From Ruminococcus sp. (GTDB lineage Bacteria; Bacillota; Clostridia; Lachnospirales; Lachnospiraceae), in assembly GCA_023663085.1 (NCBI GenBank), contig JAMPIB010000002.1:1-64000 (forward strand): DNA of 64,000 nt, given 5' to 3'. Shown here piece by piece: positions 1 through 64,000 of this stretch. Made by a program: the position numbers and the translations under genes. How positions within the stretch are numbered: the stretch's first letter is position 1; each line of letters opens with the position of its first letter. Under the pieces are notes generated by a model. The model was not told the origin of the DNA. It searched no databases and saw only the letters and a program-made list of their open reading frames with translations.

Positions 1-46
1 CTCCCGGTCTCACCACTTTGGTTAAGTAAGTTGTTTACTTGTATTA

Positions 47-74
47 TATATCGGTAAATCTATCATTTTCTTTA
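47..74 (-). promoter_or_regulatory. Sigma-28 (FliA/SigD) promoter facing off the left edge
   Basis: On the minus strand the sequence reads TAAA, 16 bases, CCGATATA, the same layout as the promoter of the flagellin at 203-1099. It points toward position 1, so an unseen flagellar or flagellin gene should begin beyond the left edge. Positions 1-46 would be its 5' leader. Confidence 0.75.
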
Positions 75-130
75 GTATTAATTTTAAAAAAATTGGGAAC
101 GAAAAACTCTAAAAAGATATTCCCGATACA

Positions 131-160
131 ACAAAAGAGCCGCTCTTATGAACGGCCCTT
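131..160 (-). terminator. Rho-independent terminator after flagellin 1
   Basis: The minus strand forms an 8-bp GC-rich stem (GGCCGTTC with GAGCGGCT, including G-U pairs) around a 4-base loop, followed by TTTTGTTGT. It lies about 45 bases past the flagellin stop and separates that gene from the next sigma-28 promoter at 47-74. Confidence 0.75.
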
Positions 161-202
161 GCTTGTTTATTATATAATATCCTCTTATTTCCAGTCTTAT
201 GA

Positions 203-1099
203 TTAGCCAAGTAAGGACAGTGCCAGCTGATTGGACTGATTTGCCTGTGATAACATGGATGTTCCAGCCTGCTGTAAGATACTGTTGTTAGAGTATTTAA
301 CCATCTCTGTCGCAATATCTGTGTCACGGATCGATGCTTCTGCACTCGTTGTGTTCTCAACGATGTTATCCAGGTTGCTGATCGTATGCTCAAGTCTGTT
401 CTGGATCGCACCAAGGTCTGAACGCTGTTTGGATACTTCCTGCAGCATTGCTTTTACGGCTTTGTTCAGACTTCCGAAGTCAGATTCTACCTGAACCGTA
501 GAAATCTTATCTTTGTCAAAGCTTGAATAGAACTTGGAGTAAACAGCTTCTGTTAAATCAGTTTTAACCTTATCCTGATTCCCTTCCGCGAGTTTGAGTA
601 AGCCACCAGTACTCATATTCTTAATTGTGATAGAAATATGCTGTCCTGCTTCTGCACCTACCTGCAATGCCTTACCTGTGAACTCGCCTGTCAACAGATT
701 CTGCTCATTGAATGTAGTTGTGCTGCGTACACGGTCGATTTCAGACATCAACTGCTGTACTTCTGTCTGGATGTAAGAACGGTCTGTACTTGTCAGTGTT
801 GCTGTCTCACCCTTTACTGCCAGCTCATTGATACGCTGTAACATATCATGTACTTCGTTCAATGCACCTTCTGCTGTCTGTACGCAGGAGATACCATCCT
901 GTGCGTTTGCAGATGCCTGTGTAAGTCCACGGATCTGACGTCTCATCTTCTCGGAAATCGCCAGACCTGCTGCATCGTCTGCTGCACGGTTGATCTTATA
1001 ACCGGATGATAATTTCTCTGTGGATGCTGCCTGTGCCTTTGTTGTCAAACCAAACATTCTGTTAGAATTCATTGCTGTTACATTGTGTTTTACGATCAT
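203..1099 (-). CDS. fliC: Flagellin 1 (short filament protein)
   Basis: Flagellin is the filament subunit, exported by the flagellar type III apparatus. The 298-residue product has the conserved N-terminal D0/D1 region (MIVKHNVTAMNSNRM start, LSSGYKINRAADDAAGLAIS motif) and the C-terminal D1/D0 region (RSDLGAIQNRLEHT, then the ENTTSAEASIRDTDIA block and the LALSLLG end). The central variable domain is short, so the filament surface is probably compact. I chose the ATG at 1099 because AAGGAGGA sits 7 bases upstream; a longer reading frame to 1123 lacks such a site. The gene has its own sigma-28 promoter at 1281-1308 and a leader of about 175 bases with a CsrA-type hairpin. The modification cluster at 1338-8629 lies directly upstream on the same strand, which suggests that this flagellin is one of its targets. 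Confidence 0.97.
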   Translation of the reverse strand: MIVKHNVTAMNSNRMFGLTTKAQAASTEKLSSGYKINRAADDAAGLAISEKMRRQIRGLTQASANAQDGISCVQTAEGALNEVHDMLQRINELAVKGETATLTSTDRSYIQTEVQQLMSEIDRVRSTTTFNEQNLLTGEFTGKALQVGAEAGQHISITIKNMSTGGLLKLAEGNQDKVKTDLTEAVYSKFYSSFDKDKISTVQVESDFGSLNKAVKAMLQEVSKQRSDLGAIQNRLEHTISNLDNIVENTTSAEASIRDTDIATEMVKYSNNSILQQAGTSMLSQANQSNQLALSLLG

Positions 1100-1106
1100 A
1101 TTATTT

Positions 1107-1139
1107 TCCTCCTTGAAGTTCATGCGACATCCATGCCGC
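1107..1139 (-). promoter_or_regulatory. CsrA-type binding sites in flagellin 1 leader
   Basis: At 1124-1139 the transcript can form a 6-bp stem (GCGGCA with TGTCGC) with a UGGA loop. The core CAUGGAUGU is close to the known CsrA target, ACARGGAUGU. The Shine-Dalgarno AAGGAGGA at 1107-1114 supplies a second GGA. One hairpin site upstream plus one site over the ribosome binding site is the arrangement described for Bacillus subtilis hag. CsrA control is inferred from this and from the csrA/fliW genes at 15885-16565. Confidence 0.6.
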
Positions 1140-1280
1140 TTTTCTCATTTTTTGTTTTTAGATTTTATTCAGTTTTTTTATTTTTGTTTTTTCATTCGCA
1201 GTAATTTTGCAAATACGTACGTTTACCTGCAAGATTACTGCATTTCTCAAGTAATTTTCTTACTTGCTTTACTTGTATAA

Positions 1281-1308
1281 TATATCGGAGGGTTTTGAAT
1301 TTACTTTA
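1281..1308 (-). promoter_or_regulatory. Sigma-28 promoter of flagellin 1
   Basis: The minus strand reads TAAA (1305-1308), 16 bases, CCGATATA (1281-1288), matching the SigD/FliA consensus. Transcription should start near 1274. The promoter lies 30 bases past the stop of the nucleotidyltransferase gene, so flagellin 1 is transcribed separately from the modification cluster. Confidence 0.85.
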
Positions 1309-1337
1309 GACCTGAATGAGAAAAAAATGAAAAAAAT

Positions 1338-1985
1338 TTAGACGAACCCATTTCTGACCCATTCAATGGCTCTCTCGTAGTCATTTACTGTATCAATCTC
1401 TCTGGTTCGTAACTTCAGGAACGATATCGGAAGATGCGGTTCGATCAACTGGAATACATGTCCTGTTCCATGCAGTATTTTTCCACTTTTCATCTGCGTA
1501 ATGCCATTCCATTCATAGTTACCCTCACTATGGGAAAAGGCTTTTACATACTCCTTGCCATCCTGTTCATAAGTCTGAAGCATCCACGGATCATCTGTTC
1601 CCGGAATATCCCCGCTTACGAACTCGTGATCACAGGCAAGCGCTTTCTTCATATCCTCCGGATGGACAAGCAGATCCCCATCCAAAGACAGTATATATTC
1701 GTTGGCATACTGCGACGCTGCGGAAACACTGGCGCCGGTCCCGGTCTCTCTATACTTATGGTTAAAAACAAACAATATATCTTCTCTATATTTACGCACT
1801 ACTTCAATTACTTTTTCCGCCTGATATCCAACTACCACCCGGATATCTTTTTCCTCCTGCAGCATATCCAGATGCCTGACGATTAAGGGTTTCCCTTCTA
1901 TTTCAAGTAATGCCTTGGTCGTTCCGAGTCCCAATCTGTTTCCCATGCCTGCACAGCTTATGATAACGGTTCTTGAAATTCCCAT
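1338..1985 (-). CDS. Nucleotidyltransferase of the flagellar modification cluster
   Basis: This 215-residue GT-A-fold nucleotidyltransferase resembles sugar-phosphate or choline-phosphate cytidylyltransferases, which activate a phosphorylated small molecule as a CDP or NDP derivative. The N-terminal nucleotide-binding loop is visible (GMGNRLG at residues 13-19 and the catalytic-type Lys at 24, followed by ALLEIEGKPLI). A metal-binding DGD lies near residue 98. It is the last gene of the cluster that starts at 8629 and sits just upstream of flagellin 1. The pairing of a nucleotidyltransferase, an HAD protein, a methyltransferase and a CDP-glycerol-transferase-like gene recalls, from memory, the Clostridioides difficile type A flagellin modification locus, where a CDP-activated amino acid is proposed. 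The substrate here is not known. Confidence 0.75.
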   Translation of the reverse strand: MGISRTVIISCAGMGNRLGLGTTKALLEIEGKPLIVRHLDMLQEEKDIRVVVGYQAEKVIEVVRKYREDILFVFNHKYRETGTGASVSAASQYANEYILSLDGDLLVHPEDMKKALACDHEFVSGDIPGTDDPWMLQTYEQDGKEYVKAFSHSEGNYEWNGITQMKSGKILHGTGHVFQLIEPHLPISFLKLRTREIDTVNDYERAIEWVRNGFV

Positions 1986-2026
1986 ATTTTATGACCATTC
2001 CTCTCTTTTCGTGATTCGATATCCGT

Positions 2027-2638
2027 CTATACCAGACGTTCTAAAAATTCTATCAGTTTATCCTCTTCATAAATAGCATAATCAGCACACGCCAAAACAG
2101 GAAAACCGATCTCCCGTATTGCTCCGTAAGCAATTCCAATCTGTGCTGATTCTATCATCTCCGCATCATTATTTCCATTTCCTATTGCTGCAAACGGCAG
2201 CACCATTTGATTGACGACAGCATTTTTGTCTATGATACTCAGGACACTTTGCATATAATCGTTTTCTGCCAGAGCTTTCGAGGAAAAAACATTTTTTTCC
2301 ATTCCCAGTTTTTTTACAAGTCCTTCGATCCAAACATCCAGATTGCTTGTCACTATGTAACACCTGTCATGATATCTTTTCATAAAATCCACCAGTTTTT
2401 CATTTAACGGCATGTCCATGACCATCTGATTTATTCTACTTATTGGGATATCCTTGAAAAGTTCTATTTGTTTTAAAAAAAACTGTTTAAACGGCATTTC
2501 TCCCCTCGTTGCAGCTTCTGTCAATGTATTCAGCCGAATGAGCGCCTCTTCCCGCTTTAATGCCCCGGCAATAGCAGGAATAATCTCTGTTCTGATCAAT
2601 GTTGCATCCAGATTAAATAAAAAAATTGGTTTTTCCAC
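2027..2638 (-). CDS. HAD-superfamily protein with Asn at the nucleophile position
   Basis: The 203-residue protein has the length and motif order of phosphoserine-phosphatase-like HAD enzymes (HAD-IB). Motif I reads FNLDAT (residues 8-13), so the nucleophilic first Asp of DxDxT is Asn9. Motif II Ser is S98 and the motif III Lys is probably K138. Motif IV reads GNGNNDAEM (153-161), so the first acidic residue of GDxxND is Asn154. I read both Asn codons (AAT) in the DNA. By family knowledge this should abolish ordinary phosphatase chemistry, so the protein may be a binding or scaffold protein, or may use altered chemistry. The start is GTG at 2638, with GGAGGA 6 bases upstream. It lies between the racemase and nucleotidyltransferase genes of the same operon. 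Confidence 0.75.
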   Translation of the reverse strand: MEKPIFLFNLDATLIRTEIIPAIAGALKREEALIRLNTLTEAATRGEMPFKQFFLKQIELFKDIPISRINQMVMDMPLNEKLVDFMKRYHDRCYIVTSNLDVWIEGLVKKLGMEKNVFSSKALAENDYMQSVLSIIDKNAVVNQMVLPFAAIGNGNNDAEMIESAQIGIAYGAIREIGFPVLACADYAIYEEDKLIEFLERLV

Positions 2639-2651
2639 GCTTTTCCTCCAC

Positions 2652-3374
2652 TCAGACTAATGTTCTCTTTAAATACTGTATTGTCAATTCCATAGGATCA
2701 AAAAACTGAAATGATTCCCATTCCGCATATCTTATTACTGGTTGTTCCTGGATGTATTTTACCAGTATCGGAAACTCCGTACATCCCAAAACCACATTAT
2801 ACGAGGTAAATTGTTGCAAAAAATCATAAAACGCATCCGCCGTATTTTCAGTCAGCTTGTTCTGTTTCACACATTCTATAAAATATCTGATCTTCTCATA
2901 ATATTCTTCAGAAGGGATAATGCAGGATATACCATATTTTTCCAGTCTCTTCGGATATAGTCCTTTGAGCAATGCCCCTTCAGCCGCTATGATCAGTGCC
3001 TGCTCCTCATTTTGCGCCATTAACTCCGCACCTAATACTTCAATAATATCCACAATTTTATCTTTCGCCTGCGGAATTGTCCTATAAATATCATCCAAAA
3101 AATAATGCGCCGTCCCACATACCAACACAATCCTGTCAACCTGCTGATCTAAAAGTCTTTCTACAGACTCTGTGATCTCACGTACCACTTCATCATAATT
3201 CTCATGATACAGCAACGCTCTCGTCCTGCTGGGCATCGTAAAATTATTGTCCATAATGATATGCGGATAGTTTCTTTCACTTTCCGAGGCAAAACACTCC
3301 AGAATCCTTTTATAAAAATTTAATGTAGCATAAGCACCGAATCCGCCGACAATCCCTATTTTTTCTTTATACAA
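2652..3374 (-). CDS. Aspartate/glutamate racemase family protein
   Basis: Asp/Glu racemases interconvert amino-acid enantiomers using two cysteines. Both are present: C86 in VLVCGTAH and C198 in VLGCTEFP. The glycine-rich N-terminus IGIVGGFGAYAT and the length of 240 residues fit the family. The start is TTG at 3374, with a GAGGG ribosome binding site inside the end of the methyltransferase gene, so the two genes are translationally close. A racemase in a flagellar modification cluster suggests that a D-amino acid, or an amino-acid-like acid, is part of the attached group. That is inference. Confidence 0.8.
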   Translation of the reverse strand: MYKEKIGIVGGFGAYATLNFYKRILECFASESERNYPHIIMDNNFTMPSRTRALLYHENYDEVVREITESVERLLDQQVDRIVLVCGTAHYFLDDIYRTIPQAKDKIVDIIEVLGAELMAQNEEQALIIAAEGALLKGLYPKRLEKYGISCIIPSEEYYEKIRYFIECVKQNKLTENTADAFYDFLQQFTSYNVVLGCTEFPILVKYIQEQPVIRYAEWESFQFFDPMELTIQYLKRTLV

Positions 3375-3376
3375 AG

Positions 3377-4117
3377 TTATTCCCTCTCTAAAATAAAATA
3401 ATACTGTGCCGTCTCTTTTCTATTATTTAATGAATCATCTTCAAAAAGAAAATTTTCCTCTTTTATCACAAAACCTTTTTCCAGAAAAGCCTCCTTTAAA
3501 AATCCCATGATCTCATCTCTGGTTCTATAGATGGCATTATAGTTATCCTGCAATTCATCAGAAAAATCATTTTTTAATGTCAGCCTGTCTTTTATCCCTA
3601 CAGGTTCTCTGATGCAGATGACTGTCTTTTGCTCACAATTTCTTTCAATCTGCTTTAACGCATCTATTATATCTTCATCATTCAAATACATCAATATCCC
3701 TATCATCAGAATGGTATTATATTTACTTCTTCCATGTACCTGCAGAACTTTCTCAATCGCATTGGCTGCGCCTTCAAAAAAGAAGAAATTTCCCCGTTCA
3801 TTTCTTTTTCTGGCAATCTCTATCAGTTCCCTGCTGAAATCCAGTCCACAGTATTCCTCGATATCTGTCTTTATGGCATCCGCCCACCTTCCGATTCCGC
3901 ACGCGATATCTAATACACGAGAATCCGTATTTAGTTTCAGCAATGGATATAATTTCTCTGTTTCCATTCTATTTCTTTGCTTTACCAATTCTTTATTATT
4001 ATCCTGATACATTGTAACGGCATAAGGGTTATCCTCATGAAATTTACCTGCTCTGCTTTTAAAAAACTGCTTTGTCTCCTCATATTCTATATTTGTTATC
4101 TGCTCTGTGATCCGCAT
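3377..4117 (-). CDS. SAM-dependent methyltransferase
   Basis: This is a class I methyltransferase of 246 residues with motif I VLDIACGIGRW (residues 68-78), an acidic residue after strand 2 (EYCGLDFSRELIEIA) and a motif IV-like MIGILMYLNDED. It probably methylates the flagellar modification or a precursor of it. Its Shine-Dalgarno GGAGGGGAG is strong. It is followed 2 bases later by the racemase and preceded by the radical SAM gene, all in one operon. In the analogous C. difficile type A modification an N-methylated amino acid is made, which would suit such an enzyme. The substrate is not evident from sequence. Confidence 0.85.
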   Translation of the reverse strand: MRITEQITNIEYEETKQFFKSRAGKFHEDNPYAVTMYQDNNKELVKQRNRMETEKLYPLLKLNTDSRVLDIACGIGRWADAIKTDIEEYCGLDFSRELIEIARKRNERGNFFFFEGAANAIEKVLQVHGRSKYNTILMIGILMYLNDEDIIDALKQIERNCEQKTVICIREPVGIKDRLTLKNDFSDELQDNYNAIYRTRDEIMGFLKEAFLEKGFVIKEENFLFEDDSLNNRKETAQYYFILERE

Positions 4118-4128
4118 GCTCTCCCCTC

Positions 4129-5118
4129 CTATTGTTGGTCTAATGATAACGCAAATAGTTCTCTGTCTATTTGCGCCGTATCATATGTTTTTTCATAAAT
4201 ACAGGAAAAACACGGCATATGTTCCACTCTGTTTTCCAAATGTCCCTTTCGTATTGCTGTCATTTTTTCTCCCAGCCATGCTTCTTTTATTCCCATATTT
4301 CTAATATCTTCTATAACTAATCTGTTATCAGATTCACTGCAGCACAATGCCAGATATCCTTCGCACGTTACATTGATCGAATTCCAGAGAACCGCACACG
4401 GCACTGTATGCTTTATTTCAAATGACTCGATTGGAAGCGTACTCAGATCGCAATACAATGCTTTTGCTTTTTCAATCTTCTGTCCTGCGTAGGCACAAGG
4501 GTAATAAAAAACGACTTCGTCACAATACTGTCTGGCCAATTCCTGAAAGGCTGTTAGTTCATCATAATTTTCTTTCGTACCGACACAGGAAACAAATATT
4601 TTAAAACTTTTATTATGTTCTTTGCGATATTGACAGGAAAATCTAAGCGCATTCATTGCATTATCATAATCATCTGCACCATGTATCTTCTTATAAGTTT
4701 CACGACTTCCCGCATTGATTGAAAATTTGATACTGTCAAGTCCTGCTTCAAACAATTCGGTCAATAACTCCGGTCTGGCAACAGAGCCATTTGTTGTAAT
4801 AAAGGAATATCCATAATCCAATTCCTTGGAATATGCGATAAGCTCCGGCAGCCTTTTATAGAGAAGCGGCTCACCATTCATATGAAAACATACTTTTCTG
4901 TCTTTACCAAGAAAATCTGCACACTCACGCATTACACGTCTGGCCAGTTCAAAATCCATCATTGTTCTTTTTCTGCTGCTGTCTACATTTGGACAAAAAA
5001 CACATCTGTGATTACACGCATTTGTAACCTCTAACTGCAGCAGTACCCCATCCAGTTTTACATCCGGATCCTGCACTTTATCATCCAGTTTTCTACGATA
5101 ACGCTCCGACAAATTCAT
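4129..5118 (-). CDS. Radical SAM protein with SPASM-like C-terminus
   Basis: The 329-residue product has the radical SAM cluster motif CX3CX2C at residues 35-42 (CNHRCVFC). The GEP motif follows (HMNGEPLLY), then a TIM-barrel fold. Several C-terminal cysteines (CAVLW, CEGYLALCC, PCFSC) look like auxiliary iron-sulfur cluster ligands of the SPASM type. SPASM enzymes often modify peptides, proteins or sugars by radical chemistry. I place the start at 5118 (MNLSERY), because the longer frame to 5178 would run into the upstream gene. Its place between the transferase and methyltransferase genes implies a step in making the flagellar modification; the reaction is unknown. Confidence 0.85.
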   Translation of the reverse strand: MNLSERYRRKLDDKVQDPDVKLDGVLLQLEVTNACNHRCVFCPNVDSSRKRTMMDFELARRVMRECADFLGKDRKVCFHMNGEPLLYKRLPELIAYSKELDYGYSFITTNGSVARPELLTELFEAGLDSIKFSINAGSRETYKKIHGADDYDNAMNALRFSCQYRKEHNKSFKIFVSCVGTKENYDELTAFQELARQYCDEVVFYYPCAYAGQKIEKAKALYCDLSTLPIESFEIKHTVPCAVLWNSINVTCEGYLALCCSESDNRLVIEDIRNMGIKEAWLGEKMTAIRKGHLENRVEHMPCFSCIYEKTYDTAQIDRELFALSLDQQ

Positions 5119-5134
5119 AATCCCATTTCCCTTT

Positions 5135-6586
5135 CTATCTTGTAAGCAAACTGCAAATATCCTGATAAATAAATTCACATGCCTTACATTTATTTATTTT
5201 CATATAATCCAGTTCTTCTTCCCATATACTCTCTCTGATACCCTTCCTGCTATCTTCTCCCTTTAGAATAACATCCAGCAGGAATTTCTCTATTCCCAAA
5301 TAGTCCTCACCCGGCTTCAGATAATGTCCTTCCAACAATACCTGTCCCAATTCATTAAAAGCCTGTCCTTTCCCTCTTAGAAACAGCAACGGTTTATCCA
5401 CATACAGATATTCTGCAAGAAAAGACGCAGAATCCATGATCATTCCGTCCGAAGTAGCAAAAATATCCAGATAGCTTGTCTCCTGCACCACCTTCGCATT
5501 TGATAATCTATTCCATTCTTCCAGATAAGCATCATACTCTTCATAACTGCTAAATACTCCCGCTTCTACCGCCCGTAAACGCAGATTAGGATGTGGCTTA
5601 AAGATAAATGACACCTTATCCCGATATTTTTTGGCAAGATATAATAAAAACCAGGCATTTTTTGCAAAAGTAGAATATTGGATCCCCCCATAACCCAAAA
5701 AGGAATGATGCGGTGCAATGATCACCTTTTTTACATCTTCCTGCCGTTTATCTTCAGGAATTTTCCATACCGTTCTAATTTCTTCTTCACTGTATTCTTT
5801 TAAAGAATAAAATTGATCCATCTTGATATAACCGGAAAAAATCACATTCTTTCCATGCAGTCGTTCGTACTTGCGATATCCTTCCAGATTTCGTTTTGAA
5901 TCTGCGTACAATCTCCACATCATATTGACAAATTCTTTATTGTATATAAAGTTGACAGCATAAGACTTATCCAGACTGTCTGCTACATATATTCCATATG
6001 GAACATAACAATTGATACAATTAAGCGGAAGAGATGTTATCTGGAATTCTTTTGGTATGGAGCCATACCAGGGAGTCAGATGAATCACAACATCCGGCCT
6101 TCCCCCCAGTTCATCCCATGTCCGGATATGATCGGCTGCATCATCATATCCTCCCCTGATGTCATATCCGTTTTGTTCAAAATACTGACAAGTCTGTCTA
6201 TAAGTATCTTTTCTGCTCTCCTCGTCTCTGTCAATCAAAGGTGCCGTCACAAGATAACACTCTATTGCCTCATTCTGTGCCAACATATGATAAAGTTCTC
6301 CGGCAGACCACTCAGCCGCCGATATAGCCAAAAAAGCTACTTTTATCTTTTCATTGTTTTTTATTTTCTCATGAATTCTTTTTTTTCCACATGCCATTGC
6401 AATATCATACAGTTGTTCATAAAGACGGATTCCATTATCCAGCGCGTCGGCAAATACATATAATGAAAGAAGATGCTCATATGTATACTTTTCGGGTATA
6501 GAATCAATATTATCAAAATCTCCCTGATCAATGCCGGCTAATAATTCTTTCAATAATAAAACAAATCTTTCCTGTTGATCCATCAT
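5135..6586 (-). CDS. CDP-glycerol glycerophosphotransferase-like (TagB/TagF) transferase
   Basis: The C-terminal half carries the signatures of the teichoic-acid polymerase family, which transfers a phospho-alditol from a CDP donor. These are PHHSF, FKPHPNL and a segment with DSASFLAEYLYVDKPLLFL, close to the family's D-S-S-S-x-x-x-E-x-L-x-x-D-K-P pattern. The N-terminal third is helical and less conserved; a Rossmann-like start (IKVAFLAISAAEWSAGELY) begins near residue 80. Total length is 483 residues. A transferase of this family in a flagellin cluster suggests a phosphodiester-linked modification rather than a simple sugar. It overlaps no neighbour and lies 17 bases upstream of the radical SAM start. 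Confidence 0.8.
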   Translation of the reverse strand: MMDQQERFVLLLKELLAGIDQGDFDNIDSIPEKYTYEHLLSLYVFADALDNGIRLYEQLYDIAMACGKKRIHEKIKNNEKIKVAFLAISAAEWSAGELYHMLAQNEAIECYLVTAPLIDRDEESRKDTYRQTCQYFEQNGYDIRGGYDDAADHIRTWDELGGRPDVVIHLTPWYGSIPKEFQITSLPLNCINCYVPYGIYVADSLDKSYAVNFIYNKEFVNMMWRLYADSKRNLEGYRKYERLHGKNVIFSGYIKMDQFYSLKEYSEEEIRTVWKIPEDKRQEDVKKVIIAPHHSFLGYGGIQYSTFAKNAWFLLYLAKKYRDKVSFIFKPHPNLRLRAVEAGVFSSYEEYDAYLEEWNRLSNAKVVQETSYLDIFATSDGMIMDSASFLAEYLYVDKPLLFLRGKGQAFNELGQVLLEGHYLKPGEDYLGIEKFLLDVILKGEDSRKGIRESIWEEELDYMKINKCKACEFIYQDICSLLTR

Positions 6587-6595
6587 GCTCTCCCA

Positions 6596-7570
6596 CTATT
6601 CCTGTTTAAGTATTTCTATATATTTATTCAAAAGTTCCGTTGCTTTCAGGGCGCCCTGTTTATTTAAATGATCGGTATCCAGAAAATCAGCATCACAGAA
6701 TACGCCTTCATAATCATTCATATCCAAAAATTCTACCGGAAAAGGAATCCTATCAAGTAACTGGAAAATATCCGCTTTGTAATCCTTGTCAATATAACGA
6801 TTGTACCATGCAGTAAACGGAAATATCACAAAAATCGGTATAATACTATGTGCATATAGATATTCTATCATCTCACTGACGATCTTTCCATTTTCTATAC
6901 GAGACTGTTCATGCTGTTTCAGACGGTTGTGATCATTAGTCCTCTCTATCGCCGCTCTCTCTTTTTCTTCCTCCGTTAAAGTATTCCATATTATCTTTTT
7001 TAATCCGAAAATATTATTATTTTCTCTTGTTTTCATACTTCCATAATATGAGGGTTCTTCCAAAAAGAAACCTTCTGACCACTCTTCACAGACTTTCTTC
7101 AACAGTCCGGTACTGTATCCCCCCCCTTCAGCAATTTTGAGTTTACTATACATATCATACTCTCTTTGTACTTCATAATGATGCGCGTTTCCAAAAAGCG
7201 GATAATAAACACTGGGAATCAGATAACTCATTACTTTACTGAAAGACAGATCCTGATAAAGCATATAATAACCGATATTGATAATACAGTGTTCTATTCT
7301 CTGCTGGCCTTCTTCCACAGCTTTTTTGATATGTTGAAAATCATAAAAAATATCCTGCGATGAAATAGAAAAATTGATACAGCCGCCGGAAATATTTTCA
7401 TTTATAACCCCATTCATGGCATGGGACGAACCCGCAATAATAGTCTTGGTCCCTTCGCGTCTGTTCTTTTCATGCATCGTACGTAGATAGCAATAATCAT
7501 AATTATTAAAAGTATACTGCAATGCAATGTCTTTCAAACCATCAAAATATTCTTCACTAAAATATTTCAT
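6596..7570 (-). CDS. SGNH-hydrolase-like protein (possible O-acyl transferase/esterase)
   Basis: The product of about 324 residues shows block I of the SGNH fold as IIAGSSHAMNG near residue 45, with a candidate nucleophile Ser. The C-terminal catalytic pair appears as DTDHLNKQGA near residue 300 (DxxH). No signal peptide or membrane segment is evident, so it is probably cytoplasmic. It resembles DltD- or AlgX-like proteins only in general fold. A role in acylating or deacylating the flagellar modification would suit its place between the GT2 and TagF-like genes. The start is ATG 7570 or the adjacent TTG 7573; AGGAG lies 12 or 9 bases upstream respectively. Confidence 0.65.
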   Translation of the reverse strand: MKYFSEEYFDGLKDIALQYTFNNYDYCYLRTMHEKNRREGTKTIIAGSSHAMNGVINENISGGCINFSISSQDIFYDFQHIKKAVEEGQQRIEHCIINIGYYMLYQDLSFSKVMSYLIPSVYYPLFGNAHHYEVQREYDMYSKLKIAEGGGYSTGLLKKVCEEWSEGFFLEEPSYYGSMKTRENNNIFGLKKIIWNTLTEEEKERAAIERTNDHNRLKQHEQSRIENGKIVSEMIEYLYAHSIIPIFVIFPFTAWYNRYIDKDYKADIFQLLDRIPFPVEFLDMNDYEGVFCDADFLDTDHLNKQGALKATELLNKYIEILKQE

Positions 7571-7585
7571 CAATATCTCTTTCTC

Positions 7586-8629
7586 CTATACACATGTCTT
7601 CAATAATTCGTTCAGTCTCTGCACAGCTTCATCTGTAAGTTCTGTATCCAGGATCGCATGTAAAACAGTATCCCAGCCATTTTTTCTTTCTCTTACATAT
7701 GTATTTGTCCGTACTTCCGGAAAGAGTTGCAGCATTATCTCTTTAAAAAACCGCATTTCATCCTTTGTAAGCGCATATCCCTGCTGCAAAAGCATTTTGA
7801 TGCTCTGTCCGAATCCCCAGTCATAAAACATACATTCCAGTTCCGCATAATATTTCTGCAAAAATCCTCTCGCAGCCAGATCATCCATTAAACCGATCCA
7901 TACTTTGGCGTTATCAAATTTCCTGTCATCCCAGCTGCGGGCTTTTCCCCGCATCGTGGAATTCGGAGATTGAAAATAAAAATACAGCACTTTATCTATA
8001 CAAATGTGCACTTTCTCATATAATCGCACCGGCAGAGTAAAAGAAGGTTCTTCACAGATCAGATGTTCGGCAAAACGGATATGGTTATCATAAATCAGCA
8101 TCTTCCTGTAAAACTTTCGCATACACCCCAGCGAGAAATCTTTTGCAGAGACCATGAGCATTTTTCTTCTATATTCTTCATTCGCCATATCCGCCAGATA
8201 AACGCCATATTCTTCCGTTTCTCCCGGTACAATGTCCGTATAGGTATCAACTTTCTGCATCAGATACTCCACCACATCCGCCTGATACTCTTTTGCTGTA
8301 CGATACAAGATCTCCATAGCATCAAATGCCAGCCAGTCGTCTGCATCACAAAACATCAGATATTCTCCGCTGGCATAGGAAATCCCCACGTTTCTGGCTC
8401 CGCCCTGACGCATGTTCTGCTCCAAGGGAATCGCAATGATCGTCTCCGGGAATTTCTGCTCATATTCCATGATCAGATGCAGCGTGGCTCCGTCATCCGT
8501 TGAGGCATCATCTACCAGAATAATTTCTATATTTTCAAGTCCTATCGTCTGCCCCAGGATATGTTCCATACAACGATCCAGATATTCACTCACATTATAA
8601 CAGGGTATGACCACACTTACTTTCTTCAT
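7586..8629 (-). CDS. Family 2 glycosyltransferase
   Basis: The N-terminal 110 residues are a GT-A glycosyltransferase domain. They include VSVVIPCYNVSEYLDRC, the nucleotide-binding VDDASTDDG, the acceptor-side GGARNVGISYASGEYL and the metal-binding DADD. The remaining 230 residues are a helical extension of unknown role. It is the first gene of the modification cluster and probably attaches the first sugar to flagellin Ser/Thr. The start may be ATG 8629 (GGGGAG 12 bases upstream) or GTG 8638 (spacing only 3). A terminator hairpin at 8654-8698 abuts its ribosome binding site and leaves no room for a separate promoter, so expression probably depends on read-through from the flaG-fliD operon or on a promoter within the upstream gene. 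Confidence 0.85.
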   Translation of the reverse strand: MKKVSVVIPCYNVSEYLDRCMEHILGQTIGLENIEIILVDDASTDDGATLHLIMEYEQKFPETIIAIPLEQNMRQGGARNVGISYASGEYLMFCDADDWLAFDAMEILYRTAKEYQADVVEYLMQKVDTYTDIVPGETEEYGVYLADMANEEYRRKMLMVSAKDFSLGCMRKFYRKMLIYDNHIRFAEHLICEEPSFTLPVRLYEKVHICIDKVLYFYFQSPNSTMRGKARSWDDRKFDNAKVWIGLMDDLAARGFLQKYYAELECMFYDWGFGQSIKMLLQQGYALTKDEMRFFKEIMLQLFPEVRTNTYVRERKNGWDTVLHAILDTELTDEAVQRLNELLKTCV

Positions 8630-8653
8630 GGATTCCACATGCTCCCCTTTATC

Positions 8654-8698
8654 AAAAAAGGCACAATCCCTATCTCACGCCTAGAGACTGTGCCTTTT
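8654..8698 (-). terminator. Terminator or attenuator between fliT-like gene and GT2 cluster
   Basis: AAAAGGCACA (8656-8665) pairs perfectly with TGTGCCTTTT (8689-8698). On the minus strand the stem is followed by a run of six T, ending 7 bases before the GT2 Shine-Dalgarno. It should end most flaG-fliD-fliS transcripts and let some continue into the modification genes. Confidence 0.8.
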
Positions 8699-8712
8699 AT
8701 GCTTACTTATTA

Positions 8713-9189
8713 TTATTTCTTATTATCATAAAACTGCGGAGACACATAATTCAGATTATTCATATTATTGTAATATCCCCGTGCCACTTTGGATTTGGAA
8801 ACGCCGCTGCGGATATTGGCTCTAGCCTTCTTGAATTGATTCTCGGCCAGCGTCTTATTCCGCATGTTGCCCGCATTCACCGTCACTACTTTATCGGTGA
8901 TCTGCTGGATCAGGTCTTTCATAGAAGCAATTTCCTGCTGATATTTCCCCTTATTGACCATCATATCCTCACGGACGCGGTCATACAGGGATTCAAAACC
9001 CGTGTCCAGCTGTTCCAGTTCCTCGACCAGCGCATTTTGCGTATCAATGGAGGCTTCAAAAGCATCCATATCAAATTCTTCCTGTTTAAGAAGGGTTTCC
9101 TGCAGAGTATTCTGTTCAATGATCTTACTCAAAGTCTGGTTCTTTTTCTCCAGACTTCTTTCTAATATCTGTACACAATTCTGTTCCAT
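8713..9189 (-). CDS. FliT/FlgN-type flagellar export chaperone-like protein
   Basis: The 158-residue protein is almost entirely helical, with coiled-coil stretches at about residues 1-60 and 70-110. Its C-terminus has the GYYNN and FYDNKK pattern often seen at the end of FlgN-like proteins. It follows fliS by 12 bases, the position fliT takes in other flagellar operons, where FliT binds the FliD cap protein and keeps it unfolded for export. I infer the same role from shape and position; there is no single diagnostic motif. A second FlgN-like gene is at 22017-22535. Confidence 0.6.
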   Translation of the reverse strand: MEQNCVQILERSLEKKNQTLSKIIEQNTLQETLLKQEEFDMDAFEASIDTQNALVEELEQLDTGFESLYDRVREDMMVNKGKYQQEIASMKDLIQQITDKVVTVNAGNMRNKTLAENQFKKARANIRSGVSKSKVARGYYNNMNNLNYVSPQFYDNKK

Positions 9190-9201
9190 GTCCTACCTCT
9201 T

Positions 9202-9579
9202 CTAACCCTGATGTGCACGTTTCATGACTTCTTTCCAGGTGTCGCGCATACTTCTTAAATGCGTGTTCACCTCTTCAAGGATCTCTTTGTCTTTTTTGAC
9301 ATTGGCATCAAACAATCTTTGCAAAAGGTATACATATACCCGATCAAAGTCTTCCCACACCGGATATTTATGATCCAGCGTATTACGGAATTCCTCGATG
9401 ATACGCTGTGTCTTCATAATATTAGTGTGTGTTTTCTCGATGTCATTCTGCTCAATTCCCATAATGGCTATATTACAGAATTTGATAGCCCCTTCATATA
9501 ACATCAGGGTAAGCTCCGCCGGAGAGGCCGTTAAGATCTTACTCTTGTTATACTGTTCAAATGGGTTCTGTGCCTGCAT
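9202..9579 (-). CDS. fliS: Flagellin export chaperone FliS
   Basis: FliS binds the C-terminus of flagellin in the cytoplasm and prevents premature polymerisation; it also binds FliW in Firmicutes. The 125-residue length, the N-terminal NPFEQYNKSKILTASPAELTLMLYEGAIKF block and the final four-helix-bundle pattern are typical of the family. It is the third gene of the sigma-28-driven operon flaG-fliD-fliS-fliT-like, the usual order in Firmicutes. Confidence 0.96.
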   Translation of the reverse strand: MQAQNPFEQYNKSKILTASPAELTLMLYEGAIKFCNIAIMGIEQNDIEKTHTNIMKTQRIIEEFRNTLDHKYPVWEDFDRVYVYLLQRLFDANVKKDKEILEEVNTHLRSMRDTWKEVMKRAHQG

Positions 9580-9636
9580 TGTAGCTTCTCCTCCTTGATC
9601 TATGCTGCAATCTGATCGTCTGGCCGTTTATCCTTA

Positions 9637-11613
9637 TCAACCTCCGAACATACCTGCAACTGCATTGTTCTTGGATTCCAGTTTGGCAAGCGCTGTCTCC
9701 ATTTTGGAGAATTTGCTGTACCATTTGTCCATAAGGTCGTTCAGTTTAGTCTCTTCTTTGGCGATCCGCTCTGTATAAGCATCATAATCTTCTTTCATCT
9801 CTTTATCATTATAAACGGTAAAGGCGCTGCTCAACTTCGTAGCAGACATCTTGTTCATCAGATCGTCATGTACGTTGTTCGCCAGCTGTGTGAAAAAGGA
9901 AATAACAGATTCCGGATCGGATGCGATCATTGCCCGCAATGTATCGTCTTCGTTCCTGGTACTGGAATCATCCGGGTCACCATTGATATGATACGCGCCC
10001 TTCTCGTTATCCGCCGCATTGAAATATCCTAATGTATTGATACCGAAATCCGACAGATACATCTGTTTGCCGTTTACGGTCGCACCTTTTAACATAATGG
10101 ACTTCAAAGAGTCTTTTACGGTGCCCAGCGTGGAATCCCGACGAAGCAGGGATTCTTTTATCTTTTTCTCCCACTCCTCGATCTCGGAATCGGCCATAGC
10201 CTGCTTTTCTTCGGATGTCAGCGGATCGTAACCTTTAGAAGACTCTGCATTATAAAGAGAATCCATTTCATTGATCAGCTTATTGTACTCCGTAAAGAAG
10301 TTCTTGATCATATCGTAGATACCATCGGTATCCTCACCGGTCGTCAGCGTAATTGTCTCACTCGTTTCCGTCTGTATGGTCATGGTCAGACCGTTGATCT
10401 CGAATGTATTCGTATTTGATGTAAATTTAGCGCCGTTTAACAGGATCTCCGCATCCTGGCCTTCTACCTTGGTTGCACCGGCAGAAACCGCATAACTGCC
10501 AAGATTTGCCAGAACAGCTTTGCCTTCCGTGATCTTATCCTCGAACTCATTTGTCACCTTGGTTTCCAAAGCCGTCGTTGCCGATACTTTATCATCCGCA
10601 TCTACAGTGAAATACTGCGCATTATCAGCCATCTTCGTAGTATTATCGTTGATCTTTGCTGTATTGTCATCTTTCTGTTTGGTCAGATCCGCGATCTTAT
10701 CGTCAATTACCTTGATATCATCTGCCGTTAAAGTACTGTTTCCTCTATCCGCCTGCAGCTTGGCGATCTGCTCATCCAGCTTTGTATTGGCCTCTGTCAG
10801 ACTTTTGTTCGTCTCTGTCAGCGTATCATTTTCTTTCTTATAAGCATTGGCCTGTCTTTCTATCTCGGCTGTTCTGGCTGTATAATAATCCGCTGAATAA
10901 TTGCCAGAAGCATCCTTGTAATTTGCCCATGTATTATAAGCGTCGCTGCTTAAATCCGCCGCTGTCAGCAGACCCAGCTTGGAAAGCGCATCCATGCCGC
11001 CAGCATTATTTCCTATCAGATGGAAATTCGCTTTCTCGCCGCTTGCCTTGGAACTGATGAAAAATCTCTGGGATTTCTCATCAAAGCTTGCATTTAAGCC
11101 TGCGCTGCCAAGTTTCGACACCAGACTGGAGATCGTCGTATTTTCATCAATATCAATCTCCGTCATCTTCCCATCCACTTCCACGCTGAAACGGCCTGCA
11201 CCTGTGATGCCCAGTTCAGCCAGTGTGGATTTGGAAGTAAAGGTCTTCCCGCTGTTACCTGCCAGTTCAGTCAGATTTGCACCGGTCAGGAATCCCTGCT
11301 TCGCCATATGGCTGATATTCAGATCCTGCACACCGTTTACGGCATCTTTGCTGGCAATAACGCTTACCGCATTGGAATTCGATACTTTGGTAGCTTTCTT
11401 CTGATAAGAAGCCTGCCATCTCATATCATCCAACACGTTTGTATAGAAGTTATAAATCTTTGTATTTAACGCTTTCCACGCATCCTGTTTCCAGCTCAAT
11501 TTCGTCTGCGCTTTTACGAGTGAAGATTTCTTCACGCTCTGTGCGGAAACAAGATCATTGATAATACTCTCTGTATCCAGACCGGAATACATACCAGTGA
11601 TTCTGATTGCCAT
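9637..11613 (-). CDS. fliD: Flagellar cap protein FliD with coiled-coil insertion
   Basis: FliD forms the pentameric cap that folds exported flagellin at the filament tip. The N-terminal MAIRITGMYSGLDTESIINDLV and the C-terminal FliD domain (about residues 420-650, with TLGTVKDSL and a final coiled coil) are clear. The protein is 658 residues. Between roughly residues 240 and 340 it carries a charged, Lys/Glu/Asp/Thr-rich coiled coil (for example EIERQANAYKKENDTL) that is not part of the core domains and probably projects as a cap-leg insertion. The gene lies between flaG and fliS in one operon. Confidence 0.95.
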   Translation of the reverse strand: MAIRITGMYSGLDTESIINDLVSAQSVKKSSLVKAQTKLSWKQDAWKALNTKIYNFYTNVLDDMRWQASYQKKATKVSNSNAVSVIASKDAVNGVQDLNISHMAKQGFLTGANLTELAGNSGKTFTSKSTLAELGITGAGRFSVEVDGKMTEIDIDENTTISSLVSKLGSAGLNASFDEKSQRFFISSKASGEKANFHLIGNNAGGMDALSKLGLLTAADLSSDAYNTWANYKDASGNYSADYYTARTAEIERQANAYKKENDTLTETNKSLTEANTKLDEQIAKLQADRGNSTLTADDIKVIDDKIADLTKQKDDNTAKINDNTTKMADNAQYFTVDADDKVSATTALETKVTNEFEDKITEGKAVLANLGSYAVSAGATKVEGQDAEILLNGAKFTSNTNTFEINGLTMTIQTETSETITLTTGEDTDGIYDMIKNFFTEYNKLINEMDSLYNAESSKGYDPLTSEEKQAMADSEIEEWEKKIKESLLRRDSTLGTVKDSLKSIMLKGATVNGKQMYLSDFGINTLGYFNAADNEKGAYHINGDPDDSSTRNEDDTLRAMIASDPESVISFFTQLANNVHDDLMNKMSATKLSSAFTVYNDKEMKEDYDAYTERIAKEETKLNDLMDKWYSKFSKMETALAKLESKNNAVAGMFGG

Positions 11614-11631
11614 CTTTTATTCCCTCCTGCC

Positions 11632-12075
11632 TTATAGCTTTTCGTCTATCAGGATACCTGCCATTTCCCATACTTTAGCGATCATGTCTAAAGTCTTCTC
11701 CGGCGGATATTCCTTGAGCACTTCTTTCGTGTCCTTGTCTACGATCTTAATTGTGATCCTGTTCGTTTTCTCATGGACGCCAAAGACTGCCTCTTCGTTA
11801 CTGTGACCGATCTTACGGTTCATTTCCGCGACTGCCTGTTTCATCTGTTCCGTTGCAAACTGAGGGCCCTTGCTCTGCTGCTGTGTACTGCCGTTCCCTT
11901 CGCTGTTATCCGATTCGTCATCAGACTGCGTTTTTGCTACGGATGCAGTCGTAGTATCTACGTTTACTGTCTGTCCATCAACAGGAACTTCCGTGTTCAC
12001 TGATTCTGCCGGCTGAGCCTTTGCTACAGGCTGAGCCTGAAATGCCATTACGCTGTTTAATGGTTCGATTGCCAT
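11632..12075 (-). CDS. flaG: FlaG family protein
   Basis: FlaG is a small protein often encoded before fliD and linked to flagellar filament length. The C-terminal 75 residues match the family (AVAEMNRKIGHS, then VHEKTNRITIKIVDK and EVLKEYPPEKTLDM). The N-terminal half is disordered and rich in Thr, Ser and Gln. I use the ATG at 12075 (MAIEPLNS) because GGAGGTGAT, nearly a full anti-16S match, lies just upstream; the GTG at 12084 falls inside that site. It is the first gene after the sigma-28 promoter at 12182-12209. Confidence 0.9.
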   Translation of the reverse strand: MAIEPLNSVMAFQAQPVAKAQPAESVNTEVPVDGQTVNVDTTTASVAKTQSDDESDNSEGNGSTQQQSKGPQFATEQMKQAVAEMNRKIGHSNEEAVFGVHEKTNRITIKIVDKDTKEVLKEYPPEKTLDMIAKVWEMAGILIDEKL

Positions 12076-12181
12076 TGTAATCACCTCCGTGTGATATTTT
12101 GTTTTTTAGAATCGTCCTGAAAAATATCTTTTTCCTTATTTTTGCGCAACAATAAAGAAAAAAACATAATCCTTTGCTATG

Positions 12182-12209
12182 TATATCGGAAGAAATATTA
12201 AATAATTTA
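12182..12209 (-). promoter_or_regulatory. Sigma-28 promoter of flaG-fliD-fliS operon
   Basis: The minus strand reads TAAA (12206-12209), 16 bases, CCGATATA (12182-12189). It overlaps the last bases before the stop of the upstream glycosyltransferase gene and leaves a leader of about 100 bases before flaG. Confidence 0.85.
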
Positions 12210-12212
12210 GGG

Positions 12213-13379
12213 TTATGGATACAAAATAGAAATAATTTTCTCCAGCTGATGCTCGAACGTATAGCAGTTTTTCACTTTCTGATAACCATTTATACCGATC
12301 CGTATCCGCTCCTTATCATGCGCGAGATAATAATCCGCCTTTTCCAGCATTTCCTCCGGGCTCTTAAAGGTCACGATCTCCTTTCCTTCTTCAAAAAGTT
12401 CCTCAATCCCTTCCTGCCAGTTCGAGAGAACAAACCCGCCTACGCTCATGATCTCGAATATCCGCAGCGGCACGCCGCTTTCAATACTCCGCAGCGTGAC
12501 ATTCAGATTAATTTTCCCGGCATAATAGACCTTGGAACTTTCCGTCAGAGAACTGATGGGCGGAAAATATCTGACGCCTTCCGGTACCTTCTCATGCGCC
12601 CAGGTATAGAGGCGGAAATCATAGCGTTCCGCCAGCAGTTTGACGAGCAGCGTCCTCTCCACATGCGTTATTTTACGATCCAGAAAAAAACTTTTAATAT
12701 AATACTCTTCCGGCATGTCATAATCAGCCTCATACAATTCCGGGCATATCTTTCTGATCAGTCTGAGCAGATCCGGTTCCAGAAAAGGTGTGACCCTGTC
12801 CTCTCCATCCCAGCGAAAGGCGCTCTCCTCTATGATCTGTGAAAAAATCTGCTGCATTTCCTGTGGAAAGCGTTCTATATACTGATCGTACTGATTATTC
12901 CCATACAGTCCGCCCACGAAAGAAACATCACAGGTGCACGCTTTCAGTTCCTCATCCGTAACAGAAATATCCTGTGCTGAGATAACATCTGCGGCAAGCG
13001 GCAGATAATATACGTTCTGATAACCGCGCTCTTTCAACATCTGATATTCCCTGCGGTCAAAATAGAAAAGATAGCAGTTATCATAACGTGGAAAGATTGG
13101 CAGATACGTAGCATAATAAGGAGAATCCATACCATATACGGCATACTTCATATTTAATTCATGTGTCAGCTGCGCCATAACGGATGAAAACGCATTGGAG
13201 ATCACAAAATCTATCCGCATATTTTTCCAAAATGTCTGTATCCGCCTTGCCTCCGCCTCATCCCCCGACAGTTCTTCCATCGGTGTAGGATAAAACGCCA
13301 CTTCATGCCCCATCCTGTCCAACGCAAACATAATATTGGGAATCTGCTGCTTTTTGCTGCCTACGAATAAAATCCTCAC
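12213..13379 (-). CDS. DUF3880/CgeB-type glycosyltransferase, copy A
   Basis: This 388-residue GT-B glycosyltransferase resembles the spore-maturation CgeB family with an N-terminal DUF3880-like domain. The N-terminus MRILFVGSKKQQIPN begins a Rossmann fold. MDSPYYATYLP, YLPLAADV, CDVSFVGGLYG and the donor-binding ESGVPLRIFEIMSVGGFVLSN are all shared with the two neighbouring copies. The E-x-G-x-x-L-R-x-F/W pattern belongs to the group 1 transferase C-terminal domain. Such genes are often found beside flagellin genes in Clostridia, where they are thought to glycosylate flagellin. It starts 10 bases after copy B ends, so A and B form an operon; the sigma-28 promoter of flaG begins at its end. 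Confidence 0.85.
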   Translation of the reverse strand: MRILFVGSKKQQIPNIMFALDRMGHEVAFYPTPMEELSGDEAEARRIQTFWKNMRIDFVISNAFSSVMAQLTHELNMKYAVYGMDSPYYATYLPIFPRYDNCYLFYFDRREYQMLKERGYQNVYYLPLAADVISAQDISVTDEELKACTCDVSFVGGLYGNNQYDQYIERFPQEMQQIFSQIIEESAFRWDGEDRVTPFLEPDLLRLIRKICPELYEADYDMPEEYYIKSFFLDRKITHVERTLLVKLLAERYDFRLYTWAHEKVPEGVRYFPPISSLTESSKVYYAGKINLNVTLRSIESGVPLRIFEIMSVGGFVLSNWQEGIEELFEEGKEIVTFKSPEEMLEKADYYLAHDKERIRIGINGYQKVKNCYTFEHQLEKIISILYP

Positions 13380-13389
13380 TTTACCTTTA

Positions 13390-14568
13390 TTACCTTTCCT
13401 TCAAAATAGCAATCAGCTTCTGCATCTGACATCCGTAAGAATAGCATTCTTTGACTTTTTTATATCCATTGATGCCGATCCGTATCCGTTCCTTATCATG
13501 ATGCAGGTAATAATCCGCCTTTTCCAGCATTTCTTCCGGCGTCCGGAAAAGGACGATTTCCTTATCTTCCTCAAACAGTTCCGTCATTTCCTGCTGATAA
13601 TTGGAAAGCACGAATCCGCCTACGCTCATGATATCAAATATGCGCAGCGGTACGCCGCTCTCGATACACCGTAACGTAATATTGAGATTAATTTTACTGG
13701 AATAAAATACTTTAAAAGCATCTGATAAATAGTCTACCGGCGGAAAACGTCGTATTCCTTCCGGCACCTCCTCTTCCGGGCCGGTGTACAGCCGCAGATC
13801 ATATTGCTCCGCCAGTGTCTGCAATAAAAGCGTCCGTTCAATATTAGTCAGTTTTCTATAAAAAAACTGGTGTTTCATATAAAATTCAGCAGGCATGTCA
13901 TACATGTCGTTAAAAATTCTGGGACAGTACCTCCGCATACTTTCCATAAGCTGCGGCGTTACAAACGGAGTCATTCTGTCCTGTCCATCCCAGTAAAAAG
14001 CGCAGTTTTCCATCATCTCTGAAAAGGTATTCTGTAAATCAGCCGGAAAATAATGCAGTCCCCTGTCATATAAACTATTACTGTACAATCCCCCGACAAA
14101 AGAAACATCACACTGATATTTTGCTATCTCCTCGTCCGTCACCTGCAGGTTCTCCGTCCAGATAATATCCGCGGCCAGCGGCAGATAATAGGCGTTTGTA
14201 TATCCCATTTGTCTCATTCTCATATATTCTGCATGGTCAAAATAAAAAAGGTAGCAGTTCGGCAGTCTTGGATATTTTTCCAGATAGGTATGGTACATCG
14301 GCGAATCCACACCATATACAGCATATTTAAGACCACGTTTATTAGTCTGCGCTGCTATGACCGGAGCAAAAATATGCGAGATCACAAAGTCCAGATCCGC
14401 GTTCTCACTTTTATCCAGAAAAGCACTGAATCTGCTCTCGCCTTCCGGGTTCTCACCAATCTCTTCCCCCGCCTCGGAATATTCCACGATCTCATGTCCT
14501 AATCTGTCCAGCGCAAGCGCCATGCCGGCGATCCGTATATGACTGCTTTTGATAAAGAGTATCTTCAT
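13390..14568 (-). CDS. DUF3880/CgeB-type glycosyltransferase, copy B
   Basis: The 392-residue protein is a close paralogue of copy A. The same landmarks appear in the same order: MKILFIKSSHIRIAG, a VDSPMYHTYL motif, YLPLAADI, CDVSFVGGLYSN, and ESGVPLRIFDIMSVGGFVLSN near residue 310. The C-terminal DYYLHHDKERIRIGINGYKKVK matches copy A almost exactly, so the pair arose by tandem duplication. The likely role is sequential glycosylation of flagellin or another flagellar protein. It has AGAGGGAG before its ATG and a sigma-A-like promoter at 14612-14640, divergent from copy C. Confidence 0.85.
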   Translation of the reverse strand: MKILFIKSSHIRIAGMALALDRLGHEIVEYSEAGEEIGENPEGESRFSAFLDKSENADLDFVISHIFAPVIAAQTNKRGLKYAVYGVDSPMYHTYLEKYPRLPNCYLFYFDHAEYMRMRQMGYTNAYYLPLAADIIWTENLQVTDEEIAKYQCDVSFVGGLYSNSLYDRGLHYFPADLQNTFSEMMENCAFYWDGQDRMTPFVTPQLMESMRRYCPRIFNDMYDMPAEFYMKHQFFYRKLTNIERTLLLQTLAEQYDLRLYTGPEEEVPEGIRRFPPVDYLSDAFKVFYSSKINLNITLRCIESGVPLRIFDIMSVGGFVLSNYQQEMTELFEEDKEIVLFRTPEEMLEKADYYLHHDKERIRIGINGYKKVKECYSYGCQMQKLIAILKER

Positions 14569-14581
14569 ACTTAACTCCCTC

Positions 14582-14610
14582 TTGGAAATCTATCTGATTT
14601 CGGTTATTAT
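14582..14610 (+). promoter_or_regulatory. Possible sigma-A promoter for glycosyltransferase C
   Basis: The plus strand reads TTGGAA (14582-14587), 17 bases, TATTAT (14605-14610). With the minus-strand promoter at 14612-14640 this makes an 80-base divergent control region for the three glycosyltransferase genes. Confidence 0.4.
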
Positions 14611-14611
14611 T

Positions 14612-14640
14612 ATCATAACAATAATTCAAAAGAAAGGCAA
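14612..14640 (-). promoter_or_regulatory. Sigma-A promoter for glycosyltransferases B and A
   Basis: The minus strand reads TTGCCT (14635-14640), 17 bases, TATGAT (14612-14617), a fair sigma-A match. It lies next to the divergent promoter at 14582-14610. Confidence 0.5.
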
Positions 14641-14648
14641 CGTTTCTT

Positions 14649-15848
14649 ATGGAAATACTATTTTACCGCTACAACAGCATCTGCGAACCGGATATCATGG
14701 AGGTGTTTTCTGCTTTCGGCATCACGGTACATACGGAAGAGATGGAGATCACGAACAAGCATATCACGCCCGCACAGTGCGCCCAGAAAGTGACGGAGTG
14801 GATATTTGCACATCCGCTAGCCTTTGTTTTCAGTATCAATTTCTTCCCGGCCATCTCCTATACGTGCAGCCGCTTCAAGGTGCCGTACGTCTGCTGGAGC
14901 GTGGATTCCCCCGTGGCGGAACTTTTTTCCAACGCCCTGAAAAACGAATGGAACCGTATTTTTCTTTTTGATAAAGCACAGTATGAATTTTTCCGGCCGT
15001 ATAATCCGGATCATATTTATTATCTGCCTCTGGCCACGAATGTGAAACGCTGGGAAAAAGTTCTTCTTGGCATGACGGAAGAAGATTTTCAAAAATATGA
15101 CAGTGATGTCGTTTTCGTCGGGTCGCTCTATTCGGAAAAATGTCGTTATGATGAACTGTTAAAGCGGCCGGGCTGTCCCATCTCCGCCTATACGAAAGGA
15201 TATGTGGACGGTCTGATACAGGCACAGATGAAGGTTGCGGGCTATAATTTCATCTATGAAAGTCTGCCGGAGCGCGTTATCCGGGAGATTGTCGCCGCAG
15301 ATCCCGATTTTTATAAAGGAGAGGACGTCTTTCTGGATACCGACCGCTATCTGAGCGCCCACCAGTATATCGGTATGAAACTGGCTAATGTGGAGCGTGA
15401 AAGCATCCTGACCGCCTTATCGGAACGTTTTCCTGTAACGCTTTATACGCACAGTGATACAACGAGACTTCCCAAGGTCAGAAATATGGGCGGTGCCGAT
15501 ACTTTGACGCAGATGCCGAAAATTTTTCATGCCGGGAAAATTAATCTGAATATCACCATGCGGCCTATTGAAACGGGCCTTTCGCTCCGTATATGGGACG
15601 TCCTCGGCTGCGGCGGTTTTCTGATCAGTAATTATCAGGCAGAGATACCGGAATATTTTGAGATTGGAAAAGAGTTAGAAGTCTATGAATCGACAGACGA
15701 TCTGATCGGGAAAATAGACTATTATCTGCACCATGACGCAGCGCGGATGGAAATTGCCTTAAACGGCTATGAAAAAGCAGCCAAATATCATACGTATGAA
15801 GTGCGTCTGGCGGAAATGATACGTATTCTGGGATCTGTTCAGAGTTAA
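14649..15848 (+). CDS. DUF3880/CgeB-type glycosyltransferase, copy C
   Basis: This 399-residue protein is a more distant paralogue of copies A and B and the only gene on the plus strand in the first 44 kb. It shares VDSPVAELF, YLPLATNV, SDVVFVGSLYSE, GKINLNITMRPIETGLSLRIWDVLGCGGFLISN and the C-terminal DYYLHHDAARMEIALNGYEKA. The divergence in the N-terminal half suggests a different acceptor. It is transcribed away from A and B and ends at a terminator just before csrA. The Shine-Dalgarno is weak (AAAGG, about 11 bases upstream). Confidence 0.85.
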   Translation: MEILFYRYNSICEPDIMEVFSAFGITVHTEEMEITNKHITPAQCAQKVTEWIFAHPLAFVFSINFFPAISYTCSRFKVPYVCWSVDSPVAELFSNALKNEWNRIFLFDKAQYEFFRPYNPDHIYYLPLATNVKRWEKVLLGMTEEDFQKYDSDVVFVGSLYSEKCRYDELLKRPGCPISAYTKGYVDGLIQAQMKVAGYNFIYESLPERVIREIVAADPDFYKGEDVFLDTDRYLSAHQYIGMKLANVERESILTALSERFPVTLYTHSDTTRLPKVRNMGGADTLTQMPKIFHAGKINLNITMRPIETGLSLRIWDVLGCGGFLISNYQAEIPEYFEIGKELEVYESTDDLIGKIDYYLHHDAARMEIALNGYEKAAKYHTYEVRLAEMIRILGSVQS

Positions 15849-15851
15849 TTC

Positions 15852-15885
15852 AAGGCCAGACTGTTAAACAGCCTGACCTTTTTTT
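15852..15885 (+). terminator. Terminator after glycosyltransferase C
   Basis: AAGGCCAGACTG pairs with CAGCCTGACCTT (12 positions, two mismatches) and is followed by seven T on the plus strand. The T run touches the csrA stop codon on the other strand. There is no T run on the minus side, so it appears to act in one direction only. Confidence 0.75.
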
Positions 15886-16103
15886 CAATTCAACAGATTC
15901 TGCAATGCCTCAAGTCCATCGGCATTTACTGCCTCTTTATTGGCATCCTGGATCTGTATATAAACTTCCTTACGGTATACAGGAACCTCCTTCGGAGCAT
16001 TGATGCCAAGCTTCACCTGTTCCCCCTTGATCTCCAGCACCGTGATCTCAACGTTATTGTTGATCATCAGCGCTTCTCCTCTTTTTCTGGATAAAGCTAA
16101 CAT
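15885..16103 (-). CDS. csrA: Translational regulator CsrA
   Basis: CsrA is a small RNA-binding dimer; in Firmicutes it represses flagellin translation and is antagonised by FliW. The 72-residue protein keeps the RNA-contact positions L4, R6, V42, R44 and E46 in the usual frame ([10 protein letters not shown] and [13 protein letters not shown]). The ATG directly abuts the fliW stop codon, so the two are co-translated, the standard Firmicute arrangement. It is the last gene of the flgM operon. A divergent paralogue is encoded at 60226-60513. Confidence 0.96.
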
Positions 16104-16565
16104 TTACTCACCTGCTTTCTTCTTGTTTGCATTCAGAATATCATAGATCGGGAATTTTACCTGATATTCCTCGCCCTCTATGATGACCTGAGCGGCTTTT
16201 CTCTCTGCTGCGTTGATTATCATAGGCCCCTTTAAATTAACTGACATCTTTGTCAGATCCTTGGGAACCGTCATGGTAACAAGTACCAGCAGTTCTTCCG
16301 GATTCAGATCACCGAGCGGTTTTAATAATTCATCATCCACTTCGGGGTTGTACTCAGGACATACGATAAGCGGATCCATGACAGGCATGGCAAACGCCGG
16401 TTCCTGCAAGGACTGTAACCAGTGGATGGAGTCCGAACCTTTCTCGGAATCATGTAACAGGGCAAATTCCGTCAATTCCGGGAATCCGACGATACCTTTC
16501 GGAAATGCAATGATCCTGTCATCATCAATCGTAATCTCACCAAATATTTTTGTCGTTACCTTCAT
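16104..16565 (-). CDS. fliW: Flagellar assembly factor FliW
   Basis: FliW binds either flagellin or CsrA and so couples flagellin translation to export. The 153-residue product shows family landmarks: KIFGEITIDDDRIIAFPKGIVGFPEL at the N-terminus and KMSVNLKGPMIINAAERKAAQVI near residue 120. It lies between flgL and csrA. With csrA and the hairpin in the flagellin leader at 1107-1139, the parts of the known FliW-CsrA-flagellin control loop are all present. Confidence 0.96.
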   Translation of the reverse strand: MKVTTKIFGEITIDDDRIIAFPKGIVGFPELTEFALLHDSEKGSDSIHWLQSLQEPAFAMPVMDPLIVCPEYNPEVDDELLKPLGDLNPEELLVLVTMTVPKDLTKMSVNLKGPMIINAAERKAAQVIIEGEEYQVKFPIYDILNANKKKAGE

Positions 16566-16605
16566 AAGTTTTCCCTCTCCGGAGTAAATATACTCCCCTG
16601 CGCTA

Positions 16606-18444
16606 TTAGATGTAATTCATCAGATTGGTCTGCATGATCTTGCTCGTTGCCATAAGAGCAGCCTCATAGGTAAGTTCGGAACTCTTAAGCTGTACGGCCA
16701 CTTCCGTTACATCTACGTCTTCATTATTGCTCTGTAAATCTTTGAATGTAGCTTTCTGGTTCATCAGTCTGTCGGAGATCAGCTCCAGACGGCTTCCTCT
16801 CGTACCGTTATTGGTAACGGCCACGTTGGCCTGATCGACATAGGTCTGATAACTTGTGATCTGGTTTTCAAACTTGGTCTGCACATTATCGCGGACATAG
16901 GTCTGCGCCTTTTTCATGGCGTCAAGCTGTTTCTGCAGTTTCTTATATTCGTCGCTGTCTTCCGCACATTCTTTCATCTTGGTCTCAATGTCGTCAATCT
17001 TAGCCTCCACATCCTGAAGCTGTTTCAGATAGATTTTGAAATCATCCAGATCTCTCTGCGCGCCATGCGTAAAGACCTCGTCCGCATGAGTATTTACCTG
17101 TATTGTCTGATTATAGCCGACATTGTAATAAATATCCTGATCTTTGTTATCCGCGTTATATTCCACAACAACCCGCATGATCTTATCGACTTCCGCCTGC
17201 GCTGCGTCCACTACTGCCTGCGCATCATCGATATTCTTCTGCGCCGCCGTGACTCTGTCTCTTGCGGCCTGTACTGCTGCCGCGGTAGCCGCAGTAGGAT
17301 TCAGTCTGTCATTTAACTTGGCTCTTTCCAGTTCTTTCTGGGCATCCGCCAGTTCCGGATCGTTGACCTGTCTTACTGCTGAATACTCTACCTGCGCCTT
17401 TGTCAGCGCATCCTGTTTTTCTTTCAGATCCATAGCCTGTGTCTGATTGGCCTGGTCGGTTCCGATACAGTGGAAATAGTGGACGGGGTTCAGATCCCCT
17501 TCCTGCCAGTTGCTCTTGGCATATTTTACATCCACTCTGATATCTTCTATACTGTCAATATCCAGACCGAGCGTTTTCTTAGGATTCTGATAAGCCTCTT
17601 CGCTGAATACGATCTCGCCCGTAGAGGCGATATAGGCAATATGCTTCGGATCGTCTTTTACTGCTTTATAGGCTGTCTCCGCATCCGAATATGCGGTGAC
17701 CGGTAACTGCGTATCGTTAAAGGAAATCTCGAAAGCGTTATTATCCGCGCTGGGCGGCTGGATGATATTGCCCTTATCATCTTTTGCCAGATTCAGATCG
17801 TCATAGGATAATCGGAAACGATACAAGGTCGTATTGCTGACGTCATTTTCATCTCCTACCGGATCCCCTGCCGCATCGGTCTTAATATCCGTCCAGTCTG
17901 TATAACTGATGCTCATGATATCCTGATAAGATCTGCTCTCTTCTATCACATAAGTTTTCAGATTATCCGGATCATTGGTAAATTCATGGATATTCTCCGC
18001 CGTAAAAGTGATGGGCGTATCCGTTCGGAAACCGGAAAAGACATATCTTCCTGCAAAATCCACATTACCGCTCGCATAGAACTCTTTCGTATAGGCTTCG
18101 ATCTGTGTTATGAGGATTTCCAGATCTTCCGCTTTCAAAGACTTCTTGGACGCCTCTTCCGCCTGCTCATAAAGGCTCTTTAACACGTCGCCTACTGTAT
18201 TTAATGCGTCGCCCGTTATGGACAGCCAGCTCTCTGCATCCGGGGCATTTTTATCATAATACTGCGTCACAGTCGTCACATTGGTACGCAGACGCAGGGC
18301 TCTGATCGCTACGACCGGATCGTCGGAAGGCCGCGTGATCTTGCTCTGATTGGTCATCTGGTTACTCAGCTTATCTTCCAGAATCTTATTCTGGTTGATA
18401 TTATACAGCGAGTTATTCCGCATGATCTTATTTGTCATTCTCAT
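16606..18444 (-). CDS. flgL: Hook-filament junction protein FlgL with large insertion
   Basis: FlgL (HAP3) joins hook and filament. The N-terminal D0/D1 (MTNKIMRNNSLYNINQNK, then SKITRPSDDPVVAIRALRLR) and the C-terminal helices (SSELTYEAALMATSKIMQTNLMNYI region) are typical. At 612 residues it is about twice the usual length. The extra sequence includes an Ala/Lys/Glu-rich coiled coil at about residues 335-425 and a second coiled coil near 480-520, which should form an exposed domain at the junction. The gene follows flgK and precedes fliW in the same operon. Confidence 0.93.
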   Translation of the reverse strand: MRMTNKIMRNNSLYNINQNKILEDKLSNQMTNQSKITRPSDDPVVAIRALRLRTNVTTVTQYYDKNAPDAESWLSITGDALNTVGDVLKSLYEQAEEASKKSLKAEDLEILITQIEAYTKEFYASGNVDFAGRYVFSGFRTDTPITFTAENIHEFTNDPDNLKTYVIEESRSYQDIMSISYTDWTDIKTDAAGDPVGDENDVSNTTLYRFRLSYDDLNLAKDDKGNIIQPPSADNNAFEISFNDTQLPVTAYSDAETAYKAVKDDPKHIAYIASTGEIVFSEEAYQNPKKTLGLDIDSIEDIRVDVKYAKSNWQEGDLNPVHYFHCIGTDQANQTQAMDLKEKQDALTKAQVEYSAVRQVNDPELADAQKELERAKLNDRLNPTAATAAAVQAARDRVTAAQKNIDDAQAVVDAAQAEVDKIMRVVVEYNADNKDQDIYYNVGYNQTIQVNTHADEVFTHGAQRDLDDFKIYLKQLQDVEAKIDDIETKMKECAEDSDEYKKLQKQLDAMKKAQTYVRDNVQTKFENQITSYQTYVDQANVAVTNNGTRGSRLELISDRLMNQKATFKDLQSNNEDVDVTEVAVQLKSSELTYEAALMATSKIMQTNLMNYI

Positions 18445-18468
18445 AATTATGTCACACCTTTCTTATCA

Positions 18469-20295
18469 TTAAACGCCGGTCTGTAAGATCAGTCTGTCAT
18501 AGATCTCTGTCAGTGTAGAGATCATCTTCGACGCCAATGTATAGGAATTTTGATATTTTACAAGGCTTACCGCCTCTTCGTCTTCATCTACGCCGGAGAT
18601 GGAAGTTCTCTGGTTATCAATACTTGTCTCCAGACTTAAATAAGTCGAATAGAAGGTTTCCGCATTCTCTGCTCCGAGCGCTGCATCATCCAGTACACAC
18701 TCCAGAAAGCCGCCTGCGTCTCTTCCACGGAAAGTGAACTGTGTCTTGTCAGACATTAAGGAAATCATCTTCTTGACCTGCTCGCATTCTTCCACACCAT
18801 TGGCAGCGCTGCTCCTGCTTCCAAGCAAAGATGCGTCCTTGATCAGTTCTTCGGCCACAGCCACGTTTCCTGCCGTCATATAATAATATCCCTTGCCATT
18901 TCTTCTGGAATCGTTCAGTTCCGCTTCTTTATACTGTCCATTGGATACCAGATAATCGGCTGTAAAAAGGATGCCTGCATCTTCACCTTCCGCCGTTACG
19001 CCCTCTGTAAAGATAGCGTTTACCTTGCGGCTGAAATCACGGAGCCATTCGTTCATCTGCTCCATATAATAGGGAACGCCCTGATATTTCACTTCCGAGC
19101 CGATCATGACTTCCTTGCCCTGATTGCCGACAAGCAGCGGTTTATCGCTTTTCAGATTATCGACCGTGAATGTATAATTGCCATCCCCGTCATAAGTCCA
19201 GTCCGTATAATAATAGATCTGGCTGCCGATATTGATCTTGCCGCCTGTATCGGAAAGTTTACATTTGGCCATATCGTCCAGATAAGCCGCCGTTGTATTA
19301 ACGGTTACTTTCGTGGTTTCTCTGCTGTAATAGATCTGATCTACGGTACCGTTGAAATATTCGCCGTTATTACCGTCGCGCATCTGGATCAGTCCCCGCA
19401 GTTCTCCACCCATGGAGTCATTGTAAAGGCCGAATTCGATACCGTCCGACCACATGATATCATAAAGACCATCCACATCGGACTGGTTCACTTTCTCTTC
19501 GGTTTCTCTGGCAATACATTCCAGCTGTCTGTAATCGTCGTGATCTACAAGGGTCTGTCCCCCGGCGATCCTTACGACGAAGCGGTAAGAGCCGGTTTCA
19601 TTTCCAGCCTGATCCATAACCGGAATTTCCTGCGTTTTCACATCCACAATAGCGGAAAGTTCGTCTAACATAACGCCTCTTTTATCACGCAGTTCGTTGG
19701 CTACCACACCGGTCAGTTCGATAACGCTGATCTGTTTGTTGACGGTTGCCAGTTCCTGCGCCAGAGAATTGATCTTATCGGTACGCATCTTAATTTCATC
19801 GTTGACGTCCGCCTGCAGGTTCTGGAAATTACCATACATATTATTAAAATAATCCGTCAGCGTCTTTACCGAAGAAATAAACTGTGCTTTTACCGATGTA
19901 GAACTGCCGTTCTTGGTCACTTCTTCAAGCGCGCCGGATATGCCGTTAAAAATGGTCTTAAAGCCCGTGATCTTATCATCTACCAGATAATTTTCCACCA
20001 TACGCATATAATATGCTTTGGTATCGAACTCACCCAGTCTGGTCTCGTTCTCACGGTATTTATTATCATAAAATTCGTCTCTGATACGTTCGATGGCAAT
20101 GGTCTCCACACCGGCGCCCGCACATCCGTATTTTGCAAAGACACGCAGGGCGTTAGCCGCTTCTGTATCGACTACCTGACGGCTGTAACCTTCGGTATTG
20201 ACATTGCTTATATTATTACCGGTCGTATTGAGCGCCGCATTTGCTGCACGCAGTCCCGATGATGCTATTGTTAATCCAAAAAATGTTGATGGCAT
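18469..20295 (-). CDS. flgK: Hook-associated protein FlgK, copy 1
   Basis: FlgK (HAP1) is the first junction protein. The N-terminus (STFFGLTIASSGLRAANAALNTTGNNISNVNTEGYSRQ) carries the conserved ANNISN-type motif. The C-terminal helix with SLVKYQNSYTLASKMISTL is also typical of the family, and the length is 608 residues. It has GGAGGTG upstream of its ATG. The neighbouring gene at 20311-21990 encodes a second FlgK-like protein, 15 bases apart, so the operon carries a tandem pair. Low similarity outside the termini suggests an old duplication with division of labour rather than recent redundancy. Confidence 0.93.
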   Translation of the reverse strand: MPSTFFGLTIASSGLRAANAALNTTGNNISNVNTEGYSRQVVDTEAANALRVFAKYGCAGAGVETIAIERIRDEFYDNKYRENETRLGEFDTKAYYMRMVENYLVDDKITGFKTIFNGISGALEEVTKNGSSTSVKAQFISSVKTLTDYFNNMYGNFQNLQADVNDEIKMRTDKINSLAQELATVNKQISVIELTGVVANELRDKRGVMLDELSAIVDVKTQEIPVMDQAGNETGSYRFVVRIAGGQTLVDHDDYRQLECIARETEEKVNQSDVDGLYDIMWSDGIEFGLYNDSMGGELRGLIQMRDGNNGEYFNGTVDQIYYSRETTKVTVNTTAAYLDDMAKCKLSDTGGKINIGSQIYYYTDWTYDGDGNYTFTVDNLKSDKPLLVGNQGKEVMIGSEVKYQGVPYYMEQMNEWLRDFSRKVNAIFTEGVTAEGEDAGILFTADYLVSNGQYKEAELNDSRRNGKGYYYMTAGNVAVAEELIKDASLLGSRSSAANGVEECEQVKKMISLMSDKTQFTFRGRDAGGFLECVLDDAALGAENAETFYSTYLSLETSIDNQRTSISGVDEDEEAVSLVKYQNSYTLASKMISTLTEIYDRLILQTGV

Positions 20296-20310
20296 GGCTG
20301 CACCTCCAGA

Positions 20311-21990
20311 TTATCTGCCCAGTGTCGAAAGAAGATGATCCAGCATCTCGCTGATCACGTTGATATAACGACTGGACGCGTTATATGCGTTCTGGAACAT
20401 GATCATATTCGTCAGTTCTTCATCAGAAGAAACGCCTACGATCTGTTCTCTGGCATTACATAAGGAATCCGTAGTAAGTGTCTGGCTTGTTACGATATCG
20501 CCGAATACCGAACCGGAATTGGCTACCTGAGAAACCAGATTTTTATAATAATCCACGAAGCAGACCGGAGTCTGTACATTCGGATTCAAAGTATATATCG
20601 ACTCCTGGAAAGCATTTTTTAACTTCTCCATAGTCGCGTTATCTTCCGAACTGTCTGTCAGTCTGAAAGACAATAAGGAAGGATTCTGTCTAAGTTTCAT
20701 ATTAATGGTAATGTTATCCACGCTCCAGCCGCCTTCTATCACAGTGCCATCCGGCAGCGTATAAGTCTCGCCGTCATCGACGATCTGCTGGAACAACTGA
20801 TAAGGTTCTCCATTTTCATCCCGCAGATAGGTGGAGTTCGGATATAACTCGCTCTCGTTCTCCGCCGCCTGCGCCAGAATCCCGTTTATTTTCGTAACGA
20901 CTGCATTGATCAACTGATCGAATTCAGCCTGGATATTCATGATGATCGACTGTGAAATATGATTATCGTACCAGTTCTGCTCATATTCCCCGTCGGGATT
21001 GATATTCTTGATCTCCTGCGCGGTCGCTCTGTGGTCGCCGCGTGCAAGGAGCGTACTCTTTAAGGAACCAAGGTCTGTATTTAAATCACTGGATATCGTT
21101 CTGGTCAAGTCAAATACCTGCGAAGATTTCAGATTTTCCTTATCCAGATACTGATTGCCAAACTCGTCATAACTGTATTTGGCTAACATCTTCCAGTACG
21201 GCGTATAAAAACCTGTCTGCGGGTCCGTGTAGAGCATCATCTCATTGACAAGGCCGCCTTTTACCAGATCCACGCCCTCCAGTTTCACATTGACATAACC
21301 GGTAATATCTTCCACATAAGAGATAGAAGCCAGTGAAGAAAGTTCATCCAGCAGATAATTCCTGCGGTCGCGCAGATCGTTGGCATGTTCCACACCGCCT
21401 TCAATCCTGCCGATCTGTTTATTTAACGCTTCAATCTCCTGCGCATATTTATTAATTGTATTGACATCATCTACAACAGTCTGGTTCATATTGTCCTGAT
21501 ATTCGCACAGGCTGTCATATACAGCGGACGCTTTGGTAATGAACTCATAGGAACGCGTCACGAATAAATTCTGATTGACTGCCGCCGTAGGATCTTTGCT
21601 CAGTTCCTCTACCGCCGTCCACAGATCTGTTACCGCTATGGAAAAGGCATGCCCTTCATAGGACTCGCCAATGATATCTTCAATTTCTTCCATCGCAGCA
21701 TAAGAAACATCGTAAAAAGCGCTCCTGCTCGATTCACGACGGTAATTTCTGTCCAGAAAGAAATCTCTCACCTGTCTTGTTTGGGAATATGAGACACCCA
21801 GACCAAGCTGCTGCCAGCTGACCGGATTGGTTTTGTCGATAGTTACATAGGTTCTGGTGCCCTGTGCCACCTGCTGCCTTGTATAACCTACCGTGTCCAG
21901 GTTTGACATGTTGTGCGCCGTGGTATTCAGCGCATTATTTGAAGTTTGTAGTCCTGATACGCCTAAATAGAGGCTTCCCATTAATGACAT
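20311..21990 (-). CDS. flgK: Hook-associated protein FlgK, copy 2
   Basis: The 559-residue product has a FlgK N-terminus (GSLYLGVSGLQTSNNALNTTAHNMSNLDTVGYTRQQV) and C-terminus (ELTNMIMFQNAYNASSRYINVISEMLDHLL). Unlike copy 1 it has the AHNMSNLDT variant of the D0 motif. The start may be 21990 or the in-frame ATG at 21981. It is encoded between flgN and the other flgK. The two may stack as successive junction rings, or one may be used with one of the two flagellins; both ideas are inference. Confidence 0.9.
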   Translation of the reverse strand: MSLMGSLYLGVSGLQTSNNALNTTAHNMSNLDTVGYTRQQVAQGTRTYVTIDKTNPVSWQQLGLGVSYSQTRQVRDFFLDRNYRRESSRSAFYDVSYAAMEEIEDIIGESYEGHAFSIAVTDLWTAVEELSKDPTAAVNQNLFVTRSYEFITKASAVYDSLCEYQDNMNQTVVDDVNTINKYAQEIEALNKQIGRIEGGVEHANDLRDRRNYLLDELSSLASISYVEDITGYVNVKLEGVDLVKGGLVNEMMLYTDPQTGFYTPYWKMLAKYSYDEFGNQYLDKENLKSSQVFDLTRTISSDLNTDLGSLKSTLLARGDHRATAQEIKNINPDGEYEQNWYDNHISQSIIMNIQAEFDQLINAVVTKINGILAQAAENESELYPNSTYLRDENGEPYQLFQQIVDDGETYTLPDGTVIEGGWSVDNITINMKLRQNPSLLSFRLTDSSEDNATMEKLKNAFQESIYTLNPNVQTPVCFVDYYKNLVSQVANSGSVFGDIVTSQTLTTDSLCNAREQIVGVSSDEELTNMIMFQNAYNASSRYINVISEMLDHLLSTLGR

Positions 21991-22016
21991 AACACTACCA
22001 TCCTTAACAAATTTTC

Positions 22017-22535
22017 TTACTGTTTCGCATCAAATGATTTGGTATTCATCCCGATCACATCTCCGGTATTATAGGCGCCTTTGTTATAGTTGGCTGTCTC
22101 CGGCGCCGCTTTGACCGAGTGGAGAATGTTCATATTGAACTGTACCATTTCCAGGGCGCTCTGGATCAGCTCCCTGTTCTGCTCATTGACTCTTGCCACA
22201 TGCCTTACGTTATCCTGCAGTTTATCAAAAACTGCCGCCAGCTTCTGCTGTTCTCCGGGTCTTGGCGCAAGCATCTTGATCAGATCTGCGATTTTTAAAT
22301 TCGTAACATCCTTGTTAAGCACATTCGCTATATCATTCACAGCCTCATTTCTCAAATTGTCTAAATGGTTGATCCTGCTTACGATAAGCTGTTCCTCATC
22401 CGTGATCTTTGCTAACTGTTCCAGATCTTCTGATACAATGACCGGTGTTTTCTGCATGGACAAGTTTAACAGATTCTCATATTCCATGCTTTCCTTATCC
22501 AAAACATCTATCAAGTTCTCCATTAAGCTTGCCAC
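22017..22535 (-). CDS. flgN: FlgN-type chaperone
   Basis: FlgN binds FlgK and FlgL before export. The 172-residue helical protein has the family's N-terminal pattern (LIDVLDKESMEYENLLNLSMQKTPVIV) and a hydrophilic tail containing KGAYNTGDVIG. Its position between flgM and flgK is the normal Firmicute order. The start is GTG at 22535 with GAGG 8 bases upstream; ATG 22523 is the alternative. Confidence 0.9.
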   Translation of the reverse strand: MASLMENLIDVLDKESMEYENLLNLSMQKTPVIVSEDLEQLAKITDEEQLIVSRINHLDNLRNEAVNDIANVLNKDVTNLKIADLIKMLAPRPGEQQKLAAVFDKLQDNVRHVARVNEQNRELIQSALEMVQFNMNILHSVKAAPETANYNKGAYNTGDVIGMNTKSFDAKQ

Positions 22536-22552
22536 GCTAAAACCTCACTTTT

Positions 22553-22846
22553 TCATTGTGCATACAGACTGGAACTTTCCTCATATCTTTGCAGCATTCT
22601 TTCCGCAAAACTCTCACCGCTCACGAAATAAGTACCGCTCGCGATCTCAGCTTTCAGAGGAGCGATTACATCTTCCCTGACATCGCTGCTTGCGTATACT
22701 GCTGCTTTGGCAGTCTGAAAATCCTTACCGATACTGGAAATCTGTATCTGATCGGATCTTCCGCCCTGTGATGTCTCAGGCGCTTTTACCGCTTTCCTGG
22801 AATTGCTGTATAATTGTTGGACCTGATTATATGCTTCAATACGCAT
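22553..22846 (-). CDS. flgM: Anti-sigma-28 factor FlgM
   Basis: FlgM holds sigma-28 inactive until the hook is complete and it is exported. The 97-residue protein has a disordered N-terminus (MRIEAYNQVQQLY) and the conserved C-terminal sigma-binding helices (DQIQISSIGKDFQTAK, then REDVIAPLKAEIASGTY and an FAERML motif). The ATG at 22846 has AGGAGGAG upstream; a longer frame to 22882 does not. It leads the flgM-flgN-flgK-flgK-flgL-fliW-csrA operon under its own sigma-28 promoter, which makes an autoregulatory loop. Confidence 0.95.
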   Translation of the reverse strand: MRIEAYNQVQQLYSNSRKAVKAPETSQGGRSDQIQISSIGKDFQTAKAAVYASSDVREDVIAPLKAEIASGTYFVSGESFAERMLQRYEESSSLYAQ

Positions 22847-22893
22847 AGTCAACTCCTCCTTCCTGTTTACTGCATCTACCAACTGCTATTAAA

Positions 22894-22921
22894 TGTATCG
22901 GATATTTTTGCCGAGACTTTA
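22894..22921 (-). promoter_or_regulatory. Sigma-28 promoter of flgM operon
   Basis: The minus strand reads TAAA (22918-22921), 16 bases, CCGATACA (22894-22901), one base from the CCGATATA seen at the other sites. It lies in the short gap between the response regulator stop and flgM. Confidence 0.8.
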
Positions 22922-22952
22922 TAGCTCTTCTTATTTTTTTCCTGAATGTTTT

Positions 22953-23765
22953 TCAATCCGCAAGATAGGCGGAGGCCATATGGCACAATCTGCCGCAGGT
23001 TTCCTCACTCCACGAATAATTCATCATATATCTGCCGTCAAAGAGGCTCTCGTCGATGCGTTTTCCGTCCAGAATCTCAAAATAATCGCAGGAAAGTTCC
23101 TTCCTGTTCACATGGCAGCTCCCTCTTGCGCTGTCAAAAACATATCCCACGCCATATTCCTTAAAGAGTGTATGCAGATAGGCGACCGCCTTGCGGTAAA
23201 GTCCCTTTACCCTGTCATCATAGGCTCTTCCTTCCCACAGCAGATCTACCGCCTCCTGCATCATCACCGCACCGCCTCCGCAGTCAATGCAGAGCGCAAA
23301 CAGTTCTTTGGCCTTCTGATTGGTAAATTCGACCAGCTGCCCATCCACAAAAACATCAAAATTTCCGAATGTATGGACTTTCATACGCTTTTGCAGTCTG
23401 CCGGATAGATATCTGGCCCTGTCAAGTATATCGACAATATCTTTATGATCGTAAGGCTTTAACAGATAATAATCGGCTTTTACATCAAGTATCGCTTCTT
23501 TTAAATATTTTTCATAACCGCTGACATAAATGACGATCATGTCATGTTTTATTTCCCGCAGTTTCCGTCCTAACACCAGGCCGCTCATATCCGGGATCTC
23601 CACATCCAGAAAAGCGAGGTCGATATCATGTTTCCCGGCAAATACAAGCGCCTCGTGCGCATTTTCAAAGCTGCCGACCAGCTCAATATCCGTATCCCTG
23701 CACGCTGATGCAAATTGTTCCATGCTGTATAATTCGTCGTCTACCAGAATGGTTTTCAGCTTCAT
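22953..23765 (-). CDS. Response regulator with SARP-like output domain
   Basis: Residues 1-120 form a receiver domain with acidic DD at 9-10, phospho-acceptor D54 (FLDVEIPD) and Lys in LLKPY. Residues 128-270 look like the winged-helix plus bacterial-transcriptional-activator module of SARP-type regulators (KVHTFGNFDVFVDGQ, KAKELFALCID, VDLLWEG). It should bind DNA after phosphorylation by one or both kinases encoded just upstream. The three genes are tightly packed and are transcribed toward flgM. Whether they control flagellar genes is not shown by the sequence; proximity alone suggests it. Confidence 0.85.
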   Translation of the reverse strand: MKLKTILVDDELYSMEQFASACRDTDIELVGSFENAHEALVFAGKHDIDLAFLDVEIPDMSGLVLGRKLREIKHDMIVIYVSGYEKYLKEAILDVKADYYLLKPYDHKDIVDILDRARYLSGRLQKRMKVHTFGNFDVFVDGQLVEFTNQKAKELFALCIDCGGGAVMMQEAVDLLWEGRAYDDRVKGLYRKAVAYLHTLFKEYGVGYVFDSARGSCHVNRKELSCDYFEILDGKRIDESLFDGRYMMNYSWSEETCGRLCHMASAYLAD

Positions 23766-23780
23766 GATACCACACTCCTG

Positions 23781-24455
23781 TTATTTTTCTGCCGCCTCCT
23801 GTCCCCGTTTGGGAATATGCAGCGTAACAATAGTCCCGACTCCTATATAACTTTTGACTTCCATACTGCCAGCGGTCATTTTTTCCACCCGGTATCTGAT
23901 CCGCTGCAGGCTGTGAGCCTGCGGGCCATCATCTCCGGGCATTTTATTATAGCCGCCTGCCTCGAACCCCGTTCCGTCATCTTCCACCTGCACGATATAT
24001 TCCGAAACAGTCTGATAGCTTCTGAGCGTCACCGTTCCTTTTCCTCTGCCCTTTATGATCCCGTGCCGAATGGCATTTTCCACAAGCGGCTGTACCGATA
24101 AAGGCGGCAGCATAAAATTTTCTTCTCCGATCTCCATATGGAATACGATATTCTCTCCGAACCTTATTTTCTCCAGATCTACATAGCACAGGACGCAGGC
24201 CGCCTCTTCCCGGAAAAGGATGTTCCCGTCACTGATCAGAAAACCGAGTACCGCCCTGAAATATTTTGTAAAATCATAGATCATATGATATGCCAGATCT
24301 GCATTGGTCTTCGTTGCGATACGGATGGCCCCCAGCGTGTTAAAAATAAAATGCGGATCGATCAGACGCAGGATGCGCCCTCTTTCCTCTGCCCTTATTT
24401 TTTCCTCTTTTTGCGAAAAATCATGCTGTCTGGCACTTTTTTCTTTCTTTATCAT
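23781..24455 (-). CDS. LytS/YehU-type sensor histidine kinase without membrane domain
   Basis: The 224-residue protein has only the His_kinase phosphoacceptor segment (RLIDPHFIFNTL, H35) and an HATPase domain (PPLSVQPLVENAIRHGI, then DDGTGF and a GLQRIRYR-like box). There is no transmembrane or sensory region, so it is soluble and may act as a partner or phosphorelay module for the hybrid kinase. Its ATG overlaps the stop of that kinase (TAATG), so the two are translationally coupled. No other function can be read. Confidence 0.85.
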   Translation of the reverse strand: MIKKEKSARQHDFSQKEEKIRAEERGRILRLIDPHFIFNTLGAIRIATKTNADLAYHMIYDFTKYFRAVLGFLISDGNILFREEAACVLCYVDLEKIRFGENIVFHMEIGEENFMLPPLSVQPLVENAIRHGIIKGRGKGTVTLRSYQTVSEYIVQVEDDGTGFEAGGYNKMPGDDGPQAHSLQRIRYRVEKMTAGSMEVKSYIGVGTIVTLHIPKRGQEAAEK

Positions 24456-26023
24456 TATTTATCATTCTGGCACTTTGTCAGTACGTCGCAGATATCTTCC
24501 AGACAATAAGGTTTGACAAGGTAACCATCTATCTGACTTAAGAACATATCTTCTTTTTCTTTATCGGGTATCTGTGCGGTCACGGCAACGATCGGCAGTC
24601 CGCAGTCCGGCCTGTCCATACAGCGGATCGTCTGAATGGTCTCCGCACCATCCTTATCCGGCATATTCATATCCATGAGGATGATATGATAATAGTGCAT
24701 CCCGGAACTTTCAAAGATCCTGATCGCTTCTGCCCCGTTATAAGCTTTGTCCGCGATCACGCCCAGCCTTTCCAGATATCTGCATATGATCTCCATATTG
24801 GCTTCTTCATCCTCCGCCACCAGAGCCCGTCTGATGAATCCCTGCCGTAAAAGTTCCGTACTCCGCTTTTTCTCCGCCGGTGGTGTGACGGATGTATACA
24901 GCACGTCATCCCCGTCCACCTCAAGTTCCACACAGACTATGGTGCCCGCTCCGGCATGACTGCTCATCACAATGCGCCCGTTCAGCAGTTCCACCATACG
25001 TTTAGTCAGCATCAGTCCCAGACCGCTGCCCTGACTTTCCCGCATCCGCTGCTCCCTTGCATACGCTTTCCACACATTGGAAAGAAATCCCGTCTCCATA
25101 CCGATTCCGGTATCCTCTACTTCCAGCAGAAGTTTTACCCGTTTTTCCTCCAGGTATGTCTCTGTGATACGACATTCCACTTTTCCGCCGCTATCCGTAT
25201 ATTTTATGGCATTCGATAACAGATTGATAAGGATATGCCATACCATATCCTTATTCAGATACAGGTATCGGTACACCGGCTCACCGGGATAAAACCGCAA
25301 GTCGATATCTCTTTCCCGTGCCGGGAGTCCGACTACTTTATACGGATACTGCACCAGATCCTGCAGGGTGACGGCCTCTATTTTAGTGACATGTGTGTCA
25401 CTTTCCAGCATGGAAATATCCAGCGCACTGTTCACCAGACGAAGCAGATGTTCCGCCGCATAAAAAGCGTTATCCAGATGAAGTTCCCTGTCCGTTTCTC
25501 CCAGTCTGAAAATAGCGAGGCTGCCATGGATGCTCTGGAGCGAGGTTCTGATCTCATGGGCGAAATAAGCAACGTGTGCGCGCAGACGCTCCGCTTCTTT
25601 GGCTGCAGCAGCTCCCGCCTCTTTTCCCTGCTCCTGCCCCTCTTTAGCGCCTGCTAAGGCAGATCCTGTGATATCTTCGCATAAGCCGATGATCGTCTCT
25701 TCTTTTGCACCGTAAAAAAACACCATCTTTTTATCATAAACAGATTCCTGTATCTTCAATCTGAAAAAAATCGTATACTTTTTCTCTGCTTCTAAACCGC
25801 TCAGGATCCTGATCAGTTTCATATTCCGCATAAACGCATCCTTACTGCCGCAGATCATACTTTTCATACCATGTAGAAATGTTTCAAACTTTCCCCGATC
25901 GGGCAGGAAATACGGGATATCCTTTTTCTCCGAATACTTCCGATACATGCTTTTTCCGATATCAATATCTATTATAAAGTCAAAAAAATCTTCCGTCAAA
26001 ACGGATCTCAGCCAGTCTTCCAT
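24455..26023 (-). CDS. Hybrid histidine kinase, soluble
   Basis: This 522-residue protein has a PAS-like N-terminal region of about 120 residues, a short Ala/Glu-rich coiled linker, HisKA with H156 (AYFAHEIRTSL), HATPase (LLSNAIKYTD N box, EDTGIGM, GSGLGL), and a C-terminal receiver with D451 (MDMNMPDKDG). No membrane segment is seen. I place the start at 26023 (MEDWLRSVL), because the longer frame overlaps the cation-efflux gene. There is no Shine-Dalgarno there, and a strong sigma-A -10 box lies only 6 bases upstream, so the mRNA may be leaderless. Confidence 0.85.
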   Translation of the reverse strand: MEDWLRSVLTEDFFDFIIDIDIGKSMYRKYSEKKDIPYFLPDRGKFETFLHGMKSMICGSKDAFMRNMKLIRILSGLEAEKKYTIFFRLKIQESVYDKKMVFFYGAKEETIIGLCEDITGSALAGAKEGQEQGKEAGAAAAKEAERLRAHVAYFAHEIRTSLQSIHGSLAIFRLGETDRELHLDNAFYAAEHLLRLVNSALDISMLESDTHVTKIEAVTLQDLVQYPYKVVGLPARERDIDLRFYPGEPVYRYLYLNKDMVWHILINLLSNAIKYTDSGGKVECRITETYLEEKRVKLLLEVEDTGIGMETGFLSNVWKAYAREQRMRESQGSGLGLMLTKRMVELLNGRIVMSSHAGAGTIVCVELEVDGDDVLYTSVTPPAEKKRSTELLRQGFIRRALVAEDEEANMEIICRYLERLGVIADKAYNGAEAIRIFESSGMHYYHIILMDMNMPDKDGAETIQTIRCMDRPDCGLPIVAVTAQIPDKEKEDMFLSQIDGYLVKPYCLEDICDVLTKCQNDK

Positions 26024-26029
26024 AAGATT

Positions 26030-26057
26030 ATTATATAGAACTGTACAATGAATGCAA
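26030..26057 (-). promoter_or_regulatory. Sigma-A promoter giving a possibly leaderless mRNA
   Basis: TTGCAT (26052-26057), 16 bases, TATAAT (26030-26035) on the minus strand. Only AATCTT separates the -10 box from the hybrid-kinase ATG, so transcription would begin at or within a base or two of the start codon. Confidence 0.65.
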
Positions 26058-26120
26058 GAGAAAATGCCGCAATTTCGATAAATTGCGACATTTTTCGACA
26101 AATTTCTTAATATATTGACC

Positions 26121-27224
26121 TTAATCGCTAAAATCATTATCCAGAACGGCATGAAACCTATATTGCGGATAACTCTCAGACATGTTTTTTATGATCTCAT
26201 CCCGGATCTGTATCTTTCTTTTTGACTTAAAATCAATGATCAAGTCAAATGAAACCTCCATTTTCCCGCTGTCCACATAAAAACCGTGCATCTGTAAAAC
26301 TTCGGGATAATCCCCGGTCAATCCGTTCAGCTTTTCCTTCATCTGCGCATACAGACTGTCGGTCGTATTGGAAGCATACAAGCCTATCGTCAGCAAAATA
26401 CCGTAATTCATATAGATATCTTCCATGATACTCCGGAATAATCCGTGCAATTCCCTGGCCGTCAGATCATCCGCGACCTCCACATGAACGGAACCGATGA
26501 TGCGTTCCGGCCCGTATCGGTGAAGTATCAGATCATATGCACCGTTTATCTGCGGATATCCGGCAATATGCTGTTTCACGCTGATGGATAAACTGCTGTC
26601 CACCCTTGCGCCAATGATCCCGCTTAAGCTTTCCAACAGGATCTCTATACCGGCCTTAAAGATGATTATGGCAATGATAACGCCCAGCCAGCCCTCAATA
26701 CTGACATGAAATAATAAACTGACAACTGCCGCCGCCAATGTAGACAGGGAAATGGCGGAATCCAGCATCCCATCCGTTCCCGACGCGACCAACGACTCTG
26801 AATGATATTTTTCTCCCTGTTTTTTGACATACCGGCCGAGTACAAATTTTATGACCACAGCTATGGCGATCAGGATCATGGACATAGTCGTATAATCTGC
26901 GCTCACCGGGTGAAAAACTTTATCGAGCGACTCTTTAAAAGATGTCAGTCCCGCCAGTAAGACAATGACTGCAATTGTAACAGAACTGACATATTCGATC
27001 TGACCATAACCGTACGGATGCTTTTTATCCGGCGCCTTTCCGGCGAGTTTCGTTCCCACAATGGTAATAACGGAAGATAACACGTCGCTTAAGTTGTTCA
27101 CCGCATCCATGATAATTGCGATAGAACCGGTAACGACTCCTGTAAAAGATTTGAGCATGACCAATAACAGATTGATCACGATCCCCACCATACTGATCTG
27201 AATGATCTTTTTACTGCGTTCCAT
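26121..27224 (-). CDS. Cation diffusion facilitator transporter
   Basis: CDF proteins export Zn, Fe, Mn or related divalent cations in exchange for protons. The 367-residue protein has six predicted membrane segments between about residues 10 and 205. The metal-site pattern in TM2 appears as IIMDAVNNLSDVL, and TM5 as SLVASGTDGMLDSAISL, so the usual HxxxD pairs are altered (N/D and G/D), as in the manganese/iron-like subgroup. A C-terminal cytoplasmic ferredoxin-like domain follows. The ATG at 27224 has AAAGGAG 6 bases upstream. It follows the MarR-type gene by 19 bases and may be part of that stress operon. Confidence 0.9.
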   Translation of the reverse strand: MERSKKIIQISMVGIVINLLLVMLKSFTGVVTGSIAIIMDAVNNLSDVLSSVITIVGTKLAGKAPDKKHPYGYGQIEYVSSVTIAVIVLLAGLTSFKESLDKVFHPVSADYTTMSMILIAIAVVIKFVLGRYVKKQGEKYHSESLVASGTDGMLDSAISLSTLAAAVVSLLFHVSIEGWLGVIIAIIIFKAGIEILLESLSGIIGARVDSSLSISVKQHIAGYPQINGAYDLILHRYGPERIIGSVHVEVADDLTARELHGLFRSIMEDIYMNYGILLTIGLYASNTTDSLYAQMKEKLNGLTGDYPEVLQMHGFYVDSGKMEVSFDLIIDFKSKRKIQIRDEIIKNMSESYPQYRFHAVLDNDFSD

Positions 27225-27243
27225 GGCTTTCTCCTTTCCGCCA

Positions 27244-27681
27244 TCAGGACAATCCATTTAACAGCTTATACAAAAGAGAGTATAGCTGCCGTGCGTCCTG
27301 CGGCTCCATGCTCACACAGGCTCCCAGACTTTCAGGGATATGCAGCGCCTGCTTTTTCAGGTCTTCCCCTTTCTGCGTGATAGAAACAAGCAAAATACGT
27401 TCATCCTCTTTGGAACGCCGGCGCAGTACGTAATTCTTTTCTTCCAGTTTCTTTAGAAGCGGTGTGAGCGTACCGGAATCCAGATACAGGTATTTTCCAA
27501 GCTCGCTGACCGTCACTTCTTTTCGTTCCCACATTACCATCATCGCTATATACTGGGTGTATGTGAGATCAAGTTTATCCAGATACGGCTTATATCTCCT
27601 GATCACTTCCTTGGAACAGGCATAGAGCGGAAAACACAACTGGTTTTCCAGTTTCAGGTTCTCATAATTATTATCCGGCAT
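27244..27681 (-). CDS. OhrR-like MarR-family peroxide sensor
   Basis: OhrR proteins are repressors released from DNA when a reactive N-terminal cysteine is oxidised by organic peroxides. This 145-residue protein has the OhrR signature NQLCFPLYA with Cys16 in the sensing position and a second Cys at 22. The winged-helix region (VTVSELGKYLYLDSGTLTPLLKKLEE) and the DER wing (SKEDERILL) are typical. It lies directly downstream of two glutathione peroxidase genes whose promoter overlaps an OhrR-type box at 29088-29102. That supports autoregulation and control of the peroxidases. The start at 27681 has AGGAG upstream. Confidence 0.88.
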   Translation of the reverse strand: MPDNNYENLKLENQLCFPLYACSKEVIRRYKPYLDKLDLTYTQYIAMMVMWERKEVTVSELGKYLYLDSGTLTPLLKKLEEKNYVLRRRSKEDERILLVSITQKGEDLKKQALHIPESLGACVSMEPQDARQLYSLLYKLLNGLS

Positions 27682-27724
27682 CTTAATATAGCTCCTTGTA
27701 TCATTATCTTTCCTGTCTTTACAC

Positions 27725-28552
27725 TCACGCGCGCATTCTTTTGCGCTGTTCTTCATAGGCCGCCCGGCAGGCTTTGGCAAGCTGATCTGCACAGGATGTC
27801 GGTCTGCGTCCGCAGAGCACGCCCGATAGTTTTTCCTCGATCTCTTCTACCGTCCAGCCATCCACAAGCCGCGGTATCGCTTTCAGATTCCCGTTACAGC
27901 CTCCGGTAAAAGAAATATTCGTGATCACATTGCCATCGATATTCAATTTTATCTCACTGGAGCAGGTATCGTGCGTCTTATATGTATATTCCATGACATT
28001 TTTTTGTTTTAACAGGTTTACGATCTTCTCCTCTACGACCGCCATATCCGCAGTCGGTTCAAAACGCTCTGTCACGTTTCCTTCACGGTCAATCAAAAAC
28101 TTGGTAAAATTCCATTTGATATCGCTGGTATCGGCATAACCAGGATCTGTCCTTTCCAAAGCGCTTTCCAGCATGGGTGTCAAGGGATGTTCCGGATCGA
28201 ATCCGGCAAAACTTTTCTGAGATTTCAGATAAGTATAAAGCGGTATCTCCCCCTCACCGTTTACTTCGATCTTGGAAAAAATGGGAAACGTGATGCCGTA
28301 TCGGGAATCACAAAAACTGGCGATCTCTTCGTTTGTCCCCGGCGCCTGATGTCCGAACTGGTTGCAGGGAAAATCCAGAATAACAAAGCCGTCCTGACCA
28401 TATTTTTCATAAAGATCCTGCAAGCCGTCGTATTGCGGCGTAAAACCGCACTCTGTCGCGGAATTAATAACCAGCAGCACTTTTCCGGCATAGTCTTTTA
28501 AAGATACTTCAGCGCCATTTGTGTCTTCTACGGTAAAATCATAAATATTCAT
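27725..28552 (-). CDS. Glutathione-peroxidase-like protein fused to a TSCPD domain
   Basis: Residues 1-182 are a complete thiol peroxidase of the glutathione peroxidase family, with peroxidatic C35 (SATECGFTPQY), FPCNQFG at 61-67 and WNFTKF near 147. Residues 187-275 match the small TSCPD domain (THDTCSSEI, SFTGGCNGNL, then CGRRPTSCADQLA), known as a free-standing protein and as the C-terminal part of some ribonucleotide reductases. The frame is open across the junction, and M187 marks where a separate gene would start, but there is no ribosome binding site there. The TSCPD cysteines may act as a redox or metal partner. A shorter, unfused paralogue lies 16 bases upstream. Confidence 0.88.
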   Translation of the reverse strand: MNIYDFTVEDTNGAEVSLKDYAGKVLLVINSATECGFTPQYDGLQDLYEKYGQDGFVILDFPCNQFGHQAPGTNEEIASFCDSRYGITFPIFSKIEVNGEGEIPLYTYLKSQKSFAGFDPEHPLTPMLESALERTDPGYADTSDIKWNFTKFLIDREGNVTERFEPTADMAVVEEKIVNLLKQKNVMEYTYKTHDTCSSEIKLNIDGNVITNISFTGGCNGNLKAIPRLVDGWTVEEIEEKLSGVLCGRRPTSCADQLAKACRAAYEEQRKRMRA

Positions 28553-28568
28553 ATGGATATCCTCTCTT

Positions 28569-29042
28569 TCATAATAAACCTTTTATCTGTTCCTCGATCT
28601 TCTCCGGCGTCACTGTCGGCGCGAAACGCTCCAGTACATTCCCGCTTCTGTCAACCAGAAACTTCGTAAAATTCCATTTGATATTGTTACCCATTACACC
28701 CTTTTTCTGCGATTTTAAGAACGTATACAACGGCTCTTCACCCGCTCCGTTTACCTCGATCTTTTTAAACTGCGGAAAGGTCACGCCATAGCGCGACTGG
28801 CAAAAACTTGTGATCTCTTCATCACTTCCGGGCGCCTGATGTCCGAACTGATTACAGGGAAAATCCAGAATCTCCAGGCCCTGCGCATGATATTTATCAT
28901 ACAGATCCTGCAGCCCGTCATATTGTGGGGTAAAGCCGCATCCTGTCGCCGTGTTGACGATCAGAAGCACTTTGTCCCGGTAATCAGCGAGAGAAACTTC
29001 GCTGCCATCCTGCGCTTTTACATGGTAATCGTAGATACTCAT
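28569..29042 (-). CDS. Glutathione-peroxidase-like thiol peroxidase
   Basis: This 157-residue enzyme reduces hydroperoxides, probably with thioredoxin as donor as in other bacterial Cys-type members. The catalytic Cys lies in TATGCGFTPQY, followed by FPCNQFG and KWNFTKF. It lacks the extra 30 residues (FAGFDPEHPL region) present in the downstream paralogue, so the tandem copies differ in the loop as well as in the C-terminal fusion. I chose ATG 29042, since AAAGGAGG lies 9 bases upstream; ATG 29051 would overlap that site. It is the first gene after the OhrR-controlled promoter. Confidence 0.92.
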   Translation of the reverse strand: MSIYDYHVKAQDGSEVSLADYRDKVLLIVNTATGCGFTPQYDGLQDLYDKYHAQGLEILDFPCNQFGHQAPGSDEEITSFCQSRYGVTFPQFKKIEVNGAGEEPLYTFLKSQKKGVMGNNIKWNFTKFLVDRSGNVLERFAPTVTPEKIEEQIKGLL

Positions 29043-29074
29043 ACGTTTCATCCTCCTTTTGATTGTTTTAAATT

Positions 29075-29125
29075 AAATTGCATAAAATATAATTTGATTG
29101 TATGCAATTTATTTCAGATTGTCAA
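29075..29125 (-). promoter_or_regulatory. Sigma-A promoter with OhrR-type operator
   Basis: The minus strand has TTGACA (29120-29125), 17 bases, TACAAT (29097-29102). Positions 29088-29102 read TACAATCAAATTATA, 12 of 14 matches to the known OhrR box TACAATT-N-AATTGTA, and it covers the -10 element. A second, perfect dyad (AAATTGCATA at 29075-29084 with TATGCAATTT at 29101-29110) surrounds it. Repressor binding here would block the peroxidase operon. Confidence 0.75.
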
Positions 29126-29144
29126 CACTCAATCGGAAAATTTT

Positions 29145-30278
29145 TTATGGAATGTTCCTCTTTGTTTTAGGCCAGCCGCCCTCTATCTTCCTTTTCAGCT
29201 CGTCAAGCGGCTTTAATCCGCCAAGCGCATCATAGGCCGCAACGCAGGAGGCGCCCGTTGCCGCCGCCAGATGCATACATTCTTCCAGGGATCCGCCGTT
29301 TAGCATGGCTGTTAAAAACGCCGCGATGCTGGTATCGCCCGCACCGGTTCCCGATAAGACTTTCTCTGGGACATAAGAAGATTCAAAGCCCTCTTTTTCC
29401 ATCCAGTCCTCTATGCAGATCCCTGCTGTCTGTGCCAGTTCCTGTAATGCATCCCGGCCTGCCGCGCAGTAATACATGCCCGCCGCGCCGCATTTAATTA
29501 AAAGCACCTTAGCCCCCAGTTCCATACACATTCCGGCTAACGGTCTCACATCGCATTCTATATCGAGTACCTCTGTCATGTCTTTGCCTGCGGCTCTTTT
29601 TTCCCACTCCGCAAATCTGGGCCGGTCGAGCATAAAACAGAGTTCCTCCACGCTGGGCATAAAAAAATCGACATAAGGTATCACTTTCGTTAAAATCTGT
29701 TTCCAGTCCGCCCTGCCCGCTTCTGAACCGGCATCCACAGCCGCCATATCCAGAGATGTCGCGCATCCTGCCTGCTTTGCTTTCCTAAAAACCGCCAACA
29801 GCTCGTCTCCGTTATTTTCATACATGGAACGCATCAGCGGCGGATAACCGAAGTGAAAGAGAGACGCCTGCTCCAACGCCTCCATCGATATATCTTCCGC
29901 GCAGAAGGTGTGGTTCGCACCGGGATTGTGCAGAAAAATCCGGTCAATCCCCGGCATGGCCAGCACTACGGAATAAGAGGTAGACTCTTTATCCGAACGT
30001 ATCATGCCATCAGCCGCCCCGTACTTTTGCAGTATCGTTAAGATCATGTCGCCGAAAGCATCTTCGCCAGTTTTTCCCATCAAAGACACATCCGCTCCGA
30101 GTATCTTCATCGCCAGACCGGTGTTGGCAACCGCTCCGCCGGTATGCACGTCAGCCTCGCCCATTTCAATTAATTTACCCGGCTGTAACAGTTCGGAAAT
30201 ATCGTTTATTTTTTTCTCCGGAAAAACCGGGGTGATATCCAGACATATGTGTCCGGCGACGATTACTTTTTTGTTCAT
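29145..30278 (-). CDS. PfkB-family carbohydrate kinase
   Basis: Ribokinase/PfkB enzymes phosphorylate sugars or nucleosides. The 377-residue protein has signature 1 (HTGGAVANTGLAMKILGADV near residue 45) and signature 2 with the catalytic Asp (SGTGAGDTSIAAFL near 314). It is longer than the usual 300-330 residues because of an insertion around residues 205-245 (DRPRFAEWEKRAAG). No transport or pathway gene lies nearby, so the substrate cannot be inferred. Confidence 0.9.
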   Translation of the reverse strand: MNKKVIVAGHICLDITPVFPEKKINDISELLQPGKLIEMGEADVHTGGAVANTGLAMKILGADVSLMGKTGEDAFGDMILTILQKYGAADGMIRSDKESTSYSVVLAMPGIDRIFLHNPGANHTFCAEDISMEALEQASLFHFGYPPLMRSMYENNGDELLAVFRKAKQAGCATSLDMAAVDAGSEAGRADWKQILTKVIPYVDFFMPSVEELCFMLDRPRFAEWEKRAAGKDMTEVLDIECDVRPLAGMCMELGAKVLLIKCGAAGMYYCAAGRDALQELAQTAGICIEDWMEKEGFESSYVPEKVLSGTGAGDTSIAAFLTAMLNGGSLEECMHLAAATGASCVAAYDALGGLKPLDELKRKIEGGWPKTKRNIP

Positions 30279-30322
30279 GAGTCCCTCACTTACTCCACTA
30301 TTTCATTTGTTCTTAATATACC

Positions 30323-31456
30323 TCACTTCTCCATCTCCCGTTTCAGTTCCATTGGCATACTTCTCGGCCCGCGTACCGCATACACGCCGAATTGTTTGAT
30401 CTTTTCAAATGACCATACGCCCGGCTTGTACTTTTCTATAAGTTTCACGCTCATCGCCTGCTTCACGGTCAGATTTTTATCCGAAAAATCATAGGGCATA
30501 TCCACTTCTATCGCCTCGCACTTATACATGATGGACGAATACGGCGCCGCCACATACATATAAATGATATCGCCGACATGGATATCGCTGCTCTGTTTCC
30601 AGGTCACGATATCAGATTCCTCGAAAGCGCCGACCACATCATAATATTTAGGATTGGCCGGAATGATCCAGTTTTTTATCCCGGTACGTTTTGATTTTCT
30701 TTTCTGCATCTCTCCGGCTTTGGAAATACCAAGCATACGATGGATCTGCATTTCTGAAACGCCCGGATAATGCTTTTTCATATGTCCGGCTATCCGTCCC
30801 CACGACTGCGCAGGGTCTTCTTTGTAAGCGGAAGTTACATGCTCATACCCCCATAAGTGTTCCGGTGTGGAATACACGGCGATAGACCAGCCATAGCTTT
30901 CGCCTTTCTTATTTTTCCTCTGCCGGAAATCTCTCATGCAAAGATACAGTTTCATTTCCAGATCGGTGATGATCCCCTCAAAGTTTTTCTCTCCGCCTTT
31001 GCCAAAACCGGCATTTTGTTTTACCTCGAATGAATATAACTCCGCATCCGCATTTTTTTCCGCAAAAAGATCCATGATCTTCTTCTGGCGCATGGAGGCT
31101 TTCTCGTCATCCCACAGGGCGTCGAAGTCGTATCCATCCCTGCGGTAATTGACAAAATACGGAATCCACTCTCTGGAAATGAATCCGGCCTTTTTATCAA
31201 AAAATTTCCCGTAGGCGATCTGTCCGCCGCCGGCAATGATCTCCCTCCATTCCCAGGGGTCGCGTCTGACATCTCCGCTCCACCAGTAATCCGGCACAGT
31301 CCGTTCTTCTAATGAGAACCCCGGAATATCGTTTTTAAATAACGGCAGAAAGCCGACCTCGTTAATATAGGTCATTGCTTCTTCTACCGTATGTATGCAC
31401 GCCGGATCATCCTCACAGACACCGTGCATGATCCATGTACCGGATTCATTGGCCAT
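30323..31456 (-). CDS. AlkZ-related protein with C-terminal EVE/PUA-like domain
   Basis: The first 240 residues resemble the AlkZ-related family (winged-helix DNA glycosylase relatives). Landmarks include PDYWWSGDVRRDPWEWRE, IAYGKFFDKKAGFISREWIPYF and NYRRDGYDFDALWDD. Residues 260-377 look like an EVE/PUA-like nucleotide-binding domain (NWIIPANPKYYDV, then VGDIIYMYVAAPYSSIMYKC). EVE domains bind modified bases in DNA. The fusion suggests a nucleic-acid surveillance or base-removal role; this is inference. Its start overlaps the YunG gene by 11 bases, so the two are co-expressed. Confidence 0.72.
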   Translation of the reverse strand: MANESGTWIMHGVCEDDPACIHTVEEAMTYINEVGFLPLFKNDIPGFSLEERTVPDYWWSGDVRRDPWEWREIIAGGGQIAYGKFFDKKAGFISREWIPYFVNYRRDGYDFDALWDDEKASMRQKKIMDLFAEKNADAELYSFEVKQNAGFGKGGEKNFEGIITDLEMKLYLCMRDFRQRKNKKGESYGWSIAVYSTPEHLWGYEHVTSAYKEDPAQSWGRIAGHMKKHYPGVSEMQIHRMLGISKAGEMQKRKSKRTGIKNWIIPANPKYYDVVGAFEESDIVTWKQSSDIHVGDIIYMYVAAPYSSIMYKCEAIEVDMPYDFSDKNLTVKQAMSVKLIEKYKPGVWSFEKIKQFGVYAVRGPRSMPMELKREMEK

Positions 31457-31889
31457 TGAAATCCCCTCTTTTCTGCAGTTCCTTTTTCAGATATTCATAC
31501 CGCAAACGTTTTTCTTCTTTGGCAAAATGTGTCTCTCTTGACTGTACGGGGTTATTCTCATATGAAAGCGCCTCATCCCCGAACTGCTCGCTTGTCAGGT
31601 CGAATACGCAGCCTCCTGCAACATTATAACAATGATAATTGCCATCCGGCCGCAGAATACCATAAACTTCTCCGCCGAAAATATCCTGCGCCAGAAAGGC
31701 TGTGATAGAGCACTGTCCCAGCGTTCTGTTCTCTTTAGACCAGTTCTCCCTCATTCTCGGTGCGCAGGTATCCGCACACCATATCTGCGAAAGCAGATCG
31801 TATAAATGTCTGGGGTTTCGTATCTGTTCATATCCGGCCAGGGCAGGCACATCGGCCCCTTCCCAGCCGTAAAATCTGTATTCTTTCAT
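31446..31889 (-). CDS. YunG-family protein
   Basis: The 147-residue protein matches the YunG family of unknown function. Key segments are WSKENRTLGQCSITAFLAQD, GGEVYGILRPDGNYHCYN and the VFDLTSEQFG core. The family has conserved Cys, His and Asp residues that look like a transglutaminase- or NlpC-type triad (the Cys in GQCSITA, the His in NYHCYN, the Asp in FDLTSEQF). I note this as a pattern only. It is followed by the AlkZ-related gene with an 11-base overlap. It has GGAG upstream of the ATG. Confidence 0.75.
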   Translation of the reverse strand: MKEYRFYGWEGADVPALAGYEQIRNPRHLYDLLSQIWCADTCAPRMRENWSKENRTLGQCSITAFLAQDIFGGEVYGILRPDGNYHCYNVAGGCVFDLTSEQFGDEALSYENNPVQSRETHFAKEEKRLRYEYLKKELQKRGDFNGQ

Positions 31890-32004
31890 TTTGACCGCTC
31901 CGTTCTTATTCAGTAATGTTATTATATGCTATCGCCGCCGCTTTTACAAGATTGCGCTCTGCTTATATGAGTATCAGATCTTTTCTGCGCAGTAAGATGT
32001 GATT

Positions 32005-32975
32005 TTACACAAATAACTCCGCCAGCGGGATATGTTCTATATCCGGGGCATCCATCTTCTCCATTCCGGCCCTTGTTATAAACACATACTAGGCGCTGTC
32101 TTCTTAACAACCTCCATCTGCATCAGCTTATCTAATATATCAATGAGGGTCGGCCCGCTTGAAACATGCGACTGCGACAAAATATCGCTGTATCTGGAAT
32201 ATCCCCTGGCCAACGCCGCGAAAGTTTCATTTGCATTCACAATCTTAGATAATTCGCCCTTAAAGTACATGGGAACTTCATTTTCCAGTCTTGCGCCGGG
32301 TGAAGCGATCAGCTCTATGATATTTTCCTTTACAGACTTTGTATCATCCACCTGTTTATTATAATGAGGGATCCCGCCAAAAACAGAATAGATCCTGACC
32401 TTATCTTCATCAGAAAATCCCGGATAAAACAGGGCAGACTCGAAGTAATCCATGGGTTTCAGATCAATGACCAGATCTGCTCTTCCAAATAATGGATTGG
32501 AATGTTCGATCAACGACCGCATAACCTCCACATAGGAACCGAGAATGATAAGCGTAAGCTTTGACTTTTCTCTATACTTATCGATCAGTGATTGCAGAAT
32601 GCTGTCAAGTCCTTTTACATTCTCTCTTAAATAGGGATATTCATCCAATACCACTACCATTTTCTTCTGGAAAGCCAGTTTACATAAATATTCTAACGTC
32701 TCCTCGATCCCTGTATATCCAAATCTGGGTAGATTTAAAGTTTCCGATATAACGCCGCAAAAGCTTTCAACATTGCTCTGTTCTGTGGTCTGTCTGCATT
32801 CATAATATATACTTGTTATTCCTGAACGCTGTATCGTAGTTTTGACCAGTTCGCTTTTTCCAACCCGCCTTCGGCCATAGATAAGTACCAGACGAAGTTC
32901 TTCGGCCTTTATTTCTCTGTCGATTTTTTTAACTGTTCTTTTCTGCCAATAAATTTCATGTATTAGTTCGGTCAC
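32005..32975 (-). pseudogene. Broken ATPase of the archaeal-ATPase/DUF234 type
   Basis: The open frame (32076-32975, 299 residues) has Walker A GRRRVGKS (34-41) and Walker B VVVLDEYPYL (DE at 111-112). It ends abruptly after VVKKTAP, where intact members continue for about 150 residues. In another frame downstream, codons ending at 32005 read FITRAGMEKMDAPDIEHIPLAELFV, which resembles the usual family C-terminus. The middle part is therefore deleted with a frame change. The start would be a GTG with no ribosome binding site, so the 5' end may also be lost. Such ATPases usually have a restriction- or transport-like role that is not well defined. Confidence 0.7.
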
Positions 32976-33009
32976 GTCCGACTCGGTTATGGCCGAACTA
33001 ATTATTTGT

Positions 33010-33056
33010 TAAAAAAAGAACCAGACGGCGTATTTCCACCATTTGGTTCTTTCTTA
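33010..33056 (-). terminator. Terminator after lysS
   Basis: AAAGAACCA pairs with TGGTTCTTT, with a second short GG/CC stem inside, and the minus strand continues with seven T. It lies about 15 bases after the lysS stop. Confidence 0.8.
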
Positions 33057-33072
33057 TATCCGCATCCCGGAT

Positions 33073-35253
33073 TTAGGCATTCCCTTCCATAGCCTCCGCC
33101 ACAGCCGCTTCACAGCTTCTCATGGCCTGTATCGTCCTATCAAACAATTCGTCCAGCTCCCAGCTAAGCATCTCAGCTCCCTGCGAAATGACCTCTCTGG
33201 AACAGCCCGCCGCGAATTTTTTATCTTTAAATTTCTTTTTCAGGCTCTTGACTTCCATATCCATCGTACTCTTAGATGGACGCATCAAAGCACAGGACCA
33301 GATCAGTCCGGTAAGTTCATCGGCCGCAAAAAGCACTTTCTCCATCTCATGCTTCGGCTCTTCTTCGCTGCAGATCCCGTAACCGTGGGAACAGACCGCA
33401 TAGATCATATCCTCGCTCACGCCCGCCTCGCGCAGAAGTTCCGGCGCTTTCTTACAATGTTCCTGCGGATAAAGTTCAAAATCAATATCATGAAGAAGTC
33501 CGGTGATGCCCCAGAAATCTTCCTCCGCTGCATATCCCAGTTCCTTTGCATACCAGCGCATAACGCCCTCAACTGTCAGCGCGTGCTGGATATGGAACGG
33601 TTCTTTATTATATTTTTTTAACAGTTCCAGCGCCTGTTCACGGGAAATACTGCTCTGCCTTGCCGCGACGCCATCATCTTTCTGAGCGGCCTTTACGCTG
33701 TCGAAAGTTCCGCTCTGGTCAGCAGATCTTGCATTGTCGGAAGTCTTTTTCTCCAGACTTTTCATCGTCGGGAAAAGCAGAACATCCCTGATCGCAGGAG
33801 AATTGGTGAGTAACATGACAAGCCTGTCAATTCCATATCCGATGCCCCCCGTCGGCGGCATACCGATCTCCAGCGCATTCAGGAAATCTTCGTCTGTCGT
33901 ATTCGCCTCTTCGTCTCCTGCCGCCAGTGCTGCCTCCTGTGCCTTAAAGCGCTCTCTCTGGTCTATGGGGTCATTCAACTCTGAATAAGCGTTACACATC
34001 TCGCGTCCGGTGATAAAAAGTTCAAAACGCTCCACATATTCCGGCTTGTCCGGCTTTTTCTTGGTAAGCGGCGAAATCTCTATCGGATGATCCATGATAA
34101 AAGTCGGCTGTACCAGATGTTCTTCCACAAATTCTTCAAAGAACAGGTTCAAAATATCACCCTTTTTGTGCCGTTCTTCATAATGAATCTCTTTTTCATC
34201 CGCTATGCGCTTCGCTTCTGCCGTATCTTTGATGGCCTCAAAATCCACGCCCGCATATTTTTTCACAGCCTCAACCATTGTCATTTTAGCAAAAGGCTTT
34301 CCTAAATCAATCTGGGCCTCACCGTAAGGAATGAGTGTCGTGCCGCATACTTCCTTCGCCACATGGCGGAACATATTCTCGGTCAGTTCCATCATGCCGT
34401 TATAATCAGTATAGGCCTGATATAATTCCATCATGGTAAACTCAGGATTGTGTCTCGTATCGAGTCCCTCGTTACGGAAAACGCGTCCGATCTCATAAAC
34501 TCTCTCCATACCGCCCACGATAAGTCTTTTTAAGTATAATTCCAGGGAAATGCGCAGTTTCACATCTTCGTTAAGCGCATTATAGTGCGTCTCGAAAGGT
34601 CTGGCCGCCGCACCGCCCGCATTGGCTACTAACATCGGCGTCTCGACTTCCAGAAAACCCTGTCCATCGAGATAACGTCTGATCGCGCTGATGATCCTGG
34701 AACGCATAACAAATGTTTTTTTCACATCCTCATTCATGATGAGGTCTGTATAGCGCTGACGGTAGCGGATATCCGTATTAACGAGTCCGTGGTATTTTTC
34801 CGGCAGTATCTGCAAACTTTTTGACAGGAGTGTCACTTTTGCCGCATGGATAGAAATTTCGCCGGTTTTGGTCTTAAATACTTCTCCCTCGATACCTACG
34901 ATATCGCCGACGTCATACTTTTTAAAATCAGCATAGACCTCTTCTCCGACACTGTCTCTCGCCACGTAAGACTGGATATCGCCCTGTAAGTCCTGTACAT
35001 TGCAAAAAGACGCTTTTCCCATGATACGTTTGGACATCACGCGCCCGGCGATGGATACGCTCTTTCCCTCAAGCGCCTCAAAATCATCTTTGATCTGCTG
35101 GCTGTGGTGCGTCACATCATATCTGGTAATAACAAAAGGATCTTTTCCGCTTTCCTGTAAAGCGGCGAGTTTCTCGCGTCTTACTTTCAAAAGCTGGTTG
35201 ATATCCTGTTCCTGCTGTCCGTTTTCCTGATTCTGTCGTCCTGCCATCTTCAT
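33073..35253 (-). CDS. lysS: Lysyl-tRNA synthetase fused to an HD-domain hydrolase
   Basis: Residues 1-505 are a full class II LysRS: OB-fold tRNA anticodon-binding domain, motif 2 (RVFRNEGLDTRHNPEFTMME) and motif 3 (GGIGYGIDRLVMLL). Ordinary LysRS ends near KSLEKK at 505. Here a 35-residue Ser/Ala/Asp linker leads to an HD-family domain (about 540-726) with the H-HD-D pattern visible as FHIQHAL, GLLHDIDFELYP, CSHGYG and FAADELTG. The reading frame is continuous. HD proteins are metal-dependent phosphohydrolases; a link to nucleotide second messengers or to quality control is possible but unproven. The start is 35253, with 35247 as an alternative. Confidence 0.93.
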   Translation of the reverse strand: MKMAGRQNQENGQQEQDINQLLKVRREKLAALQESGKDPFVITRYDVTHHSQQIKDDFEALEGKSVSIAGRVMSKRIMGKASFCNVQDLQGDIQSYVARDSVGEEVYADFKKYDVGDIVGIEGEVFKTKTGEISIHAAKVTLLSKSLQILPEKYHGLVNTDIRYRQRYTDLIMNEDVKKTFVMRSRIISAIRRYLDGQGFLEVETPMLVANAGGAAARPFETHYNALNEDVKLRISLELYLKRLIVGGMERVYEIGRVFRNEGLDTRHNPEFTMMELYQAYTDYNGMMELTENMFRHVAKEVCGTTLIPYGEAQIDLGKPFAKMTMVEAVKKYAGVDFEAIKDTAEAKRIADEKEIHYEERHKKGDILNLFFEEFVEEHLVQPTFIMDHPIEISPLTKKKPDKPEYVERFELFITGREMCNAYSELNDPIDQRERFKAQEAALAAGDEEANTTDEDFLNALEIGMPPTGGIGYGIDRLVMLLTNSPAIRDVLLFPTMKSLEKKTSDNARSADQSGTFDSVKAAQKDDGVAARQSSISREQALELLKKYNKEPFHIQHALTVEGVMRWYAKELGYAAEEDFWGITGLLHDIDFELYPQEHCKKAPELLREAGVSEDMIYAVCSHGYGICSEEEPKHEMEKVLFAADELTGLIWSCALMRPSKSTMDMEVKSLKKKFKDKKFAAGCSREVISQGAEMLSWELDELFDRTIQAMRSCEAAVAEAMEGNA

Positions 35254-35278
35254 TGTTCCTCTCTATTTACTAATTCTA

Positions 35279-35761
35279 CTAGTTCGATCTGTGTATGGAA
35301 ATTACTTTATATTGCAAAACGCCTGCCTGCGTCTCTACTTCTACCACGTCGCCGATCTTGCTGCCCATAAGAGCCTTGCCGACTGGGGATTCGTTGGAAA
35401 TCTTACCCTGTAAGCTGTTGGCCTCGGTGGAACCCACGATTTTATATTCCAGTTCCTCCGCATACTCCATATCCAGGATCGTGACCTGACAGCCGATATT
35501 GATCTTATCCAGATCTACTTCATCTTCTACAACGACTTCTGCGTTTTTGAGAATTTTTTCCAGTTCATCAATCCTGGCTTCGATATCGCGCTGCTCGTCT
35601 TTGGCCGCGTCGTACTCCGCATTCTCCGATAAATCGCCCTGCTCTCTGGCTTCCTTGATCTTCTGCGCAACTTCCTGACGTTTTACGACTTTTAACTCAT
35701 GCAGTTCATCCTCATATTTCCGCAGACCTTCATAGGTTAAAATATTCTTTTTTTCTTCCAT
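35279..35761 (-). CDS. greA: Transcription elongation factor GreA
   Basis: GreA rescues backtracked RNA polymerase by stimulating transcript cleavage. The 160-residue protein shows the coiled-coil with the acidic tip (KEAREQGDLSENAEYDAAKDEQ) and the C-terminal FKBP-like domain (ISNESPVGKALMGSKIGDVVEV). It is 25 bases upstream of lysS, a common neighbour in Firmicutes, and the two are probably co-transcribed. Confidence 0.96.
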   Translation of the reverse strand: MEEKKNILTYEGLRKYEDELHELKVVKRQEVAQKIKEAREQGDLSENAEYDAAKDEQRDIEARIDELEKILKNAEVVVEDEVDLDKINIGCQVTILDMEYAEELEYKIVGSTEANSLQGKISNESPVGKALMGSKIGDVVEVETQAGVLQYKVISIHRSN

Positions 35762-35833
35762 GACTACACGCCCTTTCCTGTCTATGTTTTATTCTTTCTT
35801 CTCTTGTCCAGTCCTGTCTGATGTCTAATTAAC

Positions 35834-36739
35834 TTATTTATCATAACCACTTTTTACCAGAGTGTCAAGGCATTTACGCGCAGATGCGTAGGAAATTTCC
35901 ATATATTTACGCCGGAATAAGGCTTCTTTCTTTTCGTCGGAAAAAAGGTCCAGATAAAAGTCGCCTTTTTTTAACGCCCCGAAAGGAACCCCGCCCGCAT
36001 AGCCGAAATCCAGAAAAAATACCGGACTTTGTCCACTCTCCGCCATACGCCGTTTCAAAGCAGAACCTTTTCCGCACTGTATCTGACTGACGAGGCCATA
36101 CTCATAATATAAATCTTCCAGTTCCTGTTGTATGCTTTCCTCATTCATCTGCCCGTCTTCCTCTGCATCATACCAAACGAACAGTCTGTTCACATACGGA
36201 AAATACGGCGTCATCCACTCCAGGAACCGCTGCATCTGTTCTTCCGGAAAAAGAAGATTGCCAAGCATCAACACGACCGAAGCGGGACGATTGCCGCATC
36301 CGCGTTTAAAATAACACACGTTATCACATTCCCCGCCGCCTCTCATGATCTCCGTAAAAAGCCGCCCGGCCAGAAACCAGTCTATTGCAGACATAGCCGT
36401 CTGGCTCTGGCCTTCATCCCTGCCAAGCATCCGCTCTATCTGTGGATGCAGCAGGATTTCCATATCCGGGAAACGCGCACGGTAACTTTCCGCGGTTTCC
36501 CGCATCTGTTTCAGCAGCTTTTCCGGTTTCCAGCCTTTTCTCAGAGGCGGGATCATGACTGTTATCACCGTTATTTCCAGCCCGCCGCTTTCCACAACGA
36601 AAGAAGGCAGGCTTATTTTCCGCCGGAAACGCCATTTCCCGTGGTCTACATATTTTGCTTTTTTTTCAGGTTTCCCTTCTTTGGTAACACCCGTTATTGT
36701 ATCCTGTGTGACATAATAAAGTATTGTTTCGTTTCCCAT
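35834..36739 (-). CDS. Conserved hypothetical protein
   Basis: I do not recognise a family. The 301-residue protein is soluble, with no signal peptide or membrane segment. It contains a cysteine-containing patch near residue 145 (CDNVCYFKRGCGNRP), a LFVWYDAEEDG segment and an FFLDFGYAGG motif near 245. Its place between dusB and greA suggests a housekeeping-type gene of this family of bacteria. The ATG is 13 bases downstream of the dusB stop. Confidence 0.7.
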   Translation of the reverse strand: MGNETILYYVTQDTITGVTKEGKPEKKAKYVDHGKWRFRRKISLPSFVVESGGLEITVITVMIPPLRKGWKPEKLLKQMRETAESYRARFPDMEILLHPQIERMLGRDEGQSQTAMSAIDWFLAGRLFTEIMRGGGECDNVCYFKRGCGNRPASVVLMLGNLLFPEEQMQRFLEWMTPYFPYVNRLFVWYDAEEDGQMNEESIQQELEDLYYEYGLVSQIQCGKGSALKRRMAESGQSPVFFLDFGYAGGVPFGALKKGDFYLDLFSDEKKEALFRRKYMEISYASARKCLDTLVKSGYDK

Positions 36740-36752
36740 ATGAGAATATACG

Positions 36753-37715
36753 CTACATCTGCTGTATTAATTCCTCCAAAGACGCAAAATCCTCCATGGC
36801 GTTTACGCGTTCTCTGATCTTCGCGGAATGCGGCAGTCCGGCCGTATACCAGGATACGTGTTTGCGCATCTCACGGATGCCCGTATATTCGCCCTTATAT
36901 GCCAACTGCAATTTCCCGTGGCGTAACATCATCTCTTTGCGTTCCTCTTTGGATGCGGGCGGCGAAACCGTGCCTTCTTGCAGATATGCGGCGCTCTCCC
37001 TGAAGATCCAGGGATTTCCTCTGGCGGCGCGCCCGATCATAACGCCGTCGCACCCGGTCTCGGCAAGCATCTTTTGTGCACTTACGCCGTCCGTGACATC
37101 GCCGTTTCCGATGACCGGAATGGATACGGCTTCTTTGACTCTGGCAATGATCTCCCAGTCCGCAGCTCCGGCATAAAATTCCTCTCTCGTGCGGCCGTGC
37201 ACCGCAACGGCAGATGCTCCGGCGTCTTCAATGATCTTCGCCATTTCCACGGCGTTGATATGCTCTTTATCAAAACCGCTGCGTATTTTTACCGTAACAG
37301 GTTTGCGGATGGCTTTTACTACCGCGGAGACGATTTCTCCGGCCAGTCCGGGATTTTTCATAAGCGCCGAACCCTCTCCGTTATTGACGATCTTGGGCAC
37401 GGGGCAGCCCATGTTGATATCTAAGATGGCAAAAGGCCGCTCTTCTATCTGTCTGGCCATTTCGCTGATGATTTTCGGATCGGAACCAAATAACTGAAGC
37501 GATACCGGGCCTTCCTGCGGGTGAATGGCAAGCAGCGACTCCGTATTTTTATTTTTATATAAAATGGCTTTGGCGCTTACCATCTCCATACAGACGAGTC
37601 CCGCCCCCTGCTCTTTGCACAACAAACGAAAAGGCAGGTCTGTTACGCCTGCCATTGGAGCCAGTATGAGATTATTATCCAGTGTAAGATTTCCTATCGT
37701 CAGTTTTTTTATCAT
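36753..37715 (-). CDS. dusB: tRNA-dihydrouridine synthase DusB
   Basis: Dus enzymes reduce uridines in the tRNA D-loop using FMN and NADPH. The 320-residue TIM-barrel has the family motif DINMGCPVPKIVNNGEGSALM with the catalytic Cys, KIRSGFD, VHGRTREEFYAG and a GNGDVTDG/GRAARGNPWIF flavin-phosphate site. The gene sits next to the hypothetical gene at 35834-36739 and the 37773-38198 gene. Confidence 0.95.
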   Translation of the reverse strand: MIKKLTIGNLTLDNNLILAPMAGVTDLPFRLLCKEQGAGLVCMEMVSAKAILYKNKNTESLLAIHPQEGPVSLQLFGSDPKIISEMARQIEERPFAILDINMGCPVPKIVNNGEGSALMKNPGLAGEIVSAVVKAIRKPVTVKIRSGFDKEHINAVEMAKIIEDAGASAVAVHGRTREEFYAGAADWEIIARVKEAVSIPVIGNGDVTDGVSAQKMLAETGCDGVMIGRAARGNPWIFRESAAYLQEGTVSPPASKEERKEMMLRHGKLQLAYKGEYTGIREMRKHVSWYTAGLPHSAKIRERVNAMEDFASLEELIQQM

Positions 37716-37772
37716 AATCCCATAATCCCCCTTCGTGCCTCCCTTTTCTTACTTCTTCTTTGATTCTTACGT

Positions 37773-38198
37773 CTATTCATCTTCCTCGGCCAGAATATCT
37801 TCATGCAAAATAAAGACCCGGTAATAAAGGCTGAGCGATTCCAACATTTCCTGCCTGCTCCTGCGTATCTCGCGCACCATAAGGCCGCTGCTGATTTCAT
37901 CATACATAAAATCATCTTCTTCGGCATCCGTCTCTAAAGAGACACTTCCATCCTCCTCAAAGACAATGGTAAAAACGCCGCCCACTTCCTCGGTAAAAAG
38001 TACGCAGATAATATGCAGTTCCTCTTTAATAGAATCCGGGATCCCTGCAAATTTCTCATTAAAATAATACTTCTGCTCATAAGCATTGGCACCGCAGAGC
38101 ACCATGCGTCCTTCTTCCATATCCATACCAAGCCTTTCCGTTATCCTGCGGACACTGACCCGCAGGCGCAAACTGATACCCGTCACCTCTTCGTTCAA
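37773..38198 (-). CDS. DUF6145-like hypothetical protein
   Basis: The 141-residue acidic protein contains LCGANAYEQKYYFNEKF, an IICVLFTEEVGGVFTIVFEEDG segment and MVREIRRSRQEMLESLSLYY. I recall these features from a conserved Lachnospiraceae protein (DUF6145), but I cannot confirm the family. No catalytic residues stand out. The start is a TTG at 38198 overlapping the birA stop (TTGA), or GTG at 38186, so it is coupled to birA. Confidence 0.65.
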   Translation of the reverse strand: MNEEVTGISLRLRVSVRRITERLGMDMEEGRMVLCGANAYEQKYYFNEKFAGIPDSIKEELHIICVLFTEEVGGVFTIVFEEDGSVSLETDAEEDDFMYDEISSGLMVREIRRSRQEMLESLSLYYRVFILHEDILAEEDE

Positions 38199-39193
38199 AT
38201 GTACCCGTACAATCCTCTGATGGACACTTCTCCGGCATAGACGCCGACTATCTGGCCATCTTCTTTTTCTATGATAAGTTCACCGCTTTTGTCGATGCCT
38301 CTGGCAATACCCGTAAATTCGCCCTGAGGATCTAACACCTTCACTTCCGCATCCAGATTCAGCAGCCGCTTTTCATAGGCTTCTTTTAAGTGCGTGAGAT
38401 CAAGTGTTGTGACAAACGTGTCATAATTTTTTTCAAAATGTGCAAGCACACGCTCTAACAGTACTGCCCTAAGTATCTGGGAACCGGACTCTATTTTCAG
38501 GGATGTTGCCGTCTGCCTGATCTCCTCCGGAAACTCCTGCGGGGAGGCGTTATTGACATTGATGCCTACGCCGATCACCACATATTGTATATAGTCTGAC
38601 TCGGTGTTTAACTCCGTTAAGATACCGCAGACTTTTTTCTGATTGACAACGATATCGTTAGGCCATTTGATACCGCTTGTAAGCCCCGAAGTCTCTGTGA
38701 TGGCCTCCGCAACGCTCAGCGCCATAACGAGCGTCAGCATGGATGCCTTATCCGGCGCAAAATCCGGTTTTAACAGAATGGACATGTAAATGGAATTGCC
38801 CTGCGGAGACTGCCAGCGTCTTCCTCTTCTGCCTTTGCCGGCGGTCTGCATATTGGCTACAACGGTCGTTCCGTGAGGCGCGCCCGCCTCCGCATATTGT
38901 TTTGCGTCAATATTGGTGGAACCTGTTATAGGCGCATAATATAAGGTTTTTCCTGCCCACTTTGTCGAAAGTCTGCTTAAGATCTCATTTGCCGAAAGTA
39001 CATCCGGACTCTCCAGCAAACGATACCCTTTATGGGAAACTGCTTCTATCTGATAGCCTTCCTCCTTTAATTGATTCATGGCTTTCCAGACTGCTGTTCT
39101 GGAAACGCCGAAATGTGTACAGAGCTGTTCTCCTGACACATAGTCCCTGCTTTGGCGGAGCATGGACAAAATATCCGATTTATCGGTTTTCAT
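38195..39193 (-). CDS. birA: Biotin operon repressor / biotin-protein ligase BirA
   Basis: BirA attaches biotin to acetyl-CoA carboxylase and related carboxylases and, with its N-terminal helix-turn-helix, represses biotin genes. The 332-residue protein has the HTH (YVSGEQLCTHFGVSRTAVWKAMNQL), the ATP/biotin loop (GKGRRGRRWQSPQG), a KWPNDIVV motif and the C-terminal SH3-like domain. Full length indicates a bifunctional regulator-enzyme. Confidence 0.95.
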   Translation of the reverse strand: MKTDKSDILSMLRQSRDYVSGEQLCTHFGVSRTAVWKAMNQLKEEGYQIEAVSHKGYRLLESPDVLSANEILSRLSTKWAGKTLYYAPITGSTNIDAKQYAEAGAPHGTTVVANMQTAGKGRRGRRWQSPQGNSIYMSILLKPDFAPDKASMLTLVMALSVAEAITETSGLTSGIKWPNDIVVNQKKVCGILTELNTESDYIQYVVIGVGINVNNASPQEFPEEIRQTATSLKIESGSQILRAVLLERVLAHFEKNYDTFVTTLDLTHLKEAYEKRLLNLDAEVKVLDPQGEFTGIARGIDKSGELIIEKEDGQIVGVYAGEVSIRGLYGYI

Positions 39194-39216
39194 AAAAAAA
39201 CGCCATACCTTTCTTA

Positions 39217-40227
39217 CTACTGCGCCCCCGCATGTTCCGGCATACCGAGGGTTACTGCCATTACTGCCTTGATCGTATGCATACGATTTTCCGCCTCATC
39301 AAACACAATCGACTGCGGGGACTCGAATACCTCGTCAGCCACCTCCATTTCCTGCATACCAAATTTTTCTCCGACCTCCTTACCGATTTTGGTATGTAAA
39401 TCATGAAAAGCAGGCAGACAGTGCATAAAGACCGCCTCCTCCCCTGCATTTCGCATTACTTCGCCCGTCACCTTATAAGGCGCCAGATCGTGGATACGGC
39501 TCTTCCAGACTTCGTCGGGTTCTCCCATGGAAACCCACACATCCGTATAGATCACGTCCACATCCTTCGTGCCTTCCTCCACACTCTGTGTCAGACGGAT
39601 GCTGCCGCCTGTCTGTTCTGCTATTTTCTCACATTCCGTTACCAGTTCTTTCTCCGGGAAATAAGCAGACGTCGTACAGGCCGTAAAGTGCATACCCATC
39701 TTGGCGCATGCCACCATCAGCGAATTGCCCATATTATAACGGGCATCACCCATATAAGTGAGTTTTATGCCTTTCAGATATCCGAAATGCTCTCTGATCG
39801 TCAACAGATCGGCTAACATCTGTGTCGGATGAAATTCATTCGTCAGACCGTTCCATACCGGCACACCCGCATATCTGGCCAGTTCTTCTACAATGCTCTG
39901 TTCAAAGCCGCGGTACTCGATACCCTCATACATACGGCCAAGCACCCGCGCCGTATCCGCGATACTTTCCTTCTTGCCGATCTGGGAGCCTGCCGGGTCA
40001 AGATAAGTCGTTCCCATCCCTAAATCGCGCGCCGCCACCTCAAAAGAACAGCGCGTCCGCGTACTTGTTTTTTCAAAGATCAGAGCCACATTTTTGCCGC
40101 GGTGGAAATCCACGGCAATCCCCTTTTTCTTTTTCTCCTTAAAATCCGCTGCCACATCCAGCATATAGACGATCTCTTCCGGCGTAAAATCCAGAAGTTT
40201 CAAGAAATTTCTTCCTTTCAGGTTCAT
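39217..40227 (-). CDS. argF: Ornithine carbamoyltransferase
   Basis: The enzyme makes citrulline from ornithine and carbamoyl phosphate in arginine synthesis. The 336-residue product has the carbamoyl-phosphate loop STRTRCSFE, the [11 protein letters not shown] motif, the ornithine-side DVWVSMGE and the Cys loop [10 protein letters not shown] use ATG 40227 (MNLKGRNF), with GGAG 9 bases upstream; the frame extends to 40296 without a site. No arginine operon neighbours are present. Confidence 0.94.
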
Positions 40228-40302
40228 ATGTGTTTTCTCCTTTGCTGCTTCTGATGTGCCAGCCGTCTCATCCCAGAGCCTGGAGGCAGCCGGCACCTAA
40301 GT

Positions 40303-40334
40303 CAAAATAGGACGGCCCTGAAAGAACCGTCCTA
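40303..40334 (-). terminator. Terminator after the SPFH gene
   Basis: TAGGACGG (40327-40334) pairs perfectly with CCGTCCTA (40308-40315) around an 11-base loop. On the minus strand it is followed by TTTTGAC. It closes the nfeD-SPFH unit before argF. Confidence 0.75.
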
Positions 40335-40376
40335 CTGAAACTTCCCTATACGATGAAATTATCTAAATCTGATTCC

Positions 40377-41297
40377 TTACTTCATAATTTCTTTTACTGA
40401 TGTTGCCAGTCCGGCCAATCCCTGGATCTCGGAGGGAATGATGATCTTCGTCGCCTGTCCATCCGCCGCTTTCTCAAACGCTTCTAAACTCTTGATCTTA
40501 AGAACCGCCTCGTCCGCTCCCGCTTCACGGATCATGCGGATACCATCCGCAGTAGCCTGCTGTACTTTGAGGATCGCTGCCGCTTCACCTTCCGCTTCGC
40601 GGATCATTCTTTCCTTCTGGGCCTCCGCACGCAGGATGGCCGACTGTTTCTCGGCTTCTGCTTCAAGGATTGCAGATTCTTTCTTACCTTCTGCAACAAG
40701 GACTGTGGATTTCTTCTCACCTTCCGCACGCAGGATGGCTTCACGACGTTCACGTTCCGCTTTCATCTGCTTCTCCATGGCATCCTGGATCGCTGCCGGA
40801 GGAATGATATTCTTTAACTCGACTCTGTTGACCTTGATACCCCAGGGGTCTGTCGCAATATCCAGAGACGCTCTCATCTTCGTATTGATGACTTCTCTGG
40901 AAGTCAGCGTCTGGTCAAGTTCCATCTCACCGATGATATTTCTCAGTGTGGTAGCCGTCAGATTCTCAATCGCCATGATCGGATTCTCCACGCCGTATGC
41001 AAACAGCTTGGGATCCGTAATCTGATAGAATACGACCGTATCAATTCTCATGGTTACGTTATCTTTGGTGATAACCGGCTGCGGCGCGAAATCTACAACC
41101 TGTTCCTTTAAGATAACCCTCTTTGCCACTTTATCTACAAAAGGCATTTTGAAATGCACGCCTACAGGCCATGTCTGCTGATAGGCTCCCAGACGCTCTA
41201 CGACATATGCGTAAGCCTGCGGAACAATCTTGATGCAGGACGCCAGTAAGGCAATGACTATAATAAGCACTACCAAGATAAAATAAAGTCCACCCAT
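40377..41297 (-). CDS. SPFH/band-7 membrane protein (stomatin/QmcA type)
   Basis: Stomatin-like proteins scaffold membrane microdomains. The 306-residue protein has one N-terminal membrane segment (residues 4-26), the band-7 domain (about 27-190, with PVGVHFKMPFVD) and a long Ala/Glu/Lys/Arg coiled coil (190-265) with repeated RAEGEKK, AEGKKES and AEAEKQS units. It is 7 bases downstream of the NfeD gene, the usual partner, so the two act together at the membrane. Confidence 0.92.
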   Translation of the reverse strand: MGGLYFILVVLIIVIALLASCIKIVPQAYAYVVERLGAYQQTWPVGVHFKMPFVDKVAKRVILKEQVVDFAPQPVITKDNVTMRIDTVVFYQITDPKLFAYGVENPIMAIENLTATTLRNIIGEMELDQTLTSREVINTKMRASLDIATDPWGIKVNRVELKNIIPPAAIQDAMEKQMKAERERREAILRAEGEKKSTVLVAEGKKESAILEAEAEKQSAILRAEAQKERMIREAEGEAAAILKVQQATADGIRMIREAGADEAVLKIKSLEAFEKAADGQATKIIIPSEIQGLAGLATSVKEIMK

Positions 41298-41304
41298 TTT
41301 TTCT

Positions 41305-41757
41305 TTACCCCTCTTTTCTTTCTTCTACGATCAGTTTAACACCATCGACACCCAGTATCGTGACAACGGCTCCCACCGGGATCACCACGTCGTGATAGCT
41401 GCTTCTGGCCGTCCACTCCATGCCTCCCGTATTGACCTGTCCGATGCCCTCGATATTATTGATCTCGCCAATGACTATGGCCTGCCTGCCGATCATACTT
41501 TCCACATTCGTTCTGACTCTGTCCCTGTTAAAATATTTGACCGCCACAGGTCTCGTAAAGTACAGTAAAAGCGCTGATACCACCAAAAATACCAATATCT
41601 GCAACGAAAGCGGTGTTCCCGGTATGGAAATAAGAGCCGCAGCCAGCGCGCCGCCCGCAAACCATATCGTTGTCAGTCCCATTGTGAGAAGTTCGATCAC
41701 CACCAGTATGACAAGGATAACAAGCCATACTACCGTCATATTCATATCTGCTATCAT
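41305..41757 (-). CDS. NfeD-family membrane protein
   Basis: NfeD proteins accompany SPFH proteins. The 150-residue protein has two or three N-terminal membrane helices and a C-terminal OB-fold-like domain (SMIGRQAIVIGEINNIEGIGQVN, then SYHDVVIPVGAVVTILGVDGVKL). This is the short NfeD type without a protease domain. I use the ATG at 41757; other in-frame starts (41781 and downstream) are possible. It forms a two-gene operon with the SPFH protein. Confidence 0.85.
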   Translation of the reverse strand: MIADMNMTVVWLVILVILVVIELLTMGLTTIWFAGGALAAALISIPGTPLSLQILVFLVVSALLLYFTRPVAVKYFNRDRVRTNVESMIGRQAIVIGEINNIEGIGQVNTGGMEWTARSSYHDVVIPVGAVVTILGVDGVKLIVEERKEG

Positions 41758-41822
41758 TATCACTCTCACTCCCTTTCCCATATATTCTACTATATTATGA
41801 GTCCGGTGTCAAAGTCATATAT

Positions 41823-42911
41823 TTACCAAAAAATCTGATGATCTATCAAAATACCCTCGTGTGTCGTAGAGGCCGCCCTTCTGAAATGCGTGGCTTCTCC
41901 TACATTGGTCATCCCCGCCATAGCATCGCGCGCCGCCTGATAGCTGCTCTCGGAAACATTCCCGTTATAATAAGTTTTGGCCACTTTGCCGTTCATGGCA
42001 GGCGTAAACTGCCCCGAAGCATAAATAACGCCTGATATTGTATTGGGATAAGCGCCGCTTCTGACTCTGTTCATAACAACGGCTCCTACCGCCAGCTTTC
42101 CTTCATAAGTTTCAGAACCCGCCTCACACTGGATAAGCGCCGCCAACAGCCGCAGATCATCCTGCTCCGCGATAATAGCCGCATTCGTATCCGCAAGCGC
42201 TCTTTTCCTGGCTTCTTCCGCCTCTTCTTCGCGCTTCTTGATGACCGCCATAGTCTCCCCTTCATCAATATGGAAGTCCATATTGACATATTCTGCGGAA
42301 ACATAGGCCACATCACTGTCAAATTCCACGCTGATCCACTCTTCATCCACTACTTCTATGACATTCAGAGCGTCGTCTTCCGAAAGCAGTCCCAGGATCG
42401 TCGAATCAGTATTCGGTTCCTCCCGCACACGCAAAGTCTCCGTCTCTATGGTCACGATCAGATTACCGACCTCGCTTGCCAGCGCCTCCGCCTCTTCATC
42501 AAAAAGAAGATATTCGTTGCTGGCCCAGCCGACCAGATCACCGGATTCCAATTTAGTCCAGCCATCCTTTTGCTCCAATATCCTGCCGCCGCAGTCCTTA
42601 TATAAAAGACCGACTTTCTCCGAATCCTCCGTGGCCTCCGCGCGTACATTAAGTGCCATCTGCACGTCCGCCATGACCAGATCGGACTTATTCTTAGCCG
42701 CCTCTTCCACGATCTGTGTCAATTCCTCGATCGCTTCTTCGTTTCCCCCACTACCCGGCTCGATAAGATTGGAAATACCCACATTCAGGGAATCCAGACT
42801 TCCGTTTCCCCTGGGCTCGGATGCAGCAGCTTCTATTTTCATCCCCCAAAGCGTGCACAGGCTTATCATAAACCCGGCCAGCACGAGGATCACGCTTCTG
42901 CCTCTTAGCAT
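41823..42911 (-). CDS. Secreted cell-wall hydrolase with SH3 domains (SleB-like)
   Basis: The 362-residue protein has a signal peptide or membrane anchor (residues 6-28). Two bacterial SH3 domains follow (about 80-140, with MALNVRAEATEDSEKVGLL, and 150-210, with TLRVREEPNTDSTILGLL), then a short charged coiled coil. The C-terminal hydrolase_2 domain (about 245-362) contains RLLAALIQCEAGSETYEGKLAVGAVVMNRV with the catalytic Glu. SleB/CwlJ-type enzymes are lytic transglycosylases or amidases of peptidoglycan. It is monocistronic under the promoter at 42983-43011. Confidence 0.9.
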   Translation of the reverse strand: MLRGRSVILVLAGFMISLCTLWGMKIEAAASEPRGNGSLDSLNVGISNLIEPGSGGNEEAIEELTQIVEEAAKNKSDLVMADVQMALNVRAEATEDSEKVGLLYKDCGGRILEQKDGWTKLESGDLVGWASNEYLLFDEEAEALASEVGNLIVTIETETLRVREEPNTDSTILGLLSEDDALNVIEVVDEEWISVEFDSDVAYVSAEYVNMDFHIDEGETMAVIKKREEEAEEARKRALADTNAAIIAEQDDLRLLAALIQCEAGSETYEGKLAVGAVVMNRVRSGAYPNTISGVIYASGQFTPAMNGKVAKTYYNGNVSESSYQAARDAMAGMTNVGEATHFRRAASTTHEGILIDHQIFW

Positions 42912-42982
42912 GAATGTTTACCTCCACATTTTACATTTTGATTAAAATCATTACGAAATTGTTAAATGTTATATTTTGGATA

Positions 42983-43011
42983 ATTCTAGCAAAACATCTA
43001 TTCTTTGTCAA
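42983..43011 (-). promoter_or_regulatory. Sigma-A promoter of the cell-wall hydrolase gene
   Basis: TTGACA (43006-43011), 17 bases, TAGAAT (42983-42988) on the minus strand. The leader of about 65 bases carries GGAGG before the ATG. Confidence 0.8.
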
Positions 43012-43070
43012 GTTTACGCTGCCTGTCCACAAAATATGAATGGAAATAAACATCAATACGCCTAAATTTA

Positions 43071-43865
43071 TTACAGTTGTTTCGATTTCTCGACACATGC
43101 CGCCAGCGCATCCATGACCGCGCCGCGCAGTCCTTTTTCCTCTAATACACGCACTCCCTGGATCGTCGTTCCGCCCGGCGAGCAGACCATATCTTTCAGT
43201 TCTCCCGGATGTCTGCCGCTCTCCAACACTAACTTCGCGCTGCCATACACAGCCTGCGCCGCAAATTCATAAGCCTGCTTTCTGGGCATCCCGGCCGCCA
43301 CGCCCGCATCCGCCATAGCCTCGATAAACATGAACACATATGCCGGAGAACTGCCGGAAACCGCACCGACCGCGTCGATCAGATGCTCCGGCACAAGACT
43401 CGCCCTGCCGAAACTTTCCATGAGTTTAATGCTGTATTCCTTTTCTTCCTCCGATACTCTTTCATTCACACAGACGCCCGTGCATCCCTCTCCCACCAGA
43501 GCAGGGGTGTTGGGCATACAGCGTACTATTTTCATCCGCCTTCCGAAAGCCTCTTCAATCCAGGCTATGCTCTTGCCGGCCGCGATGCTGATGATAAGAG
43601 TCTCGTCTGTCACCGCATCTTTGATCTGGGCTGTCACTTCCGCCAGAAACTGCGGTTTGACCGCCAGAATAAGCACGTCCGAGGCTTTCGCAGTCTCCGC
43701 GTTCGTATCTTTGATGCTGATACCGTATCTGTCCGCCATCTTTTCTCTTGTAGCGGAAGTTTTGGCCGTACCGATGATATCTTCCGCTTTTACGATGTTC
43801 TTTTTCAGCATACCGCCTATCATGGCGTCCGCCATATTGCCAAGTCCTATGAATCCGATTTTCAT
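43071..43865 (-). CDS. proC: Pyrroline-5-carboxylate reductase
   Basis: ProC catalyses the last step of proline synthesis with NAD(P)H. The 264-residue product has the Rossmann GFIGLGNMADAM motif, LAVKPQ, the signature SGSSPAYVF and the C-terminal VCSPGGTTIQGV motif. The ATG is at 43865 with AAGGA upstream; the frame extends to 43907. It follows a 62-residue fragment gene by 19 bases. Confidence 0.95.
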   Translation of the reverse strand: MKIGFIGLGNMADAMIGGMLKKNIVKAEDIIGTAKTSATREKMADRYGISIKDTNAETAKASDVLILAVKPQFLAEVTAQIKDAVTDETLIISIAAGKSIAWIEEAFGRRMKIVRCMPNTPALVGEGCTGVCVNERVSEEEKEYSIKLMESFGRASLVPEHLIDAVGAVSGSSPAYVFMFIEAMADAGVAAGMPRKQAYEFAAQAVYGSAKLVLESGRHPGELKDMVCSPGGTTIQGVRVLEEKGLRGAVMDALAACVEKSKQL

Positions 43866-43884
43866 GTTAATGTACCGTCCTTTC

Positions 43885-44073
43885 TCAATCTGCATAAATT
43901 TCATCAAACATCGCCCTCGTCTCCTCTACGGCCTCTTCTTCACTTTTGACCGGCTCTTTACCGGTCGAAATAACTTCGGTAAGAATATCATAATCCCAGC
44001 GGAACAATCTTGAAAGATTCATTACTTCCTGAAGACTGAATTCCGGGTATACCAGCAATGCCAGCTTTTGCAT
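43885..44073 (-). CDS. Short protein resembling the N-terminus of a DJ-1/PfpI protein
   Basis: The 62-residue product reads like the first 45 residues of a DJ-1/PfpI-type domain (MQKLALLVYPEFSLQEVMN, then TEVISTGKEPVKSEE) and then ends in an acidic helix (ETRAMFDEIYAD). The typical domain is about 190 residues and includes a catalytic Cys in the nucleophile elbow, which is absent. It has a full AAGGAGG, so it is translated, but it may be a truncated remnant or a standalone small protein. I cannot assign a function. Confidence 0.5.
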   Translation of the reverse strand: MQKLALLVYPEFSLQEVMNLSRLFRWDYDILTEVISTGKEPVKSEEEAVEETRAMFDEIYAD

Positions 44074-44201
44074 AGAGGATCCCTCCTTTTTATCCCGTAA
44101 CTTATAAATCAACCATCCAATTTATCATATTGTATAAATATCGTTCAGATATGTCAATTAAAATCCTGTACCTTTTTATCCTTTAATTAGTGAAATTCAG
44201 A

Positions 44202-44230
44202 TTGACAGATCGGGCACAATGTTTTATAAT
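44202..44230 (+). promoter_or_regulatory. Consensus sigma-A promoter for the CPBP operon
   Basis: TTGACA (44202-44207), 17 bases, TATAAT (44225-44230) on the plus strand: a perfect match at both boxes. It drives the three plus-strand genes starting at 44273. Confidence 0.88.
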
Positions 44231-44272
44231 TGCTGTAATATAACATTAATTATAAAACAGGAGGAAACTTAA

Positions 44273-45001
44273 TTGAAAAAATTATATGAAAAAAGTGAAA
44301 TATGGTTTGCGGTATTATGGATAATTGTCTATGTCTTCGCACTCAGCATGGCGGACAGCGTTTCGGAATCATTGGGCGTTTATAAGTCAGTTACCGCTCT
44401 TATAAGCATCCTTTTATCGGCATTTCTTTTTACATGGATAAAAAAGAACGATTTCATGGGAAAATACGGGTTATGCGCGTTTCAGGGAAATCTGAAAAAT
44501 TACTTATTCTTTATACCCCTTATTATCATGGTGTCTTCGCGGCTGTGGGCGGGCATTGCAATAGCTGTATCCCCGCTTGAATGTGCGTTGTACGTTGTGA
44601 GTATGCTCGGCGTAGGTTTTCTCGAAGAAATTATTTTCAGAGGATTTCTTTTCAAGGCGATCTGCGAAAACAGCGTCAAGCGGGCAGTTATCATTTCAAG
44701 TGTGACGTTCGGCATCGGTCATATTGTGAATCTGCTGAACGGACAGGCGAATTTAGATACGATTGTACAAATTATCTTTGCGATTACAGTCGGTTTTTGT
44801 TTTACCATTATTTTTTACAAAGGAAAGAGCCTGCTGCCCTGTATCATTGCGCATGGTGTGAATAATGCGCTGGGCATTTTCGGCGCGGAGGGGTCGCAGA
44901 CGTTTACCATGATAGCTGCCGTTGTATTATGCGTTATACTTGCAGCATACACGTTATGGATAATTGCAAAAGAGCCTGAAGGCGAGGGAGAAATGGTATG
45001 A
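44273..45001 (+). CDS. CPBP-family intramembrane glutamic/metalloprotease
   Basis: CPBP (CaaX-protease/bacteriocin-processing) proteins are membrane proteases. The 242-residue protein has six to eight hydrophobic segments and all three motifs: EEIIFRG (EExxxR), FGIGHIV (FxxxH) and HGVNNALG (HxxxN). The start is TTG at 44273 with AGGAGG 8 bases upstream. Its stop overlaps the next start (ATGA). The following two flavoprotein genes are on the same transcript, but what they do together is unclear. Confidence 0.9.
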   Translation: MKKLYEKSEIWFAVLWIIVYVFALSMADSVSESLGVYKSVTALISILLSAFLFTWIKKNDFMGKYGLCAFQGNLKNYLFFIPLIIMVSSRLWAGIAIAVSPLECALYVVSMLGVGFLEEIIFRGFLFKAICENSVKRAVIISSVTFGIGHIVNLLNGQANLDTIVQIIFAITVGFCFTIIFYKGKSLLPCIIAHGVNNALGIFGAEGSQTFTMIAAVVLCVILAAYTLWIIAKEPEGEGEMV

Positions 45002-45486
45002 AAATAATTTTACACGATCTGGATATGCAATATCATGAAATGTTACACCAAAAATGCGACGAGGTCATTCATGCGGACGGGAAATACGCCCCCTGTCAGG
45101 GTTGTTTTGGCTGCTGGACAAAGCATCCGGCGGAATGTTTTATGAAAGATAAGCTGCGTCAGACAGCGCGTGTGATCGGGCGGGCGGACGAATTTGTCAT
45201 TATCACGGAAAATCTATACGGTACATACAGTCCTGCGGTGAAAAATGTTCTGGACAGGGGCATTGGCATTTCCACGCCGCTTAGCACTTACCGCGGAAAG
45301 CAGATGCACCATACCCTGCGTTATGGAAAACACGATTTATTTAAGGTCATTGTGTATGGTGATGTAACGGAACAGGAAAAGGAAACCTTTACTTATATGG
45401 CAGAAAGAAACGCCGTCAATAATGGATTTAGACAGTCAGAAGTGATTTTTTTAGGTGATGTTTCAGGATTGGAGGATGCCATATGA
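44998..45486 (+). CDS. NADPH-dependent FMN-reductase/flavodoxin-like protein
   Basis: The 162-residue protein has the cysteine-rich loop of iron-sulfur flavoprotein relatives (CQGCFGCWTKHPAECFMKD), a flavin-side TENLYGTYSPAVKNVLDRG segment and no membrane segment. It lacks the classical N-terminal nucleotide loop (it starts IILHDLDM), so it may be a partner or degenerate member. It overlaps the CPBP gene by 4 bases (ATGA) and the next flavoprotein gene by 4 bases. Confidence 0.7.
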   Translation: MKIILHDLDMQYHEMLHQKCDEVIHADGKYAPCQGCFGCWTKHPAECFMKDKLRQTARVIGRADEFVIITENLYGTYSPAVKNVLDRGIGISTPLSTYRGKQMHHTLRYGKHDLFKVIVYGDVTEQEKETFTYMAERNAVNNGFRQSEVIFLGDVSGLEDAI

Positions 45487-46223
45487 AAACAGTATTGATA
45501 AATTGCAGCCCGAAAAAAAGATTTTGTGCATCCGCCTATTTTCTGGGATTGCAGCGTTTATGCGTAAAAGGTGAAAAAGTGACGGAAAAGCTGCGCAATC
45601 CAAGCGATCATCAGCGTATTTTGGAAGAATTGCCGGATGCGGATGCGGTTGTATTCTGCCTTCCGTTATATGTGGACAGCGTGCCATCGCATGTGCTTTC
45701 TTTTCTGAAAGAGATGGAGCTTTTTTGCAGAAAAAACAATATTCATCTGCACGTTTACAGCATTTCCAACAACGGTTTTATCGAGGGAAAGCAAAGCGAG
45801 CCTCTCCTTAGGGTTTTTCAAAATTTTTGTGCAAAAAGTAATCTGGAATGGGGCGGCGGGATTGGAATCGGCGGCGGCGTTATGTTGAATGTCACCCGCA
45901 TTGTCTTTATCATACAAATCGGCATATTATTCTTAAATATCCTGTTAAACGGCATACAGAACGGTAATTTTCTGCCCGTAAGCGCGTTCACAAATTTTGT
46001 CGAACAGGCGGCTGTCCTCATTTTTCTGAATCTGGGCGTGTTTTTCTATATCGTAAGAATGGGCAGCGCCATTAACAAAGGAATTTTTTTCGGTAAAAAA
46101 TATACCCGTATCATGGTACCGTCCTTTGTGTTTATTCTTTTTGCAGATATCTTTTTCATCATTATTTCCATCTTTCAGGGCGGGATTTTTAAAGGATGGC
46201 TGGCGAGGAAACAGCCGGACTGA
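45483..46223 (+). CDS. Flavodoxin-like domain with C-terminal membrane region
   Basis: Residues 1-145 form a flavodoxin/NADPH-dependent FMN reductase-like domain (LINCSPKKRFCASAYFLG, then AVVFCLPLYVDSVPSHVLSFLKE and a WGGGIGIGGGVML loop). Residues 150-235 have two or three membrane helices (VFIIQIGILFLNILL, LIFLNLGVFFYIV, VFILFADIFFIIISIF). It may carry electrons to or from the membrane, with the small flavoprotein at 44998-45486 as partner. The order CPBP, flavoprotein, membrane flavoprotein is tight, with ATGA overlaps. Confidence 0.7.
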   Translation: MKTVLINCSPKKRFCASAYFLGLQRLCVKGEKVTEKLRNPSDHQRILEELPDADAVVFCLPLYVDSVPSHVLSFLKEMELFCRKNNIHLHVYSISNNGFIEGKQSEPLLRVFQNFCAKSNLEWGGGIGIGGGVMLNVTRIVFIIQIGILFLNILLNGIQNGNFLPVSAFTNFVEQAAVLIFLNLGVFFYIVRMGSAINKGIFFGKKYTRIMVPSFVFILFADIFFIIISIFQGGIFKGWLARKQPD

Positions 46224-46226
46224 TAC

Positions 46227-47099
46227 TCACGCTTTCCGTCTCTGCCTCGCCGCCTCAAACAAAAGCACCGCCGAGGCTACCGCCGCGTTGAGCGACTCCG
46301 CCTGTCCGGCCATAGGAATTTTTACAGCCCTATCGGCTTTTTTCGCCGTTTCTTCACGCAGTCCGTTCGCTTCGTTACCGATCAGAAAAGCTGTTCCCTT
46401 TTCATAACAGCAGTTATCATAAGCTGTCGCCCCCTGTAAATGCGCGGCATAGACCGTAATATCCTTCCTGCGGAGTTCTTCTATCGTTCCGCCCATATCC
46501 GGCGTATAAAAAAACGGCATCCGGTAAATGGAACCCATAGTCGAGCGTATCGTCTTGGGATTATAGATGTCCGCCGTAGAACCGCTCATGATAATACCGT
46601 TTACTCCTGCGCCCTCTCCGGCACGGAATATCGTTCCCAGATTCCCCGGATCCTGAATATCTTCCAGAAGAATGAGCAGCGGAGCCGGCGAAGTCAGCAT
46701 AGCTTCTATTCCAGACAACCCAGACTGTCCATGCTGTCTGGCCAGCTCATGCTGTCTGGACTGTCCGGACTGGCCGGACTGCCCATGCTGTCCGTATTGA
46801 TACTGCCTTACCAGACATAAAATACCCTGCGGCGTCTTCGTATCCGACATTTTTTCAAAAATAACATCTGTTACTATTTCGTGAGGTGTCCGCAAAAGCG
46901 CCAGTTTCTCCTTACAGGCAGGCGGCATCTGTTTCGTAAAACTTTCCGAAACATAAACTTTCTCTATCCGCTCTACGGGCGCCTCCAGGAACATCTTAAC
47001 GCCCTCCGCCACGAACAGGCCGCGTTCCCGCCTTGTCTTTGCCTTTTGTATCAGCTGTATGACTTCCTTGATACTCTTATTCGCATAACTCGTTATCAT
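46227..47099 (-). CDS. TrmH/SpoU-family RNA 2'-O-methyltransferase with repeat insertion
   Basis: The N-terminal substrate-binding domain (residues 1-95, with GLFVAEGVKMFLE) and the C-terminal SPOUT knot are present: DPGNLGTIFRAGEGAGVNGIIMS (motif 1), FLIGNEANGL (motif 2) and IPMAGQAESLNAAVA (motif 3). It methylates rRNA or tRNA; RlmB-type 23S rRNA activity is likely. Between the two domains, residues 99-130 form a Gln/Gly/Ser/His repeat linker encoded by tandem 9-base units. Other members do not need this linker. It probably extends the hinge and may vary in length between strains. Confidence 0.85.
   Translation of the reverse strand: MITSYANKSIKEVIQLIQKAKTRRERGLFVAEGVKMFLEAPVERIEKVYVSESFTKQMPPACKEKLALLRTPHEIVTDVIFEKMSDTKTPQGILCLVRQYQYGQHGQSGQSGQSRQHELARQHGQSGLSGIEAMLTSPAPLLILLEDIQDPGNLGTIFRAGEGAGVNGIIMSGSTADIYNPKTIRSTMGSIYRMPFFYTPDMGGTIEELRRKDITVYAAHLQGATAYDNCCYEKGTAFLIGNEANGLREETAKKADRAVKIPMAGQAESLNAAVASAVLLFEAARQRRKA
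46710..46800 (-). repeat. Tandem 9-base repeat tract coding a Gln-Ser-Gly linker
   Basis: On the coding strand, units such as CAGTCCGGA and CAGTCCGGC repeat in register with the codons and give Q-S-G-Q-S-G-Q-S-R. A second, looser copy follows (RQHGQSGLSG). The period is a multiple of three, so length changes would keep the frame. Confidence 0.7.
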
Positions 47100-47119
47100 A
47101 TATTTTTCTTTCCTATATA

Positions 47120-47149
47120 GTAAATACCCTGCAGCATAAGCTACAGGGA
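47120..47149 (-). terminator. Terminator overlapping the pfkA stop
   Basis: CCCTGTAGC pairs with GCTGCAGGG (one G-U pair) around TTAT, followed by TATTTACTA on the minus strand. The TAG stop of pfkA lies in the 5' arm. The T run is short, so it may be weak. Confidence 0.55.
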
Positions 47150-48115
47150 TAAAATCTTGCTGACTTCATATACATACTCAGGAATACTCTTCTGCATATT
47201 CAGCGCTTCTTCAATATCAAAATCCAGAAACTCGCCATGCTGATAGCCTACCACTCTGTTTGTCTTGCCTTCACAGAGGATATCCGCCGCATAGGCGCCC
47301 ATGATAGACGCATAATAGCGGTCTTTACAGGTCGGTGCGCCGCCTCGCTGCAAATAACCGAGGATGGTCGCTCTGGTCTCGATCCCGGTAGCGGCCTCAA
47401 TCCTTCGCGCCATGGAAGTCGAGTGCCCGATCCCCTCCGCATTGATAATGATATGATGCGTCTTGCCGCGTTTTCTGTTGGCAATGATGTTGTTGATGAT
47501 ACCCTGCTCGTTATAATCGTATTTCTCCGGCAGAAGGATATCCTCCGCGCCGTTGGCAATGCCGCACCAGAGTGCGATGTATCCCGCGTTTCTGCCCATA
47601 ACTTCGATGATACTGCACCTTTCATGGGAAGAAGAAGTATCACGTACCTTGTCGATGGCCTGCATCGCGGTATTAATGGCTGTATCGAAACCAATCGTAT
47701 ATTCCGTACATGCTATGTCCAGATCTATCGTACCGGGAATGCCGATGGTATTGACGCCAAGTCTGGAAAGCGCCTGCGCGCCGCGGTAAGAACCGTCGCC
47801 GCCGATAACGATAAGACCATCAATGCTATGTTTGCGGCAGTTATCAACTGCTTTACGCTGTCCTTCTTCGGTGCGCATCTCGGAGCATCTTGCCGTTCCG
47901 AGAATGGTGCCGCCGCGCTGGATCGTATCGGACACATACCATTTCTCCATATCTATGATTTCTTCATTCATAAGGCCCTGATAGCCCTTTTTAATACCTT
48001 TGACCTTAACCCCGTTCGCGAGAGCCTTTCTGACCACCGCACGGATAGCGGCATTCATACCGGGAGCATCGCCGCCGCTTGTTAAAACACCGATTGTTTT
48101 AATCTCTTTTGCCAT
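47141..48115 (-). CDS. pfkA: ATP-dependent 6-phosphofructokinase
   Basis: The enzyme makes fructose 1,6-bisphosphate in glycolysis. The 324-residue product has the ATP loop GVLTSGGDAPGMNA, GGDGSYRGA (Gly at the position that separates ATP from pyrophosphate enzymes), PGTIDLDIACTEYTIGFDTA and MGRNAGYIAL. The active-site segment is TIDLD rather than TIDND, a Leu in place of Asn next to the catalytic Asp. It is in the usual Firmicute place beside dnaE. The start at 48115 has AAAGGATG upstream. Confidence 0.95.
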   Translation of the reverse strand: MAKEIKTIGVLTSGGDAPGMNAAIRAVVRKALANGVKVKGIKKGYQGLMNEEIIDMEKWYVSDTIQRGGTILGTARCSEMRTEEGQRKAVDNCRKHSIDGLIVIGGDGSYRGAQALSRLGVNTIGIPGTIDLDIACTEYTIGFDTAINTAMQAIDKVRDTSSSHERCSIIEVMGRNAGYIALWCGIANGAEDILLPEKYDYNEQGIINNIIANRKRGKTHHIIINAEGIGHSTSMARRIEAATGIETRATILGYLQRGGAPTCKDRYYASIMGAYAADILCEGKTNRVVGYQHGEFLDFDIEEALNMQKSIPEYVYEVSKILSL

Positions 48116-48193
48116 ATCCCCACATCCTTTCACCAGGCTATATGCCAAGCCTGCGTTTATTTTACCTTAATTACCCTAAGTTTTCAATCCTTT

Positions 48194-51100
48194 TTAGACG
48201 ACTCTTACATTTTCTTTGCCATACAGGGCCTCAAGCCTTTCAATCAGCGCGCTATCGGCATTGACGTTCTGATTGGGCGGCAGCGTTTTCATGGCTTTGG
48301 GATTCTCCACATAAATGACAACACTGTCACATCCCTCTGAATCATGGAGAGAGGCCAGAAGTTCGGCTTCTTTTTCCTCAAATGATTCCCTGGTGGGAAA
48401 TTTAATCCATAACTTCTTCGGTATCTCATCAAAAGCCGTAATTTTCTCGCAGATCAGTTTGGCGTCCTTATCTTCCTCCGCGGAAACCCTTCCTTTGACG
48501 AACACCTTTTTATCTTCCGTCAGTTTATGCGAATATTTCTCATAATCCCGCGGGAAAACGATGACTTCCACGACGCCCAGCAGGTCTTCTATCTGTAAAA
48601 AGGACATCACTTTCTCATTTTTGGTATATTTCAGTTTTTTATCAGAGATGATACCGCCTATCGTTACCGACTGTCCTTCTTTTACAGCCGCCTCGCCCGT
48701 CTCTTCATCCAGCAGGAAATCCGCCGTCGTATTGGTGATATTTTTATGCCAGATATCCTGATATTCTTCCATCGGATGGCCGCTGACATAGATACCCAGT
48801 ACTTCTTTTTCAAAAGCAAGCTTCATTTCTTTGGAATATTCGCCTACGGGCGGCAGTTTAATTTCGTAATTCTCCTTCTCTTCTTCCCCGGCGATATCGA
48901 ATAAAGAAAGCTGGCCCGCCATGTTGTTCTTTTTATCCTGATTGATGTTTTCCATGATCTGCACGTATACGCTCATGAACTGCTTTCTGGTGCCGCCTAA
49001 GCTGTCCATGGCGCCCGCCTTGATAAAATTCTCGATGGCGCGTTTATTGACTTCCTTGTCGGCCATACGGGTGATAAAATCTTTCAGATTGGTATAAGGC
49101 CCTCTTGCTTTTCTTTCCTCTACTACCGTCTCGATGACCGGGCGTCCGACGCTCTTAATGGCCGTCAGCGCATAGCGGATGGAACCTCCGGATACAGAAA
49201 AGCCGATCTCCCCCTCGTTGATATCCGGCGGCAGGATCTCAATCCCCATATTCCTGCAGGCCATGATGTACTCCGAAACCTTACTGGAGTTATCAATAAC
49301 AGATGTTAGCAATGCCGCCATAAACTCAACCGGATAATAATATTTTAAATAGGCCGTCTGATAAGACACCACCGCGTAGCAGGCCGCATGGGACTTATTA
49401 AAAGCGTATTTGGCAAAATCCATCATCGTATCATAGATATGATCCGCCACCTGCGCGTCGATACCGTTGGCCACGCATCCCGGCACGCCTTCTTCCGGAT
49501 TACCGTAGGTAAAATTCCTGCGCTCCTGTTCCATGACGTACTGCTTTTTCTTACTCATGGCACGACGCACCAGGTCGCTCCGGCCCATCGTATAGCCGCC
49601 GAGTTCCCGCACGATCTGCATGACCTGTTCCTGATAGACGATACATCCGTACGTAGGCGAGAGAATCGGCTCTAACTGCGGGCAGTCGTAGGTAATGGAA
49701 TCGGGGTTGTTTTTGCCCTTAATATATTTGGGGATAAAATCCATCGGCCCCGGACGGTAGAGTGAGATTCCCGCAATGACGTCTTCCAGACTCTGTGGTT
49801 TCAATTCCTTCATGAAACTTTTCATGCCGCCGCTTTCCAGCTGGAATACGCCATCCGTGCGCCCTGTTCCGATAGAGGCCAGTACCGCGGCGTCATCATA
49901 ATCCAGATGATCCATGTCAATCTCGATACCATTGTCTTTTTCCGCCATACGGGCCGCATTCTGGATAACTGTCAGCGTCCGCAGTCCCAGAAAGTCCATT
50001 TTTAAAAGGCCCAGCTCTTCTATCGTCGTCATGGTAAACTGCGTGACCGCCGAACCGTCCACGCCCCTGCATAAAGGTACAAACTCCTCGGCCGCCGCCG
50101 GACAGATGACAACGCCCGCCGCATGGGTAGAGGTGTTTCGCGGCAGTCCCTCTAAACGTCTGGACATGTCAATTAAATCATGCACCTGCTCGTCTTCCAT
50201 ATATAATTTCTTAAATTCGGGATTCATCTCCAAGGCCTTATCGATGGTGATATTTAACTCTTTGGGTACCATCTTGGCGATAGAATCCACATAAGCATAA
50301 GGCAGATCCATGACCCGGCCCACGTCGCGGATGACCGCTTTGGCCGCCATAGTGGCGAAAGTAACGATCTGCACCACTTTATCCAGACCATATTTTTGAC
50401 CAACATAGTCAATCACTTCCGGTCTTCTTTCATAACAGAAATCCACGTCGATATCCGGCATGGAAACACGTTCCGGGTTCAAAAAACGCTCGAACAGAAG
50501 ACTGTACTTAATAGGGTCGATATCTGTGATCCGCAGACAGTAAGAAACAATGCTGCCGGCCGCCGAACCGCGCCCCGGGCCGACCGCGATACCGTTTTCC
50601 CTGCAAAAATTAATATAATCCCAGACGATCAGAAAATAATCGACGAATCCCATCGTCTTGATGATATCCAGTTCATAATCCATGCGCTCACGCAGCGTCC
50701 CATCATCATCCGGATAGCGCTGCGAGAGTCCCTTCGTGCACAACTCATTCAGATATTCCCAGGAATCGCGGCCTCCCGGCACATCATAATGCGGCACTTT
50801 ATAAACGCCGAACTCAATCGTCACATGACATCTGTCGGCGATCCGCTGTGTATTTTCCACGGCCTCCCAGGCATATGGGAAAAGGCCCTTCATCTCTTCT
50901 TCGCTCTTCACATAATACTGCCCGCCGACATAACGCATCCTGTCTTCGTCCGCCAGCTTCTTCCCGGTCTGTAAACAAAGCAGGATATCGTGTGATTTCT
51001 CGTCCTCCGCATAGGTGTAATGCACGTCGTTCGTGGCCACCAGCGGAATATCCAATTCTTTACTGATATTGAGCAGCGCGGTATTGACCATTTTCTGCTC

Positions 51101-51643
51101 CGGGATGCCGTGGTCCTGCAATTCCAGGAAAAAATTGCCTTTTCCGAAACAATCTTCATACTTTCTGGCTGACTTCTTGGCCTCGTCAATCAGGCCCCTT
51201 TGGATATAACGCGGCACCTCGCCCGCCAGACAGGCGGAAAGCGCGATAATCCCCTCATGAAATTCCCGCAGTACTTCCATATCCACACGCGGCCTGTAAT
51301 AATAACCTTCCGTAAAACCGCGGCTGACGATCTTCGTCAGGTTTTGATAACCAGTGTTATTTTCAGCCAGCAGGACAAGATGATAGTACCTGTCCTCTCC
51401 GCCGACCAGTTCTTTATCAAAACGGGAATTTGGCGCTACATAGACTTCACAGCCTATGATAGGATTAATGCCCGCCTCTTTGGCCGCTTTATAGAAATCA
51501 ATCACCCCGTACATGACGCCGTGGTCCGTAATGGCCGCGCTGTCCATGCCGAGTTCCTTGACGCGTTTGACATATTCTTTGATTTTATTGGAACCGTCCA
51601 GAAGGCTGTACTCCGTATGGACGTGTAAATGTGCAAATGCCAT
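48194..51643 (-). CDS. dnaE: DNA polymerase III alpha subunit DnaE
   Basis: DnaE is one of the replicative polymerases. The 1149-residue protein begins with the PHP domain (HLHVHTEYSLLDGS). The palm contains PDIDVDFCYERRPEV with catalytic aspartates. The helix-hairpin-helix region lies near 850-900 (AIKSVGRPVI). The OB-fold (VTIGGIISDKKLKYTKNEKVMSFLQIEDL) and the C-terminal clamp-binding region follow. CGGAG lies 8 bases before the ATG. It is directly upstream of pfkA, the order seen in many Firmicutes. Confidence 0.96.
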   Translation of the reverse strand: MAFAHLHVHTEYSLLDGSNKIKEYVKRVKELGMDSAAITDHGVMYGVIDFYKAAKEAGINPIIGCEVYVAPNSRFDKELVGGEDRYYHLVLLAENNTGYQNLTKIVSRGFTEGYYYRPRVDMEVLREFHEGIIALSACLAGEVPRYIQRGLIDEAKKSARKYEDCFGKGNFFLELQDHGIPEQKMVNTALLNISKELDIPLVATNDVHYTYAEDEKSHDILLCLQTGKKLADEDRMRYVGGQYYVKSEEEMKGLFPYAWEAVENTQRIADRCHVTIEFGVYKVPHYDVPGGRDSWEYLNELCTKGLSQRYPDDDGTLRERMDYELDIIKTMGFVDYFLIVWDYINFCRENGIAVGPGRGSAAGSIVSYCLRITDIDPIKYSLLFERFLNPERVSMPDIDVDFCYERRPEVIDYVGQKYGLDKVVQIVTFATMAAKAVIRDVGRVMDLPYAYVDSIAKMVPKELNITIDKALEMNPEFKKLYMEDEQVHDLIDMSRRLEGLPRNTSTHAAGVVICPAAAEEFVPLCRGVDGSAVTQFTMTTIEELGLLKMDFLGLRTLTVIQNAARMAEKDNGIEIDMDHLDYDDAAVLASIGTGRTDGVFQLESGGMKSFMKELKPQSLEDVIAGISLYRPGPMDFIPKYIKGKNNPDSITYDCPQLEPILSPTYGCIVYQEQVMQIVRELGGYTMGRSDLVRRAMSKKKQYVMEQERRNFTYGNPEEGVPGCVANGIDAQVADHIYDTMMDFAKYAFNKSHAACYAVVSYQTAYLKYYYPVEFMAALLTSVIDNSSKVSEYIMACRNMGIEILPPDINEGEIGFSVSGGSIRYALTAIKSVGRPVIETVVEERKARGPYTNLKDFITRMADKEVNKRAIENFIKAGAMDSLGGTRKQFMSVYVQIMENINQDKKNNMAGQLSLFDIAGEEEKENYEIKLPPVGEYSKEMKLAFEKEVLGIYVSGHPMEEYQDIWHKNITNTTADFLLDEETGEAAVKEGQSVTIGGIISDKKLKYTKNEKVMSFLQIEDLLGVVEVIVFPRDYEKYSHKLTEDKKVFVKGRVSAEEDKDAKLICEKITAFDEIPKKLWIKFPTRESFEEKEAELLASLHDSEGCDSVVIYVENPKAMKTLPPNQNVNADSALIERLEALYGKENVRVV

Positions 51644-51722
51644 GTGTGATTCTCCGTTTCTTTTGTCTGCTCCGCAGCCGCTTGTTTTTCCCAGGCGCTT
51701 ATTATATTATAGCTTATTTCCC

Positions 51723-51757
51723 AAAAAAAGGATACGCCTTTCGGCATATCCTTTTTA
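51723..51757 (-). terminator. Terminator after metK, bidirectional
   Basis: AAAAAGGATATGCC pairs with GGCGTATCCTTTTT around a GAAA-type loop, with T runs on both strands. It ends metK transcription before dnaE. Confidence 0.82.
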
Positions 51758-51783
51758 AAAACTATCTTAGCATCTCAATAACC

Positions 51784-52971
51784 TTACAAATATTTCTTCA
51801 AAACATCCACCTTGTCAAGTTTCTCCCAGGGCAGATCCAGATCGTTACGTCCAAAGTGACCGTAAGCCGCTGTCTGTTTGTAGATCGGACGGCGAAGGTC
51901 TAACATCCTGATGATGCCGGCCGGGCGCAGGTCGAAGTTCTCGCGGACGATCTCTACCAGCTTATCGTCAGACACTTTTCCGGTGCCGAAGGTATCCACC
52001 ATAACGGAAGTTGGCTGCGCTACGCCAATCGCATAAGAAAGCTGGATCTCACATTTCTCCGCCAGACCTGCCGCCACGATATTCTTGGCTACATAACGGG
52101 CCGCATAAGCTGCGGAACGGTCAACTTTCGTGCAGTCCTTACCGGAGAAAGCGCCGCCGCCGTGACGAGCGTATCCACCGTATGTATCCACAATGATCTT
52201 ACGGCCTGTCAGACCTGCATCACCGTGAGGGCCGCCGATGACGAAACGCCCTGTCGGATTGATGAAAAACTTCGTGTCAGCGTCTACCAGTTCCGCCGGC
52301 AGTACCGGGTCGAATACATATTTTTTGATATCCTCATGGATCTGCTCCTGCGTTACATCCGGGTCATGCTGTGTGGATAAAACAACTGCCTCTAATCTTA
52401 CCGGCTTGCCGTTTTCGTCATATTCTACGGATACCTGGCTCTTACCATCGGGTCTTAAATATTTCAAAGTGCCGTCTTTACGCACTTTGGTAAGCTGCAG
52501 GGCCAGTTTGTGTGCCAGAGAGATCGGATAAGGCATATATTCCTGCGTCTCATTGGTCGCATAACCGAACATCATACCCTGATCGCCTGCGCCTGTTGCC
52601 TCAATTTCTTCCTCGGACATCTCCTGACGTTTTGCCTCCAGCGCTTTATCAACGCCCATAGCGATATCCGCCGACTGTTCGTCGATCGCTACCATAACGG
52701 CACAGGTGTTTCCATCAAAGCCGTATTCGGATTTAGTATAGCCAATCTCTTTTACGGTCTCACGGACGATCTTCTGGATATCCACGTAAGCGTTGGTGGT
52801 GATCTCGCCTGTTACAAGTACAAATCCCGTACAGGTTGCCGTCTCGCAGGCAACGCGGCTCATGGGATCTTTTTCCATACACGCGTCTAAGATCGCGTCG
52901 GATATGGCATCGCAGACTTTATCCGGATGACCTTCTGTTACTGATTCGGATGTGAATAATCTCTTTTCCAT
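51784..52971 (-). CDS. metK: S-adenosylmethionine synthetase
   Basis: MetK makes SAM from methionine and ATP. The 395-residue enzyme has [12 protein letters not shown] at the ATP site, [37 protein letters not shown], and [19 protein letters not shown]. The leader contains a SAM-I riboswitch and a terminator, so expression falls when SAM is plentiful. It feeds the SAM-dependent methyltransferases in the window, including the one at 3377-4117. Confidence 0.97.
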
Positions 52972-53025
52972 CTTTGTTCTCCTTTTTGATTTTTCTTAAA
53001 GTTTTGTTTGCATTTTCACGCAAAT

Positions 53026-53053
53026 AAGTCCGCTTATCGAGATAAGCGGACTT
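53026..53053 (-). terminator. Riboswitch-controlled terminator of metK
   Basis: AAGTCCGCTTATC pairs perfectly with GATAAGCGGACTT (13 bp), followed by ATTTG, a weak T run. Placed between the SAM-I aptamer and metK, it is the expression platform. Confidence 0.75.
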
Positions 53054-53071
53054 GACAGTCGATAATCAAAT

Positions 53072-53186
53072 CCTCTTATTGTTCGATCTGCCGCGGGGCA
53101 GTTTGTTCGCTCAGGTTAGCACCTTCCTTTAAGGGGTTGCCGTGGTTTCATCGATCCTATGTATCTCCACCACTCTGAATAAGAGA
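53072..53186 (-). ncRNA. SAM-I (S-box) riboswitch
   Basis: The minus-strand leader shows the S-box core: P1 arms CTCTTATT and AATAAGAG at the two ends, the conserved GGTGGAG, GATGAAACCACGGCAACC and AAGGTGCTAACCTG blocks, and GAGCGAA. It lies upstream of metK and is followed by a 13-bp terminator. When SAM binds, P1 forms and transcription stops early. Confidence 0.93.
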
Positions 53187-53247
53187 AAACACTGTTCTTC
53201 ATCAAGAACTCACAATATGGAATTTTCATATCTAATATCTATATGCT

Positions 53248-53276
53248 AAGATACACCCGTTTTATACTGCTGTCAA
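53248..53276 (-). promoter_or_regulatory. Sigma-A promoter of metK
   Basis: TTGACA (53271-53276), 17 bases, TATCTT (53248-53253) on the minus strand. Transcription starting near 53241 would include the complete SAM-I riboswitch. Confidence 0.75.
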
Positions 53277-53352
53277 TAGCTATTCATAAAATATTACAGG
53301 AAAAAAATATTACAGGAAAAGCTTCGGCTCCGCAGTCTTTTGCTGTATCTTA

Positions 53353-54645
53353 TCAGCCGACTTTGAATTTAAACTTCTTCAGTTCTCTGTCCGTCTCTAT
53401 TTTCTCAATCTGTGCACCAAGCGTCTGCAATTTCAGATGAAAATCCTCATAGCCGCGCTCGATGTACTGAATATCATCGATGGTAGTCGTTCCCTCTGCT
53501 GCCAGTGCTGCGATCACAAGCGCCGCTCCGGCACGCAGATCAGGCGCCGAGATACCGGCTCCGGTATATTTGGGCACACCATCAATAATCGCGGTGTTGC
53601 CTTCTACTTTGATATTGGCTCCCATTCTGGTAAGTTCATCCACATATTTGAAACGGTTCTCGAAAATACTCTCTGTAACGATGCTTGTACCACCGGACAG
53701 CCCTAATGCTACGGTGATCTGCGGCTGCATATCCGTGGGAAAACCGGGATAAGGCAGCGTCTTTACATGGGTATGACCAAGCGGCTTGGAGGCCACGACA
53801 CGTACCGCATCATCAGACTCTTCCACTTCACAGCCGATCTCTAAAAGTTTGGCGCTGATGGATTCCAGATGCTTAGGGATCACATTTTTCACCGTAACAT
53901 CACCCTTGGTGACCGCCGCAGCAAACATAAAAGTCCCCGCCTCGATCTGATCGGGTATGATGACATATTCCGTTCCATGCAGTCTGGAAACACCTTTGAT
54001 ACGGATCACATCGGTTCCCGCGCCTTTGATATTGGCGCCCATGCTGTTCAAAAAATTGGCCAGATCAACGACATGCGGTTCCTTGGCTGCATTCTCGATA
54101 ATCGTCTGTCCATCGGCCATCACGGCCGCCATCATCACGTTGATGGTCGCGCCGACCGTCACAACATCCATATAGATATGATTACCGCGCAGTCTCTCCG
54201 CCTCGGTAATGATAAGTCCGTGTTCGATCCGGACGTTGGCTCCCAGCGCGCGGAAACCCTTGATATGCTGGTCTATCGGCCGAAGTCCGATATTGCAGCC
54301 GCCCGGCAGAGCCACTTCGGCTTTTTTATATTTTCCCAACAAAGCGCCTAACAGATAATAAGACGCTCTGATCTTCTTGATATAATCATCCTCTATCACC
54401 AGATCGTGAATCTGGGAGGCGTTCACTCTTACGGTGTGTCTGTCTAACTTGGTTACGATGACACCAATACTTTCCATTGCCTGCAATAACACATTGGTAT
54501 CTCTTACATCCGGTACATTTTCTATCAAAACAGTCTCATCCGTCATCACAGCCGCGGCCAGAATTGCCAGCGCCGCATTCTTGGCCCCGCCGATCTCCAC
54601 TTCACCGACTAACGGATTCCCGCCTTTAATCGCATATTGTTCCAT
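53353..54645 (-). CDS. murA: UDP-N-acetylglucosamine 1-carboxyvinyltransferase
   Basis: MurA commits UDP-GlcNAc to peptidoglycan synthesis. The 430-residue product has an EPT fold with K22 (GGAKNAAL), the catalytic loop Cys117 (PGGCNIGLRPIDQHIKG), DVVTVGATINVMMAAV and ADLRAGAALVIAALAAEG. The cysteine is intact, so it should be fosfomycin-sensitive by family knowledge. It has its own promoter at 54732-54759 and lies beside the M23 peptidase gene. Confidence 0.96.
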   Translation of the reverse strand: MEQYAIKGGNPLVGEVEIGGAKNAALAILAAAVMTDETVLIENVPDVRDTNVLLQAMESIGVIVTKLDRHTVRVNASQIHDLVIEDDYIKKIRASYYLLGALLGKYKKAEVALPGGCNIGLRPIDQHIKGFRALGANVRIEHGLIITEAERLRGNHIYMDVVTVGATINVMMAAVMADGQTIIENAAKEPHVVDLANFLNSMGANIKGAGTDVIRIKGVSRLHGTEYVIIPDQIEAGTFMFAAAVTKGDVTVKNVIPKHLESISAKLLEIGCEVEESDDAVRVVASKPLGHTHVKTLPYPGFPTDMQPQITVALGLSGGTSIVTESIFENRFKYVDELTRMGANIKVEGNTAIIDGVPKYTGAGISAPDLRAGAALVIAALAAEGTTTIDDIQYIERGYEDFHLKLQTLGAQIEKIETDRELKKFKFKVG

Positions 54646-54731
54646 ATATAGTCCCCTGTATCATTCAATCGCAAATGCAAATATTTATTTTATTTTTATA
54701 AATTTTTAGTAAACATAAACAATTAACTTAA

Positions 54732-54759
54732 AGTATACCATAAATTTCACATTTGTAAA
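54732..54759 (-). promoter_or_regulatory. Sigma-A promoter of murA
   Basis: TTTACA (54754-54759), 16 bases, TATACT (54732-54737) on the minus strand. It leaves a leader of about 80 AT-rich bases. Confidence 0.65.
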
Positions 54760-54800
54760 TGGGCAGATTGCCAAACTATTCCTGTCCGGGGAAATAAAAA

Positions 54801-56378
54801 TTAATTTAAATAGTTCAAAGGGTTGACCTGCGAACCGTTTATCAATATTTCAAAATGCACATGCGGGCCGGTGCTGACGCCGGTATTTCCGCTCAGCGCA
54901 ATTTTCTGTCCCTGCGATACCGTCTGTCCCGTTGTTACGAGCACCTTGCTCAAATGCCCGTATCTGGTCTGCCTGCCGTCGGCATGATTGATATAAACGA
55001 CATAACCATATCCGCTGCCCCAGCCTGCCTTGACGACCGTGCCGCCCGAAGAGGCCATGACTGCCGTACCGGTCGGTGTCGCCCAGTCGATACCTTTATG
55101 ATAAGTGCTCGCGCCTCTTGTCGGTGCACTCCTCCTGCCGAAACCGGAGGACAGACGGCCTCCCGATATCGGTTTGATATAAGTCGGCGGAATCTTGGTT
55201 CCCCGCTCCACGATCTTGGGTACCGCTTCGTAAGTGATCTCTTCTTTGAGTATCTCCCGGTTTACTTCCTCGTTATTCCTGTAGGAAACGTCCGCCACCA
55301 CGATCCTGTGCCCGGCTGAAGGTTCCTGCAGAGTTTTGGTCTGCGTCGTATACCAGTCGTCATTGTCCACATAGATGATCTCCGCTTCATAGTCTTCTTC
55401 ATAATAGACTTCTTCCGTGCGTTCCACCGAAAGTTCCGGTTCCGGGACTGTAACGATAAGCTCGTCCCCCACACGGATAATGGAATTTTCATTCTCGATC
55501 GTCTCATTCATGGCGATCAGATCTTCCAGCGAAAGGGCATTGCTCTCCGCAATACCGGACAGCGTATCTCCGGATACCACTTCATAGATCTGCTCTTTTT
55601 CCTGCTCCTTGGTCACTTCCTCGATGGCCTTCTCCAAAGAAGTGATCTCGTCATCCTGCAGATAAGCCTCCACGACCTCTACCGTATCGCCAAAGCCGAT
55701 CTCCCGCAGTCCGAGTTCATAATCGGCAAAATCTTTTTCCACTTCCGGCTCCACCGCGGCAAACATCTCGTCAAGATGCGCATCAATACCCGCCGCACTG
55801 ACGACTTCTTCTTCACCTGCCAAAGCTGCTTCATCCCTGGCATAGATAGCCGTAGTCAGAACGTTCAACTCACGATCCGGATCCATGACAAGATCCACAT
55901 AATATTCTCTTCCGGTATCGTATTTACCAAGAGAAGCCTGCAAAAGTGCCAACACTTCCTCGGTACTCGCAAGATTGACCGTGTATTCGTTGATCTTGAC
56001 CGTATAGGAACGGTTCAGCGTCTCCTTGATATGATCGCGCAGGACTGTTGCCATGTTATCAGTTATGACACCAATGTCATCTATTTCACCCCACAACACT
56101 TCCTGTCCTTCATAGGTAACTTCCGCATCGGCAAGCACCATCTCGTCGCTGGTCACAGCAATCCTTCTGCGCGCTTCTATCAGACAGTCGTCAAGCCCTT
56201 CCAGACTTCCGACAACACCTACTCTTTCCCCATTCATATAAATTGTAAACATATTGTCGCCGGTATTTTCCAGCCTCTGATAACTCGGCAGAAAAAACGC
56301 CGCGATCATGGTCACAAATGCCGCACCTTTAATATATGCAATTTTCATCTTTTTATAATGTCTGCTTATAAATTTCAT
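54801..56378 (-). CDS. Secreted M23 peptidase with LysM and G5 domains
   Basis: This 525-residue cell-wall hydrolase is anchored or secreted by a single hydrophobic segment (residues 12-32). It has a 240-residue extracytoplasmic region, a LysM domain (about 268-318, YEVVSGDTLSGIAESNALSLEDL), a G5 domain (about 355-400) and a C-terminal LytM/M23 zinc endopeptidase. The peptidase motifs are HKGIDWA, HADGRQTRYGHLS and HVHFEI. All zinc ligands are present, so it should cleave peptide cross-links of peptidoglycan. Its Shine-Dalgarno is GGGTGA. Confidence 0.93.
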   Translation of the reverse strand: MKFISRHYKKMKIAYIKGAAFVTMIAAFFLPSYQRLENTGDNMFTIYMNGERVGVVGSLEGLDDCLIEARRRIAVTSDEMVLADAEVTYEGQEVLWGEIDDIGVITDNMATVLRDHIKETLNRSYTVKINEYTVNLASTEEVLALLQASLGKYDTGREYYVDLVMDPDRELNVLTTAIYARDEAALAGEEEVVSAAGIDAHLDEMFAAVEPEVEKDFADYELGLREIGFGDTVEVVEAYLQDDEITSLEKAIEEVTKEQEKEQIYEVVSGDTLSGIAESNALSLEDLIAMNETIENENSIIRVGDELIVTVPEPELSVERTEEVYYEEDYEAEIIYVDNDDWYTTQTKTLQEPSAGHRIVVADVSYRNNEEVNREILKEEITYEAVPKIVERGTKIPPTYIKPISGGRLSSGFGRRSAPTRGASTYHKGIDWATPTGTAVMASSGGTVVKAGWGSGYGYVVYINHADGRQTRYGHLSKVLVTTGQTVSQGQKIALSGNTGVSTGPHVHFEILINGSQVNPLNYLN

Positions 56379-56503
56379 TTATTCACCCGGAATCTTGTTC
56401 TTGTATTTTTGTAACAAATTCGTAACATTTTATATTTTATCAGTATTAAGGGGAAAAGTAAAGAAAAAGAAAACTGCAACCCGCTATATTATAGGGAATT
56501 TTT

Positions 56504-56933
56504 CTAATACGGTATACGAAAATAATCCAAATACGATTTAAATTTATCCTGTGCCACAAGGCAGGTATCCCGCAGATAGCCACGTTCCTGTTTCCATTCC
56601 GATGGTATTCGTTTCAAAAATATAGCGTGTCTGATCGTGAGTCAATCGACTCCCCTCAATATGGTTAGAATTATAGGTGAGTTCAATCTGCACCTTGTGA
56701 TAGATGCCGCCGGATATCCCGGATGCCTTCTCAGCTCGTAGAACTTCAAGCAACGTGGCAGGATCATTGCTCTTTTGATTAATCCGGCAAGGTTTTTGGG
56801 CTGTTTCAGGAATATGCCAGACTTTTCCAGTCAAACTGGCATCCGGGATTCTCCCTTGCGCACAATAATTACGGACGCTTCGTTCCGACACACCCCAACG
56901 TTTTGCCGCCTGAGCGACAGAAATATAACGCAT
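56504..56933 (-). pseudogene. Fic protein remnant with internal deletion
   Basis: The open frame (129 residues) starts with a helix-turn-helix (ISVAQAAKRWGVSERSVRNYCAQGRIPDAS) and continues into the Fic N-terminal motif (ELTYNSNHIEGSRLTHDQTRYIFET). The catalytic HxFx(D/E)GNGR region is missing. After GMET the frame breaks. In the next frame, codons ending at 56504 read WKQERGYLRDTCLVAQD and then KFKSYLDYFRIPY, the usual C-terminal end of this Fic subgroup. The gene has therefore lost its middle and is inactive as an AMP-transferase. It marks the left edge of an AT-rich accessory segment. Confidence 0.75.
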
Positions 56934-57322
56934 AAAACATTTTCAATATCCCCAAATGATAACGGGTAGAAGTTAATCTTACAAGGGGAAACTCACTTTT
57001 TCAATTGACCATTTCTCTGAAAAAGTAATTAGAAAAGAAAGAAAAAATAAGATATTCATATATGCAGAATATAATACGTACCTTAGCAGCGTTAACATAA
57101 CCACATTTGACGGATATATTCTGCGGATTGACTGTAATGTGACGTAAGATGCGTTGCGGATTGCGGACTACTCCATGTTCGAAATGTGCCTTAAATACTC
57201 TTGTCATTGCCGAGGATTCTTTGGCGTTGTAGTAGATCACACAAAATATAATAAGTATAATATTGCCATGTTTTTAACAGAGGGGCAAATAAAATGGGCT
57301 ATTTATTCCCTTTTATTTTTGG
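56934..57322. other. Intergenic region with no supported gene
   Basis: These 389 bases are AT-rich. A 79-codon minus-strand frame (57001-57240) and short plus-strand frames exist, but none has a recognisable domain or a clear ribosome binding site. The minus frame shows an Arg/Asn/Val-rich stretch followed by a Phe-rich tail. I see no promoter, repeat or RNA that I can support. Confidence 0.5.
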
Positions 57323-57667
57323 TCATCTATCTTTTTGCTGAAATACTGAATTAAATAACGCTTCATCCGCCGGATTTTGTTTATCCGTTTTTTCTTTCAT
57401 CGCCCAATATAGTTTATCATTTGAGAACTCCTTTTTCAATGTTACTAATTCTTCATTCTTTTTTTGAAGCTCCACCTTTAAATTTACCATTTCAGTTTCC
57501 TGCTCTTTGCAATGTTCTTTTTCTTGATTAACAATTCGTCTTTCTCTATGAAAAAAAGCTTTTGCAACAAAAAAACCAACGAGAAGTCCAATCACAAAAC
57601 TTGAAATAAAATAAATCCAAAAGCTGGCAATTATATTTGGATCTAAATTTGTAAAATCCCCCGTCAT
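57323..57667 (-). CDS. Small membrane protein with coiled-coil tail, unknown function
   Basis: I do not recognise a family. The 114-residue protein has one transmembrane helix (residues 14-36, IASFWIYFISSFVIGLLVGFF), then a basic stretch (HRERR) and a Glu/Lys coiled coil (about 45-85). The topology suggests an N-terminal anchor with a cytoplasmic coiled coil. Its ATG overlaps the stop of the upstream gene (ATGA), so it is the last gene of a three-gene cassette. Confidence 0.65.
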   Translation of the reverse strand: MTGDFTNLDPNIIASFWIYFISSFVIGLLVGFFVAKAFFHRERRIVNQEKEHCKEQETEMVNLKVELQKKNEELVTLKKEFSNDKLYWAMKEKTDKQNPADEALFNSVFQQKDR

Positions 57668-58224
57668 GTCTCCTCCTCAAATTCTAACTCCTCAGTTAAA
57701 AAAGATTCCACATACAATATCAGAGCTTCCTTACTAATCTCACGATTAGTCATACTATATGTAAAGGTAGCTACTGCTGCTGCATTAAAAAATTTCTCAT
57801 TTCCCTCATCCAAGCCAACAATAAAAGTTATTAAAACATAAGCAACATAAAGCTCATTTAATGTATAACTATTGTCTTCAAAAAACTTGGCATTATCATA
57901 CGCAACTTCGAAAGAAAGTGGTTTATATTTTAAAAACCAGTAACAAAACAAAGCAACCTCTTTCGCCTGTGACATCCGCATTGCATGTTTGTGAATAGAG
58001 TGAAAATATAAATAATAATCCCTTCTTTGATCAATTCTCTCCATAATTCGATAGAGCATAGGGATATTTATTCTAAAATCATTCGAGTAACCCTCTAACC
58101 ATGAAAACATCACTTTTTTACATTTTTCTAAGTTTATCTCAAATTCCGATACGGTATCATGTAAATACTCTGGAATTAATGGGTTGTATCGAAATTTCGA
58201 TTCATCGTATCCTTCAGGTATCAT
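57664..58224 (-). CDS. Conserved hypothetical protein of the AT-rich cassette
   Basis: I do not recognise a family. The 186-residue protein is soluble and largely helical, rich in aromatic residues (YYLYFHSIHKHAMRM, then LFCYWFLKYKPLSFE and ALILYVESFL). No catalytic motif is evident. It is preceded by AGAGAGG and followed with an ATGA overlap by the membrane coiled-coil protein. Base composition is clearly lower in GC than the flanking core genes, which suggests horizontal acquisition. A soluble protein coupled to a membrane partner could be a defence or toxin-antitoxin pair, but nothing in the sequence proves this. Confidence 0.65.
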   Translation of the reverse strand: MIPEGYDESKFRYNPLIPEYLHDTVSEFEINLEKCKKVMFSWLEGYSNDFRINIPMLYRIMERIDQRRDYYLYFHSIHKHAMRMSQAKEVALFCYWFLKYKPLSFEVAYDNAKFFEDNSYTLNELYVAYVLITFIVGLDEGNEKFFNAAAVATFTYSMTNREISKEALILYVESFLTEELEFEEET

Positions 58225-58249
58225 CGTCTGTAAACCTCTCTTGCAAACA

Positions 58250-58420
58250 TTATTCTTTCTTTAATTTCTCCATTAACCGATCTGCGCCTTGATTAGAAAT
58301 TTGAAAAAACGACAATCCTCGAACACGATTATTTGGCACTTTTCTTTTGTCTTCCATACTAAGAAAATTTGTAGCGTTTTCTATGGTGTTTTCATATTTC
58401 TTTGCCCTTGTATTTTCCAT
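58250..58420 (-). CDS. Small basic protein (56 residues), first gene of the cassette
   Basis: This short frame starts with ATG at 58420 and ends TAA at 58250, 25 bases before the 57664-58224 gene. The product is hydrophilic and basic (MENTRAKKYENTIENATNFL, ending DRLMEKLKKE), with RKVPNNRVRGLSFFQ in the middle. A sigma-A promoter lies about 50 bases upstream and the gene runs in the same direction as its two neighbours. There is only a weak ribosome binding site. The composition would suit an antitoxin or nucleic-acid-binding peptide, but I do not assign a function. Confidence 0.5.
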   Translation of the reverse strand: MENTRAKKYENTIENATNFLSMEDKRKVPNNRVRGLSFFQISNQGADRLMEKLKKE

Positions 58421-58468
58421 TTTTCACCGTCCATTCTTGTGCTTTTCAATTATAACTTTGCAGACTTT

Positions 58469-58497
58469 ATTATACACACAAGATATGATAATTACAA
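58469..58497 (-). promoter_or_regulatory. Sigma-A promoter of the three-gene cassette
   Basis: TTGTAA (58492-58497), 17 bases, TATAAT (58469-58474) on the minus strand, upstream of the 56-residue gene. Confidence 0.6.
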
Positions 58498-58649
58498 TAC
58501 ATTTGTTAAAACTCATATTTTTTTCCTCATATTTTTCATAATAAAATATATGAATGGCGCTGTATCGACAAAAGCCTTTTTTATAGTCTATCATTTTCGC
58601 GCATCTCCTTCATATATCCATTGGCATTTCGTCTGCTGAAAGGCGGTGA

Positions 58650-58688
58650 CAGAAAACAGCCGCATTCCCTGCGGGAACACGGCTGTTT
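58650..58688 (-). terminator. Terminator after flagellin 2
   Basis: AACAGCCG and CGGCTGTT form a perfect outer stem, with TTCCC/GGGAA as an inner stem, followed by TTTTCTG on the minus strand, about 90 bases beyond the flagellin stop. Confidence 0.8.
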
Positions 58689-58773
58689 CATGGTAGATAC
58701 AACACTTGACAAAAAACTCTTTATGATATATTCCGTAAACTTACTTAACCAGAATAGGCTTCGGAATAGTTCA

Positions 58774-60123
58774 TTAACCAAGCAATGAGAGCGCCAGCTG
58801 ATTGGACTGGTTCGCCTGTGCAAGCATGGATGTGCCTGCCTGCTGTAAGATGGAGTTGTTAGCGTACTTAACCATCTCTGTAGCAATATCTGTATCACGG
58901 ATTGCAGCTTCTGCACTTGTCGTATTCTCAACAACGTTATCTGTAACACTCGCGGTCACCTCGGAAGAACGCGCGTCCCCATCCGTACTGCCGTCAGCCT
59001 TATAATCTTGTTCTGTCAATGTCGCGCTGCCTTTCACGTCCACATCATAATCATTGCCTAACAGTTTCTGCAAATCTTCAAGGTTCTTAAAGGAGTTTGC
59101 ATTAGAATCAGTCTTACCTGCATCGTAGGTATAAGTCTTTCCATTGACAGTAATAGACTCCCCATCTGTCAAACCTGTCAGATCAAATGTGTAAGCTGTT
59201 CCGGTTGCCGCTGTACGCATAGCTTCATACTCTGTATCGGTTGGAGAGGCAGCCGTTTCTTTAAATTTATTGTATCTTACTGTTGCTCCTACCGCTCCAT
59301 CACTAGCCTTTGTCAAAGACTCAAATTCTATTTTCTGTACTGCATTTTTTGAATCGTCTGTCTTTGTTCCATCTAACTTGGACTCTACGCTAAGTTTACC
59401 GGATTCATCAACAGATGCTTTAAAGGTTTTCTTTAAGTCTTTATCATTGTTAATCGCCTCTGCCAGATTAGCTGCAGTTGTTTTTGCGTCCGCACCTGTT
59501 TTAAAGGTAACATCTTTCGTTCTGGTATTTCCTTCGTCATCCTTATATGTGACAGTCGCTGTATCTTCTGTACCTGCATCTAATTTTGTGCCAGTTGCCA
59601 TATCCATAGTGCCGCTGAAAATATTACCTTTGGCCTTGGTAACTGTAGCATCCTGGATCTTACCGCCGATATGTCCGCTTACTTCACCCAGCTTTCCGCT
59701 CTTTCCTTCCCCCTTCAACAGATAAGTCTCGTTGAATTTGGTTGTCTCGGAAACACGGTCGATTTCTGTGATCAGCTGATCAATCTCATCCTGTACGGAC
59801 TGTCTGTCAGACTCTGACATAGTTCCGTTACCGGCTTTAATCGCCAGTTCGTTCATTCTCTGTAACATGTCATGAACTTCTGTCAAAGCACCTTCCGCCG
59901 TTTGTACTGCACTGATACCGTCCTGTGCATTTGCAGATGCCTGTGTAAGACCTCTGATCTGCCTTCTCATTTTCTCGCTGATAGCAAGACCCGCCGCATC
60001 ATCAGCCGCACGGTTAATTTTATAACCGGAAGACAGTTTCTCCGTGGACTTCGCCTGTGCACCCGTTGTGATACCGAGCATTCTGTTAGCATTCATTGCT
60101 GTAATGTTGTGTTGTACGATCAT
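58774..60123 (-). CDS. fliC: Flagellin 2 (long variable domain, reduced C-terminal D1)
   Basis: The 449-residue flagellin shares its N-terminal 100 residues and its last 50 (NVVENTTSAEAAIRDTDIA to LALSLLG) with flagellin 1. The middle is a large Thr/Asp/Lys-rich domain with a Flagellin_IN-like segment (SITVNGKTYTYDAG). The conserved C-terminal D1 helix, seen in flagellin 1 as QRSDLGAIQNRLEHT, is missing: the variable domain runs straight into DNVVENTTSAEA. This may alter packing of the filament. The start is at 60123 with AAGGAGG. No promoter is visible between csrA2 and this gene, so it should be co-transcribed with csrA2. Confidence 0.95.
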   Translation of the reverse strand: MIVQHNITAMNANRMLGITTGAQAKSTEKLSSGYKINRAADDAAGLAISEKMRRQIRGLTQASANAQDGISAVQTAEGALTEVHDMLQRMNELAIKAGNGTMSESDRQSVQDEIDQLITEIDRVSETTKFNETYLLKGEGKSGKLGEVSGHIGGKIQDATVTKAKGNIFSGTMDMATGTKLDAGTEDTATVTYKDDEGNTRTKDVTFKTGADAKTTAANLAEAINNDKDLKKTFKASVDESGKLSVESKLDGTKTDDSKNAVQKIEFESLTKASDGAVGATVRYNKFKETAASPTDTEYEAMRTAATGTAYTFDLTGLTDGESITVNGKTYTYDAGKTDSNANSFKNLEDLQKLLGNDYDVDVKGSATLTEQDYKADGSTDGDARSSEVTASVTDNVVENTTSAEAAIRDTDIATEMVKYANNSILQQAGTSMLAQANQSNQLALSLLG

Positions 60124-60151
60124 AAATAGTACCTCCTTGTTTTGTTTGGCT

Positions 60152-60165
60152 GCAATTCCGTTTGC
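60152..60165 (-). promoter_or_regulatory. CsrA-type hairpin in flagellin 2 leader
   Basis: GCAA and TTGC form a short stem with loop ACGGAA. The GGA in the loop lies 29 bases from the start codon, and the Shine-Dalgarno AAGGAGG gives a second GGA. The layout parallels the flagellin 1 leader. The stem is only 4 bp, so this is weaker evidence. Confidence 0.4.
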
Positions 60166-60181
60166 GCCTTTTTTTATTTAT

Positions 60182-60218
60182 AATAATCTCGCGACCCCCG
60201 GGATGGCCGCGAGCTATT
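60182..60218 (-). other. Intercistronic hairpin between csrA2 and flagellin 2
   Basis: AATAGCTCGCG and CGCGAGATTATT pair with a bulge, and the loop contains a further CCCGGG. No T run follows, so it is unlikely to terminate. It may instead stabilise or process the mRNA so that flagellin is made in excess over CsrA2. Confidence 0.45.
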
Positions 60219-60225
60219 ATCCTGA

Positions 60226-60513
60226 CTATGCCTTACCTGACGCAGTCTTTTGTTTCTTAAGCGAATCGTTTATCATAACCTTTTTCTTCCTGTACTTCTC
60301 CGGCAGATCGGGCACCTGCTGATAATGCGGAAGTGCCGCTTTCTCTTCCGGATCGTGCGTATTGTTCTCAATCACCTTGCTTCGCACGATATTCAGTTCC
60401 TTGGGCACATCCAGCATGATCCTGAGATGATTTTTACTTCCGCCCAGAAAAACAATTTTGATATCATCGCCTATCATCAGATAATCTTCTGCCCCTACTG
60501 TCAGTCTTAACAT
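60226..60513 (-). CDS. Divergent CsrA paralogue with C-terminal extension
   Basis: The first 48 residues align with CsrA (MLRLTV, LMIGDDIKIVFLG, then LDVPKELNIVRSKV). R44 and a hydrophobic residue at 42 are retained, but the usual R6 and R7 are Val and Gly, and E46 is Lys. An extra 40-residue basic tail ends in KKQKTASGKA. It may bind RNA differently, pair with the normal CsrA of 15885-16103, or bind FliW. It directly precedes flagellin 2 and follows the invertible segment, so it would be switched on together with that flagellin. GGAGG lies 7 bases before the ATG at 60513. Confidence 0.75.
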   Translation of the reverse strand: MLRLTVGAEDYLMIGDDIKIVFLGGSKNHLRIMLDVPKELNIVRSKVIENNTHDPEEKAALPHYQQVPDLPEKYRKKKVMINDSLKKQKTASGKA

Positions 60514-60560
60514 ATGCAAACCTCCCTGCTTTCCCTTAGTTTTCTAAAGTGCTGCCCTGC

Positions 60561-60587
60561 ATGCAACACTTTGTATAGAAGTGTTGC
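60561..60587 (+). repeat. Left recombination site (inverted repeat)
   Basis: The site has arms GCAACACTT and AAGTGTTGC (9 bp) around the spacer TGTATAG. The arms extend to 13 bp with one mismatch in the flanks. It lies 48 bases upstream of the csrA2 start codon. Confidence 0.85.
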
Positions 60588-60600
60588 GTGCTTGCGCTTT

Positions 60601-60628
60601 TTGCGTATTGTTGTTTTACTGGTATCAT
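60601..60628 (+). promoter_or_regulatory. Possible sigma-A promoter of the recombinase
   Basis: TTGCGT (60601-60606), 16 bases, TATCAT (60623-60628). The match is weak. It lies inside the segment, so the recombinase would be expressed in both orientations. Confidence 0.35.
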
Positions 60629-60672
60629 TACATCGGACAGCATGTATGGCTTTAAGCAGAATGGAGGAAATC

Positions 60673-61254
60673 ATGAGTATAACTTACCCGATCAAAAACA
60701 AACAGGCACTGAACCGTTTTAAGGAGTATTACAGAAAGGTTAAGCCCAACCCCAGAAACTACACCATGATCATCATAGGTCTTAACACCGCATTCAGAAT
60801 CAGTGATCTGCTGCAGCTTCAGTGGCAGGATGTCAGAGATTTTAAAAAAGGAAAATTTTATAAGCATATTTCTATTGTCGAGCAAAAGACGGGCAAGGAG
60901 CGGAGAGTTGCTGTTAATAAGGTAGAACAGCAGACACTTTCCGATTATTTTGCCTTTTGTGAAAATGCCGTACAGACAGATTACCTGTTTCGGAGCAATA
61001 AAAAAAGAGACCGTCCGATCTCTCGTTTTCAGGCGCACCGCATTGTCAAAGAAGCTGCCGACCAGACAGGTCTGGGAGAACATATCAGTTGTCATTCTCT
61101 CAGAAAAACATTCGGTTATCATGCCTGGAAACAGGGAACGCCGCCCGCTATGCTGATGAATCTTTACAATCATTCATCTTATCAGATCACTAAGTGTTAT
61201 CTCGGCATCGAGCAGGAAGAACAGGACAATGTTTATCTTCACATTGAATTATAA
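60673..61254 (+). CDS. Tyrosine site-specific recombinase (RecV-sized invertase)
   Basis: The 193-residue protein is a minimal tyrosine recombinase with all catalytic residues in order: R42 (AFRISDLLQL), K72 (KTGKERRV), H141-x-x-R144 (CHSLRKTFG), H167 (NHSSYQIT) and Y176 (KCYLGI). It lacks an arm-binding domain, like the small phase-variation recombinases such as Clostridioides difficile RecV. Its gene lies entirely between the inverted repeats, so it should invert its own segment. The ATG at 60673 has GGAGG 5 bases upstream; the frame extends back to 60514, but the site decides the start. Confidence 0.92.
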   Translation: MSITYPIKNKQALNRFKEYYRKVKPNPRNYTMIIIGLNTAFRISDLLQLQWQDVRDFKKGKFYKHISIVEQKTGKERRVAVNKVEQQTLSDYFAFCENAVQTDYLFRSNKKRDRPISRFQAHRIVKEAADQTGLGEHISCHSLRKTFGYHAWKQGTPPAMLMNLYNHSSYQITKCYLGIEQEEQDNVYLHIEL

Positions 61255-61298
61255 AAATTTCGTCACAAAAATTTTTTACAAAAAAATTAATTTTACTA

Positions 61299-61326
61299 TA
61301 AAGTATCAGAAAAAGCGTCCGATATA
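61299..61326 (+). promoter_or_regulatory. Sigma-28 promoter inside the invertible segment
   Basis: TAAA (61299-61302), 16 bases, CCGATATA (61319-61326) on the plus strand, identical in both boxes and spacing to the flagellin 1 promoter. The start site would be near 61333, 15 bases before the right repeat. It now reads toward dinB. If the segment inverts, it would read into csrA2-flagellin2 with a leader of about 90 bases. Confidence 0.85.
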
Positions 61327-61340
61327 TAAAGTACAACAGC

Positions 61341-61385
61341 AAAGAATGCAACACTTCTATACAAAGTGTTGCATTCTTTCTTTTA
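61341..61385 (+). terminator. Terminator formed by the right recombination site
   Basis: The 16-bp stem (AAAGAATGCAACACTT with its complement) is followed by CTTTTATG, a T-rich tail. In the present orientation it would stop transcripts of the recombinase and of the sigma-28 promoter before dinB. After inversion the 3' flank would become GCAGGGCAG, without T, so the terminator would be lost. Confidence 0.65.
61348..61374 (-). repeat. Right recombination site (inverted repeat)
   Basis: This is the exact reverse complement of the left site (27 of 27 bases), with spacer CTATACA. Including flanks, its own arms are perfect over 16 bp (61341-61356 and 61364-61379). Confidence 0.85.
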
Positions 61386-61499
61386 TGATATCCCATTTTT
61401 ATTTTATCATACTTTTCCTGATAAGCAGTTTTGTAGTACAATAGAAAAAAAGCTTGGCGGAGCAGATATTCCAGGGCAAATAAGAATGGAGCATTTTTT

Positions 61500-62735
61500 A
61501 TGGAGAGGATCATTTTTCACATCGACGTTAATTCCGCATTTCTCAGTTGGAGCGCGCTGGAAAAACTGCGGCAGGGTTCCGATACCGATCTGCGCACAAT
61601 CCCGGCTATCATTGGCGGCGACATGGCCAAACGTCGCGGCGTGGTACTGGCCAAGTCCATCCCTGCCAAAGCCTTCGGCATCGTGACCGGAGAACCAATT
61701 GTAAACGCCATGCGTAAATGCCCGCATCTTCTCATAGAAACGCCCGATCACGCTTTATACCACCAAAGAAGCCGCGAACTGATGCAGCTTCTATCTGATA
61801 TCTGTCCGGATATCGAACAGGTCAGCGTGGACGAATGCTATATGGACTATACCCCTATCCAAAACCGCTTCGCTTCTCCGACAGACGCCGCGGCCTATAT
61901 CCGCACACAGGTTCTGGAAAAACTGGGTTTTACCGTCAACGTCGGCATCTCGGATAAAAAAGTGCTCGCCAAAATGGCCTCCGATTTTAAAAAGCCGAAC
62001 CTCACCCACACGCTCTATGTCTCTGAGATCCGGGAAAAAATGTGGCCGCTCCCGATCTCCTCGTTATATATGTGCGGTCATTCGAGTGCAGAAACACTCC
62101 GTAAACTGGAGATCATGACCATCGGCGATCTGGCCGGGTGCGACCCGTCCATTGTAACCGCGCATTTAAAGAGCCACGGCAGACTGCTCTGGGAATATGC
62201 CAACGGCATAGATGATTCCATCGTGGAAACGCAGCAGGCGGAGGCCAAAGGAATTGGCAATTCCACAACGCTTGGTAAGGATGTGACTGAAAAAAAAGAC
62301 GCATATCATGTACTGTTATCGTTATCGGAATCTGTTGCCAAAAGACTGCGGGAATCGGGACAGACAGCAGAAATGATCAGTGTGGAAATCAAATACAATA
62401 CTTTCAAAAAAGCTTCTCACCAGATGACGCTGCCAAATCCGACCGCCGGCAGCGATACCATTTACAGAACGGCCTGTATGCTGCTTGACGAACTCTGGGA
62501 CGGAACGCCTATCAGGCTGTTGGGTATCCGCTCCTCCAAACTGCTCTCCGCTGCCGAACCGGTGCAGCTCAATTTATTTGACATGCCTGTCATAAATATG
62601 GAGACCAATGCCTCCGGGCCGCATATTTCCGCACAGAAAGAAGCCAGGCTCGAACAGGCTTTAGATTCCATCCGCCAAAAATATGGAGCAGACGCCATCG
62701 TCAGAGGCAGCCTGCTCCATCCGGGATCAGAGTAA
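61500..62735 (+). CDS. dinB: Y-family DNA polymerase IV (DinB)
   Basis: This is a translesion DNA polymerase. The 411-residue product has IDVNSAFLSWSA with the first catalytic Asp, SVDECYMDY with the second Asp/Glu pair, the thumb helix-hairpin-helix (KLEIMTIGDLAGCD) and a C-terminal little-finger domain. A beta-clamp-binding motif QLNLFDM is near residue 359. The upstream region (61386-61499) is AT-rich with no clear promoter. It is downstream of the invertible segment, but the terminator there argues against control by it. Confidence 0.92.
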   Translation: MERIIFHIDVNSAFLSWSALEKLRQGSDTDLRTIPAIIGGDMAKRRGVVLAKSIPAKAFGIVTGEPIVNAMRKCPHLLIETPDHALYHQRSRELMQLLSDICPDIEQVSVDECYMDYTPIQNRFASPTDAAAYIRTQVLEKLGFTVNVGISDKKVLAKMASDFKKPNLTHTLYVSEIREKMWPLPISSLYMCGHSSAETLRKLEIMTIGDLAGCDPSIVTAHLKSHGRLLWEYANGIDDSIVETQQAEAKGIGNSTTLGKDVTEKKDAYHVLLSLSESVAKRLRESGQTAEMISVEIKYNTFKKASHQMTLPNPTAGSDTIYRTACMLLDELWDGTPIRLLGIRSSKLLSAAEPVQLNLFDMPVINMETNASGPHISAQKEARLEQALDSIRQKYGADAIVRGSLLHPGSE

Positions 62736-62744
62736 ACTTATATT

Positions 62745-63341
62745 TTATCTTTTATTCTTCTTATTATTTTTGCCGCTTTTTCTGCGTTTCACACTGTAGC
62801 CGAACGAACCCAGTTCCCGCCCGGTAGAAAGATAACGGCCATGGGAATAGACAAGCAGTCCGGCATCGTTTAAATGAAATCTACCCTGTGCATCCATATA
62901 TTTTTCATCCGCATGTACTGCCACTACTTCCGCAAGGAACATATGATGTGAACCGAGTTCTTTTTTCTCCGTCACCTGGCATTCCAGATTGAGGGGACTT
63001 TCTTTTACCATTGGCACGCTTACTTTCTCACCCGCAATTTTCGTCAGTCCCGTTTCTTTCCATTTATCTATGTCCCTGCCGCTTTTAACGCCGCAGTAAT
63101 CTGTCGCGAAGCAGAGCTCTTCCGTCGTTAAGTTGATCACAAACTCGCCCGTCTCTTCTATCATATGATAAGAAAAACGTTCCGGCCTCACGGAAATAGA
63201 GACCATCGGCGGGTCGGAGCAGATTGTCCCTGTCCATGCTATTGTGAGCAGGTTGCTGTTACCTTCTTTGTCCGCCGTACTGACAAGTACCGCCGGCAGT
63301 GGATAGAGCATATTGCCCGGTTTGAATTGTTGTCTGCCCAT
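62745..63341 (-). CDS. Flavin reductase-like protein
   Basis: The 198-residue protein belongs to the FMN-binding flavin reductase-like group: GNMLYPLPAVLVSTAD at the N-terminus, LLTIAWTGTICSDPPMVSISVRPERFSYHMIEETGEFVIN for FMN, and a basic C-terminal tail (VKRRKSGKNNKKNKR). The function may be reduction of free flavin or transfer of electrons to a partner; the substrate is not evident. It is 16 bases after the 63358-63876 gene and converges on dinB. Confidence 0.85.
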   Translation of the reverse strand: MGRQQFKPGNMLYPLPAVLVSTADKEGNSNLLTIAWTGTICSDPPMVSISVRPERFSYHMIEETGEFVINLTTEELCFATDYCGVKSGRDIDKWKETGLTKIAGEKVSVPMVKESPLNLECQVTEKKELGSHHMFLAEVVAVHADEKYMDAQGRFHLNDAGLLVYSHGRYLSTGRELGSFGYSVKRRKSGKNNKKNKR

Positions 63342-63357
63342 GCCGTTTCTGCTCCTC

Positions 63358-63876
63358 TTACAAATGCAGCGTAATGTTGAATAAATGGATGAGGATATCC
63401 GCTATCACCAGCAAAAACGTGAGCAGAGAGAGCGGCAGCATGGCCTTCTGTTTCTGCGCGCCATCCTGCTGTCCAGAAGAAAGCGCGCTTGTCTGTTTGC
63501 TGAATTCTTCCGTCATGGATGCCTGCACATTCCGATATACTTTCACGCATTCTTTATGCATAAAATCATCAGAATTTTTAAAAGCCTCTTCCATCTGTTT
63601 TTTCATATCGGCAAGCAGTTCTTCTTTCTGGAGACTGTCTTCCTGCTTCATCTCGTAAGCCTCGATCTTTTGCAGGCTCGCCTGGATCACCTTCTGCATC
63701 TGCTCCGCATTTTCCACCGTTTTCAGATTTACTTTACGCATCTCCTGAAGCAGAGCGTCATATTCCGTCACCTGCTGCTGCAGCATTTCCATTTTGGCCG
63801 CGTCCGCCGCCGCATTAGCGTTTATCAATCCCTGTGCATTCCTTTTCTGCACCAGTTTATCCATAAATGTATCCAT
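63358..63876 (-). CDS. Coiled-coil protein with C-terminal membrane anchor
   Basis: I do not recognise a family. The 172-residue protein is helical, Gln/Glu/Lys-rich (about 25-100), followed by a Ser/Gln segment and a single C-terminal membrane helix (LPLSLLTFLLVIADILIHLF, about 146-165). The tail-anchored topology puts the coiled coil in the cytoplasm. The start at 63876 has AAAGGAG upstream; ATG 63864 is an alternative. It is under the promoter at 63919-63947. Confidence 0.7.
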   Translation of the reverse strand: MDTFMDKLVQKRNAQGLINANAAADAAKMEMLQQQVTEYDALLQEMRKVNLKTVENAEQMQKVIQASLQKIEAYEMKQEDSLQKEELLADMKKQMEEAFKNSDDFMHKECVKVYRNVQASMTEEFSKQTSALSSGQQDGAQKQKAMLPLSLLTFLLVIADILIHLFNITLHL

Positions 63877-63918
63877 CCTTTTGACTACTCCTTTCTTAAA
63901 GCAACCACCAGTTTCTCT

Positions 63919-63947
63919 ATTGTATCACCGAAATGTCCCGACTGCAA
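63919..63947 (-). promoter_or_regulatory. Sigma-A promoter of the coiled-coil gene
   Basis: TTGCAG (63942-63947), 17 bases, TACAAT (63919-63924) on the minus strand, just after the stop codon of the partial gene at the right edge. Confidence 0.65.
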
Positions 63948-63952
63948 TCTTT

Positions 63953-64000
63953 CTAAATGACAAAACGATGCAGCAATCCGGCCAGTTCCCCGGCGCGCTC
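63953..64000 (-). CDS. C-terminal end of a gene cut by the window (possibly chemoreceptor)
   Basis: Only 15 codons before a TAG stop are inside the window. They read ERAGELAGLLHRFVI, which resembles the C-terminal ending of methyl-accepting chemotaxis proteins (helix ending in L-x-x-x-F-x-I/L). The evidence is short, so I treat the identity as a guess. Confidence 0.35.
   Translation of the reverse strand, partial: ERAGELAGLLHRFVI

Follow-up and report, generated by a model that had tools for sequence, protein, structure and literature searches.

A probable self-contained flagellin phase switch carrying its own tyrosine recombinase in a Ruminococcus genome

Why would an intact flagellin operon have no promoter that we can find, while a consensus sigma-28 promoter lies close by and points in the other direction? 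This question is raised by one locus of the window, by which we mean the whole stretch of Ruminococcus sp. DNA analysed (64,000 nucleotides). The initial annotation of this DNA described a pair of exact 27-bp inverted repeats, each consisting of 9-bp arms and an asymmetric 7-bp spacer, and the window sequence bears out this description. The csrA-side site, ATGCAACACTTTGTATAGAAGTGTTGC (60561..60587), is made up of the outer arm GCAACACTT, the spacer TGTATAG and the inner arm AAGTGTTGC, and the distal recombination site (61348..61374) is its exact reverse complement. If the repeats are lengthened to 33 nt, they still match at 94%, and they delimit a segment of approximately 0.8 kb. When up to 3 mismatches are allowed, the palindrome pattern has 2 matches in the window versus 0.01 expected, and none of 100 shuffled windows contained two. 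At up to 2 mismatches, the site pattern occurs at just two places in the 3.44-Mb assembly.

Between both sites, on the plus strand, lies a gene for a small tyrosine recombinase of 193 amino acids (60673..61254). Phage_integrase (1.9e-25) is the sole Pfam match of this protein; the Pfam comparison yielded no match to the serine recombinases of the Hin/Gin family. The NCBIfam model for a tyrosine-type DNA invertase (PRK09871) is matched at 1.9e-11 with 43.9 bits, which is under its cut-off of 222. Tyrosine recombinases rely on the catalytic set R-K-H-R-H-Y, and the window protein carries R42, K72/K75, H141, R144, H167 and Y176. Among 87 aligned recombinases (window included), R42, K72, K75, H141, R144 and H167 are kept in every one and Y176 in 86. 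In a search of solved structures, the meaningful matches were XerC-like, XerA and XerD chains, and the recombinase was aligned to the XerC-like chain 4a8e. Pentatricopeptide repeat proteins, which appeared as top structure matches, were rejected on single-domain E-values of at least 0.65 for the best three. The recombinase gene may have a weak sigma-A promoter of its own (TTGCGT-N16-TATCAT with an extended -10, plus strand, 60601..60628), which was read by eye and was not flagged by the sigma-70 scan.

The sigma-28 promoter, TAAA-N16-CCGATATA (plus strand, 61299..61326), has no mismatch to the consensus used, lies 21 nt from the right repeat and would move with the segment. The open reading frame, the Pfam match and the exact promoter match thus agree with the annotated picture of repeats enclosing a small tyrosine recombinase and a consensus sigma-28 promoter 21 bases inside the right repeat. 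As assembled, the promoter faces dinB, the polymerase IV gene (plus strand, 61500..62735), which is the distal neighbour and probably plays no part in the switch. A second sigma-28-like site, located inside the left end of the segment and facing csrA2 (1 mismatch, 14-nt spacer), was rejected. Its spacing is unlike that of the conserved site. Apart from the four loci with a reversed promoter described below, L090 is the sole csrA-linked locus with another such site at 1 mismatch.

On the other side of the segment, and on the minus strand, lies the operon that we propose is switched. Its first gene, csrA2, encodes 95 amino acids (60226..60513) and matches PF02599 at 4.6e-15. The open reading frame from TTG spans 60226-60519, and our own reading places the start at the in-frame ATG after an SD sequence, 47 bp from the repeat. 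The second gene, flagellin2 (58774..60123), has an intact frame of 449 amino acids with a Flagellin_N match at 5.1e-44. Between the two genes, a hairpin of -20.8 kcal/mol (minus strand, 60188..60213) may be a processing or attenuation site, and may separate the csrA2 and flagellin2 messages. The 350 nt upstream of flagellin2 yielded no sigma-28 site, the best candidate there having 3 mismatches, and the scan flagged no sigma-70-like promoter on the csrA2 strand from 60100 to 61600. Because no other promoter was found, flagellin2 is probably silent as assembled, and the earlier prediction that this flagellin is OFF, its promoter pointing away from csrA2-flagellin2, is supported. Near the start of the window, flagellin1 (about 203-1123) has a perfect fixed sigma-28 site at 1283-1308.

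We consider it highly probable, on the basis of these sequence features and their counterparts in relatives, that the locus works as a flagellar phase switch complete in itself. Its recombinase, encoded inside the segment, would recombine the two inverted sites and thereby flip the 0.8-kb segment together with its sigma-28 promoter. In the OFF phase, which is the one assembled, the transcript would leave away from csrA2-flagellin2 and run straight into the distal site, where a full hairpin and a U-rich tail would stop it. In the ON phase, the inverted promoter would face csrA2-flagellin2, and the site that it must cross lacks a U-tract; in many relatives, the outer arm of this site is also weaker. 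Transcription would then read through this site into csrA2 and flagellin2. The anatomy and the sequence asymmetries are observed directly, and inversion is deduced from homologous loci in both orientations; termination, transcription and any effect of CsrA2 on the mRNAs of other flagellins are the parts of this scheme that we infer.

To place the locus among its relatives, a scan of genome contigs was used, from which 80 loci were kept of 146 confirmed relatives, and a search of 61 whole genomes added more. A relative is carried by 20 of the 36 other genomes of the genus, with best E-values of 1.5e-40 or lower (in G023, the relative is in two pieces). The records are mostly from Lachnospiraceae, and also include Roseburia, Acetatifactor, Eubacterium, Clostridium and a few others. 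The 120 rows examined reduce to 106 distinct recombinase genes, window included, once identical genes are dropped. For 87 of these, csrA and/or flagellin is the adjoining gene. Sigma-28 sites were counted at no more than 1 mismatch, and repeats were called good when at least 20 of 24 positions match. By these measures, 75 of the 87 target-linked loci have a sigma-28 promoter, and 72 of the 75 also have good inverted sites; the other three (L043, L050 and L059) combine a promoter with weak sites (17-19/24). Twelve of the 87 have neither promoter nor good sites, and none has good sites alone. This association of sites with promoter gives a Fisher value of 2.6e-12, calculated on loci that are related to each other. 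Among the 19 recombinase genes that have no csrA or flagellin target, three have good repeats (L116, L121 and L029). Of 75 csrA-linked loci, counted with four duplicates (L114, L115, L117 and L118), 63 have a promoter with at most 1 mismatch in the stretch following the recombinase, versus 41 of 1308 random 250-nt windows. In four loci (L089, L093, L100 and L109), the promoter is on the other side of the recombinase. A second module, L113 (G000:C8), is present in the same genome as the window; it comprises csrA, flagellin, sites, promoter and a recombinase that is 70% identical, and is also OFF. Relatives of the recombinase in L074, L091 and L095 (about position 6000) adjoin genes read as atp and may act on sites elsewhere; no good inverted sites were found at these three loci (16-17/24), which were set aside.

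Both orientations are represented among these relatives. Of the 75 promoter-bearing loci, 70 are OFF, four are ON (L058, L066, L086 and L100) and one, L072, is two-sided and was set apart from the OFF count because flagellins flank both of its sides. Between ON locus L066 and OFF locus L073, 789 bp of the segment align in inverted orientation (74.9%). Their csrA-flagellin sides are collinear (79.5% over 1569 bp; csrA 76.9% over 281 bp), and the break is at the sites. Comparisons of L066 with L062 and with L099 likewise yield an inverted segment, a collinear csrA side and a break at the sites. For L100 (ON) and L093 (OFF), 776 bp are inverted (77.8%) and the csrA side is collinear (80.7% over 212 bp). 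For L086 (ON) and L103, 713 bp are inverted (70.8%), with collinearity limited to the flagellin. The alignment for the fourth ON locus, L058, covered just part of the recombinase. The members of each ON/OFF pair are from different species, with segments 71-78% identical, and some may be paralogous. No alignment was found between the distal flanks of these pairs, and the distal break therefore rests on the alignment ending at the site. A relative in viral contigs, sought for an inversion within one species, was not found. The check proposed in the initial annotation, which was to look for both orientations in related assemblies, thus succeeds at homologous loci between species and for the csrA-side flank only, less strongly for L086/L103. 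On a tree of 73 recombinases, 72 of them labelled, the ON state corresponds to four separate changes. Two of the 75 promoter-bearing genes are missing from this tree, because only one gene was kept from each of two loci that have a pair of recombinase genes.

Comparison of the two sites within each locus yields further results that point to inversion. For this purpose, we used 60 loci, namely those of the 87 target-linked loci with csrA near and a 20/24 repeat match. This choice is by overall repeat match, which gives the spacer no advantage over the arms. Site identity within loci is 99.5% for the spacer, 95.4% for the inner arm and 80.9% for the outer arm. The spacer is the same at both sites in 58 of the 60 loci, and there are 37 different spacers with 46% identity between loci. 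In 45 loci, the csrA-side site has the weaker outer arm; in 11 (window included), the two outer arms are equal, and in 4 the distal one is weaker. All four ON loci have the weaker outer arm on the csrA side. Of the 55 OFF loci, 43 have the T-richer inner end at the distal site (6 equal, 6 reversed), and all four ON loci have it on the csrA side. Outer arms stay and inner ends move, which is what inversion predicts, although the ON loci are few. These findings suggest that inversion of the segment is very likely. The original proposal of an invertible, recombinase-carrying promoter segment accordingly gains support from homologues in opposite orientation, from spacer identity, and from sites and promoter that are jointly present or absent.

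The distal site has a further property. As RNA, it is predicted to form a 16-bp stem with a 7-nt loop and a U-rich tail (plus strand, 61341..61389), and is a probable intrinsic terminator of the OFF phase. The OFF-phase hairpin of the window has a predicted energy of -20.6 to -21.3 kcal/mol (z -6.3), and a terminator scan flags it as one of 5 sites in 1.5 kb versus 1.1 expected. The window's ON-phase site is predicted at -17.0 kcal/mol, followed by 1 T in 12. This ON hairpin is still strong, and the T-tract is the sole difference, because both outer arms of the window are intact. For each of the 60 loci, we folded the site that the sigma-28 transcript would cross in either phase, turning the segment in silico where needed. 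At every one of the 60 loci, the distal (OFF) site gives the stronger fold (mean -18.3 versus -8.8 kcal/mol), and more T follows it in 59, with equality in one (7.6 versus 2.8 of 12); p values for the hairpin comparison overstate its significance because the loci are related. L040 is OFF by promoter direction, and the hairpin result there is the same. We conclude that the distal recombination site probably acts as a terminator in the OFF phase.

A few relatives appear to have targets on both sides. In L072 (4286-8371), a recombinase segment lies between divergent, 79% identical flagellins of 492 and 491 amino acids, and the sigma-28-like promoter faces one of these while a terminator-like tail is missing. 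The 24/24 repeat match recorded for this locus is a longer outer repeat, and the likely sites match at 21/22. Its flanks form an inverted duplication of 78% identity, and the locus is therefore not a simple assembly palindrome. It could be an A/B flagellin toggle. In L116 (3257-6820) and L121 (2892-7670), relatives of the recombinase (46-47% identical) lie inside inverted repeats, exact over 26 nt in L116 and matching at 23/24 in L121, between divergent sugar genes. These encode an epimerase and a TPP enzyme in L116, and NeuB, an epimerase and a nucleotidyltransferase in L121. Such genes raise the possibility of a switch of nonulosonic-acid synthesis, maybe for flagellin glycosylation. A strong hairpin combined with a T-tract was not found in these three likely two-sided loci (L072, -15.2 with 3 T; L121, -13.3 with 2 T; L116, -3.2 kcal/mol with 7 T), which form a small but fitting natural control.

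Three other explanations were weighed against a working phase switch. The segment might have inverted formerly and now be fixed OFF, which would leave flagellin2 as a silent gene in a locked or decaying switch. The excess of OFF over ON (70 versus 4 among 74 one-sided loci) and the 12 of 87 target-linked loci that are devoid of promoter and good sites are consistent with such decay. Since the ON state is rare (4 of 74), switching could indeed be infrequent or biased, or some lineages could have lost it, and the excess possibly reflects a switching bias, or selection in the gut against expression. The window itself, however, has exact sites, a complete recombinase with its catalytic residues and an intact flagellin2 frame, and spacers remain identical within loci, and we regard a locked state as improbable here. 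It is still harder to credit that the repeats are the ends of an element, a mobile recombinase cassette whose orientation was set by its insertion upstream of flagellin operons. A recombinase with repeats alone would suit a small element, and modules do occur at several places per genome. This explanation is nevertheless at odds with the co-occurrence of promoter and csrA, with the 37 spacers among 60 loci that are common to both sites of a locus in 58, and with the four ON loci, in which the weaker outer arm stays on the csrA side while inner ends swap as inversion predicts; we consider it extremely unlikely.

The promoter could also work in both directions, serving dinB as assembled and flagellin2 after inversion. 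It does face dinB as assembled, and the possible two-sided relatives, L072 with its two flagellins and L116 and L121 with their sugar genes, would provide precedents. But a terminator-like hairpin separates the promoter from dinB, and the hairpin with T-tract is absent from the three two-sided loci. Moreover, the distal neighbour varies, being dinB here and a deaminase gene in L113, and no other examined locus matched dinB at 1e-20. Service of dinB by this promoter therefore appears very unlikely. The phase switch that turns csrA2-flagellin2 on and off is the explanation that we carry forward.

The nearest functional relative of this phase switch is Hin-fljBA of Salmonella, and not only RecV of C. 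difficile. In both the Salmonella system and the window, a recombinase gene and an outward promoter, placed near one end, lie inside the segment and a flagellin operon lies outside. In Salmonella, fljB is sigma-28-dependent, and the co-switched FljA represses the other flagellin. The parallel extends to a further gene of the operon, which encodes an RNA-binding regulator (FljA in Salmonella, CsrA in the window), although gene order differs: fljA comes after the flagellin gene, whereas csrA is ahead of it in the window operon. We know of no terminator-like recombination site at hin. E. coli fimS shares a tyrosine-type invertase and an invertible promoter with the window locus, but the small tyrosine-type DNA invertases FimB and FimE are encoded outside the fimS segment and the target is fimbriae. 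Cdi4/RecV is similar in that a tyrosine recombinase inverts DNA at short repeats and affects flagella in a clostridial gut bacterium. It differs in that recV is located elsewhere in the C. difficile genome, away from the switch; the window segment contains both a recombinase gene and a promoter of its own, and what it would switch is a flagellin operon. According to PMC5386303, a tyrosine recombinase controls flagella in C. difficile through short-repeat inversion; the Cdi4 sequence lies upstream of flgB, is 154 bp long and has imperfect repeats of 21 bp, and RecV also serves cwpV. Hin is cited as an example of the occasional recombinase that is encoded within its invertible segment (PMC5903667) and is described as a serine recombinase (PMC8987985, PMC11868660), whereas the window enzyme matches the tyrosine recombinase family.

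The locus is very probably a real, conserved, self-encoded flagellin phase switch, and promoter inversion itself is already known. What is new is the enzyme class with this build, the co-switched CsrA paralogue and the terminator-like site met only in OFF. Invertible promoters of the same general kind have reportedly been found in gut commensals with PhaseFinder (Jiang 2019). Among the literature matches listed, no title or opening abstract has this arrangement, and the tables of Jiang 2019 and Chanin 2024 could list some of the loci.

The main flagellar locus (15885-16565, minus strand) has its own CsrA of 72 amino acids (15885-16103) next to FliW (PF02623, 5.3e-40), and csrA2 is therefore an extra paralogue. 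Module CsrAs are divergent, with 57 of 60 read as 80-113 amino acids versus 72 for the main-locus CsrA. RNA binding by CsrA involves residues L4 and R44, and the 60 module proteins have R44 in every case and L4 in 82%; csrA2 itself keeps R44 and has a C-terminal extension. When flagellin leaders were searched for CsrA-binding sites, 31 of the 49 flagellins that the motif picked out had ACAAGGAGG ahead of the start, but an ordinary ribosome-binding site has this sequence too. We hypothesize that csrA2 might act on other flagellin mRNAs in the manner of FljA.

A broader reading, which we offer tentatively and with some doubt, is that gut Lachnospiraceae have convergently re-invented Hin-fljBA with a tyrosine recombinase, a phase-dependent terminator, a private FljA-like CsrA that would silence the other flagellins, combinatorial flagellins from several modules per genome, and sugar-gene toggles. 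Hin would then have a clear-cut convergent counterpart, with a testable role of a recombination site as a terminator, and immunodominant commensal flagellins would be phase-variable antigens. Lachnospiraceae flagellins are portrayed as major targets of antibodies in Crohn's disease, with an immunogenicity termed somewhat puzzling (PMC11285207). For three fliC genes of Eubacterium/Roseburia, work published in 2013 found neither a sigma-28 nor a sigma-43 promoter upstream (PMC3720852). Switches in the OFF phase are possibly one reason for this result. If many flagellin genes sit behind switches that are mostly OFF in assemblies, then the flagellin displayed would be set by orientation rather than by gene content, and metagenomic gene counts would mislead. 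Orientation could be scored directly from existing read data.

Switch modules are also found in the genomes of named isolates, namely Eubacterium sp. 14-2 (L088), a source of flagellins recognised in Crohn's disease, and Lachnospiraceae bacterium A2 (L096); L076 is from a further cultured isolate, 1xD8-48. In five loci (L062, L066, L073, L105 and L111), several tandem copies of flagellin and csrA lie behind or beside one or two switches.
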